Shown one piece after another: positions 1-37,520 of a stretch of 37,520 nucleotides of DNA (position 1 is the first letter of the stretch; each line of letters starts with the position of its first letter). The notes beneath the pieces are model-generated. The model saw only the letters and a program-made list of their open reading frames with translations. It had not been told where the DNA came from and made no database searches. The stretch is from the IMG/VR virus record IMGVR_UViG_3300017963_000490, positions 1 to 37,520 of that record; one strand, written 5' to 3'. This stretch comes from a virus. The position numbers and the translations under genes are program-made.

Positions 1-2
1 CC

Positions 3-1988
3 AAGGCCCAGGCCATCCTCACCAGGGTGGTCAAGGTGGAGGCGGCGGACAAGGAACGGAGGGAGGAGCTGGCGTCCGTGGGCCGGAGACATGACCGGCT
101 CACCAGGCGGATGGACAAGGACCGGCCCAACCACCTCCAGCCGGAGTCCATCCTGGCCAGGCTGGAGCTGTTGGAGCCCAGGGTGGCGGCCGTGGAGGAG
201 GAGGCCAAGGTCCGGACCTCCAACGCCCTCCGCCTTGATGAGCTGGAGGGCCAGGTGGCCAAGCTGGCCACAGGCAAGGCCACGGCCTCCTCCATGGCCT
301 CCCTCCGCCGGGACGTCAACGCCAGGCTCCAGGCTCAAACGGAGCGGATGGACACCCTGGAGGCGGACGTCACCATGGTTGGGGACCGGGCCACGGAACC
401 AAGGCTCCAGGACCTGGAGGGCCAGGTGGCCAGGCTGGCCGGCAAGCTGGACCGTGAGGGGGGAAGGGGGGAGCCTCACCTGGCTCCGCCCCCGGCGGAG
501 CCTCCGCGTTTCAACCCTCCGGAGCTGGACCCGGAGGAGGTGGCCAGGGCCGTCCGTGACCATCTCCCCAGGTCCACCGTGGAGCTGGCGGCGGACAAGC
601 GGAGGACCAGGGAGCCCACGGACGCGGAGATGGACCAGGAGGTGGACGCCAGGACGGACCCCAGGTGGAGGCCGGAGGACCGTGGCCCCTTCCTCCTCAC
701 CCAGGGACTGGACGTGGTGGAGCTGGTCACCAGGCTGGAGGATGTCCTCCGGGACCACTCCCGGATGGGCCTGACCATCACGGACCAGGCGGAGGCCATC
801 GTGGACTACCTCCGATCGGTCAGGTGGGGGGACCTCACGGACTCCACCCCGGGACCATCGCAGTCAATCGCCGGTCAGGGACAGCCCCCCCCTAGCTGTC
901 CCCCACAGGCCCCCTCCCTGGCTCCAGGGCGGCCCATGACGGCCGGGGAGCCGGCCCGGGACTGTAGGGCCACCCCCAGCTCCCGGCCCTCCACGGGCCT
1001 CCTGGGGGCCTCTACGGGGACGGTCTCCAAGCTCCGGACCAAGCTCCAGGAGATGGCCAGGTGGGTCAGGACCTCCGCTCCACCCCCCACGTCCGTGGCC
1101 GATGAGCTGGACTGGACGGCTCAACGGGTGGCGGAGCTGACCCCGGCCCTCACCCCACCGGAGGACCAGGACCTCCAGCTCACCATCCGCCTCCGGTCCG
1201 GCCGGCTCACCACGGAGCTGACGGCCACGGACGGGGAGCTGGAGGCCAAGCTCACTGAGCTGGAGCGGAGCGGCCGTGTCCGCCGGACCGGCTACCTCCC
1301 GGACCACCCCAGCTCCCCGGAGTCCAAGGCCAGGAGGGCCACCCTGGAGGAGGTCCGGGACCACGTCATGGAGCGGATGGAGGGAGGGTTCACGGACCTG
1401 GGGGAGGTCCTGGACATCCTCCAGGCCATGGAGGATGAGGCCCCGTGTCCGGACTCATCCGGACGGTGTGACGCGAAACCCCGGGAAACGGAGCCCACCA
1501 TCCCGATCGATCCGGACACGGACTGGTCACCGGAGGAGGTCACGGCGGAGGCCATCACCAGCCTCCGGGCCGTGGCGGCTGGCAAGGGCCGGGAGGACAT
1601 GACCACCCTCATGGTGAACCCGGCGGAGCTGGCGGAGCTGGCGGACCGGCTGGAGGTGGCGGCCAAGGTCCGCCAGGCCCTCCTGGCCCCGGCCTCCGCG
1701 GAGGGCTCACCGGCTCACCGGCTCCGGGAGATGGTGGGGTGGATGGAAGACTCCGCCGGACACGTCCCGTCCGCCATGGAGGCCATGGAGGAGCTGGCCC
1801 GTGAGCTGGAGCTGGGGACTGGCCCTGTCCTCCCGGCCCACCGGGTCCTGGTCCTCCGTGAGGCCAAGGCGGCCCTGGACGCCCTGGAGGTGGAGATGGA
1901 CCCGGAGGACCAGGCGGCGGCGGAGGAGGGCCTGGCGGCGGCCGTGGGGGCCGTGGAGGTCCTCATCCGGGAGGTGGACCATGGGTGA
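3..1988 (+). CDS. Long coiled-coil protein, 5' end outside the window
   Basis: The frame is open to the left edge of the window and the first possible start inside it (GTG at 27) has no ribosome-binding site, so the gene very probably begins upstream. The visible 660 residues are rich in Leu, Glu, Arg and Ala. The first ~150 residues show heptad-like repeats such as LDELEGQVAKLA and LQDLEGQVARLAGKL, typical of a coiled coil. A Pro-rich linker (about 280-320) separates these from more helical segments. No enzymatic motif is recognised. It heads a chain of overlapping genes. The length and composition resemble phage structural or scaffolding-type rods, but no function can be assigned. Confidence 0.75.
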   Translation, partial: KAQAILTRVVKVEAADKERREELASVGRRHDRLTRRMDKDRPNHLQPESILARLELLEPRVAAVEEEAKVRTSNALRLDELEGQVAKLATGKATASSMASLRRDVNARLQAQTERMDTLEADVTMVGDRATEPRLQDLEGQVARLAGKLDREGGRGEPHLAPPPAEPPRFNPPELDPEEVARAVRDHLPRSTVELAADKRRTREPTDAEMDQEVDARTDPRWRPEDRGPFLLTQGLDVVELVTRLEDVLRDHSRMGLTITDQAEAIVDYLRSVRWGDLTDSTPGPSQSIAGQGQPPPSCPPQAPSLAPGRPMTAGEPARDCRATPSSRPSTGLLGASTGTVSKLRTKLQEMARWVRTSAPPPTSVADELDWTAQRVAELTPALTPPEDQDLQLTIRLRSGRLTTELTATDGELEAKLTELERSGRVRRTGYLPDHPSSPESKARRATLEEVRDHVMERMEGGFTDLGEVLDILQAMEDEAPCPDSSGRCDAKPRETEPTIPIDPDTDWSPEEVTAEAITSLRAVAAGKGREDMTTLMVNPAELAELADRLEVAAKVRQALLAPASAEGSPAHRLREMVGWMEDSAGHVPSAMEAMEELARELELGTGPVLPAHRVLVLREAKAALDALEVEMDPEDQAAAEEGLAAAVGAVEVLIREVDHG

Positions 1989-2352
1989 CGGGGTGAGCCT
2001 GGGGAGGGGGGCTGTCCTCCATGACACAGGCAAGGCCATCAAGGTGGAGCTGGACGGACGGGCGGAGCCCCTGTGGGTCCCCAAGTGGGCCGTCCATGAG
2101 GACTCCGAGATCTGGACCGGCGGCCAGGAACCCGGGGAGCTGGTGGTGTCCTCCAGGTTTGCGGACCAGGAGGACCTGGAGCCGGTGACGGCCTCCTCCC
2201 CCTCCGCCAGGGAGCTGGAGCGGAGGGAGGCGGCCAGGCCGGTGGACCACGGGCCGGCCATCCTCCAGGAGGTCCAGGCCCTCCGGGCTGAGGTGGGCCA
2301 GCTCCGGGAGCTGGTGTTCAAGCTGGCGGCAACGTGGGAGGTGGAGCCATGA
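1981..2352 (+). CDS. Hypothetical protein, 123 aa, C-terminal coiled coil
   Basis: The ATG lies inside the end of the previous gene (overlap ATGGGTGA), preceded by GAGGTGGACC, which sets the start. The N-terminal part (about 1-60) has beta-like character (GAVLHDTGKAIKVEL, EPLWVPKWAVHED), resembling a small domain that reads like a modified-residue or nucleic-acid interface, but no family is recognised. The last 40 residues form an amphipathic helix (LQEVQALRAEVGQLRELV). It is co-translated with its neighbours. Function unknown. Confidence 0.8.
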   Translation: MGDGVSLGRGAVLHDTGKAIKVELDGRAEPLWVPKWAVHEDSEIWTGGQEPGELVVSSRFADQEDLEPVTASSPSARELERREAARPVDHGPAILQEVQALRAEVGQLRELVFKLAATWEVEP

Positions 2353-2600
2353 GTCACGAAAGCAACAAGCAACGGTGGAGGAGGGACGGGACGGTCCACT
2401 ACATCTCCGTGGAGGCCAGGCCGGCCCGGAAGGGAGGGGACGGCTACCAATCCGTGTTGGACTGGTGTCCGGCCGGGGACTCCGGGGCCTGTGAGGCGTT
2501 CCAGGCCCTCCAACAGGCTGTCACGGCCAAGCGGACACCGGAGGAGGCGGCGGCCTTCTATCGGGAGCTGTTGGCCTGGGCCACGGCCCAAAGGGGGTGA
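2349..2600 (+). CDS. Hypothetical protein, 83 aa
   Basis: The start ATG overlaps the previous stop (ATGA) and is preceded by GGGAGGTGGAGCC. It is a small protein with a basic N-terminus (SHESNKQRWRRDG), a short beta segment (TVHYISVEARPA) and a C-terminal helix (PEEAAAFYRELLAWA). No conserved family is recognised. Position and coupling place it in the accessory operon. Confidence 0.8.
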   Translation: MSHESNKQRWRRDGTVHYISVEARPARKGGDGYQSVLDWCPAGDSGACEAFQALQQAVTAKRTPEEAAAFYRELLAWATAQRG

Positions 2601-2602
2601 CC

Positions 2603-3040
2603 ATGTGTCCTCATTGTGTCGCCATGGTCATCCTTGGGGTCATGTCCTGTGGCCTCATCCCGATCGGACGGTGGCTGTGGCTCCGGTGGCGGAGCCGGAG
2701 GGCCGGACCATCCGAGGCGGAGCGGGACCGTGGTGAGGCCATGGCCCAGGCCCAACGGAGGGCCAAGGCCATCCGGAGCCAGGTGGACCTCCACGGCCTC
2801 GGAGTCCAACCGGTGGAGCTGGCGGACGGGGTGACCATGTGGTCCGCCGGTGGCGGCCCTGGACAGGAGGCGGCGGCGGAGACGGGAGGGGAAGGATGGC
2901 GATCCGATGGGATGACCAGCCCTTGGGCCAGCTCCCGGACACGGAGCTGGCGGAGCGGCTGGGGGTGTCCGGAGTGGCCGTGGGCAAGGCCAGGAGGCGG
3001 AGGGGGATTCCGGCCTACAGCCCCACCGGCCATCCGTTGA
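2603..3040 (+). CDS. Small membrane protein with CxxC start, 145 aa
   Basis: The ATG lies 2 nt after the previous stop, with AAGGGGGTGACC upstream. The N-terminus contains a CPHC pair followed by a hydrophobic helix (about residues 8-28, VAMVILGVMSCGLIPIG) and then a strongly basic stretch, so it is probably a single-pass membrane protein with a cytoplasmic basic tail. The last ~48 codons overlap the next gene by 145 nt, and there the translation looks like out-of-frame sequence (many Trp, Arg and Pro). The true end could be earlier if there is a sequencing error or frameshift. Function unknown. Confidence 0.55.
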   Translation: MCPHCVAMVILGVMSCGLIPIGRWLWLRWRSRRAGPSEAERDRGEAMAQAQRRAKAIRSQVDLHGLGVQPVELADGVTMWSAGGGPGQEAAAETGGEGWRSDGMTSPWASSRTRSWRSGWGCPEWPWARPGGGGGFRPTAPPAIR

Positions 3041-3813
3041 GTCCCCGGGGCCAGGGCCAACGGGCCGGGGTGGTGTGGGACGATCAGCCCTTGGGACTGG
3101 TCCCGGACAAGGAGCTGGCCAGGCGGCTGGGGGTGGACCCTTCATCCGTCCGATCGGCAAGGATGGTCAGGGAGCGGAAGGCCAGGGAGGTCAAGGCGGC
3201 CATGGACAGGCCCCGGCCACCGGAGGAGATGGCGGCGGACTTCAACGCGGCCCTGTCCGTCCCGGCCCCGGAGCCATGGGACCCCCAGGAGGTCCAGGCT
3301 ATCCTGGCCAGGGAGGACCATGACCCTCACCGGTGGGCCAGCCAATACATGGGCCAGCCCCTCCAGGAGGAGGAGCCGGAGCCACCGGAGGAGGAGCGGA
3401 GGCCCAGGCCCAGGACCGTGGCCGTACCGGCCCTCCCCGTCCACACCCCAAGGCCGGAGCCCAGGGAGCGGACGGAGCCCATCGTCCCCGGGGGGTGGCT
3501 CACGGTGGCCACACAGCCCCCAGGACGGCCTCCAGCTCCGAGGGACCCCAGGCCCATGGCCACCACCTCCGAGGCCACCAGGGCCAAGCCACGGCCCAGG
3601 GAGCTGGGCTCCAGCCACCACGCCCACCGGTGTCCGGTGTGTCGCCGGTGGAGGACCTGTGTGGACCCGTCCTGTGAGCTGGGCCTGGAGACGGATGACG
3701 GGGATCCGATGAGCTGGCGGACCTGTGACCGGTGTGTCCGGGAGCTGGGCCGGGAGACCACGGGCCACGTGATCCCTGTTGGCGGGACGTTCGGGTCATC
3801 CGGAAAGCTGTGA
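2896..3813 (+). CDS. DNA-binding protein with two helix-turn-helix repeats and a zinc ribbon, 305 aa
   Basis: I chose the ATG at 2896, preceded by GGGAGGGGAAGG, over an upstream GTG at 2839 because homology-like sequence begins here. Two copies of a homeodomain-like HTH repeat start at W5 and W61, each reading WDDQPLG-xx-PDxELAxRLGV-x5-AR. This repeat is common in DNA-binding proteins of phages and GC-rich bacteria. A long Pro/Glu-rich linker follows, then a C-terminal Cys cluster (C246, C249, C255, C260, C277, C280) that fits one or two zinc ribbons. It probably regulates transcription or binds phage DNA. It is the last gene before the promoter-like element at 3809-3837. Confidence 0.8.
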   Translation: MAIRWDDQPLGQLPDTELAERLGVSGVAVGKARRRRGIPAYSPTGHPLSPRGQGQRAGVVWDDQPLGLVPDKELARRLGVDPSSVRSARMVRERKAREVKAAMDRPRPPEEMAADFNAALSVPAPEPWDPQEVQAILAREDHDPHRWASQYMGQPLQEEEPEPPEEERRPRPRTVAVPALPVHTPRPEPRERTEPIVPGGWLTVATQPPGRPPAPRDPRPMATTSEATRAKPRPRELGSSHHAHRCPVCRRWRTCVDPSCELGLETDDGDPMSWRTCDRCVRELGRETTGHVIPVGGTFGSSGKL

Positions 3814-3837
3814 AAGAACACAGGTTTCTGGTAGGAT
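3809..3837 (+). promoter_or_regulatory. Candidate promoter with extended -10
   Basis: TGGTAGGAT at 3829-3837 fits the extended -10 pattern TGnTAnnnT. A weak -35 (TGTGAA, 3809-3814) lies 17 nt upstream. It sits in the 45-nt gap before the winged-helix gene at 3859. The same TGGTAGG core recurs in the gaps at 11229 and 17113. Confidence 0.5.
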
Positions 3838-3858
3838 TAGAACCCTGGAGGTAGAGAC

Positions 3859-4383
3859 ATGACAAGCAAGGACGGAGCTGAGGTCCTGGACCTGTTCTCC
3901 CACGGCTACCGTGAACCCCCATCGGAGCCGGTGGACACGTCCATCATGGCGGCGGAGGACGCCAGGCCCACGGCCGGGACTCAACGGAGGCGGCTGTATG
4001 ACGTCATCCGGAGGAGGGGGAGCCACGGGGCCACGGACGATGAGCTGGAGGTCCTCACCGGCCTGTCCCACCACACCGTCTCCCCCAGGCGGAGGGAGCT
4101 GGTCCTCCACGGCCTGGTCCGGGACTCCGGTGAGATGAGGCCAACACGGAAGGGGAGGATGGCCAAGGTGTGGGAGCTGGGGGTGGACCTGGACCCCGGT
4201 GAGGACCGTGGAGGCCCCATGGTCCAGGTCCCCATCAAGGCGGAGATCAGCCTGGCCCTCCAGGACATGAGGAGGCTGTGGACGGCGGCCAGGGAGGCCG
4301 GCTGTCCGGTCCTCCACCCCAGGGAGATGAACCTGGTGGGCCGGTGGCTCCGGGCCGTGGCCGGGGAGGAGGTGGACCGATGA
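3859..4383 (+). CDS. Winged-helix DNA-binding protein, 174 aa
   Basis: The ATG is set by the strong ribosome-binding site GGAGGTAGAGAC. Residues ~38-100 form a winged helix-turn-helix: RRRLYDVIRRRG, then a helix (ATDDELEVLTGLS), then a recognition helix (HHTVSPRRRELVLHGLV) and a wing (TRKGRMAKVWEL). Phage proteins of this type sense 'which gene is to be read' or control copy number, often next to small zinc-ribbon genes. The C-terminal ~70 residues are helical and unrecognised. It probably acts as a phage regulator. It starts a new run of coupled genes. Confidence 0.8.
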   Translation: MTSKDGAEVLDLFSHGYREPPSEPVDTSIMAAEDARPTAGTQRRRLYDVIRRRGSHGATDDELEVLTGLSHHTVSPRRRELVLHGLVRDSGEMRPTRKGRMAKVWELGVDLDPGEDRGGPMVQVPIKAEISLALQDMRRLWTAAREAGCPVLHPREMNLVGRWLRAVAGEEVDR

Positions 4384-4634
4384 GCCGGCCCAAGGGACTG
4401 GACGGCAAGGCCGGAGCGGAGCTGGCCTTGAGGAGGGCCTTGGCCAGGGTCAACGACTTCTCCAGGGCCACGGAGGAGGCATTGGATGAGGGCCTCCCCA
4501 CCATCCAACACGTGAGGGCCATGGCGGAGGCGGCCTCCGCGGCCGTGGCTGAGGCCGGAGCCCTGGACGTGTTCCGGTTCCTGGCGGACGGGACTTACAG
4601 GGCCGTGGAGGTGGATGATGACGGACTATCTTAA
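4380..4634 (+). CDS. Hypothetical helical protein, 84 aa
   Basis: The start ATG overlaps the previous stop, with GGAGGTGGACCG upstream. The protein is almost wholly helical and Ala/Glu/Arg-rich, with a small polar tail (EVDDDGLS). No family is recognised. It overlaps the next gene by 17 nt and is co-translated. Confidence 0.75.
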   Translation: MSRPKGLDGKAGAELALRRALARVNDFSRATEEALDEGLPTIQHVRAMAEAASAAVAEAGALDVFRFLADGTYRAVEVDDDGLS

Positions 4635-4818
4635 GGAGCCACGGAATCCCGGCCTGGACGATGGCCGGTGTGGCCTGTGTGGCAAGCCTGGCCTGACGGA
4701 GGAGGACCGGTGTTATGGCTGTGGCTATCTGATCTGTGATGACCACGTGGGGGACCCGTGGGGGCCTCACCTGGTGGTCCAACACGATGATGAGGACGGG
4801 GAGGAGGTGGACCTATGA
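4618..4818 (+). CDS. Small zinc-binding protein, 66 aa
   Basis: Two adjacent ATGs exist (4615 and 4618). I prefer 4618 because it leaves the same 3-nt spacing after GGAGGTGG seen at neighbouring gene junctions. Cysteines are arranged C18-x2-C21, C32-x2-C35 and C40-x2-H43, enough for two zinc sites in a RING/B-box or double-ribbon arrangement. The acidic tail ends in EEVDL. It is probably a nucleic-acid- or protein-binding adaptor. No precise family is assigned. Confidence 0.8.
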   Translation: MTDYLKEPRNPGLDDGRCGLCGKPGLTEEDRCYGCGYLICDDHVGDPWGPHLVVQHDDEDGEEVDL

Positions 4819-6206
4819 CGGACCGTGACGTCCCGTGTGGACATGGCCAGGCGGACCCGTGTGACCGGACGTGTCCGGAGTGTGGAGCGGACCTCCGTGA
4901 CCCTGACCAGCTCCGGGCGGACCGGCTCAAGGCCAAGGTCCAGGAGGAGCTGGAGGCGGCCCTCCGGCCGTTCACGGAGATGGAGCCGGAGGATGTGGAC
5001 CGGCGGACCGTGGAGGCCGTGGTGGCCCAGGTCTTCCGCCGTCACTTGCCAGGGGTAGCCGATGAGGACCGGGCCTCCGTGGTCTCCATGGAGGTGGATG
5101 ACAACGGGGTGGCCCACTGCACCCTCCGGGTCCCCGGCTGGGCCGGGGCGGCCATGGCCCTGTTGGAACCGGACGGGGAGCTGTCCGTCACCGTGGCGGC
5201 CGGGGAGATGGGGCCTGCCGTGGAGCCCACCGTGGTCCGGACGGCGGCGGAGGCGGCGGAGGTGTTCGGGGAGCCGGCCTCCTCCAGGCTCACCACGGCG
5301 GAGCGGGACGCCATGGTCACGGACCTGGTGGACTACGTGGAGGCCAGGATCAGGGAGGAGGAGGCGGCGGCCGTGGCTGGGCTGGAGGCCGTGGACCAGG
5401 CGGACGTGGAGGCCGTCCCGGAGCTGGACCGGAAGGCCACGGAGCTGGTGGCCGGGTGGCTCCAGGAGGGAGGGTGTCAGGTCCTCCATGTGTCGGACGC
5501 GGACGCCATGGCGGAGTCCATCCGGACACACCCCATCATGGAGATCCCCGGTTCGGCCGTCCGGACGTTCTCACCGGCTCACCGGACCATCCACACGGAG
5601 GCCCAGGTCATCATCCCCCTCCGGACCACCAAGGATGAGTCCGAGGCCCTGGCGGAGTGGATGGCGGAGGTGTCCGGCCCCGTGGTGGACCGGGCGGACT
5701 GGACGTGGCCGGAGGGAGCCACCGGCCTCCGGCTGGAGCTGGCCACGGACGTGGAGGTCCGGGACGGCCGGCTGGTCACCCCGGAGGGTGGCGTCAAGGG
5801 CCGGTTCGTGGACCCGGACGGTGTCCCTCCTGGCTCCATGGAGCTGGTGTGTCCGTCCAGGACGTGGCTACTCCAAGGGGTCTATCCCAAGGGCCGGAGC
5901 TGGCCGGAGGACCTGGCGGACGTGGCCGTGGGCCTCCAGCCCCTCCGGTGGGAGGTCACCGGGAGGGCCAGGCCATCGGTGGACCGGCCTGACCTCCAGG
6001 AGACGGACCTCCCCCACACGGAGGCCATCGGCCCCGGCCACGGCCTGGAGGATCAGGGTTGCCGGGAGTGTGGTGACCCGGGGGAGGTGGCCCACTACTA
6101 CCTCACGGACGATGGCCCCGGGGTGACGGCCTACTGTGGCCCCTGTGCCACGGAGCTGGACGGGGTGGCCTGGCCTCCGGAGGAGGTGGACGATGGCCAG
6201 GAGTAG
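4815..6206 (+). CDS. Large protein with zinc ribbons at both ends, 463 aa
   Basis: The ATG overlaps the previous stop, with GGAGGTGGACCT upstream. Cysteines C8, C16, C20 and C23 form an N-terminal ribbon. C416, C419, C441 and C444 form a C-terminal one (CRECG...CGPC). Between them lies an Ala/Glu-rich helical region followed by a beta-rich region (about 240-400) with hydrophobic strands such as HTEAQVIIPLRTT and GLRLELATDVEVRDGRL. No catalytic motif is recognised. The two-ended ribbon suggests binding to nucleic acid or a multi-subunit partner. Function unknown. Confidence 0.75.
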   Translation: MTDRDVPCGHGQADPCDRTCPECGADLRDPDQLRADRLKAKVQEELEAALRPFTEMEPEDVDRRTVEAVVAQVFRRHLPGVADEDRASVVSMEVDDNGVAHCTLRVPGWAGAAMALLEPDGELSVTVAAGEMGPAVEPTVVRTAAEAAEVFGEPASSRLTTAERDAMVTDLVDYVEARIREEEAAAVAGLEAVDQADVEAVPELDRKATELVAGWLQEGGCQVLHVSDADAMAESIRTHPIMEIPGSAVRTFSPAHRTIHTEAQVIIPLRTTKDESEALAEWMAEVSGPVVDRADWTWPEGATGLRLELATDVEVRDGRLVTPEGGVKGRFVDPDGVPPGSMELVCPSRTWLLQGVYPKGRSWPEDLADVAVGLQPLRWEVTGRARPSVDRPDLQETDLPHTEAIGPGHGLEDQGCRECGDPGEVAHYYLTDDGPGVTAYCGPCATELDGVAWPPEEVDDGQE

Positions 6207-6477
6207 GACAGGACGTCATCCGTCAAGCGGAGTCCCGGCCAGGTTGGGGAGCCACACGGACCAGGTGGCCTTTTCTCCGTGGGCCAATGACACGGGGGAC
6301 CGGAGACACCGGCGGACGTGTGTGGTGTGTGGAGGCCGTGTGGAGGTGGCCATCATCACCACCAGGCCCCACCGGTGGGAGCGGGGGACGCGGCTGGACC
6401 GGGCCGTGTGTGTGGACTGTGTGAGGGAGCTGGAGGTGGTGGCGGACAACATGGAGGTGGACCATGGCGGACGGTGA
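6193..6477 (+). CDS. Zinc-ribbon protein, 94 aa
   Basis: The ATG overlaps the previous gene's end and is preceded by GGAGGTGGACG. C43-x2-C46 and C73-x2-C76 (CVVCGG and CVDC) form a single zinc ribbon in which 26 residues separate the two knuckles. The N-terminus is basic and Ser/Arg-rich. It is the fourth Cys-pair protein within 3.6 kb (2896-6477). Function unknown. Confidence 0.75.
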   Translation: MARSRTGRHPSSGVPARLGSHTDQVAFSPWANDTGDRRHRRTCVVCGGRVEVAIITTRPHRWERGTRLDRAVCVDCVRELEVVADNMEVDHGGR

Positions 6478-6748
6478 CCCGATCGGCGGCCCCTTGTTCC
6501 CGGCGGAGGTGGTGGAGACGGCCAGGACGGACCTCCCGGAGGGGGTGGACGCGGTGGCTTGTGACAGGCGGACCAGGGTGAGGGTGGAGGCGGCGGCGGC
6601 CCTCCTGTCCCTGGGGGGTGGCCTCACCTTGGCGGAGGGCCGGAGGCTGGCCTGGAGGGCCGCCATCAACAGGGGGGACGCCACGGCCCTGACCGGCCTG
6701 GCGGAGGAGGATGGCCATGATACAAAGGGGGGAGGAGGTGAGCCATGA
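6464..6748 (+). CDS. Hypothetical helical protein, 94 aa
   Basis: The start ATG (after ATGGAGGTGGACC) lies inside the previous gene, overlapping it by 14 nt. The protein has a predicted helical core (TRVRVEAAAALLSLGG and LAEGRRLAWRAAIN) and a Gly-rich acidic tail. No family is recognised. Confidence 0.7.
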   Translation: MADGDPIGGPLFPAEVVETARTDLPEGVDAVACDRRTRVRVEAAAALLSLGGGLTLAEGRRLAWRAAINRGDATALTGLAEEDGHDTKGGGGEP

Positions 6749-6876
6749 CCAAGGGACGCAAGCAACGGCCGGCCAGTGAGATCTTGAAGGACAAGGACAT
6801 CCAACAGGCCGTCAAGGACGGGGCGGCCAAGCCCCCCAAGACCAAGTCCGGCGGCAAGTCCAAGCGGCGGAAGTGA
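6745..6876 (+). CDS. Very small basic protein, 43 aa
   Basis: ATG at 6745 overlaps the previous stop, with GGAGGAGGTGAGCC upstream. The reading frame gives a highly basic peptide beginning MTKGRKQRPASEIL and ending GGKSKRRK (about 30% Lys/Arg). Size and charge suggest an RNA- or DNA-binding microprotein. Start, ribosome-binding site and coupling all agree with its being translated, but there is no homology evidence. Confidence 0.6.
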   Translation: MTKGRKQRPASEILKDKDIQQAVKDGAAKPPKTKSGGKSKRRK

Positions 6877-6939
6877 CCCCGGCCAGTGAGCTGGCCCCCC
6901 TGGGCCGATGGGAGACCGGTCCCACCCCGGCCTGGTGAG

Positions 6940-7167
6940 ATGAGGGACCTGGTGGTGGACGGCCTCCGCCGGCTGGCGGCGGACCACGGCCTCACCCCCA
7001 CAGCCAACGCCCTGGAGCTGGAGGCCAACGTCCAGATCGCCACGGCGGCGGCCTACAAGCTGGACCCCGTCCAGGTGGTCCGGCATATGAGGACAGGCCC
7101 TCCGGACGATCGGACGGAGGCCACGATCAAGCGGCTGTCACCGGACGGCCAAGACAAAGGGAGGTAG
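6940..7167 (+). CDS. Hypothetical protein, 75 aa
   Basis: The frame is open from a GTG at 6886, but the 18 codons before ATG 6940 use codons that are rare here (AGA, CCA) and are Pro/Trp-rich, so I favour 6940. Neither start has a clear ribosome-binding site (GGTGAG touches the ATG), and the N-terminus is uncertain. The protein is helical (RDLVVDGLRRLAADHG; ELEANVQIATAAAYKL) with a polar C-terminus. No family is recognised. Confidence 0.6.
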   Translation: MRDLVVDGLRRLAADHGLTPTANALELEANVQIATAAAYKLDPVQVVRHMRTGPPDDRTEATIKRLSPDGQDKGR

Positions 7168-7172
7168 AGACG

Positions 7173-7394
7173 ATGGGACATGAGAACACGAAACGGGACG
7201 CGGTGGCCGGCCTGTTTGACCTGGAGCTGACCAGGATCAGGGACCGTCAGGCGGAGATCGCCCGGGAGCTGGCCAGCCTGGAGGCGGAGCGGTCCAGCCT
7301 GGACCGGGAGGCGGAGCGGCTGACGGAGCTGGGGGCCAAGGTGGAGGAGGCCCTGGTCATCCGCCGGACCTCCTCCAAGGGAGGGGGTGAGTGA
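7173..7394 (+). CDS. Short coiled-coil protein, 73 aa
   Basis: The ATG follows a strong GGGAGGTAGAGACG. Residues ~10-60 form one continuous heptad-repeat helix (IARELASLEAERSSLDREAE), probably dimerising. It ends in a Gly-rich tail (SSKGGGE) whose codons carry the next gene's ribosome-binding site. Function unknown. Confidence 0.75.
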   Translation: MGHENTKRDAVAGLFDLELTRIRDRQAEIARELASLEAERSSLDREAERLTELGAKVEEALVIRRTSSKGGGE

Positions 7395-7395
7395 C

Positions 7396-8244
7396 ATGGA
7401 CCACAACGCCAACAGGTTCCGGCCTGTGTTCGGTGACGATGATGAGGGCCGGACGGAGCTGGAGGGCCTACACCAACAGCTCCAGGCCCAGCTCACCGGC
7501 GGCGGACGCCAGGTGGAGGAGCGGCTGGAGGAGCTGACCAAGGGGACCGGCCGGCTGGTCCTGGCGGACGGATCACCGGTCCCGGCTCACTGGCCCGTGT
7601 TCAAGGACGGGGAGCTGGTCACCGTCAAGGACTACACGTTCCGGGTGGGACACATCGGAGCGGCCCACCTCCTCCTGGAGCCCACGGGTCCCCTCCTGGT
7701 GGGCCAGGCGGAGCGGACGGTCCCGGACCAGGAGCAACACCCCCAGGCCAGGGAGGCGGCCTACCAGAAGGCCAAGGCCAGGGAGGCGGCCCAGGTTCTG
7801 ATCCAGGAGATCGGAGCGGCCGGCCCGGAGGACCTGGTGGAGACGGCCACCAGGGCGGCGGACCAGGTGGCCAGGCTCCGGACGGAGGTGGGGAGGCTGG
7901 AGGAGCTGGACCCGGCCTGGAACAAGCGGCTGGCCGGGGAGCGGCTGGACCGTTGCCGGGAGCTGTGGAACGCGGTGGCCTACCTCACCACGGAGCTGTC
8001 CAGGGCCTTGGCCCACCAGGACGGCCACTCCAAGCCCAGCTCAACGGCCCGGGAGGTCCTACGGATCGCCAGGGTGGTCCAGGAGGGTGGCCCCCTTGGC
8101 CACCAGGGTCCGGACCTGGAGCCTGGTGTGGACGCCCTGTCCTTGGAGGACCTGGACCGTGTCTCCGGGGCCAGGACCATGGCGGAGCTGGCCAGGCTCA
8201 GGGATGAGGCGGAGGCCAAGGCGGAGGAGGCGGACCATGGGTGA
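7396..8244 (+). CDS. Hypothetical helical protein, 282 aa
   Basis: I chose ATG 7396 over GTG 7387 because GGGAGGG lies about 9 nt upstream of the ATG but touches the GTG. Residues ~60-105 look like a small beta domain (LADGSPVPAHWPVFKDGEL; DYTFRVGHIGAAHLLLEP). The remainder is Glu/Ala/Arg-rich helix with coiled-coil character. No motif is recognised. It ends at the same ATGGGTGA-type overlap seen at 1981. Confidence 0.75.
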   Translation: MDHNANRFRPVFGDDDEGRTELEGLHQQLQAQLTGGGRQVEERLEELTKGTGRLVLADGSPVPAHWPVFKDGELVTVKDYTFRVGHIGAAHLLLEPTGPLLVGQAERTVPDQEQHPQAREAAYQKAKAREAAQVLIQEIGAAGPEDLVETATRAADQVARLRTEVGRLEELDPAWNKRLAGERLDRCRELWNAVAYLTTELSRALAHQDGHSKPSSTAREVLRIARVVQEGGPLGHQGPDLEPGVDALSLEDLDRVSGARTMAELARLRDEAEAKAEEADHG

Positions 8245-8998
8245 CATCCTGGACAAGCTGGAGGGGCTGTTCCGCTACATCACCCTCCACCTGGAGGAGG
8301 GGACCACGGAGGAGGTGGACCTGGAGGATGTGGCCACGTGGCTGGAGGCGGCCATGGACACCATCCGCCAGGGACGTGAGGACATGGACCGGGTGGTCAA
8401 CAGGGCGGCCTCCCTCCAGGACATGGTCAAGGACCTCCGGCGGGAGGTGGGCCAGCTCCAGGGTGACCAGGTGGACGCGGCCGGTGAGCTGGCCATCCCC
8501 CTCCCGGAGCCAGGGACGAACACGGCCAAGCTGTTGTCCGCCAACGTCCAGCTCCGCCGGGAGCGGGACGGCCTCCAGGCGGAGCTGGCCACCCACCGGG
8601 CCATCTCCACACAGGCCGTGGCTGTCCTCCACCAGCTCCACGTCCAGGAGGGCCTGGACCTGGACGGGGAGGTCACCCTCCTCATGGCCAGGGTGAGGGT
8701 GGCCTCCGGCGGAGGGTGTGGGACTTGTCCCCTCCGGAGGACCCTGGCCGTGGCGTTCCAGGCCAGGAAGGGGGACTCCCCGGTCCGGTCCTCCTGTGGC
8801 CATCCGGAGATGGCCGTCCATGATCACCTGGAGGCGGACGTCACCAGGAGTCAACAGGACGCTGGTCCGGCTCCCGTGTGGTGTCCCCTCCGTGGTCAGC
8901 CGGAGGACCCGGCGGCGGAGCCTCCGGATGACCGGACTGAGGACACGGACCCCGGACACACCCCGTCCGGTATCCCTTGGGGTGGAGGGATGGGATGA
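8237..8998 (+). CDS. Coiled-coil protein with a Cys cluster, 253 aa
   Basis: The ATG follows GGAGGCGGACC and overlaps the previous stop by 8 nt. Residues 1-155 are helical with coiled-coil segments (LQDMVKDLRREVGQLQGDQ). C161-x2-C164, C187 and C216 in the C-terminal half could bind one metal ion, and the tail is acidic and Pro-rich. Function unknown. Acts within the accessory operon. Confidence 0.75.
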   Translation: MGDILDKLEGLFRYITLHLEEGTTEEVDLEDVATWLEAAMDTIRQGREDMDRVVNRAASLQDMVKDLRREVGQLQGDQVDAAGELAIPLPEPGTNTAKLLSANVQLRRERDGLQAELATHRAISTQAVAVLHQLHVQEGLDLDGEVTLLMARVRVASGGGCGTCPLRRTLAVAFQARKGDSPVRSSCGHPEMAVHDHLEADVTRSQQDAGPAPVWCPLRGQPEDPAAEPPDDRTEDTDPGHTPSGIPWGGGMG

Positions 8999-9303
8999 CG
9001 GCCAGGGCGGAGGCCCAGCTCCGGCTAGACGTGGCCCATCTCCGCCGGGAGCTGGACCAGGCGGAGACCACGGCGGAGCTGGCCAGGGAGGGCCAACGGC
9101 AAGCGGAGGCCCAGCTCCAGGTCCTGGAGGCCAGGGTGGAGGAGCTGACGGCCCAGCTCCGGGACGCCAGGGAGACCGTGGCCCAGGCTGTGACCAGGGA
9201 TGTTCGGCCGGTCCCCACGGACGCCCACCAGGAGGTGGCCCGTCTCCGGGCCAAGGTGACGGAGCTGGAGGCCCAGCTCCAGGAACGCGGAGGTGATCGA
9301 TGA
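8995..9303 (+). CDS. Coiled-coil protein, 102 aa
   Basis: The ATG overlaps the previous stop, and GGAGGG lies 5 nt upstream. Nearly the whole sequence is heptad-repeat helix in two parts (LRRELDQAETTAELARE ... LEARVEELTAQLRD; EVARLRAKVTELEAQLQ) broken at about residue 72 by VRPVPTD. Probable dimeric rod. Function unknown. Confidence 0.75.
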   Translation: MTARAEAQLRLDVAHLRRELDQAETTAELAREGQRQAEAQLQVLEARVEELTAQLRDARETVAQAVTRDVRPVPTDAHQEVARLRAKVTELEAQLQERGGDR

Positions 9304-9536
9304 GGTGGCTGGTGATGACGGCGGCCGTGGCCCTCTTGGCTTGTCCAGGCGGAGCGGCCGTGTGTGAACAGCTCCGGAGCCGGTGTGACGGCAACGTGGC
9401 CCAGGTGTGCAACTCCCACGGCCGGTGGGAGCCTGTCATGGACTGTGACCAGGTGGAGGGCCAGGACATGGCCTGGGCCTGTGGCATGGAGGAGGAGGAG
9501 GCCACGTGTCTCCCGGTGGAGGAGGTGGCTCCATGA
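9300..9536 (+). CDS. Cys-rich lipoprotein, 78 aa
   Basis: The ATG overlaps the previous stop (ATGA). The N-terminus MRWLVMTAAVALLAC is a very short signal peptide whose LLAC fits a lipobox, making C15 the likely lipid-bearing residue. Six further cysteines (22, 29, 37, 49, 61, 70) could form three disulfides, with a CDGNVAQVC-type spacing like that of small secreted Cys-rich domains common in Myxococcota and their relatives. It probably sits in the host envelope. A role in superinfection exclusion or envelope change is possible but inferred. Confidence 0.7.
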   Translation: MRWLVMTAAVALLACPGGAAVCEQLRSRCDGNVAQVCNSHGRWEPVMDCDQVEGQDMAWACGMEEEEATCLPVEEVAP

Positions 9537-10126
9537 CCGTGGCGAACCCGGACGTGGTCCGTGGCCTGTGGGACCACATGGTGGCCCACTATGACGCCAG
9601 GGTGATGGACAAGGCCGATTCGGAGGACATGGAGCTGGTGGCCAGGTTTCTGGACCAGCTTGGGGTGATGGACGGGGAGACGTTCCTCCGCCGATACACC
9701 ACCACGATCGGCCGGACCATCTATGTCCCGTTCCAGATCGGGGTGGATCAGGGACGCCACTCCCTCCACGGCCAGGTCCGGCTGTGTGCCCACGAATTCC
9801 AACACGTGGTCCAACACATCCGGGAGCCGGGACGCTATGAGCTGGAATACCTGACGGACACGGCGGCCAGGGCCAGGTTGGAGGCGGAGGCTTTCCGCTC
9901 CAACATGGAGCTGGAGTGGTTCCTCACTGGCCGGCTGTTGAGGCCCATGGACCTGGCGGACAACCTGGTGGCCTATGCTTGCACGGACGCGGACGTGGCC
10001 GTGGCGGCCAAGGCCCTGTCCATGTCCTCCAGGGTGGTGTCCAAGGGAGGGGTCATCAACGAAGCCTCCAAGGTGGCGATCGCCTACTTGGAGGACCAGG
10101 GCCTCCTGTCCGCCGGGAGGGTGTGA
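9533..10126 (+). CDS. HExxH zinc metallopeptidase-like protein, 197 aa
   Basis: The ATG is preceded by GGAGGTGGCTCC and overlaps the lipoprotein stop. Residues 87-91 read HEFQH, the HExxH zinc-binding motif, and E117 or E119 (in RLEAEAF) is placed to be the third ligand, as in gluzincin-type peptidases. Flanking sequence (RLCAHEFQHVVQHI) has the usual hydrophobic helix. There is no signal peptide, so it acts in the cytoplasm or depends on lysis. Substrate unknown. It sits between a lipoprotein gene and a hydrolase gene, which suggests a joint envelope- or host-directed role (inference). Confidence 0.7.
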   Translation: MTVANPDVVRGLWDHMVAHYDARVMDKADSEDMELVARFLDQLGVMDGETFLRRYTTTIGRTIYVPFQIGVDQGRHSLHGQVRLCAHEFQHVVQHIREPGRYELEYLTDTAARARLEAEAFRSNMELEWFLTGRLLRPMDLADNLVAYACTDADVAVAAKALSMSSRVVSKGGVINEASKVAIAYLEDQGLLSAGRV

Positions 10127-10686
10127 TGGCGGAGGTGGTGGTGGTGGTCCTCAACGGGTGGGGGTCCAGCTCCAGGCGGCGGGAGACCAGGACGGCGACC
10201 ATGGCCAGGGAGGTGACCAAGGGCCACGTGGCGGAGGGACGTTTCCTTGGCCTCCGGGCCATGCTGGGGTGGAGCCGGAGCCGGAGGGTCCGCCGGTTCA
10301 TCCTCCGCCACCAGAACCCTCACCGGAGCCTCCTCCTGGTGGGGAAGTCCCTGGGGGCCAGGAACATGGTGTCCAGGGTCCTCAACAGGATGGCCACCCC
10401 CCTGGGCTATCGCCGGGTGGGCCTGGTCACCATCGATCCCTGTTGGCCCACCAGGTGGGACCTCACCCCCAACCTCAACAGGGCCGTCCTGAAGCTGACG
10501 GCCACGGTGGACCAGGCCACCAACTTCATGGCGGTCCTCCCCCAGGACCAACAGGCCGGGGCCATGGTTCACGGTCCCCGGGTGGTCAACGTCCCCCTGT
10601 CCGGTCCTGACCACTTCACGATCGTCCAGGCCCCGGAGGTCCGAGCGGAGCTGGAGCGGATGGCCCTGGAGCTGGTGACCCCATGA
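10126..10686 (+). CDS. Alpha/beta-hydrolase-like protein, 186 aa
   Basis: The ATG overlaps the previous stop as TGATG, after GGGAGGGTG. The sequence shows the key parts of an alpha/beta-hydrolase: an N-terminal strand and oxyanion loop (VVVVVLNGWGSS, residues 4-15), the nucleophile elbow VGKSLGA with S75, an acid D104 after a strand (GLVTIDPCW), and H163 in GPDHFTIV. These could form a Ser-Asp-His triad for ester or lipid hydrolysis. It is short for the family, so the lid domain is minimal. LysB-type phage esterases use the same fold, but substrate and target are unknown. Confidence 0.65.
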   Translation: MAEVVVVVLNGWGSSSRRRETRTATMAREVTKGHVAEGRFLGLRAMLGWSRSRRVRRFILRHQNPHRSLLLVGKSLGARNMVSRVLNRMATPLGYRRVGLVTIDPCWPTRWDLTPNLNRAVLKLTATVDQATNFMAVLPQDQQAGAMVHGPRVVNVPLSGPDHFTIVQAPEVRAELERMALELVTP

Positions 10687-10919
10687 CGGACACGGCCAAC
10701 ATGACCACGGATGACAAGCTGGACCTGATCATCAAGGACCTCCGATCGATCAAGCGGAGGCTTGTGGTCCTGGAGTCCAACCTGGACGTGATCCGGGAGG
10801 GGTTCCTGTCCCACCGGGACCGGCTGGCCTGTTTGGAACGGGAGGCCAATGGCCGGGTGGCCACCCCCACCCCGGCCCCCGTTGCTCCCCTGGGGGAGGT
10901 GGCCGATGAGGCCGGGTGA
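10683..10919 (+). CDS. Coiled-coil protein, 78 aa
   Basis: The ATG overlaps the previous stop (ATGA). Residues ~8-52 form a helix with heptads (LDLIIKDLRSIKRRLVVLES), followed by a Pro/Ala-rich tail. A short coiled-coil gene directly before a two-helix membrane protein gene resembles the arrangement of antiholin/holin or XhlA-type pairs, but the sequence does not prove that. Confidence 0.7.
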   Translation: MTDTANMTTDDKLDLIIKDLRSIKRRLVVLESNLDVIREGFLSHRDRLACLEREANGRVATPTPAPVAPLGEVADEAG

Positions 10920-11163
10920 TGAGCTGGTCCTCCTGGCCATCATCGTGGCGGCCGGCCTGGCGGCCATGGTCCTGGCCCACCTCCAGGAGGTGGTCACCTG
11001 GGCCGTGGAGGTGGTGGCCGGCCTGGCCCTCATCGTCCTGGGGGTGGTCACCGTGGCCCTCCTGGCCATGAGGGCCGGCATCCTGTGGGTCAGGGAGGCG
11101 GCTGTCCGCCTCCGTGTGTCCCGGAGGCCAGCTCCCCCGGCCCTGGACCCCCCACACCGTTGA
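10906..11163 (+). CDS. Two-helix membrane protein, holin-like, 85 aa
   Basis: The ATG is preceded by GGGGGAGGTGGCCG and overlaps the previous gene by 14 nt. Two hydrophobic helices (about 7-24, LVLLAIIVAAGLAAMVLA, and 36-60, VVAGLALIVLGVVTVALLA) are joined by a short loop. The C-terminal tail (RAGILWVREAAVRLRVSRR) is basic. Size, two helices and basic tail fit class II holins. There is a second holin candidate at 17142 beside the endolysin, so this could also be an antiholin or unrelated. Confidence 0.65.
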   Translation: MRPGDELVLLAIIVAAGLAAMVLAHLQEVVTWAVEVVAGLALIVLGVVTVALLAMRAGILWVREAAVRLRVSRRPAPPALDPPHR

Positions 11164-11171
11164 GGCCGTCC

Positions 11172-11190
11172 TGGGCCGTCCTTGGGCCCA
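11172..11190 (+). terminator. GC-rich hairpin after the accessory operon
   Basis: TGGGCC and GGCCCA form a 6-bp stem with a 7-nt loop just after the stop at 11163 and before the promoter at 11209. There is no U-tract, so if it ends transcription it is inefficient or needs a factor. Confidence 0.35.
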
Positions 11191-11208
11191 CCGTTGACGT
11201 GTCCCACT

Positions 11209-11237
11209 TTGGAACACATGAACCCACGTGGTAGGGT
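11209..11237 (+). promoter_or_regulatory. Candidate strong promoter for the packaging operon
   Basis: -35 TTGGAA (11209-11214), an exact 17-nt spacer and an extended -10 TGGTAGGGT (hexamer TAGGGT, 11232-11237). It lies in the gap before the GTG at 11258. It is the best sigma-70-type promoter in the window. Confidence 0.65.
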
Positions 11238-11257
11238 TATGTGAGACAGGAGGCCCC

Positions 11258-11488
11258 GTGGCGATCAAGGTAGAGGCTGACACCCTTCAAGGCTCCGTGA
11301 CCAAGCTGGCGTCCATGGTCCGCCAGGGGGACACCCCCAAGGACGGGACCTGGAGGCTGGACTTTGGAGCCCCTGACGGACAACGGGGGACCGTGGACGT
11401 CCCGGACAACCTGGCCAGGGAGATGGTGGCCACGGCCTCCGGTGAGGAGGACCTGGTCCGCCACGTGTCCACGTTCGCCGGCCTGTAG
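11258..11488 (+). CDS. Hypothetical protein, 76 aa
   Basis: GTG at 11258 is preceded by AGGAGG (11248-11253) and lies just after the predicted transcription start, which decides the start. The protein has a beta-rich centre (WRLDFGAPDGQRGTVDVP) and helices on both sides. No family is recognised. It is the first gene of the packaging transcript. Confidence 0.7.
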   Translation: MAIKVEADTLQGSVTKLASMVRQGDTPKDGTWRLDFGAPDGQRGTVDVPDNLAREMVATASGEEDLVRHVSTFAGL

Positions 11489-11513
11489 ACGGGCCACCAG
11501 GTAGAGGCTGACC

Positions 11514-12164
11514 ATGACCAAGAAGTCCATCCCCCACGGCAAAAAGAGCCGGGGGAAACACGGGAACAAGAAGCCAGGCAAGCCCCCGGCCGGGGGAGGC
11601 CCCAACCGTGTCCAAACCTCCAGGGCGGAGCGGCTGTTCCGGCTGAAGGTGGTGGAGGAGGCCATGGTGTCCGGCAAGCGAGCGGCGGCCGTCCAGGAGG
11701 CCCTGGCCAAGGCTGGACGTGTGGTCCCGGCCCGGACCGTGGGTGACTACATCCGGGCCGTCAGGCTGAAGTGGGAGGAGGAGGACAAGCTCCACAGCCG
11801 GTCAACGCGCCAACGCCAGCTCCGGGACCTCTACGCCACGGCGGAGGAGATGAAGGCCAACAGGGCCTGGGCCTCATGGGTGAGCTGTCAAAAACTGATC
11901 GCGGACCTGGAGGGTAACTTCCCCAAGGACGACGGACCCACAGCCACGGACGCCCCGGAGGACTTCGCCGGGTGGAGCCGGGAGGAGCTGGACGCCTACA
12001 TAGCCTCCGGGGGGGAGGCGGAGCCCTCCTGGATCAAGGCGGCCCGTGAGGCCGGCCAGGCCCCGTCCCGTGGCAACGGCCATGATCGGGACTGGCCCGA
12101 TGACGGAGACGGCGGCGGAGGGGACTCCGGCGGGATGCCCACCCCATCGGACCTCCTCCACTGA
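11514..12164 (+). CDS. terS: Probable small terminase subunit, 216 aa
   Basis: The ATG has CAGGTAGAGGCTGACC upstream. A very basic N-terminus (KKSIPHGKKSRGKHGNKKPG) leads into a helix-turn-helix-like segment (about 45-85: RLKVVEEAMVSGKRAAAVQE, then VPARTVGDYIRAV) and then a helical region. The Gly/Asp-rich tail may be flexible. The position directly before the large terminase, the DNA-binding N-terminus and the size match phage small terminase subunits, which recognise packaging sites on phage DNA. The assignment rests on context rather than clear homology. Confidence 0.7.
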   Translation: MTKKSIPHGKKSRGKHGNKKPGKPPAGGGPNRVQTSRAERLFRLKVVEEAMVSGKRAAAVQEALAKAGRVVPARTVGDYIRAVRLKWEEEDKLHSRSTRQRQLRDLYATAEEMKANRAWASWVSCQKLIADLEGNFPKDDGPTATDAPEDFAGWSREELDAYIASGGEAEPSWIKAAREAGQAPSRGNGHDRDWPDDGDGGGGDSGGMPTPSDLLH

Positions 12165-12172
12165 GGTCCAGG

Positions 12173-15094
12173 ATGGCCAAGCCCAAGACCACCAAGGCCA
12201 AGACGGCCAAGCCCAAGGCCCCACGGGTCCGGCCCAGGGCCGTGGATGAACACGCGGAGGACTGGTATTCGGAGCGGCCGGAGTCCCCGGAGGCGGAGGC
12301 CATGAGGCGGCGGAGGGAGGTGGCCAAGGCCGTCAGGACCTCCCGTGTCCGCCAGGCCAGGGAGGACCCCAACGCCTTCGCGGAATATGCCTTTGAGGAC
12401 TCCGTCACTGGAAACAAGCTCCGCCAGGCCAAGGTCCACCGTGACCTCCAGGAGGCCATCCGGGACAGGGACGTGGACCACCTCATGGTGGAGTTTCCGC
12501 GGAACCACGGCAAGTGTTGTGCGGCTGGAACGTTGATTCATCTTGAGGATGGTAGCCTTGTCCCTGTCGAGGTTTTCGACAGTGGCCGGGTTCTCACAAT
12601 GGACGACACGTTCAGGATCGTTAGTGGTGACGCCACGTGTCAGTCCAATGGGATCAAGGACTGCATTACCGTTTTGACGAAGACCGGTCGGGAGCTGGTG
12701 GTTTCACATGACCATCCGTTTCGGACTGGCAATGGATGGACAGCGGCGGAGGACCTGGACGCTGGTGTTCGTGTGGCTGTGATGAATGGATGCTCTGTCC
12801 CTGTCCAAGGAGACATGGACGAGCTGGACGCCTATGTCATTGGGGTCATGGTTGGAGACGGTGGGACGACGGATAGGGCTAGGGTGACGTGTTCTGATCA
12901 GGCTGTGTTGAACCAGGTGAGACAATGGTCCGATCGTCATGGATGGACGGTGTCTCATGTTGATGGTTACGACTATTCCATCACAGGTCACAAGGGAGCG
13001 AAGTCAGGAGGGCCAACCCACTATTTGAGAGACATGGGTCTTATGGGATGCAGATCTCATAACAAGACTATCCCGCATCAAGTATTAGTTGGTGGTGACC
13101 AAGCTAGGGCCGCGTTCCTTGCTGGATATTTCGACGCTGACGGGACGGTGAATAACAAGGATGGCGGTTCGGCTGAATTTTATTCCGTGAACAAGCCTTT
13201 GTTGGTGACTGTCCAGGACGTTCTGGCAAGGTTTGGGATTGTTTCAACCATCTCTAGAAAGCGAGGGATGTATCGGAAGAAACACCACCTGTCATGGAGG
13301 CTGACTATCCGTGGCGATGGTTTGGACAGGTTCCGCAATATAGTAAGGCCAAGGGGGGACAAGGCTGACAGGATTGATTCTCTGGACTGTGGAGGAGGCG
13401 ACGGCAATGGGGCCAAGCTGGATCTGTTTCCTGATGAGTTGTGGCGGCCCCATGTCAAAGCAACTGGTCTGTCCTTGCGTCAACAGGGTCTTCGGATTGA
13501 CACAAAGAACAGGATCTCCAGACCAAAGCTCCGGAGGCTGGCGGAGCTGGACGATAATGACAAGCTTCGTCAGGTGGCCAATGGTCAAGTCTTTTGGGAT
13601 GAGGTTACGTCAGTTGAGCCTGTTGGCCCACGTGAGACCTATGATCTGACCGTCTCCGGAACACACAACTTCGTTTCTCATGGATTCGTGACTCACAACA
13701 CCACACAGGTTGAGATCTCCATCCTGTGGCTGTTGGGCCAGGACCCTAACCTCCGGTTCAAGATCGTGTGTGAGTCGGACAACAAGGCCCAGGAACGTGT
13801 CCAACACTTGGCCCAACACATCATGGGGAACAGCCGGATCAGGGACGTGTTCCCCCACCTCCGTCCGGCCAGGCGGGGGGACTGGACCAAGAAGAAGATC
13901 GTGGTGGACCGGCCCCGGCTCATGAGGGACGTCTCCATTGAAGCCTGTGGGATTCAGACGGCGGCCACCGGCGGACGGGCTGACTACCTGGTGGCGGATG
14001 ACCCGGTGGGGAGGCGGAACGCCCTGGAGATCCCCAAGCTCCGGGAGACCGTCAAGAGGGCCTGGCATTCAGATTGGTTGAACCTGTTGGAGCCCACCGG
14101 CCGGACCATCTACGTCTACACCCCGTGGCACACAGCGGACCTGTCCCACAAGCTCAAACGGAACCCGGTCTATCGTGTGTTCTCCCGTCCGATCGGACCC
14201 AAGATGGAGCCGGTGTGGGAGGCCAAGTGGCCCGTGGAGAAGCTGGAGGCCAAGCTGGCGGAGGTGGGTCAACGGGAGTTTGATCGTGGCTACCGGCTGA
14301 TCGCCTTGTCCGGGGAGTATGCCACCGTCCAGGACTCATGGGTCCAATACTGGACGGAGGAGCCCAACCTGGCGGACCTGATCGTGTTCACGGCCTATGA
14401 CCTGTCCACCGGTGAGGGGGAGGACTTCTTCTCATCGGTGACGGTGGGCCTGGACGGCCGTGACCTGGGCCAGGCCCAGCCCAGGATCTACGTCCTGGAC
14501 GCTTGGCATGGACACTTGACGTTCATGGCCCAGGTGGGAGCTGTCCTCCAGGAGGCCAAGCTGTGGCTCCCCCAGGCCGTGGCCCTGGAGGCCGTTCAGT
14601 ATCAAGCGGTCCTCCCCCAGGTCCTCCAGGCGGCCCGTGATGACAAGCGGACGGAGCTGACGGCGGACATTGTCCCGGTCCGTCCCCGGCTGTCCAAGGC
14701 CCTCCGGCTGTCCGCTATCACTCCCCTCCTGGAGCTGGGCCGTGTCTCTTTCAACCCGGCCCTGGACCCTGGACGGGGGCTCAAAGGGGACCTGGTGGAG
14801 GAGCTGACCATGTTCCCCCTGGCGGCCCATGATGACCTGGTGGACGCCTTTGTCTACGCCACGGCCCTGGCCGTGGACTACTCTATCCGGGCCGGTGGGA
14901 GGGGAGTTTCCGTGTCCAGCTACGGGGCGGACCGGTCCCGTGGTCAGGCTCCGGAGGCTCCAGTCCAGGCCCCGGATGGGGCCATTCTGACCTCCACCGG
15001 CCAGGCCAATGACGTCCCCGATGAGGCCGTGAGGGAGGCCGTGGAGGGGGGTTCAGTCCCTCCGATCTACTCCTGGGCCAACCTTGGGGATTGA
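12173..15094 (+). CDS. terL: Large terminase subunit interrupted by an intein, 973 aa precursor
   Basis: This is the ATP-driven DNA packaging motor and nuclease. After removal of the intein (residues 115-509) a protein of 578 residues remains, a usual size. The Walker A motif PRNHGK-TT is split: K114 precedes the intein and T510 follows it. Walker B is DYLVADDP (D609, D610). The RNase H-like nuclease acids are D743 (AYDLS), E806 (LEAVQYQ) and D887/D891 (HDDLVDA). Translation starts 9 nt after the small terminase gene. The ribosome-binding site is modest (TGAGGTCCAGG). The precursor needs splicing to regain a working P-loop. Confidence 0.95.
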   Translation: MAKPKTTKAKTAKPKAPRVRPRAVDEHAEDWYSERPESPEAEAMRRRREVAKAVRTSRVRQAREDPNAFAEYAFEDSVTGNKLRQAKVHRDLQEAIRDRDVDHLMVEFPRNHGKCCAAGTLIHLEDGSLVPVEVFDSGRVLTMDDTFRIVSGDATCQSNGIKDCITVLTKTGRELVVSHDHPFRTGNGWTAAEDLDAGVRVAVMNGCSVPVQGDMDELDAYVIGVMVGDGGTTDRARVTCSDQAVLNQVRQWSDRHGWTVSHVDGYDYSITGHKGAKSGGPTHYLRDMGLMGCRSHNKTIPHQVLVGGDQARAAFLAGYFDADGTVNNKDGGSAEFYSVNKPLLVTVQDVLARFGIVSTISRKRGMYRKKHHLSWRLTIRGDGLDRFRNIVRPRGDKADRIDSLDCGGGDGNGAKLDLFPDELWRPHVKATGLSLRQQGLRIDTKNRISRPKLRRLAELDDNDKLRQVANGQVFWDEVTSVEPVGPRETYDLTVSGTHNFVSHGFVTHNTTQVEISILWLLGQDPNLRFKIVCESDNKAQERVQHLAQHIMGNSRIRDVFPHLRPARRGDWTKKKIVVDRPRLMRDVSIEACGIQTAATGGRADYLVADDPVGRRNALEIPKLRETVKRAWHSDWLNLLEPTGRTIYVYTPWHTADLSHKLKRNPVYRVFSRPIGPKMEPVWEAKWPVEKLEAKLAEVGQREFDRGYRLIALSGEYATVQDSWVQYWTEEPNLADLIVFTAYDLSTGEGEDFFSSVTVGLDGRDLGQAQPRIYVLDAWHGHLTFMAQVGAVLQEAKLWLPQAVALEAVQYQAVLPQVLQAARDDKRTELTADIVPVRPRLSKALRLSAITPLLELGRVSFNPALDPGRGLKGDLVEELTMFPLAAHDDLVDAFVYATALAVDYSIRAGGRGVSVSSYGADRSRGQAPEAPVQAPDGAILTSTGQANDVPDEAVREAVEGGSVPPIYSWANLGD
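12515..13699 (+). mobile_element. Intein with LAGLIDADG homing endonuclease in the large terminase Walker A motif
   Basis: 395 residues, from C115 (CCAAGTLIHLEDG, block A) to N509 (VSHGFVTHN, block G), with the +1 extein residue T510. Block B is VVSHDHPF, with S178 in place of the usual Thr and H181. Two LAGLIDADG motifs are present: DAYVIGVMVGDGG (219-231) and FLAGYFDADG (315-324), so the endonuclease is likely active. Splicing nucleophiles are Cys1 and Thr+1, and the penultimate His and final Asn are intact. Codons are visibly less GC-rich than in the flanking gene, which indicates recent transfer. Confidence 0.95.
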
Positions 15095-15128
15095 GGGTTC
15101 ACGGCCACACCCCCAAAGTCCGTGCCAG

Positions 15129-15155
15129 AATTTCGGGGTGTCAGGCCCCCAAATT
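15129..15155. terminator. Hairpin after the large terminase gene
   Basis: AATTT, one unpaired C and GGGG pair with CCCC and AAATT across a 7-8 nt loop, 35 nt after the terminase stop. A/T pairs at the base of the stem give it a bidirectional terminator look, though the T-run after the stem is short. Confidence 0.45.
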
Positions 15156-15459
15156 CGCGTGATTCTTCGATAAATCGCCACCAGCCCCCCCAGGACGGCT
15201 CCTAACAGCCGGAAGGCTCCACCCCCCTGGGGGGCTACCTGAAGACCCTTCCGGAGGTTCTAGGCCCCTTCTCGGCTTGCGGCGGCCCCACCTCTCAGGA
15301 TCGCTGAAAAGGAATTTTATGGGCCACCATAGCCGGGACTTTTTCGGCCGTCAGAACCCCCCTGTGGGGCCTGGAATCGCCAAGTGGCCTCCGGATGGTG
15401 ATCACCACCGGCCGGAAAAAGGTGAACCCTGTCCTGACATATGCCGACATATCCCACAC

Positions 15460-15485
15460 AAAAAAACCGTGTCAAACGAGACACG
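15460..15485 (-). terminator. Strong rho-independent terminator for the minus-strand (endolysin) transcript
   Basis: Read on the minus strand: CGTGTC, loop TCGTTT, GACACG, one G and then seven T. The 6-bp perfect stem and T7 run are the clearest terminator in the window. It lies 655 nt beyond the endolysin stop, so the endolysin RNA would carry a long untranslated 3' region. Confidence 0.75.
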
Positions 15486-16140
15486 TAGGATTCAAGCGGT
15501 GGAGGTGGTCCAGGGTGGTCACCATGGAGCCACAGTCCCCACCTGTGACCACCTGTGTGGATCGTGGTGACATCCTCCACACGTTCGGACACAGGCCCAC
15601 ACACCGGAGGTGAGTGTGGACAGGCTGGGGACAATGGACTCACCAGTGACCACATGAGAGGTGGAAGTGGTCACCGTGGCCCCATTGGCCACACACAGGA
15701 GGCTGAACAACCACAGGTGGTTACAAGGTGCGGACGTGTGGGACACGTGGCGGCGGTTGTCCTACACGTGGTCACGTGTGGGACATTGGGGACAAGGTGT
15801 GGATGGTGGTGACCTGGACCGCCAAGGTAGGCCAGGGTGGCCGGAGGTGGGACGGTGGAGCCAGGGGTGGGACCGGGCCTCCACTGTGGGTCCGTGTCCG
15901 TCGCCGTGTGTCCCTGGCTCCACCGTCACACCTTGTAGGACGGTGGAGGTCCTGTGAGTCTGACACCCTCCCCATCACACAACGGACCAGGAGGTGGTCC
16001 TCTGTGCTCACCGTGGGGACAAGGTGGGGCCGGTGGCTCCGTTGTGAGGACCTGTCACCAGGTGGCCTCCACGGTGGGCTCCGTGGCTACGCTGTGAGAC
16101 GGGGTGGACCTGTGTGGTCAGGTGGAGGCCAGGGTGGGGC

Positions 16141-17046
16141 CTAGTAGTCCCCCACCCCGTCCGGGTCCCATTGGGTGGGGATGGGCCGGCCGGACCCCAG
16201 GACCTTGGCCGGCTCCGTCACCAGGCCCAGCTCCGGGACGGCATACTCCAGGACCACCCTCCGCCACAGCTCCTCCCCGGGGTCACTCCGGCGGGAGGAG
16301 CTGGACTGACGGTGAGCATGGATGAAGCGGATCGGCATACCGGCGGCCCTCCCCTCCCGGACCATGAGGGCCACGGCGGCCCTGGCGGCGGACACCAGCT
16401 CATCCGTGGCCTCCGTGGCCGGCTTGCCGTCCCACGTGTCCCCACCGATGAGGCCGGGATACCGGCCGTCTATCTCCAGGCCCAGCTCCGTGGAGTTGAA
16501 CCCGTTGCCGTGGTGGACATACCACCGGAGGGGGTTGGGCCAGGCCACGAAGCCGGACCGGAAGGCCATCACGTGACAGGCCACGTCCAGGGACCTCCGG
16601 GCCAAGGCCAGCTCACGGTCCCCACCGGCGGCCTGGACCTGATATTCCGCCACCCCGTAGGGGACGGCCGTTTGGTGGATTGTGATCCCGGTGACCATGG
16701 CCGGGTTCCGCTCCACCACAGCTCCGCCGGCTAGCTTGAACTTTCTGGACTTGGCCGGTGGGTTGGACTGGTCCCCACGGAGGTCCACCACGGGGACGTC
16801 CAGCTCCGGGGTGTCCGGGGTGTCCGGGACCTCCACCGGGGGGTCAGGCTTGGCCAGGAGGGCCAGGACCCCCTTGGGGACCTCCGGGTCCCATGGGGAG
16901 CTGTGGTCCCCGGCATAGTGGCGGAGGGTGTCCCATGTCTCCGCCCCCAGGTGGCCGTCCACCCCGTAGCGGGGGAGGGAGTAGCCTCCGTCCAGGAGGG
17001 CCTGTTGGACCCTCCGGACCTCCTGTCCCTTGTCGTTGAATCTCAT
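16141..17046 (-). CDS. Endolysin: peptidoglycan-binding domain plus N-acetylmuramoyl-L-alanine amidase, 301 aa
   Basis: This is the only convincing minus-strand gene. The ATG has GGAGGTGGAGACACG upstream. Residues ~1-65 match a PG_binding_1 domain (GQEVRRVQQALLDGGY ... VDGHLGAETWDTLRHY). A Pro-rich linker (66-100) follows. Residues ~115-265 are an Amidase_2-type domain with zinc ligands H124 (ITIHQTA), H245 (HAHRQSS) and D255 (RSDPG), and E188/E191 in STELGLEIDG near the active site. It cleaves the amide bond between muramic acid and the stem peptide. It has no signal peptide, so release depends on a holin. It diverges from the holin candidate. Confidence 0.92.
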   Translation of the reverse strand: MRFNDKGQEVRRVQQALLDGGYSLPRYGVDGHLGAETWDTLRHYAGDHSSPWDPEVPKGVLALLAKPDPPVEVPDTPDTPELDVPVVDLRGDQSNPPAKSRKFKLAGGAVVERNPAMVTGITIHQTAVPYGVAEYQVQAAGGDRELALARRSLDVACHVMAFRSGFVAWPNPLRWYVHHGNGFNSTELGLEIDGRYPGLIGGDTWDGKPATEATDELVSAARAAVALMVREGRAAGMPIRFIHAHRQSSSSRRSDPGEELWRRVVLEYAVPELGLVTEPAKVLGSGRPIPTQWDPDGVGDY

Positions 17047-17068
17047 CGTGTCTCCACCTCCTGGCGGG

Positions 17069-17097
17069 AGTCTATCACCGGCGGCCTGGACTGTTCG
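17069..17097 (-). promoter_or_regulatory. Candidate endolysin promoter (minus strand)
   Basis: On the minus strand an extended -10 TGATAGACT (complement of 17069-17077) lies 17 nt from CGAACA at 17092-17097. That -35 position is the same six bases, read backwards, as the proposed -35 of the divergent plus-strand promoter. Confidence 0.5.
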
Positions 17098-17121
17098 CCC
17101 CCCAGGGCCACGTGGTAGGCT
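17092..17121 (+). promoter_or_regulatory. Candidate holin-lipoprotein promoter (plus strand)
   Basis: Extended -10 TGGTAGGCT at 17113-17121, with TGTTCG (17092-17097) 18 nt upstream of the hexamer. It is placed 20 nt before the ATG at 17142. It shares its -35 with the opposite promoter. Confidence 0.5.
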
Positions 17122-17141
17122 GTGTCCGGAGGTGGAGACGG

Positions 17142-17522
17142 ATGGAGACCAAGCCGGTGTGGAAACGTAACAAGGTGTGGATGGTCCTGATCGGGGTGGC
17201 CGGTGTCCTTGGTGTGGCCCTGGGGGGAGCGGCCATTGGACTGGACGATGAGTCCAGGGCCAAGGCCATTGACGCGGTCCTGTGGCTGGTGGGCCTCCTC
17301 ATCGGAGGCCACACCCTGACGGACGTGGGGAGCCAGGTGGCCAAGGCGGCCCATCACAGGGCGGAGGCGGAGATGGCCTCCGCGGACGCGGCCACGATCA
17401 GGGCGGAGGCGGAGATGGTCCGGGCCAGGAACGGCCACGGGGAGCCCACGGCGGAGCCGGCCCCCACGGAGCCCCCGGACATGGAGCCGGTGGACGATGA
17501 GGAGGCGGACGATGAGGGGTGA
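17142..17522 (+). CDS. Holin candidate, two membrane helices, 126 aa
   Basis: The ATG follows GGAGGTGGAGACGG. Basic N-terminus METKPVWKRNK, first helix about 12-33 (VWMVLIGVAGVLGVALGGAA), second about 42-62 (AIDAVLWLVGLLIGGHTLT). A hydrophilic helix rich in Ala/Glu and an acidic Pro/Glu/Asp tail (about 95-126) follow. Its place back-to-back with the endolysin supports a holin role, making pores that let the amidase reach the cell wall. The long acidic tail is unusual for a holin, so a related membrane role in lysis timing is possible. Confidence 0.7.
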   Translation: METKPVWKRNKVWMVLIGVAGVLGVALGGAAIGLDDESRAKAIDAVLWLVGLLIGGHTLTDVGSQVAKAAHHRAEAEMASADAATIRAEAEMVRARNGHGEPTAEPAPTEPPDMEPVDDEEADDEG

Positions 17523-17523
17523 G

Positions 17524-18111
17524 ATGGAACGGATGAGGGTGGTGGTGACAAGCCAGGCCCTCCTCACCACGATCGTGGTGACCATAGCCGTGGCGTCCGC
17601 CGGCTGTCCGCGGACCGGCTCCCCGGTGGACACAAGCCAGGCCATCCTGGTGGAGGCCGGGGCGGCCCTGGCGGAGGCGGACGGGATCGTGGAGCCCCTG
17701 GTCACTACGGCCGGGGAGGAGACCAGGGCGGCCGTCCGTGAGGAGCTGGAGTGTCCTCCTCCGGGCCAGGAGTGTCCAGGGGCCATGGACCTCTACCTGG
17801 AGCGGATGAGTCCCTGGAACAGGCTGGTGGCGGCCCTGGCGGCCACGGCCGGGACCCTCCGGGCCTGGCAAGCGGCCAACGATTCATGGAGACAGTCCGG
17901 GGAGCGGCCCAGGGACTGGAACGTCCTGGTGTGTCGTCCTGTGGGTGAGGGGGTTGATACCATCCTCCGCCTCCTGGTGGACCTGGAGCTGGACGTCCCG
18001 GCGGCCCTCCGTGTGGTGGAGGGCCGGACGGAGGAGCTATGCAACCTGGGGGTGGCGGCGGCGGAGGCTATCGCCGGGGCCGTGTCCAGTGAGGAGGAGG
18101 CCAGCCCATGA
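17524..18111 (+). CDS. Lipoprotein, possible outer-membrane spanin, 195 aa
   Basis: Three in-frame ATGs (17512, 17524, 17533) precede a lipoprotein signal. 17524 lies just after the holin stop and is my choice, but 17533 would also work. The signal ends in the lipobox SAGC with C28 as the lipidated residue. The mature part is helical, with Cys pairs (ECPPPGQEC) and no recognised enzyme motif. A lipoprotein beside holin and endolysin is the usual setting for an outer spanin, which fuses inner and outer membranes, but no matching inner spanin is seen and the protein is larger than most. The call is therefore tentative. Confidence 0.6.
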   Translation: MERMRVVVTSQALLTTIVVTIAVASAGCPRTGSPVDTSQAILVEAGAALAEADGIVEPLVTTAGEETRAAVREELECPPPGQECPGAMDLYLERMSPWNRLVAALAATAGTLRAWQAANDSWRQSGERPRDWNVLVCRPVGEGVDTILRLLVDLELDVPAALRVVEGRTEELCNLGVAAAEAIAGAVSSEEEASP

Positions 18112-18305
18112 GCCAGGACACCATGAAACTGATCTTCGACGTTGGAGCGGCCGTGGCCCGGAGGCTGTGGGACGCTTTCCAGAACAAGGACCAGGTGGAG
18201 GTCCGCCGGCTGGCGGACGTGCTACCGGAGCCCCTGAAGTCTGAGGTGGCCCTCCGCTACCAGGAGGAGCTGGCCCGTCAGGAGTTTGATGGGTCCGGGA
18301 GCTGA
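18108..18305 (+). CDS. Hypothetical protein, 65 aa
   Basis: The ATG overlaps the previous stop (ATGA), after GGAGGAGGCCAGCCC. A helical, amphipathic protein (MKLIFDVGAAVARRLWDAFQ; LKSEVALRYQEELARQEF). No family is recognised. It is the last gene of the lysis transcript. Confidence 0.7.
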   Translation: MSQDTMKLIFDVGAAVARRLWDAFQNKDQVEVRRLADVLPEPLKSEVALRYQEELARQEFDGSGS

Positions 18306-18368
18306 CCGGCCCAATAGTAGACGCAACATCCCCCAGGTGATCGGATGAGGGGATGATGGAGGGTTCAC

Positions 18369-18662
18369 ATGGACGTCCATTATGAGGAAAAAACCGGCGG
18401 AGCAACGTTCGCGGCCGGTGAGGTCAAGCTGGCCTTTGTGGCCAGGCGGCTGTGGCTCCGCCACGTGGCCGGAGCTGGGGTGGCGGAGGTATCGATCGGT
18501 GAGGACTACGCCACCACCCACGTCAAGCTGGAGGGCCTGTCCGCGGGACTCCAGGGGACCCATCCCCATGAGGTGGAGATCGTGGCCACGTCCGGGAAGG
18601 GTGTCTCCAAGCTGGCCGTGAAGGGGGCCGCGGAGACCGTGGCGATCAGGGCTACGTCATGA
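18369..18662 (+). CDS. Hypothetical beta-rich protein, 97 aa
   Basis: The ATG follows GATGGAGGGTTCAC. The sequence is largely strands (GATFAAGEVKLAFVARRLWL; VAEVSIGEDYATTHVKLEGL; HEVEIVATSGKGV) and looks like a small Ig-like or jelly-roll fold, as in minor structural proteins. It overlaps the portal start by 4 nt, so it is probably made with the head proteins. Function unknown. A 63-nt gap before it holds no clear promoter. Confidence 0.75.
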   Translation: MDVHYEEKTGGATFAAGEVKLAFVARRLWLRHVAGAGVAEVSIGEDYATTHVKLEGLSAGLQGTHPHEVEIVATSGKGVSKLAVKGAAETVAIRATS

Positions 18663-20488
18663 GCCAGGCGGCGGAGGAAGCCCACCTCCGGCTGGTGGTG
18701 TCACAGTCCGGCTCCACGGCGGACGGCCTGGAGCTGACCAGGGACCGGCTGTTGAAGGGTGAGGAGCTGGTGGCCCAGCGGTCCAACCTCCAGGACACGG
18801 CCACGTCCATGGCCCAGGCTTTCGGTGAGGCCGGGACCATCCCCCCACCCTTTGAGCCCTTGGTCCTGGTCCGCCTCTACGGGGTGTCCAACAGCCTCCG
18901 CCAGAACGTGGACGCCCTGGTCCACAACGTCCACGGAGGGGGGTTCACGTTTGAGCCTGTCCTGGACCTGGACGCAAGTGAGACCAGGGAGACGGTCCGG
19001 ATGGCCATGGAGATGGACCGGGAGCGTAGGGCGGAGATGGAGGCCGGGGACAAGGACCCGGAGCCCATCAACCCGGTGACGGACCAGGAGGTGGATGAGC
19101 GGATCGAACAACTCCGGAACCAGTCCCGCCGGGAACGGGTCCGCCTCAAAGCGTTCTTTGACTATGCCGTCCGTGAGTCCAGTTTCGTCCGTCTCCGTCG
19201 CCAGGTGGGGGTGGACGCGGAGACAATCGGGTGGGGGGCCTTTGAGGTCCTACGGAACGCCAGGGGGGAGCCCAAGCGGCTCCGCTATGCTCCGGCCTGG
19301 ACCCTCCGGGCCTTGCCACGGGCCAGGGAGGCCGTGGAGGTCAAGGACGTGGTGAGGACCACGGACGTGACGTGGGAGGAGATCACGGACACCAAGGCGT
19401 TCCGCCTCTACGTCCAGATCTATGAGGGCCGGTCCGTCTACTTCAAAGAATACGGGGACCCCAGGACCGTGTCCTCCATGACCGGCCGGGTCTACAAGGA
19501 CCCCAAGGACATGGAGGGAGCGGAGCCCAACGCCAGGCCGGCCACGGAGCTGTTGTGGTTCCGCCTGGACAACCCGGAGTCCGACGTCTACGGCCTGGTC
19601 CGATGGTCCGGGACCATCCTGTCCGTCCTGGGGAGCCGGGAACAGGAGGAGGTCAACCTCCTGTTCTTTGACAACAAGGCCATCCCCCCCTTGGTGGTCA
19701 TGGTGTCCGGAGGTCACCTGGCGGCGGACGCGAAAGAGGAGCTACAACAGCTCATCAAGGACCACATCAAGGGCTCCCGTAACTTCCACCGAATCCTCAT
19801 CTTGGAGGCGGAGGCCCAGGCCGGGACAGCTCCCCTGTCCGGCCTCCCCGGCCAACAGTCTGTCCGGATAGAGATCAAGCCCCTGACGGACGCGATCTTC
19901 AAGGACCAGATCTGGCCGGAGTATGACCGGGACAACAGGAGCAAGGTGGGTGAGTCATTCCGCGTCCCCCCCATCCTCCGGGGTGTGAGCCGGGACCAGA
20001 ACAGGTCCACGGCCGGGTTCGCCTGGCGGATCACGGAGGACCAGGTGTTCCAGCCGGACCGGGATGACTTCGACTTTGAGATCAACCGGACCCTCCTCCG
20101 TGATCTCCGTGTCCACCTGTGGACCTTCAAGTCCAAGTCCACCTATCGTCCGGACCCGGAGGAGGTCCTGGGGAAGGCCGGGGAGCTGACACAGGCCATC
20201 CTCACCCCCCAGGAGGCCCGTGGGATCGTGGCGGCGGCCCTTGGGGCTGACCTCCCCAGGGTGGACGCCACGTGGGCCAAGCTCCCCCTCCGGTATGCCC
20301 TGGCCGGGTTTGAGACGGAGGAGGCGGAGGCGGAGGCCACTACCCCCTCCCGGCCCGTTGACACCCCACCCCAGGAGGACACGGAGGAGCCGGCCGATGA
20401 GGCGGACCTCCCCGTCTCCAGGGTCAAGGTGTCTCCTGATACGTTCCGCCGGCTGTTCCCGGCGGACGTCCCGTCCGGAGACCGATGA
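18659..20488 (+). CDS. Portal protein, PBSX/XkdE-like family, 609 aa
   Basis: The ATG overlaps the previous stop. It forms the ring at the capsid vertex through which DNA passes. Features of the PBSX-type portal family are visible: KEYGDPRTV (about 262), LLWFRLDNPESDVYGLVRW with the Tyr-Gly pair (about 298-316), LLFFDNKAIPPLVVMVSGG (about 337-355), and the late LTQAILTPQEARG. The C-terminal ~80 residues are an acidic Pro/Glu-rich tail. The next gene starts in its last codon. It is longer than most family members because of an extended charged N-terminal region (about 95-165). Confidence 0.88.
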   Translation: MSQAAEEAHLRLVVSQSGSTADGLELTRDRLLKGEELVAQRSNLQDTATSMAQAFGEAGTIPPPFEPLVLVRLYGVSNSLRQNVDALVHNVHGGGFTFEPVLDLDASETRETVRMAMEMDRERRAEMEAGDKDPEPINPVTDQEVDERIEQLRNQSRRERVRLKAFFDYAVRESSFVRLRRQVGVDAETIGWGAFEVLRNARGEPKRLRYAPAWTLRALPRAREAVEVKDVVRTTDVTWEEITDTKAFRLYVQIYEGRSVYFKEYGDPRTVSSMTGRVYKDPKDMEGAEPNARPATELLWFRLDNPESDVYGLVRWSGTILSVLGSREQEEVNLLFFDNKAIPPLVVMVSGGHLAADAKEELQQLIKDHIKGSRNFHRILILEAEAQAGTAPLSGLPGQQSVRIEIKPLTDAIFKDQIWPEYDRDNRSKVGESFRVPPILRGVSRDQNRSTAGFAWRITEDQVFQPDRDDFDFEINRTLLRDLRVHLWTFKSKSTYRPDPEEVLGKAGELTQAILTPQEARGIVAAALGADLPRVDATWAKLPLRYALAGFETEEAEAEATTPSRPVDTPPQEDTEEPADEADLPVSRVKVSPDTFRRLFPADVPSGDR

Positions 20489-21831
20489 CCAGCATGGCCA
20501 ACGGAGGGCCGGTGACGGAGGCCGGCCTGGTCACGGACCTGGACTTCCGGTGGCTCCCCCCGGCGGAGCGTCAATTCTTCAAGCTGTCCCCGTTCCAGCT
20601 CACCGTGGCTCCAGGAGGCCACAGGGGGCCGCGGAGGATGGGGAGGGTCCTCCTGTCCGCCTGGGCCGGAGAAGGCGTTGTGAGCCGGCTGGGGAGGGCC
20701 AGTGACGGCGACACCAGGCGGATGGCCCTGGAGCTGGCGGAGCTGACCGGTGACCCCGTGGTGGTGGGGGAGGTGGACTCCGTGGAGGGTGTGGCTGGGG
20801 AGCCGGTCTACAAGGCGATCGGGATGGTGACGATGGCCAAGGCCAGGGACCCCCTGTCCCCGGAGGCTTGGGTCCAGGAGGTCACCAGGCTGGCGGCCAG
20901 GCTGGGGGTGTTCGCGGAACAGGAGGCGGCCCACCTCACGGCGGAGGCCATGGAGTGGTTCCGGTTTGATTTCGAGGATGCTACCGGACGCCAGATCGCC
21001 ACGGCCACAGGTGGCCTCCGCGGGACCCTGGCCTCCCCCAGGGGGACCATGGTCCGGAGCCAACAGGTAGCCATCACCAGGGCGCTACGGGCCGTCATGG
21101 CTCAAACCGGAGCCGGGTGGGCCAGGCTCCCGGAGATGGCCCCCAGGCTGGGCTCCACGTTCAACCTCCCGGACCGGCGGATCGCTCAATCCATGGCCCG
21201 TCATCATGGGTTCTGGGTTCGGAACCAATACGGCCGTGTGAGTCAATCCCTGGCCCGTCAGGCCCAGCCCATCATCCAACAGGGGATCAGCCAAGGGTTG
21301 GGCCGGGACACGATCGGCAAGGAGCTGGAACGCCAGATCCAGGGCGGCCTTCAGATGAGGTGGTATTGGCGGATCGTGGCGGCCAACCACATCTCCAGGG
21401 CCAGGTCCTACGCGGCCGGCTACACGATGAGGGCCGCGGGGATCACCCACTACCGGATAGAGGCCATCCTGGACGAAGCCACCACCGAAACCTGTTTGAT
21501 GCTCCACAATCGCTTGATGCCCATTGACGGGGCCATGGCCCGTCAGGAGGCCATCATGAGGGACCCGTCCCCGGACGGGGTCCTGTGGAATCAGCCTTTC
21601 ATGAAACAGGGTGTCAACCCGGAGACGGGGGAGGAGGAGCTGTTCCTGGAGTATCCGGACAACACCAGGGCCACCGTGGCCACCGTCCAGGAACGTGGGG
21701 CCGGGACCGGCTCACCGGGGCGCTACTCCAACGTGATGAACAGCCAACAGATGGTGTCCTCAGCCATTGGGTTCCCCCCCTATCACCATGCTTGCCGGAC
21801 CACCCTGATCGCGGAAGTGGGGCCGGTGTGA
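20485..21831 (+). CDS. MuF-like head morphogenesis protein, 448 aa
   Basis: The ATG overlaps the portal stop. The N-terminal ~150 residues are unrecognised. Residues ~150-440 follow the phage Mu gpF/SPP1 gp7 pattern: a long helical region with RQAQPIIQQGISQGLGRDTI, then TETCLMLHNRLMP (matching the family's DxxTC...C/H) and the C-terminal PPYHHACRTTL (matching PPxHxxCRC). In related phages this minor capsid protein binds the portal and may be injected with DNA. No toxin domain is attached. Confidence 0.85.
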   Translation: MTSMANGGPVTEAGLVTDLDFRWLPPAERQFFKLSPFQLTVAPGGHRGPRRMGRVLLSAWAGEGVVSRLGRASDGDTRRMALELAELTGDPVVVGEVDSVEGVAGEPVYKAIGMVTMAKARDPLSPEAWVQEVTRLAARLGVFAEQEAAHLTAEAMEWFRFDFEDATGRQIATATGGLRGTLASPRGTMVRSQQVAITRALRAVMAQTGAGWARLPEMAPRLGSTFNLPDRRIAQSMARHHGFWVRNQYGRVSQSLARQAQPIIQQGISQGLGRDTIGKELERQIQGGLQMRWYWRIVAANHISRARSYAAGYTMRAAGITHYRIEAILDEATTETCLMLHNRLMPIDGAMARQEAIMRDPSPDGVLWNQPFMKQGVNPETGEEELFLEYPDNTRATVATVQERGAGTGSPGRYSNVMNSQQMVSSAIGFPPYHHACRTTLIAEVGPV

Positions 21832-21908
21832 TCCTGGCCGTGGCCATCATCCTGGCCGTCCTGGTCCTCCTGGACCTCCGTGACATCCTCGAATCCGATC
21901 GGTCATAG
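21828..21908 (+). CDS. Single-helix membrane microprotein, 26 aa
   Basis: GTG at 21828 overlaps the MuF stop (GTGTGA). It encodes a 14-residue hydrophobic helix (ILAVAIILAVLVLL) followed by a charged tail (DLRDILESDRS). The ribosome-binding site is weak (GTGGGGCCG). Start-stop coupling and a clean membrane helix argue for a real gene, but it is short enough to be chance. Confidence 0.4.
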   Translation: MILAVAIILAVLVLLDLRDILESDRS

Positions 21909-21923
21909 GTAGTGGTGGAGGCC

Positions 21924-21962
21924 CCGGCCTGACCAGGTGAAGGCTGACCAGGACCAGGCCGG
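21924..21962 (+). terminator. Hairpin with TGACCAGG repeat in the loop
   Basis: CCGGCCTG (21924-21931) pairs with CAGGCCGG (21955-21962). The 23-nt loop contains a repeated TGACCAGG-like word. It lies between the portal/MuF genes and the next promoter. There is no U-tract. Confidence 0.4.
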
Positions 21963-22023
21963 AGCCCCCGGGAGGGGAATGGCCTGTCCGGCCTACCACG
22001 GGGCGGAGGGCCAGGTCCAGATC

Positions 22024-22032
22024 TGCTATGGT
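22024..22032 (+). promoter_or_regulatory. Candidate extended -10 promoter
   Basis: TGCTATGGT fits TGnTAnnnT, 21 nt before the ATG at 22053. No -35 is evident (GGCGGA at the expected spot). It contains one of the very rare CTGC tetramers. Confidence 0.4.
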
Positions 22033-22052
22033 CCCTCCCCAGGAGGTAGAGG

Positions 22053-22502
22053 ATGACAAGCAACCTGACGGCCCCCGGACGGATTCTTCAGGACCATGAG
22101 CTGGAGGAGGTCCGGGCCAAGATCACGGACACGGTCATGGAGACGTTCCGGCTCCGGCCCATGCCGTCCGGCAACATCACGGAGAAGGAACTACAGGACC
22201 GGCTGGACGTCACCGTGGAGATCTGGAACCACCTCTATGGTGTGTGTCGATGGAGCCGGGATCGGGCCATGGACCACCTCCAGCCCCTCCTCCTGGCCTG
22301 TATCGACGGAGCCAACCTCCAGGACCAGCTCCCGGAGCCGGAGGAGGAGATCAGGGAGGGGACTGTGGGCTGGGCTCCGGAGGTGATCCAGAAGGCGGAG
22401 GCGGAGCGTAGGCTGTCCGCCCTGGCCGTGGGAGAAGGCCACGTGATACAACAGGGGGAGCCCCCGTGTGGGGAAAACGACGACACAGGAGGACAGGGAT
22501 GA
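22053..22502 (+). CDS. Hypothetical protein, 149 aa
   Basis: The ATG is preceded by AGGAGGTAGAGG. Helical protein (HELEEVRAKITDTVMETFRL; LQDRLDVTVEIWNHLY) with an acidic, Gly-rich tail. It lies between MuF and the protease polyprotein, where many phages encode small head-assembly proteins. No family is recognised. Confidence 0.75.
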   Translation: MTSNLTAPGRILQDHELEEVRAKITDTVMETFRLRPMPSGNITEKELQDRLDVTVEIWNHLYGVCRWSRDRAMDHLQPLLLACIDGANLQDQLPEPEEEIREGTVGWAPEVIQKAEAERRLSALAVGEGHVIQQGEPPCGENDDTGGQG

Positions 22503-23002
22503 CCGTGGAGACCATCGATCAGGTGTTCGGAGCTGGTGAGCCGGAGACCACGGAGATCAGCCTCACCAAGGGAGCGGACTTGGTCCGTGGGGCCGTGTCC
22601 AAGGCCGTGGCGGAGGGGACCCCCCAGGAGGTCACCAAGGCCATCACCCAACGGGCCTACCACCTCACCAAGGCCATGGCGGCGGCCCCCGATGACGGCG
22701 ACACCATCACCGTGGACGCGGACCTCCTGAAGGCCCTGGAGGCGGACGCGGCGGACGCGGTGGTCACCGGCTCCATGACGGAGGCCATGGAGCGGCTGAC
22801 CAAGATGATGGCCCCGGCGGACGTGGACAGGACGGACGTGGACAAGGCGGACCCCAAGCCGGACCAGGGTGGACAGCCCCCGGCGGACGCCACCCCGGAC
22901 GGGGACGTGGCCTGGCCATCGGACCTCAACACGGCCCCGGACCCGGACGGCCTGGACGATTGGGGGAGGGACCCGGACCTCAACGCGGCCGGCCAGGAGT
23001 AG
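22499..23002 (+). CDS. Hypothetical acidic protein, 167 aa
   Basis: The ATG follows AGGAGGACAGGG and overlaps the previous stop. The first ~115 residues are helical (LVRGAVSKAVAEGTPQEVTK; LLKALEADAADAVVTGSM). The last ~50 are a disordered Asp/Pro-rich tail (DVDRTDVDKADPKPDQGGQ). It could be an assembly or scaffold helper. A 73-nt gap with a Cys-rich hairpin follows. Confidence 0.7.
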   Translation: MTVETIDQVFGAGEPETTEISLTKGADLVRGAVSKAVAEGTPQEVTKAITQRAYHLTKAMAAAPDDGDTITVDADLLKALEADAADAVVTGSMTEAMERLTKMMAPADVDRTDVDKADPKPDQGGQPPADATPDGDVAWPSDLNTAPDPDGLDDWGRDPDLNAAGQE

Positions 23003-23075
23003 TCCCGGCGGCCCCCCAGCCCTCACCCCCCCCCACAGGCTGGCCCGTGGAGGCTGGCCACCACGGAGGACCGCG

Positions 23076-25172
23076 ATGGAGACCAGGACGGTGGCCGTGA
23101 CGGCCGATGATGACAAGGCCCTCCAGGCGGCCCAGGCGGCGGCCATGGACCTGGTGGAGGCGGCCCGGACGTGGGCCTCCAGGACCCTGGAGGTGGTCAA
23201 GGCCCCCCTGGCCCTGGTGGTGGAGATCAGTGAGGTCCCCAACAGGGCGGCCGTCCTGGCGGCGGAGCTGGCCAAGCTCACCCCGGAGCGGACCACCAAG
23301 GCCGGACAGGACGGTCCGTTCCTTGACGCGGTGGACGCCCTGGTCCAGGCCCTCCAGGCCCTCCGGCCTGTCCTGGTCCGAATCGAGGCCCCCCAGGCGG
23401 AGGCCGTGGCCGTGGCCACAGGGTGGCTGTTGAGCCTCCAGGACCTGGTGGACAGGGCGGAGGAGGCCAGGGCGGAGACCACCAAGGCCGTCCCCGGCGG
23501 CGGAGTCCACGCCCACAGCCTGGACGTGGACCAGGACGGAGACCACGTCCACCTCCTCCGGCTGTCATCGGGGGAGCTGGTCCTCACCGGCCGGGACGGA
23601 GCCCACAGCCACAACATGAACCACCTGGCGGCCGGTGTCCCCGGCGGAGCCCACGGCCACACGTTCCGGCTCCCGGACGGCCGTGAGCTGGCCGTGGCTC
23701 CAGGCGGCCCCCACCTCCATGAGGTGGAGGGGGAGACGGAGACCACCCACGGCGGAGTCCACGTTCATGAGGTGGAGGTGGACGGGGAGGCCCTGTCCAC
23801 CCTCCTCCCGGAAACGGCCGTGGACAAGGCCAGGGAGGAGCTGTTCAAGCTCCGTGGCCTGTGGGGGAGCCCAGCCGGGAAAACCAAGATCGCGGCCTAC
23901 ATCAAGGGCCGGCTCCCGGCGGACGTCCACACCTATGTTGAGCCCTTCGCCGGTGGAGCGGCCGTGTTCTTTTCCAGGGAGGAGCCCTCCCCGGTGGAGG
24001 TCCTGGCGGACGCCCACCCCCTGGTGGCCGGGGCCTTCAAGTTTGTCCGGGACGCCACGGAGGAGGACATCAAGCGGCTGGAGGAGATGGACTGGTCAGG
24101 CTCCGTCCGCCAGGCCACCAAGGTCCTGGAGATGGAGCCCAGGGATGAGGTGGAGCGTTTCTACCGGTTCGCCTATCGCCGGTGGGCCAGCTTCTTCCGC
24201 CAGGGGGAGGCTCCGGACCTCCACTATGACCGGACCGTGGACGGCAAGGCGGCCACCCTTATGGCCCGGTTCCGTGGCGTCCAGGAACGTCTCCAGGGGG
24301 TCCACATCCGGGAGGCGGACTACAAGGCCGTGGTCCAGGAATTCGACGGGCCGGACACGTTCTACTACCTGGACCCACCCTATGAGGGGTTCACCCAACA
24401 GGTGGGGGAGGAGGGCTTCTCCACGGAGGAGCTGGTCAAGGTCCTCCAGGGGGTCAAGGGCCGGTTCCTCCTCCACTACGGGGCGGACCGTGAGGAGGAC
24501 TTCCTGGGCCATGGGTGGACGGTCCGTGTCCTGGAGACCAGCCGGACCCCAGGCGGAGCGGCTGGCGGACGTGACGGGACCAAGCTGTTGGAGGTCCTGA
24601 ATTACTCCCCGGACCCCCAGGCTGACACCGGCAAGGTGGCCAAGGCGGCGGACCGTCCACACGGAGCTGTCCTCCCCGTGGTCAAGTCCGATCGTCCGGA
24701 GGAGGAGCGTTATATCCTGGGGGTGGTCCTGGAGCCCAATGACGGAGGGCCTGGTGTTCCCTTGGCCCCGGACACACAGGGGGACGTCTACTCCGCGGAG
24801 GAGATCCGCCAGGCGGCCCACCTGTTCATGGAGCACTACCGGAACCTGGGCCACCAACACCGGGAGCTGGTCACCGGCGGCAAGCTCCGGATCTTGGAAT
24901 CCTACGTTGCCATGGTGGACATGGTGGTCCTCCCTGACGGACGGGCCGTGGGGGTTCCCAACCTCCTGGACGTGATCCGGACGGGGGAGATAGAGATCCC
25001 ACCGGAGGCCCAGCTCATTTACCGCGGGACGTGGCTGTTGGGGATGAGGGTGGTGGATGATGACCTGTGGGAGGACTTCAAGGCCGGCCGGATCACGGGC
25101 CTGTCCATCGGAGGCTCCGCCAGGAGGGTCCAGGAGGCGGCCCCGGCTGGTGTGAGCCCAGATCCTACTTGA
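23076..25172 (+). CDS. Polyprotein: His-x-His repeats, D12-class DNA adenine methyltransferase, XkdF-like prohead protease, 698 aa
   Basis: The ATG has GGAGGACCGCG upstream. Part 1 (1-140) is helical. Part 2 (about 140-235) has six His-x-His dyads (HAH145, HVH, HSH, HGH, HLH, HVH231), suggesting a metal-binding beta structure. Part 3 (about 255-525) is a complete D12-class N6-adenine methyltransferase: GSPAGKTKI, motif I EPFAGGAAVFF (E289), motif IV DPPY (433-436) and LNYSP. Part 4 (about 543-690) matches XkdF/Peptidase_S78_2 prohead protease: RYILGVVLEPN, AAHLFMEHYRNLGHQHRE, ESYVAMVDMV, YRGTWLLGMRVVDDDLWEDF and GLSIGG. This order is in a single frame with no break. Confidence 0.85.
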   Translation: METRTVAVTADDDKALQAAQAAAMDLVEAARTWASRTLEVVKAPLALVVEISEVPNRAAVLAAELAKLTPERTTKAGQDGPFLDAVDALVQALQALRPVLVRIEAPQAEAVAVATGWLLSLQDLVDRAEEARAETTKAVPGGGVHAHSLDVDQDGDHVHLLRLSSGELVLTGRDGAHSHNMNHLAAGVPGGAHGHTFRLPDGRELAVAPGGPHLHEVEGETETTHGGVHVHEVEVDGEALSTLLPETAVDKAREELFKLRGLWGSPAGKTKIAAYIKGRLPADVHTYVEPFAGGAAVFFSREEPSPVEVLADAHPLVAGAFKFVRDATEEDIKRLEEMDWSGSVRQATKVLEMEPRDEVERFYRFAYRRWASFFRQGEAPDLHYDRTVDGKAATLMARFRGVQERLQGVHIREADYKAVVQEFDGPDTFYYLDPPYEGFTQQVGEEGFSTEELVKVLQGVKGRFLLHYGADREEDFLGHGWTVRVLETSRTPGGAAGGRDGTKLLEVLNYSPDPQADTGKVAKAADRPHGAVLPVVKSDRPEEERYILGVVLEPNDGGPGVPLAPDTQGDVYSAEEIRQAAHLFMEHYRNLGHQHRELVTGGKLRILESYVAMVDMVVLPDGRAVGVPNLLDVIRTGEIEIPPEAQLIYRGTWLLGMRVVDDDLWEDFKAGRITGLSIGGSARRVQEAAPAGVSPDPT

Positions 25173-25194
25173 CCTCACCTTGGGTGGTGGTGTG

Positions 25195-25203
25195 TGATAT
25201 AGT
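25195..25203 (+). promoter_or_regulatory. Extended -10 promoter just before the scaffold start
   Basis: TGATATAGT fits TGnTAnnnT with a near-consensus hexamer TATAGT at 25198-25203. TTGACC at 25169-25174 is a good -35 but its spacing (23 nt) is too long. The predicted transcript starts about 8 nt before the ATG at 25218. Confidence 0.55.
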
Positions 25204-25217
25204 CCCACGTTAGAACG

Positions 25218-26756
25218 ATGGCACACCCCCTCACCGATCAGAGTGACGAAGCCCAGGGGACGGCCGGTCCCGATCAGGCGGAGAGTTTTGTCCACAGGCT
25301 CACGGACCTCCTAGTTGAGGAAGTGTCCGCGGTGGACAGGGCGGCCAACCGGCGGACCATCGTGGTCAGAAAAAGAGACAACGGAGGGACCATGCTTGGA
25401 CAGGCAATCCATGACGGGGCGGAGCCCACCAGGGACATCGATCCCACCTGGACCGTGGACGTGACCAAGGAAACGCCCCCGGAGGCCCAGGGAGGCCCCC
25501 AGGACGGCGACAAGGCCCAGGGGCAGGGTGAGGGCCGGGACGGAGCTGACGGCGGCCAGGGTGGCCAGGACAAGGCCGTGTGGACGGACGCCTACATCAA
25601 CGACCTTCCGGACTCCGCGTTCCTCTACGTCGCCCCCGGTGGGGAGAAGGACGCGGACGGGATGACCACCCCCAGGTCCCTCCGCTACTTCCCGGTGAGG
25701 GACGACAAGGGGGAGCTGGACCTCCCCCACGTCCGGAACGCCCTGTCCAGGATTCCCCAGGCGGACATCCCCCAGGAGGCCAAGGACGCGGCCAAGGCAG
25801 AGGCGGAGAAATACCTGGAGGAGCTGACGGCGGAGGCCCAGGAGGGTGAGGAGGCCGCGAACGGTCAGGACGGCCAGGACAAGGCCGTGGACACCCCGGA
25901 CGGCCAGGAGGCCGGTGACACCGGGTCCGAGGGCCAGGATGGCCAGGACGCGGCCGGAGCCGGTGACGTGGCCAAGGCCCTGGCCCCGGTCCTGAAGGCC
26001 ATGGGGGCGGAGCCGGAGGACAAGGCCAGGGACCTCCTGTGGATGGCCATGGATGAGATCGGCCGGGGAGCCCTCCGGTCCGATGAGGACAAGGCGGCCG
26101 TGTCCGGCCTCCTGGACGCCCTCCGTGGGGCCGTGATGAAGGCGGAGGCCCCGGAGGCCCAGGACGCGGACTCCGGCTCCACCGGGGCGGACAAGGCCAC
26201 GGCGGAGGTCATGGAGGCCGTCAAGCTTCTCCAGGTGGCCCTGGGCCGGATGGTGGCCGGGGAGTCCCTGGACGCGGAGGCCCATGAGGCCGTGGCCCGT
26301 GCTCATGAGATCCTGTCCGCCTCCACCAGCTCCGATGAGCCGGCGGCGGAGGGTGATGGCCAGGACCAGGCGGAGATGGCGGACCGTGAGGAGACGGCCA
26401 AGGCCGGGGCCAAGATGTCCGCGGCCAACCGGCGGAAGTTCAGGGACGCCCTGGACAAGCTGGTGGAGCTGTTCCACGGGGTCCTCCCGGAGTCCGAGCG
26501 GAAGGGCTGGCCCAAGCCCACGGCCAAGGCGGCGGAGCCGGCGGAGGACCGGACGGAGCTGACCAAGGCGGAGGACCGGGTCAAGACCCTGGAGGATGAG
26601 CTGGCCGTGGCCAAGGCGGAGGTCAAGGACGTCAACGTCCGGCTGGCCAAGGCCATGGACCGGGCCGTGGACTCCAACGTGGTCCCCACGGAAAAGAGAA
26701 CCGGTGAGGGTGATGTGTTCTCATGGGGCTTTGACCTCAACGACCCGGACGACTAG
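25218..26756 (+). CDS. Scaffold / capsid assembly protein, 512 aa
   Basis: An in-frame stop at 25200 leaves ATG 25218 as the only upstream start. It has no ribosome-binding site, so translation may be leaderless or coupled. EVSAVDRAANRRTIVVRK near residues 35-52 is the motif that typically begins or follows the protease part of phage capsid-assembly proteins. About 125-205 matches a small domain found in prohead proteins (DSAFLYVAPGGEKDADGM; PRSLRYFPVRDD). The rest is long, highly charged helix, as in internal scaffolds that guide coat assembly and are then cut. The final ~55 residues form a coiled coil (ELTKAEDRVKTLEDELA). Confidence 0.8.
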   Translation: MAHPLTDQSDEAQGTAGPDQAESFVHRLTDLLVEEVSAVDRAANRRTIVVRKRDNGGTMLGQAIHDGAEPTRDIDPTWTVDVTKETPPEAQGGPQDGDKAQGQGEGRDGADGGQGGQDKAVWTDAYINDLPDSAFLYVAPGGEKDADGMTTPRSLRYFPVRDDKGELDLPHVRNALSRIPQADIPQEAKDAAKAEAEKYLEELTAEAQEGEEAANGQDGQDKAVDTPDGQEAGDTGSEGQDGQDAAGAGDVAKALAPVLKAMGAEPEDKARDLLWMAMDEIGRGALRSDEDKAAVSGLLDALRGAVMKAEAPEAQDADSGSTGADKATAEVMEAVKLLQVALGRMVAGESLDAEAHEAVARAHEILSASTSSDEPAAEGDGQDQAEMADREETAKAGAKMSAANRRKFRDALDKLVELFHGVLPESERKGWPKPTAKAAEPAEDRTELTKAEDRVKTLEDELAVAKAEVKDVNVRLAKAMDRAVDSNVVPTEKRTGEGDVFSWGFDLNDPDD

Positions 26757-26859
26757 GAGACCAAACCGGCCGGGTTTCAAAGCCTGACCGGATGTGAGAA
26801 GGTAGAGGCAGGCAAGCGGCGGGAGGCCGCGGAGACAACACCACAGAGGAGGAGGGAGT

Positions 26860-27795
26860 ATGACCCCCACAAGGACGATTCTCCAGAAGGCCGATCTGTC
26901 GCTGTCGGACCTGATCACGGACGGTGGCTACCTGGAGCCGGCCCAGGCCAAGAAATTCCTGGAGCGAGCGATCCGACGCGCCAAGCTCTCCGGGATGATC
27001 ACGGTGACCACCCTGAAGTCCCCAACCCAGATCCTGGAAAACCTCCGGTTCGCCGGCCAGGTCCTCCAGCCGGGGACGTCCGGGGAGGCCCTGACGGAGG
27101 CCCAGCGGTCCAAGCCGGACCTGGGGAAAGAGACGTGGAACGCCAAGCTGTTCAAGGCGGAGGTCCGTATCCCGGATGAGGTCCTGGAGGACAACATCGA
27201 GGGCCAGGGCCTGAAGACCACGATCATGAACAGGGCCTCCGAGGCCGTGGGCCGGGACGCGGAGAAGGTGGCGATCCAGGGTGACACCAGCTCCACCAAC
27301 CCCCTCCTGGCCCAACTGGACGGGATCATCGTCCAGGCCACCAGCCACCCCGTCTCCGCCTCCGGAGCGAGGCTGGACGCGGATGAGCTGAAAAAGATGC
27401 TCCGGGCCATGCCCAAGGAGTATCTGGACGATCGGGCCAACCTCCGGTTCCTCACGTCCATCAACGCTCAGGACGACTACCACAGCTCCCTGGAGGCCCT
27501 GACGGCCGACAAGGGGATCACGATGATCACGGATGACGGGTCCCCCAAGTACAAGGGGATCCCCGTGGAGGACATCCCCCTGTTCCCGGAGGACCTGGGG
27601 GTGGGCTCCGATGAGACCGTGACCCTCCTGACCAACCCCAAGAACATCTACATGGGGGTGTGGCGGCGGATCAAGGTGGCCACGGACATGGACGTCTCCG
27701 CCGGGGTGTTCATCATCGTGATCAGCCTCCGCTTCGATGTCCGCTACGCCATTGAGGACTCCGTGGTCAAGCTCACGGAGGTCCTGAACAGCTAG
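26860..27795 (+). CDS. Major capsid protein, HK97 fold, 311 aa
   Basis: The ATG follows GGAGGAGGGAGT. It is the shell subunit. The order fits HK97-fold proteins: N-arm (about 1-50), a loop and spine region (KSPTQILENLRFAGQVLQPG; WNAKLFKAEVRIPDEVLEDN), a domain with GRDAEKVAIQGDTSS, then the A-domain strands and the C-terminal signature (YMGVWRRIKVATDMDVSAG; IVISLRFDVRYAIEDSVVK). It is preceded by the scaffold gene and a 103-nt gap with an AAACC/GGTTT hairpin (26763-26777), and it lacks a Ser/Gly-rich N-terminal delta domain, consistent with separate scaffold. Confidence 0.9.
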   Translation: MTPTRTILQKADLSLSDLITDGGYLEPAQAKKFLERAIRRAKLSGMITVTTLKSPTQILENLRFAGQVLQPGTSGEALTEAQRSKPDLGKETWNAKLFKAEVRIPDEVLEDNIEGQGLKTTIMNRASEAVGRDAEKVAIQGDTSSTNPLLAQLDGIIVQATSHPVSASGARLDADELKKMLRAMPKEYLDDRANLRFLTSINAQDDYHSSLEALTADKGITMITDDGSPKYKGIPVEDIPLFPEDLGVGSDETVTLLTNPKNIYMGVWRRIKVATDMDVSAGVFIIVISLRFDVRYAIEDSVVKLTEVLNS

Positions 27796-27834
27796 GCCCT
27801 GACCGGCCCAGGCTGACCGGCAAGGACACCAACA

Positions 27835-27851
27835 CCGGGGGGTGACCCCGG
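27835..27851 (+). terminator. GC hairpin after the capsid gene
   Basis: CCGGGG (27835-27840), loop GGTGA, CCCCGG (27846-27851): a perfect 6-bp stem 40 nt after the capsid stop and just before the next ribosome-binding site. Without a U-tract it more likely tunes or stabilises the mRNA. Confidence 0.4.
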
Positions 27852-27872
27852 GACTCCAGGAGGAGGAGACAG

Positions 27873-28232
27873 ATGGCTCTTACCAACATCACAACGGCCG
27901 AAAGCCACAAGGCTCCATCGGCTCCCCTGTTCGCCGTCAAGGTGATCGCGGACCTGGACGCCAGCTATCCGGCCGGTGGCTACCCCCTGAACGAGCTGGG
28001 GGCCACGGACGATCCGGATCGCGTGTTCCCGGGGGCCAAGATCGTCCAGTCCGCCCCCGTCCCCCACTTCGACGGAGCGGCCACCACCAGGTGGTTCCGG
28101 CTGGTGGATGACGGTGGTGTGGCCAAGCTGGCCTGCTACACGGACGCCAGCGGCTCCCCGGGAGCGGAGGTGGCCGGAGCAACGGACCTGTCCGCCCACA
28201 CCGGTGTGGAGGTGGAGGGCCTGGCTCAGTAG
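27873..28232 (+). CDS. Probable head decoration protein, 119 aa
   Basis: The ATG follows CCAGGAGGAGGAGACAG. Small beta-rich protein (PLFAVKVIADLDASYPAGGY; ATTRWFRLVDDGG). The position directly after the major capsid protein and the size fit capsid decoration or stabilising proteins. The homology is not recognised, so the role is inferred from context. GC hairpins lie on both sides (27835 and 28272). Confidence 0.65.
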   Translation: MALTNITTAESHKAPSAPLFAVKVIADLDASYPAGGYPLNELGATDDPDRVFPGAKIVQSAPVPHFDGAATTRWFRLVDDGGVAKLACYTDASGSPGAEVAGATDLSAHTGVEVEGLAQ

Positions 28233-28271
28233 CCACGGTCCCCGGCCTGGACAGGACCGGACGCGACACAA

Positions 28272-28288
28272 CGGGGGAGGGTCCCCCG
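28272..28288 (+). terminator. GC hairpin after the decoration-like gene
   Basis: CGGGGG, loop AGGGT, CCCCCG, 39 nt after the stop at 28232. A second perfect GC stem similar to that after the capsid gene, and again with no U-tract. Confidence 0.4.
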
Positions 28289-28309
28289 ATGACAAAGTGA
28301 GGTAGAGAC

Positions 28310-28960
28310 ATGGCAAGTGACACCCTCCTGGTCCGCCTGAAGGCCCGGAACCCCCGGGCCGGTTTGAAGGCCAAGGACTACAGCCTCCGCTACAACAAGC
28401 CGGGGAGCCCCCATCATCGCCGGTGGTTCGATTTCAAGCGGCCGATGGTGTGGCACAGGGTCCCGGCGGAGGTGGGGGAAAAGCTCCGGACCGTGTGTCA
28501 GGACCCTTACAGGCCAAGTCCCCTCCTGTTTGACGTATGCACGGAGGAGGAGGCCAGGGCCTTGGACCACAAGGCCAGGGTGGAACGGGAACGGGCCAAG
28601 GCCATTGTGGAGCCCACGGTGGACACGGCCGTGGACATGACCGGCTCCAAGCCGGCCTCCAATGACGGCCGTGGCGACATGAGGCCGGAGGACCTGACCG
28701 TGGCGTCCCGCCGGAGGGAGGCCATGGAGGCGGCTGGCCGCCCCCAGGAGGCCACGGAGCCTCCGGTGGCCCCACCACCACCACCGGACGATGATGAGCC
28801 GGAGGAGCCGGAGGAGGAGCCGGAGGAGGCCAATGACGGGCCGTCAATGGCCTGGACCAGGGCCAAGCTCATGGCCTATGTCAGGGGGCTGGGGGTCAAG
28901 ACCACCAAGTCCATGACCAAGGCTGACCTGTTGGAGGCCATAGGGATCGATCCGGAGTGA
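28310..28960 (+). CDS. Hypothetical protein with Pro/Glu-rich linker and helical C-terminal domain, 216 aa
   Basis: The ATG follows GTGAGGTAGAGAC. The N-terminus (about 1-80) holds a small domain (KDYSLRYNKPGSPHHRRWFD; RVPAEVGEKLRTV). A Pro/Glu/Asp linker (about 145-180) separates a SAP/HeH-like C-terminal helix pair (TRAKLMAYVRGLGVKTTKSM; KADLLEAIG). Such domains often bind nucleic acid or join head parts. In related phages a gene here encodes a head-associated or tail-tube terminator-like protein, but this one cannot be named. Confidence 0.7.
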   Translation: MASDTLLVRLKARNPRAGLKAKDYSLRYNKPGSPHHRRWFDFKRPMVWHRVPAEVGEKLRTVCQDPYRPSPLLFDVCTEEEARALDHKARVERERAKAIVEPTVDTAVDMTGSKPASNDGRGDMRPEDLTVASRRREAMEAAGRPQEATEPPVAPPPPPDDDEPEEPEEEPEEANDGPSMAWTRAKLMAYVRGLGVKTTKSMTKADLLEAIGIDPE

Positions 28961-28980
28961 CCCTCCAGGAGGAGGTCCCT

Positions 28981-29481
28981 ATGTCCAACCAATCCACGGA
29001 TGAGGTGGTGTGGTCCACCTCTGATTTCTCCATCGCGGCCTACCTCCACAGCCTGGGGGTCCGGCTGGTCAACGTGACGTTCCGCCAAGGCGGCCAACGT
29101 CAGGACGCTGTGTTCCACTTCGATGACCGGAGCGGCCGGTGTCCGGAGATGGCCATCCGTTTCCTCAACTCGGACGCCTTCAGCTATGACCAGGGCCAAC
29201 GCGCCCTCAAAAAGCTAGTCTTTGGCTGGGCCGGCCAGGAGGAGGCCGGGGAGCGGGGGACCTGGTCCACAACGGACTTCCCCCTGGCGTCCTACGTCCT
29301 GTCCTCCGGGGCGGAGTTTGTTGGGTTCCGTCGCATCCACCGGAGCCGGCGGGAGTATGAGTTTTATTTCAAGGACGGGGACGGGAGCTGTGAGGAGCTG
29401 TCCGTGGCCTTCGTCAACTCCGCGGCTCATCGCTTTGATCAATCCCAACGCGCCCTCAAAAAGCTAGTCTTCGGCCGGTAG
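28981..29481 (+). CDS. Tandem-duplicated small-domain protein (DUF5659-like), 166 aa
   Basis: ATG 28981 follows AGGAGGAGGTCCCT, better placed than the upstream in-frame ATG 28957. Two halves align: WSTSDFSIAAYLHSLG with WSTTDFPLASYVLSSG, and QRALKKLVFG at the end of each. The pattern matches the small DUF5659-type domain of phage proteins (WSTxDFxLAxYL...). The DNA of the repeat ends is identical over 27 bp, so the duplication is recent or maintained by gene conversion. Function unknown. Confidence 0.75.
   Translation: MSNQSTDEVVWSTSDFSIAAYLHSLGVRLVNVTFRQGGQRQDAVFHFDDRSGRCPEMAIRFLNSDAFSYDQGQRALKKLVFGWAGQEEAGERGTWSTTDFPLASYVLSSGAEFVGFRRIHRSRREYEFYFKDGDGSCEELSVAFVNSAAHRFDQSQRALKKLVFGR
29196..29222 (+). 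repeat. 27-bp exact direct repeat, copy 1
   Basis: Identical to 29445-29471 (begins CCAACGCGCCC, ends GCTAGTCTT). It codes for QRALKKLVF at the end of each domain copy and holds two of the rare GCGC tetramers (one per copy). Confidence 0.9.
29445..29471 (+). repeat. 27-bp exact direct repeat, copy 2
   Basis: Second copy of the repeat at 29196-29222, 249 nt downstream, at the end of the second domain. Confidence 0.9.
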
Positions 29482-29506
29482 CCTATAGCCTACAAGATCG
29501 TCCGCC

Positions 29507-29542
29507 TGTTCGGGTGGGGGGTCCCTGGTCTATACTCCAGGG
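29507..29542 (+). promoter_or_regulatory. Candidate promoter overlapping a hairpin, upstream of fibre-like genes
   Basis: TATACT (29531-29536) is a good -10, with TGTTCG (29507-29512) 18 nt upstream, the same pair and spacing as proposed at 17092. The -10 lies in the loop of a 6-bp hairpin CCCTGG/CCAGGG (29523-29542). It serves the transcript starting at 29634. Confidence 0.5.
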
Positions 29543-29633
29543 GGGCCTTCCCGGGGGGATGGGTCCAGGTTGAGGTCAGGCGGAGTGGGACAGCTACCAG
29601 GACACGGCCGTCAGGCCATGAGGAGGAGACACG

Positions 29634-31118
29634 ATGGGACTCACCAGAATCCGCCAGGACCATATCTGGTCTGAGAACGCCAGCATTGATGACAGCCTGA
29701 ACCCCCCGGACCATGACGCCAACGCGGTGGACCTGAAGGACACCCTGGACTACATGGCCTCACAGCTTGTGGACATCCTGGGGGAGACCAACTGGTATGA
29801 CGCCCCGGACCTGTCCGTGTCCGCCATGGCGGCCAAGACATGGCTGGACGACAAGAAGGCCCTCCGGGACTACCTCCACCTCCAGGACATCCCTGTCCCG
29901 GCCTCCCAAAACTACGTGGTCCTGTCCGCCACGGGGAGCCAAACACCCTCCAGGCCCATCGCGATCGGAGCGTCAACGTCCGGGTCCGTGGCGGCGGAGC
30001 TGTCCGGGGACGTGGGATCTCATGACCTGGCGGAGGTGGCTGGTCCCAACGCCCTGAACCCGGAAAACCTGTGCATCGTCTTCGACGGTTCCACCGGTGA
30101 CCCCATCAAGTCCAGCGGACGGCAAGTCTATGCCCTCCTCCAGGCGGAGAACGGGGCGGCCGATGGTGGAGCATGGACGGACACGGCCAACCAAGGCCAG
30201 CTCTCTTTCGTCCGGCCCAACGCCACCTATGACGATCTGGAGGCTTGTCCTGTGGCGGACATTGAGTCCACCTCCATCAACTATGTCTACGCGGACCGGG
30301 AGACCCTGTCCCTGTGGGCCGCTTCGGACTTCCGCCGATCGTCGGTCCTGTTGGACCTGGCGGCCCCTGGTGTCACCATCACCATGGACATCGCATATGA
30401 CGGCGGGAGCCTGGTCAACGTGGATGACACGGACGTTGACTTCCGCCTGACGGACACCAAGCATTTCTATGTTTCGGACGTGTCCGGGGCGGCCCGTATC
30501 CTGGACGTCCACGCGGAGGCGGCTGGGGATGAGGTGGACATCAACGCCCCCGGCGGGATTGACGTGGCGGCCGGTGACCTCACCATGGCCAGCTCCAAGG
30601 CCACCATCAACGGGGTGGAGGTGGGTGGAGCGGCCGGCCAGGTGGCCACCCTGTCCGGTGACCTCATCCTGGACGGGGCCGATGACATCACGTTCACCAC
30701 GGTCCGGGAGACCACTCCCCTCCCCTTGGACGACGCCACCAACGGTCCGATCTCCGGCCTGGCCGGCGGACCCTTCACGTCCATTTCGGACGCGATCGCC
30801 TACGCTATCGAGTCCGGGACCAGCCTGACGATCGGGGTCACGGTTCTGGCGTCCAACTATGCCAGGGACGCCAACATCCCCGGCGGAGCTGGCGGCCTGG
30901 ACATCTCCGCCGGGAACGGCCACTCCATCGACATGAACACCCCCTCCGGGGTGGACACCCTCCTGTTCCTCAACGGCCGTCTCCTGTATGGCGGCAACGA
31001 CTCCACCAATAATGATGCCTATGCTGGAAACAACCCGGCGGCCGGTGACATCAAGGTGGACTTCCCCGGTGGCGTCAAGTCCGGTGACGTGTTCATCGCG
31101 GTCCAATTCTCCGCCTAG
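29634..31118 (+). CDS. Fibre-like structural protein, 494 aa
   Basis: The ATG follows GAGGAGGAGACACG. N-terminal ~60 residues (GLTRIRQDHIWSENASIDDS) resemble the attachment region of phage fibre-type proteins. The middle is beta-rich and repetitive, with Asp/Gly/Ala-rich turns (INAPGGIDVAAGDLTMASS). The C-terminal part has Gly/Asn-rich strands. It probably forms a trimeric spike or fibre on the head or tail. It starts a fibre-like block between capsid and connector genes. Confidence 0.7.
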   Translation: MGLTRIRQDHIWSENASIDDSLNPPDHDANAVDLKDTLDYMASQLVDILGETNWYDAPDLSVSAMAAKTWLDDKKALRDYLHLQDIPVPASQNYVVLSATGSQTPSRPIAIGASTSGSVAAELSGDVGSHDLAEVAGPNALNPENLCIVFDGSTGDPIKSSGRQVYALLQAENGAADGGAWTDTANQGQLSFVRPNATYDDLEACPVADIESTSINYVYADRETLSLWAASDFRRSSVLLDLAAPGVTITMDIAYDGGSLVNVDDTDVDFRLTDTKHFYVSDVSGAARILDVHAEAAGDEVDINAPGGIDVAAGDLTMASSKATINGVEVGGAAGQVATLSGDLILDGADDITFTTVRETTPLPLDDATNGPISGLAGGPFTSISDAIAYAIESGTSLTIGVTVLASNYARDANIPGGAGGLDISAGNGHSIDMNTPSGVDTLLFLNGRLLYGGNDSTNNDAYAGNNPAAGDIKVDFPGGVKSGDVFIAVQFSA

Positions 31119-31139
31119 CGGAGCCCCCACGTGAGCTGA

Positions 31140-31154
31140 CCGGCCCGTGGCCGG
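31140..31154 (+). terminator. Short GC hairpin touching the next ribosome-binding site
   Basis: CCGGCC, loop CGT, GGCCGG, directly followed by AGGAGGTAGAG. It may shield or set the efficiency of the ribosome-binding site of the gene at 31168. No U-tract. Confidence 0.35.
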
Positions 31155-31167
31155 AGGAGGTAGAGAT

Positions 31168-31815
31168 ATGACGGACAAGGTAGAGACGATTGGCCCCCAG
31201 GACCCCAAGGTCCATGGACAGGTCCAGGGGTTCCAACAGGTCCTCCAGGTGATGGAGCGGGACGTGGCTGGCCTGAAAGAACGCCAGATCTCACAGGAGG
31301 GGATCAGGACCGGGGCCATGGCCGTGGCGGCCCAGGTCCAGGGGATGATGGCTCCGATCCAGAAGGCTGTGGCGGCGGACACCATGGACCCGGAGGAGGC
31401 CAAGCTCCGCCGGGACACGATCATGGGGGCCATGGCCGTGGCGGAGGAGGTGGCCGCCAAGGCGGAGCGGGAGGCCATCCTCCTGAAGGGGGAGGCCCGT
31501 GGCCTGGCCCGTCAGGTCCAGTCCATCCGCAAGCTCCACCAGGGTGTCCTGGACGGGGAGCGGCGGAAGGCTGAGATGGAGGCGGACCAGGCGGAGGGCC
31601 GGTCCATGAGGTCAGGCCCGATCGGTTCTGGGAAGTCCGATGGCCAACAGGCTGACCAGCCCAAGGTCACGGCCAAGCCCAAGGCGAAGTCCAAGGCCGG
31701 CAAGGGGGCCAGGACGGCCTCCAAGGGCTCCAAGGCCAAGGGGAAGGCCAAGACCCCGGCCAAGGGCTCCAAGGCGTCCAGGGCGGCCACAGCCACCAAG
31801 GCGGCCGGGTCCTGA
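31168..31815 (+). CDS. Helical protein with a histone H1-like Lys/Ala tail, 215 aa
   Basis: The ATG follows GGAGGAGGTAGAGAT. Residues 1-140 are helical and coiled (HGQVQGFQQVLQVMERDVAG; RRDTIMGAMAVAEEVAAKAE). The last ~50 residues are a Lys/Ala/Pro/Ser repeat (KPKAKSKAGKGARTASKGSK), like the tails of bacterial and eukaryotic H1 proteins, and would bind DNA non-specifically. It may compact DNA in the head or act in a capsid-bound role. The homology is not certain. Confidence 0.7.
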   Translation: MTDKVETIGPQDPKVHGQVQGFQQVLQVMERDVAGLKERQISQEGIRTGAMAVAAQVQGMMAPIQKAVAADTMDPEEAKLRRDTIMGAMAVAEEVAAKAEREAILLKGEARGLARQVQSIRKLHQGVLDGERRKAEMEADQAEGRSMRSGPIGSGKSDGQQADQPKVTAKPKAKSKAGKGARTASKGSKAKGKAKTPAKGSKASRAATATKAAGS

Positions 31816-31817
31816 CG

Positions 31818-32273
31818 GTGGGGGTCACCCCGGATAGGTTCCCTGGCTCCAGGGAGGAGGATGAGCTGGTCCTCCGGCCGGCCACGGAGGACCCGGCCAC
31901 GGAGGGAGCCCTCCGCTACGTCAACGGGGCCTGGAGGCTGGTGGACGGGTCCGGTGTCTTCGACCCCAGGACCGGAGGCTCCGGCCTCACCCCGGCTCAA
32001 CACAACGCCCTGGACCAGCTTGTCCATGACGTCACGGAGTCATGTTTCTATGAGATCGCCTACTCCGGGAACAGGATCACCACGGAGACGTGGTGGACGG
32101 ACGCCACGAAGACCACCAAGGTCCGGGAGATCGGCTACACGTATTCCGGCTCCCTGGTGACCACGGAGACGTGGCGACAGTATGACGGGGCTGGTGTAGA
32201 GGTGGAGGCCCTGACCATCACCTACACCTACTCCGGGAACAGGGTGGTGTCCGCCACCTATGTGAGGAGCTGA
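31818..32273 (+). CDS. Beta-repeat protein of the fibre block, 151 aa
   Basis: GTG 31818 lies 2 nt after the previous stop. No clear ribosome-binding site is seen, so translation probably re-initiates. Near residue 60 QHNALDQLVHDVTE is followed by three repeats: YEIAYSGNRITTETWWTDAT, IGYTYSGSLVTTETWRQYDG and ITYTYSGNRVVSATYVRS. Such beta repeats occur in phage fibre and tail-tip proteins. Function inferred from position. Confidence 0.7.
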   Translation: MGVTPDRFPGSREEDELVLRPATEDPATEGALRYVNGAWRLVDGSGVFDPRTGGSGLTPAQHNALDQLVHDVTESCFYEIAYSGNRITTETWWTDATKTTKVREIGYTYSGSLVTTETWRQYDGAGVEVEALTITYTYSGNRVVSATYVRS

Positions 32274-32277
32274 CACC

Positions 32278-33189
32278 ATGCCGATCGTCCAGGTCATCGT
32301 GGATGAGTCCACCTCCAAGGTCATCGCCGGGGTCTACCAATGGGACCGGGCCTCCGGTGGGATCTTCGTCCCTCCGTCCGGGTCCGCGTTCCCGGCAAGC
32401 CCCCAGGAGGGGGAGTGGTTCTTCCGGACGGATGAGGGGATGGCCTACCGCTACTCCGGCTCCGTGTGGGAGGCCCAGGCGGCGGACGCGGCGGCCCATG
32501 ACATCGCGGGACAGAAACACACCGGCCAGCTCCCTCACAGCTCCCTGTCCGGGATCGTTGCCGATGACCACCACCCCCATCCAAACAAGGCCCAACTGGA
32601 CCTGGTCACGGACGGGGACCATGACGTCCGGGCGGACAATCCACACGGTGTGTCTCCCGGTCAGATCGGGGCGGCCACCACCAGCCACGCCAGCTCCCAC
32701 CTCCCCACGGGGAGTGATCCGGTGGCCCGTCAAGCGGAGCTGATCTGTGTCCGTGAGTCCAACAATGGACAGAACCTGGCGGCCGGCGGGACGGTGATCG
32801 AATTTGACACCACCCACCTCAACACGGCCCCATCCCTGTTCACGCGGCTGGGCTCCACTGAGATCCAGTTTGAGACGGCCGGCCTGGTGGACATCATGGC
32901 CAAGGTCACCGTCCGACAGACGGCCGGGACCGGCCGGACGATCAGCATCCTGGGGGTGGAGTATTCGGATGATGGTGGGTCAAGCTGGACGCTGGTCCCG
33001 GGAGCCGGCGGAGCCCTCTACACCAGGAACAACACGGACGGCCACTATGGGACCCTGGTGGCGTCCGTCCGTGGCCAGGTAGGGGTGGGGGACCGGGTGA
33101 GGGTCTACGGGGAGCGGCTGGCCGGGACGGGGACGATCGCCCTGGTGGCCAATGGCTCCAACCTGGGGATCACGTGGTGGCCCCTATGA
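32278..33189 (+). CDS. Fibre-like protein, 303 aa
   Basis: The ATG follows GAGGAGCTGACACC, 4 nt after the previous stop. The N-terminus has FPASPQEGEWFFRTDEGMAY and SGSVWEAQ, a common segment before fibre repeats. The middle shows LPHSSLSGIVADDHHPHPNK and NPHGVSPGQIGAATTSHASS, typical of tail-fibre or head-fibre stalks. The C-terminal ~140 residues form a globular beta domain (TAGLVDIMAKVTVRQ; GVEYSDDGGSSWTLVPGAGG), perhaps C1q/TNF-like. Likely binds the cell surface. Confidence 0.75.
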   Translation: MPIVQVIVDESTSKVIAGVYQWDRASGGIFVPPSGSAFPASPQEGEWFFRTDEGMAYRYSGSVWEAQAADAAAHDIAGQKHTGQLPHSSLSGIVADDHHPHPNKAQLDLVTDGDHDVRADNPHGVSPGQIGAATTSHASSHLPTGSDPVARQAELICVRESNNGQNLAAGGTVIEFDTTHLNTAPSLFTRLGSTEIQFETAGLVDIMAKVTVRQTAGTGRTISILGVEYSDDGGSSWTLVPGAGGALYTRNNTDGHYGTLVASVRGQVGVGDRVRVYGERLAGTGTIALVANGSNLGITWWPL

Positions 33190-33202
33190 GTGAGGTGGGA
33201 CG

Positions 33203-33850
33203 ATGAGCCAAGCCTATGACTACCCCCTGTCCTCCGCGTTCCCCAACGGGACATGGTGCAAGCTCCGCCTGGACCAGGAGATCCAGAATACGGATGAGAT
33301 CACCAAGGTCCTGGAGGCCACGGCGGAGGTGGAGGCTGGGGAGCCTCCTGTGGAGACCGTCCGGGTGACGTTTGTTTCGGCCCTGACGGGGGATGAGCTG
33401 GTGGCCCTGGACCGTGTAGTGGCCCAACACACGGGGGAGCCCCTGAAAACAGTCCCGGACCCCGTCATCCTGGAGCCTACCGGGGACAACAGCCAGAACC
33501 TGGTCATGTATGGCGAATCCTTTGAGGCGGACCTCAACACCACCACCAACCATGACGTGGCCTTTGACCACGTCCGCCAGCTCCAGGGGGTGTCCTTTGA
33601 GATCACGGACCACCAACGGGGGGACCATGTCCGGGTGGCTGTGTGTCTCCCGGATGGGACGGAGATCAGGGCCTTGGCGGAGGGGAAGAACGGGGAGGGG
33701 ATACCAGTCCCGCCGGGGGGTGTGGTGGCCGTGGTGGCGGAGGGGACCGTGGAGGTCCCGGCCGGGGTCTTGATCAGGATCGCCTACACGTCCACGGCCG
33801 TCCAGCTCCCCAAGCCCTATATCCATTTCAGGCTCCGTCAATGGAGGTGA
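33203..33850 (+). CDS. Structural protein of the fibre block, 215 aa
   Basis: The ATG follows GAGGTGGGACG. Mixed alpha/beta sequence with a Gly/Pro-rich end (EGIPVPPGGVVAVVAEGTVE; AYTSTAVQLPKPYIHFRLRQ) that resembles a beta-sandwich. No family is recognised. Its place among fibre-like genes suggests a virion protein. Confidence 0.65.
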   Translation: MSQAYDYPLSSAFPNGTWCKLRLDQEIQNTDEITKVLEATAEVEAGEPPVETVRVTFVSALTGDELVALDRVVAQHTGEPLKTVPDPVILEPTGDNSQNLVMYGESFEADLNTTTNHDVAFDHVRQLQGVSFEITDHQRGDHVRVAVCLPDGTEIRALAEGKNGEGIPVPPGGVVAVVAEGTVEVPAGVLIRIAYTSTAVQLPKPYIHFRLRQWR

Positions 33851-33887
33851 GGACCAGGTGATGGTGGGGGAGGGCCAGGAGTAGACC

Positions 33888-34553
33888 ATGAGCAACGGAC
33901 GATCGGACTCAAGACACACCCCCATCCCCACGGACCTCATGGGCCTCACCAAGGCCGTCACCAGGATTGAGGAGGGGGTCACCACCATCAAGCGGGACCT
34001 CCTCCCTCCCGTGACGGCGGCCTCCGCGGAGGCCAGGGACGGGGTCATCAAGCTGGAGGGATGGTCCAAGGACCTCACCAGGAGGGTCAGGACTCTGGAG
34101 ACCACTCCACCTCCGTCTCCGTCTCATGAGTGTCACCAGGACGATCGGCTGGACGCCCATGATCGGGCCATCACAGTCCAGGAGAAGGAAGTGGCCGGCC
34201 TGACCAAGTGGCGGACGTGGCTGGCGGCCATCACCATCCCCCTCCTCCTGGCGGCGGCCGGGACGGCCGGCAAGGCCATCAACGACTCCGCCACCACCAG
34301 GACCGTGGTCAACTCCAACACCAAGGCCATCACGAACCTGGTGGACGCCAGGGAGCGGGACAGGGACGCGATCATCCGGGAGGTCAGGACGGTCCCGGCC
34401 AAGGTTCAACAGGTGGCCACAACGGACCGTGAGGAGCGGGAGGCCCAGGACAAGGCTCCCTCCATCACGGAGGTCAAGGCCAAGATGACGGCCAGCCAAC
34501 GGAGGCGGCTGGAGCGTCTACTCCAGGAGGCGGAGATCGATGACGGGGGATGA
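33888..34553 (+). CDS. Membrane protein with coiled coils, 221 aa
   Basis: The ATG follows GGGAGGGCCAGGAGTAGACC. Residues 1-105 carry coiled-coil (LTKAVTRIEEGVTTIKRDLL; DRAITVQEKEVAGLTKWRTW). One membrane helix sits at about 112-130 (LAAITIPLLLAAAGTAGKAI). A second coiled coil and a charged tail follow. Shape is like haemolysin XhlA-type or antiholin proteins, but larger. A role in lysis or in a virion membrane contact is possible. Confidence 0.65.
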   Translation: MSNGRSDSRHTPIPTDLMGLTKAVTRIEEGVTTIKRDLLPPVTAASAEARDGVIKLEGWSKDLTRRVRTLETTPPPSPSHECHQDDRLDAHDRAITVQEKEVAGLTKWRTWLAAITIPLLLAAAGTAGKAINDSATTRTVVNSNTKAITNLVDARERDRDAIIREVRTVPAKVQQVATTDREEREAQDKAPSITEVKAKMTASQRRRLERLLQEAEIDDGG

Positions 34554-34770
34554 GCTGGTGGAGGATGCGATCGGGGTCATCAACGGGTTCAACACGTCCT
34601 ACGCCACCCCCACCCCCTACCAGTCCGGAACCCTCCGGGCATTCCTCAACGGCCAGCTCATCGCGGCCACGGATGACGATGGGCCAACGGAGACCGGAGC
34701 GGACACGTTCTCCATGGGGCTCCCCCCCAGGACGGGTGATAGACTCCGGGTGAGATACCTGGAGGCTTGA
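34540..34770 (+). CDS. Small beta protein, paralogue 1, 76 aa
   Basis: The ATG lies inside the previous gene, after GGAGGCGGAGATCG. Residues ~12-74 align with residues ~12-73 of the next protein: GTLRAFLNGQLIAATDDDGP against GTLRVYLNGQLIGEADDDGP. It is probably a virion domain, beta-sandwich in type (fibre or lectin-like). No family is recognised. Confidence 0.7.
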   Translation: MTGDELVEDAIGVINGFNTSYATPTPYQSGTLRAFLNGQLIAATDDDGPTETGADTFSMGLPPRTGDRLRVRYLEA

Positions 34771-34771
34771 C

Positions 34772-35221
34772 GTGGACCCCATCCTGGAGCGGCTGACCTG
34801 GGCCACCATAGACGGAGCCAACACGGATTTTCAGACGTCCGTGGCCTATTGGCCAGGGACCCTCCGGGTCTACCTCAACGGCCAGCTCATCGGTGAGGCG
34901 GACGATGACGGACCGGTGGAGCTGGGGGGCCTGGACTTCCGCCTGGGGATCGCCCCCAGGGTGGGGGACTACCTGGACGCATGGTTCCGGACGGAGGCCC
35001 CCACCCCGGGAGCCTACGTCCGGCCACCCCGGCCGGCCAAGGCCGTCCACCTGACCCCGGACCCCCAGGCGGCCGTGGACCTCCGGCCGGTCCCCCAGGC
35101 CACGGAGGTCCCCGATGACGTGGACCTGACACCACGGCCCTCCAAGGCTGTGGAGCTGACCCCGGAGGGCCTGGCGGCCGTGGACCTCCGGCCCAAGCCT
35201 GTCCGAGCTGAGGAGGTATGA
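34772..35221 (+). CDS. Small beta protein, paralogue 2, with repeat tail, 149 aa
   Basis: GTG 34772 lies 1 nt after the previous stop, with GGAGGCTTGAC upstream. The N-terminal ~75 residues are the paralogue of the protein before. The extra C-terminal ~75 residues are a repeated Pro/Val/Asp tail (KAVHLTPDPQAAVDLRPVPQ; KAVELTPEGLAAVDLRPKPV). It may link to the connector, whose gene starts 1 nt after. Confidence 0.7.
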   Translation: MDPILERLTWATIDGANTDFQTSVAYWPGTLRVYLNGQLIGEADDDGPVELGGLDFRLGIAPRVGDYLDAWFRTEAPTPGAYVRPPRPAKAVHLTPDPQAAVDLRPVPQATEVPDDVDLTPRPSKAVELTPEGLAAVDLRPKPVRAEEV

Positions 35222-35222
35222 C

Positions 35223-36272
35223 ATGGCGGCCATCAAGACATTTTTCGTGGTGGAGTATCTGGACAACGTCCTGACCACCTATGACCAAATGAAGGTCTAT
35301 CGGACCCTGGACCCCGTGGCTGGCCCGTGGGTGGAGGTCACTGGTCCGGGGACCAGGGTGGACCTGGTGGCCGGCCAGTCCCTCTATGAGTTTCTGGACC
35401 CGGCCGGGACCACGGACTCCTGGTATGCCTGGGCCTACTTCAACTCCGTCAGCCTGGCGGAGGGGAGCCGGTCTGAGGCCATCCAAGGATCGGACACCGG
35501 CGGCCTCTACGCCACGGTGGAGGACCTTCGTGAGGAGGGGGTCACGGTGGCCATGCTGGACGATGACCGGGCCTTGGCCAAGCTGACCACCTGGAGCCAG
35601 GCCATCGAAGCCTGGACCGGGAGGTGGTTTGAGCCACGGTCCAGGACGTTCCAGCTTGACGGTGACGGAGGGGAGGTCCAGCGGATCGGCCACCCCATCG
35701 TCCAGATCAGTGACGTCAAGCTGATCTCCGGCCGGGGGGTGTCCGGGTGGGACACGGACACCTATGACCTGGAGGACCTGGTGGTCTACAACCGTCACCT
35801 GACACAGGGCCTCCTCCGGCCCGATGACAGGATGAGGCCCAAGCTGGCCGTGGCGGACGTGGAGGGCCGGTTCTCCAGCCTGTCCCTGGCGGACTTCCCA
35901 AGGGGGAGGGCCAACATACAGGTGACAGGGATCTTTGGCTGGACGGAGCTACAGCCTGGGGACCCTGTTGGGGAGACGGAGCCAGGCTCACAGGTCCCCC
36001 TTTCCTACGGGTCCACCCCAAAGCTCATCCGCCAGCTCACCCTCCTCCTGGTGGTCCGGGACCAGGCCCAAATGGCGGACCTGGACAGCCGGGAGGATTG
36101 GTCCATGAGGTGGCGGCTGTTGAGTGAGAAGACCAGGGACCAGTCCTATACCATGGCGGCCCTGGGAGGTGGGGCCGGCGGGATGACCGGGGCCTGGACC
36201 GGGGACCCTGTCATTGACGGGATCATCGCAACCTACAAGGCCGGCTCCAGGTCCATGGCGGAGGCCGTGTGA
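35223..36272 (+). CDS. Head-tail connector (gp6-like) with N-terminal extra domain, 349 aa
   Basis: The ATG follows GAGGAGGTATGAC. The N-terminal ~90 residues look like an Ig/FN3-type domain (MKVYRTLDPVAGPWVEVTGP; DSWYAWAYFNSVSLAEGS). From ~100 the sequence fits head-tail connector adaptors: ALAKLTTWSQAIEAWTGRWF, TFQLDGDGGEVQRIGHPIVQ and a C-terminal helical part (LIRQLTLLLVVRDQAQMADL). It bridges portal and tail. Its stop TGA overlaps an ATG (TGATG) that was the start of the next gene before the HNH insertion. Confidence 0.8.
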   Translation: MAAIKTFFVVEYLDNVLTTYDQMKVYRTLDPVAGPWVEVTGPGTRVDLVAGQSLYEFLDPAGTTDSWYAWAYFNSVSLAEGSRSEAIQGSDTGGLYATVEDLREEGVTVAMLDDDRALAKLTTWSQAIEAWTGRWFEPRSRTFQLDGDGGEVQRIGHPIVQISDVKLISGRGVSGWDTDTYDLEDLVVYNRHLTQGLLRPDDRMRPKLAVADVEGRFSSLSLADFPRGRANIQVTGIFGWTELQPGDPVGETEPGSQVPLSYGSTPKLIRQLTLLLVVRDQAQMADLDSREDWSMRWRLLSEKTRDQSYTMAALGGGAGGMTGAWTGDPVIDGIIATYKAGSRSMAEAV

Positions 36273-36319
36273 TGAGGGGGAGGCTGATCCAACGGTGGTT
36301 TGATTCGTGGCGGTTGTAG
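36272..36319 (+). pseudogene. Orphaned original start of the neck gene, cut off by the HNH insertion
   Basis: ATG 36272 overlaps the connector stop, as the window's coupled genes do, and reads MRGRLIQR before running out (WFDSWRL and a stop at 36317-36319). The gene at 36799 starts with the same eight residues, encoded by different codons (7 of 8 differ). The most economic reading is that this is the old start, left behind by insertion of the HNH gene. Confidence 0.75.
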
Positions 36320-36334
36320 TGACATCATCCGTCC

Positions 36335-36814
36335 ATGCCATTGAAGGACCCGGAGGCAAGGCGGGAGTATGAGCGTCAACGGAGGGAGCGGATCAAGAGT
36401 GACCCGGACCTCCTGGAGCGGAGGAGGGAGCAGAACAGGCGAGGACAGCGCAAGCAACGCCAGCTCCATCCAAACCGTGTCAAGGCCACGCAAAGACGAT
36501 ACCACAGGGCCAACCCTGGGAAGGCAAGGGAGGCCATCCTTCGGAGGGACTACGGGATCGGGATCTCGGACTATGACAAGATGGAGGAGGCCCAGGGTGG
36601 CCTTTGCGCGATCTGTGGGTCTGCGGAGACAACCAATGACCCAAGGACTGGCAAAGTCAGGCGGCTGGCCGTGGACCATGACAAGAAAACAGGATGTGTC
36701 CGTGGGCTCCTGTGTCGCCGGTGTAACACGGCCATCGGCCTCCTGGACCACGACTCCAACCGGCTCAACAGGGCCGTGGAATACCTGGAGGTGAGCCGGT
36801 GCGCGGAAGGCTAA
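36335..36814 (+). CDS. HNH / endonuclease VII-like homing endonuclease, 159 aa
   Basis: The ATG lacks a good ribosome-binding site. Residues 1-68 are very basic and helical (DNA-binding arm). Residues ~72-150 are an Endonuclease VII-type HNH fold: ISDYDKMEEAQGGLCAICG with C91/C94, the metal-binding VDHDKKTG with H115, and GLLCRRCNTAIG with C127/C130 and N131. It cuts DNA with a his-Me-finger site. It is free-standing between head genes, less GC-rich than its neighbours, and its end overlaps the re-made start of the next gene. Probable homing endonuclease. Confidence 0.88.
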   Translation: MPLKDPEARREYERQRRERIKSDPDLLERRREQNRRGQRKQRQLHPNRVKATQRRYHRANPGKAREAILRRDYGIGISDYDKMEEAQGGLCAICGSAETTNDPRTGKVRRLAVDHDKKTGCVRGLLCRRCNTAIGLLDHDSNRLNRAVEYLEVSRCAEG

Positions 36815-37296
36815 TTCAGAGGTTTCGGGCCACCATCAAGCGGCTGGACACGGCGGCCACGGGGACGTCCCCAGGCTATGACTCCGTGTTCCGTGAGGTG
36901 GTCAGGACGGACACGGACGGGGACGGGATCGGGGAGCCGGGGAGGGCCTACCACCCGGAGGAGGTCATCACCGTCCAAATGGACCCCACCACCCTGGACA
37001 CCCTCCAGGCCCACACCCTGGGCCAGGACCCGGACTATGACGTGGTGTTCCTGGCTCACTTCCGTGAGCTGGAGGCCCTGGGCCTGGTGGGGACGGACGG
37101 GATGGCCCTGATCCAGGAGGGGACCAGGCTGGTCAAGGTGGAGGACCTTCGTGGGAACCAGGTCTATCAGCCCAGGGACACGGAGGAGGCCGGCCTGGAG
37201 GTCACCGGGGTCACTCCTGTTGGGTGGGGCCTCAACATGGCCAGCCCCTCCAGGAACCTGTTGGAGGTCCGGCTGTCCAGGCGGAGGCTGGAGTAG
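36799..37296 (+). CDS. Head-tail neck protein, 165 aa, with replaced start
   Basis: GTG 36799 lies inside the HNH gene after GGAGGTGAGCCG. The first eight codons (MRGRLIQR) are a recoded copy of those at 36272. The remainder is in the usual codon style of the phage. Asp/Glu-rich sequence (RAYHPEEVITVQMDPTTL; YDVVFLAHFRELEALG) and position between the connector and an HK97 gp10-like gene suggest a head-closure or neck protein. The family is not certain. Confidence 0.75.
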   Translation: MRGRLIQRFRATIKRLDTAATGTSPGYDSVFREVVRTDTDGDGIGEPGRAYHPEEVITVQMDPTTLDTLQAHTLGQDPDYDVVFLAHFRELEALGLVGTDGMALIQEGTRLVKVEDLRGNQVYQPRDTEEAGLEVTGVTPVGWGLNMASPSRNLLEVRLSRRRLE

Positions 37297-37520
37297 ATGG
37301 CCAGGGGGTCCACGGTCCGGCTCCAAGGGGACTGGAACGGCCTGGCCAGGATGATGACCACGGTGTCCTCCAGGTCCATGTGGAGGATGGCCAGCTCCAG
37401 GGCCATGGGCCGCGAGGCTCACCGGCTCCATGGGATCATTGTCAAGGGCTTCAACTCCCAAGGCCCCAAGGGGGTCAAGTGGAAGAAGCTGGCCAGGATG
37501 ACGATCGCCCTCCGGAGGGC
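37297..37520 (+). CDS. HK97 gp10-like minor tail/neck protein, 3' end beyond the window
   Basis: ATG 37297 directly follows the previous stop (TAGATG), with GGAGGCTGGAG upstream. The 74 visible residues match the start of the HK97-gp10 family: GDWNGLARMMTTVSSRSMW, then GIIVKGFNSQGPKGVKWKKL and ARMTIALRR. These proteins join head and tail. The frame stays open to the last base. Confidence 0.75.
   Translation, partial: MARGSTVRLQGDWNGLARMMTTVSSRSMWRMASSRAMGREAHRLHGIIVKGFNSQGPKGVKWKKLARMTIALRR

What the first reader, a model, noticed from the sequence alone, without database searches (positions are those of the whole stretch)
23076..25172. DNA adenine methyltransferase built into the prohead-protease polyprotein
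One uninterrupted frame encodes a helical part, a His-x-His region, a complete D12-class methyltransferase (EPFAGG, DPPY) and then an XkdF-like prohead protease domain just before the scaffold gene. Usually XkdF is short and a methyltransferase is a separate early gene. The fusion would put a DNA-modifying enzyme inside the prohead, where the protease could free it, so that DNA might be methylated during packaging or the enzyme injected with it (inference). GATC is frequent in the window, so a Dam-like target would be plentiful.
Basis: partly seen in the sequence, partly recalled or inferred. Interest (0 to 1): 0.88.

Follow-up and report, generated by a model that had tools for sequence, protein, structure and literature searches.

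The report
Methyltransferase fused to phage prohead protease
A phage gene really does fuse a DNA-adenine methyltransferase to the protease that matures the virus shell; relatives carry one to three methyltransferases, DNA ligases or other enzymes in the same slot, which suggests that the protease carries helper enzymes into the virus head.

Summary
Window 23076-25172 encodes one 698-aa protein: helical N-terminus, His-x-His repeats, Dam-fold D12 methyltransferase (intact EPFAGG and DPPY) and XkdF (S78_2) prohead protease, placed between the head genes and the scaffold and capsid genes. It is not a one-off. PHROG_13242 (450 aa, 'unknown function') is this fusion and occurs in 29 of 195 Myxococcota genomes searched. 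Related XkdF proteins carry one, two or three methyltransferases and/or an ATP-dependent DNA ligase. Cultured Arthrobacter phage Laroye carries a 2H phosphoesterase there. The window's relative L010 (capsid 74% identical) has an ~800-aa ligase-containing insert between methyltransferase and protease. Selection keeps the fused methyltransferases intact (dN/dS 0.25). Best reading: XkdF's N-terminus is a cargo port loading DNA-acting or counter-defence enzymes into the prohead; proteolysis frees them, probably for use at DNA entry (inferred, untested). Second finding: the last strand of the protease fold is encoded in the next ORF, at the scaffold's N-terminus, in about nine of ten relatives; a model including it matches T4 gp21 (Z 10.1). 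The GATC inference is not supported. 'DNA methyltransferase' labels on short Pseudomonas-phage XkdF genes look mis-transferred. New variant of a known kind (polyvalent, virion-packaged effectors).

The parts
23076..25172 (+). 698-aa fusion protein: helical N-terminus / His-x-His region / D12 methyltransferase / XkdF protease
23064..23069 (+). Shine-Dalgarno-like CGGAGG before the ATG at 23076
23076..23489 (+). helical N-terminal region (residues 1-138), shared with L010
23490..23771 (+). His-x-His repeat region (residues 139-232), sub-threshold YmaF match; comparable HxH repeats lie C-terminal of XkdF in DLP5, RcZahn and PJ32
23847..24611 (+). D12/Dam-fold methyltransferase (residues 258-512); EPFAGG at residues 289-294, DPPY at 433-436
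24627..24689 (+). low-confidence linker (residues 518-538) between methyltransferase and protease, where processing could occur (inference)
24696..25136 (+). XkdF (Peptidase_S78_2) prohead protease, residues 541-687; conserved H595 and S677 as probable catalytic residues (inference from conservation)
25218..26756 (+). scaffold-like ORF (512 aa), C-terminus FSWGFDLNDPDD
25290..25367 (+). scaffold N-terminal strand VHRLTDLLVEEVSAVDRAANRRTIVV, predicted to complete the protease fold in trans
26860..27795 (+). major capsid protein (phrog_1623, HK97-type)
18659..20488 (+). portal protein
20485..21831 (+). MuF-like head morphogenesis protein (weak Pfam, phrog_13868)

Best explanation
The gene encodes a prohead maturation protease (XkdF) whose N-terminus carries an enzyme cargo, here a Dam-fold adenine methyltransferase. 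Shown: the fusion, its place in the head operon, its recurrence with interchangeable DNA- or nucleotide-acting enzymes, and purifying selection on the methyltransferase. Inferred: the protease docks on the scaffold inside the growing prohead, helped by a strand on the scaffold's N-terminus that completes the protease fold; this carries the methyltransferase inside; proteolysis in the flexible linker frees it; it stays in the head with the DNA and most likely acts on the incoming phage genome in the next cell (protection from restriction), less likely during packaging.
For: Both domains are far above curated cut-offs in one frame. Dam fold with intact motifs I and IV. Slot content varies while XkdF stays at the C-terminus: one methyltransferase (L022, L082, L141 and others), two (L068-L071, L077, L088), three (L140, L155), methyltransferase(s) plus DNA ligase (L010; L154, with three methyltransferases), ligase without methyltransferase (L023, L119), metallo-beta-lactamase-fold domain plus ligase (L106), 2H phosphoesterase (Arthrobacter phage Laroye). 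The window and L010 share 74% identical capsids but differ by the ligase-containing insert. Median dN/dS: methyltransferase 0.25, XkdF 0.14, linkers 0.48. Present in 29 of 195 Myxococcota genomes. Precedent: P1 DarB, an antirestriction methylase-helicase, is a virion head protein and protects phage DNA in cis (PMC5512222; PMC9024508).
Against: No virion proteomics, cleavage data or methylation data exist here. No cultured-phage record in the collection has a methyltransferase-XkdF fusion covering 80% of the query. A fusion could simply express the methyltransferase late in the cytoplasm. SAM supply inside a head is doubtful if methylation were meant during packaging. L010's methyltransferase has altered motif X and motif I (GGS, ETFMG), so some copies may be weakened.
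Confidence: 0.6

Rival explanations
1. Cytoplasmic late methyltransferase: the fusion only ties expression of a DNA methyltransferase to the late operon; it methylates progeny DNA before packaging and its fusion to the protease has no delivery role.
For: Late-operon position; methylating progeny DNA before packaging is enough to protect it in the next host of the same specificity (general knowledge).
Against: A separate late gene would serve; fusion to XkdF specifically recurs with enzymes that have no obvious role before packaging (2H phosphoesterase, DNA ligase).
Confidence: 0.22
2. Methylation inside the prohead during packaging: the tethered enzyme modifies DNA as it enters the head.
For: Geometry follows from the fusion in one frame with the protease.
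Against: Needs SAM in the prohead; does not explain ligase or 2H phosphoesterase cargoes; maturation proteases usually act before or during packaging, so the tether would be short-lived (general knowledge).
Confidence: 0.12
3. The methyltransferase is a catalytically dead structural spacer or DNA-binding part of the head core.
For: L010 has altered motif X and motif I.
Against: DPPY and motif I kept in nearly all fused copies; dN/dS 0.25; other slots hold quite different enzymes.
Confidence: 0.06

Closest known systems
PHROG_13242 (450 aa, unknown function)
   Same: Same methyltransferase-XkdF fusion; aligns over residues 261-616 with E 8.8e-76
   Different: Lacks the window's N-terminal helical and His-x-His parts; no function given in PHROGs
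Polyvalent proteins (Iyer et al. 2017, PMC5512222), including P1 DarB
   Same: Multi-enzyme polypeptides encoded among head genes, thought to be packaged and delivered with DNA; adenine methylases and 2H phosphoesterases among their domains
   Different: Anchors described there are MuF, portal and others; the text as searched does not mention prohead proteases as anchors. DarB has an SF2 helicase and an N-terminal capsid-targeting signal instead
Dam-family methyltransferases (E. coli Dam, DpnM, T4 Dam)
   Same: Fold (Z 17-20), motif I, DPPY
   Different: Fused to a protease; FNVP(F/Y)G stretch not kept; target unknown
T4 gp21 prohead protease (5jbl)
   Same: Model of XkdF plus scaffold strand superposes with Z 10.1, rmsd 2.7, 123 residues
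   Different: In the window the last strand is supplied by another ORF and an enzyme is fused to the N-terminus
Short XkdF proteases of Pseudomonas PaP1, Stenotrophomonas DLP5, Rhodobacter RcZahn and others
   Same: S78_2 domain in the same gene position; next ORF begins with the strand motif or a variant of it
   Different: No enzyme cargo; many records call them 'DNA methyltransferase' although they are only about 155 aa

Membership tests
Peptidase_S78_2 (XkdF prohead protease) | Pfam PF14550 above gathering score | tested here: met
   75.2 bits versus 24
Peptidase_S78_2 (XkdF prohead protease) | conserved His and Ser and GTW...SIGG core | tested here: met
   H595, S677 in conserved columns
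Peptidase_S78_2 (XkdF prohead protease) | complete fold within one chain | tested here: inconclusive
   EEVSxVDRAAN strand is on the next ORF; model with it matches gp21; single predicted model, artificial read-through
Peptidase_S78_2 (XkdF prohead protease) | proteolytic activity on scaffold or capsid | not testable with these tools
   needs biochemistry
D12 class N6-adenine DNA methyltransferase | PF02086 above gathering score, motif I and DPPY | tested here: met
   59 bits versus 22; EPFAGG, DPPY
D12 class N6-adenine DNA methyltransferase | Dam fold | tested here: met
   E. coli Dam Z about 20 over about 220 residues; DpnM Z 19.5
Dam (GATC-specific) | GATC-reading hairpin with FNVP(F/Y)G | tested here: not met
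   stretch absent in the alignment with DpnM; the target itself is unknown
Polyvalent proteins | two or more unrelated domains in a protein encoded among virion genes | tested here: met
Polyvalent proteins | packaged and delivered with the DNA | not testable with these tools
   needs virion proteomics
DarB-type methylase-helicase | SF2 helicase C-terminal of the methylase | tested here: not met
   no helicase domain found in the 698 aa

The most novel reading that the evidence does not exclude
XkdF proteases are split enzymes, completed in trans by a strand encoded at the start of the scaffold gene, so that scaffold is both tether and activator, while the protease's free N-terminus is a general port loading enzymes (methyltransferases, ligases, 2H phosphoesterases) into phage heads for delivery at infection.
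Probability: 0.35. Interest if true: 0.87.

Novelty: new variant of a known kind. Interest (0 to 1): 0.74.

Why it matters
It points to a way of loading enzymes into phage heads that the searches here did not find described: on the maturation protease itself, which enters the prohead and can in principle cut its own cargo free. It gives a concrete, testable function to PHROG_13242, explains misleading 'DNA methyltransferase' labels on phage proteases, and offers a natural design for enzyme delivery. If the split-protease reading holds, it also suggests how protease activity is confined to scaffold-filled proheads.

Tried and rejected
Single-protein scan of viral contigs with P0001 found nothing; the capsid and then XkdF alignments were needed. 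An MTase/HxH alignment scan found only L010. Plasmid hits spanning methyltransferase and beyond (Acinetobacter, Natronorubrum) proved to be ordinary methyltransferases with other partners. Short Pseudomonas and Lactococcus 'DNA methyltransferase' genes looked like fusions but are XkdF only or XkdF plus scaffold. Sequence search of XkdF against solved structures: none. Foldseek alone on the read-through model gave gp21 only at E 0.77; VIA-align gave Z 10.1. 5jbl did not appear among the 50 entries listed for the full-length model, where the methyltransferase fills the list, so there is no clean with/without-strand comparison. Myxococcus Mx8 Mox was considered as a precedent: the review names it only as a phage DNA adenine methylase, and Mx8 was not among the records listed. 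Paper searches for protease-methyltransferase fusions or protease-carried cargo found no report.

Full report
1. What is there. The ORF at 23076-25172 is a single uninterrupted frame of 698 codons with an ATG preceded by CGGAGG. Pfam places a D12 adenine methyltransferase at residues 268-439 (E 7.6e-16) and XkdF at 535-621 plus a second stretch (E 6e-21), both far above curated cut-offs; the His-x-His region resembles YmaF only below threshold. The gene lies after portal and MuF-like genes and before a scaffold-like gene and an HK97-type capsid gene. The window is a virus record of 37.5 kb, 67% G+C, host unknown.

2. The methyltransferase looks functional. AlphaFold2 on an alignment of 21 rows from the window and relatives gave a confident methyltransferase core (blocks mostly above 80 from residue 270 to 490; overall pLDDT 67). 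It superposes on E. coli Dam with Z about 20, DpnM 19.5, T4 Dam about 17 and 7m6b 21.8. EPFAGG and DPPY are intact. Among 25 single-methyltransferase fusions, median pairwise dN/dS is 0.25 in the methyltransferase, 0.14 in XkdF and 0.48 in linkers (255 pairs, NG86, not independent). Target: the FNVP(F/Y)G stretch of DpnM is not kept. GATC is neither avoided nor enriched (194 seen, 187 expected; 76 against 73 in a synonymous shuffle of eight genes). So the GATC claim is unsupported.

3. The fusion is a family. PHROG_13242 is the methyltransferase-XkdF fusion. Scans with XkdF alignments gave 40 and 80 viral loci and 3 genome loci. Of 67 XkdF ORFs whose predicted start lies before the match (several cut by contig ends, some contigs near-duplicates), 51 have at least 200 aa N-terminal to the matched part of XkdF and 28 contain DPPY. 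Architectures seen: one, two or three methyltransferases; methyltransferase plus ATP-dependent DNA ligase (L010, 1529 aa); ligase without methyltransferase (L023, 1411 aa; L119, 1733 aa); metallo-beta-lactamase-fold domain plus ligase (L106, 1880 aa); three methyltransferases plus ligase in a Myxococcota genome (L154, 2052 aa). L010, L023 and L154 also contain stretches that by eye resemble a nucleotidyltransferase and a LigD-type phosphoesterase; no Pfam match supports these two. Arthrobacter phage Laroye gp18 is a 2H phosphoesterase-XkdF fusion in a cultured phage. In Myxococcota 29 of 195 genomes match PHROG_13242 at E below 1e-30; some matches are partial. The window's nearest relative L010 has a 74% identical capsid and aligns at both ends of the fusion, 36% over the N-terminal part and 56% over XkdF, but carries an insert of about 800 aa between them. 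Cargo thus turns over at a fixed position.

4. A split protease fold. In the window the strand EEVSAVDRAAN lies not on the XkdF ORF but near the start of the next ORF. In the survey 49 of 68 loci show the motif within 400 nt downstream by a strict pattern, and 12 of 13 inspected remainders show a variant by eye. Cultured phages DLP5, RcZahn, PJ32, CRP-6 and Mufasa8 show it too, PaP1 and its relatives in a more divergent form; in L338C it was not seen in the next annotated gene. In Firmicutes XkdF and the Lactococcus phage protein the same motif sits at the N-terminus of the same ORF, and in L012 after the protease in the same ORF. L021 has two tandem XkdF genes, each followed by the motif in the next ORF. 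A model of XkdF read through two stop codons into the scaffold start (an artificial construct, pLDDT 72.5 for the best of five models, 54-60 for the others) places the scaffold segment as a strand and matches T4 gp21 with Z 10.1, rmsd 2.7, 123 residues, aligned range 17-235 including that strand; the next entry has Z 3.4. This supports trans-completion but is one prediction; Foldseek alone was weak. An earlier survey called XkdF unrelated to the SH-type peptidases (PMC7824862); the gp21 match speaks against that.

5. How it probably works. Shown: fusion, position, recurrence, conserved catalytic motifs. Inferred: the protease enters the prohead by binding scaffold; the cargo goes with it; cleavage in the low-confidence linker (518-538) frees it; it leaves with the DNA. 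Use at entry is favoured over packaging because ligase and 2H phosphoesterase make most sense when DNA arrives in a new cell. P1 DarB is the precedent for a head-packaged methylase that protects phage DNA in cis (PMC5512222, PMC9024508). Restriction pressure is plausible here: GTAC (1 seen, 28 expected), GCGC (3, 60), GAGCTC (0, 12) and GGGCCC (0, 9) are strongly depleted relative to synonymous shuffles of eight genes.

6. Known or new. The parts are known; the general idea of packaged multi-enzyme effectors is known (polyvalent proteins). Using the prohead protease as anchor was not found in the papers searched (library incomplete). Hence 'new variant of a known kind'.

Noticed in passing
HQ832595.1 (L003:3896-4366), PP496416.1 (L004:3003-3467) and many other Pseudomonas phage records: Short XkdF proteases of about 155 aa are annotated 'DNA methyltransferase'; they contain no methyltransferase. 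The label probably leaked from fusion proteins (PHROG_1530 carries it too).
   Followed up: partly
window genes (eight long ORFs): GTAC, GCGC, GAGCTC and GGGCCC are strongly depleted relative to synonymous-codon shuffles (1/28, 3/60, 0/12, 0/9 seen/expected), suggesting restriction pressure from the unknown host; GATC is not depleted.
   Followed up: partly
window 12173-15094: Terminase-like protein interrupted by an intein with a LAGLIDADG homing endonuclease.
   Followed up: no
window 22466-23002: Small ORF whose C-terminus (WPSDLNTAPD...DPDLN) resembles the scaffold C-terminus (FSWGFDLNDPDD; WPLDLN in L022); perhaps a shared capsid-binding tag.
   Followed up: partly
L021:5470-6969: Two tandem XkdF genes, each followed by the strand motif at the start of the next ORF.
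   Followed up: partly
L158:4308-5429 (Arthrobacter phage Laroye gp18): Annotated 'RNA ligase'; it is a 2H phosphoesterase fused to XkdF, possibly a packaged counter-defence enzyme.
   Followed up: partly
window 36335-36814: Recombination endonuclease VII domain.
   Followed up: no
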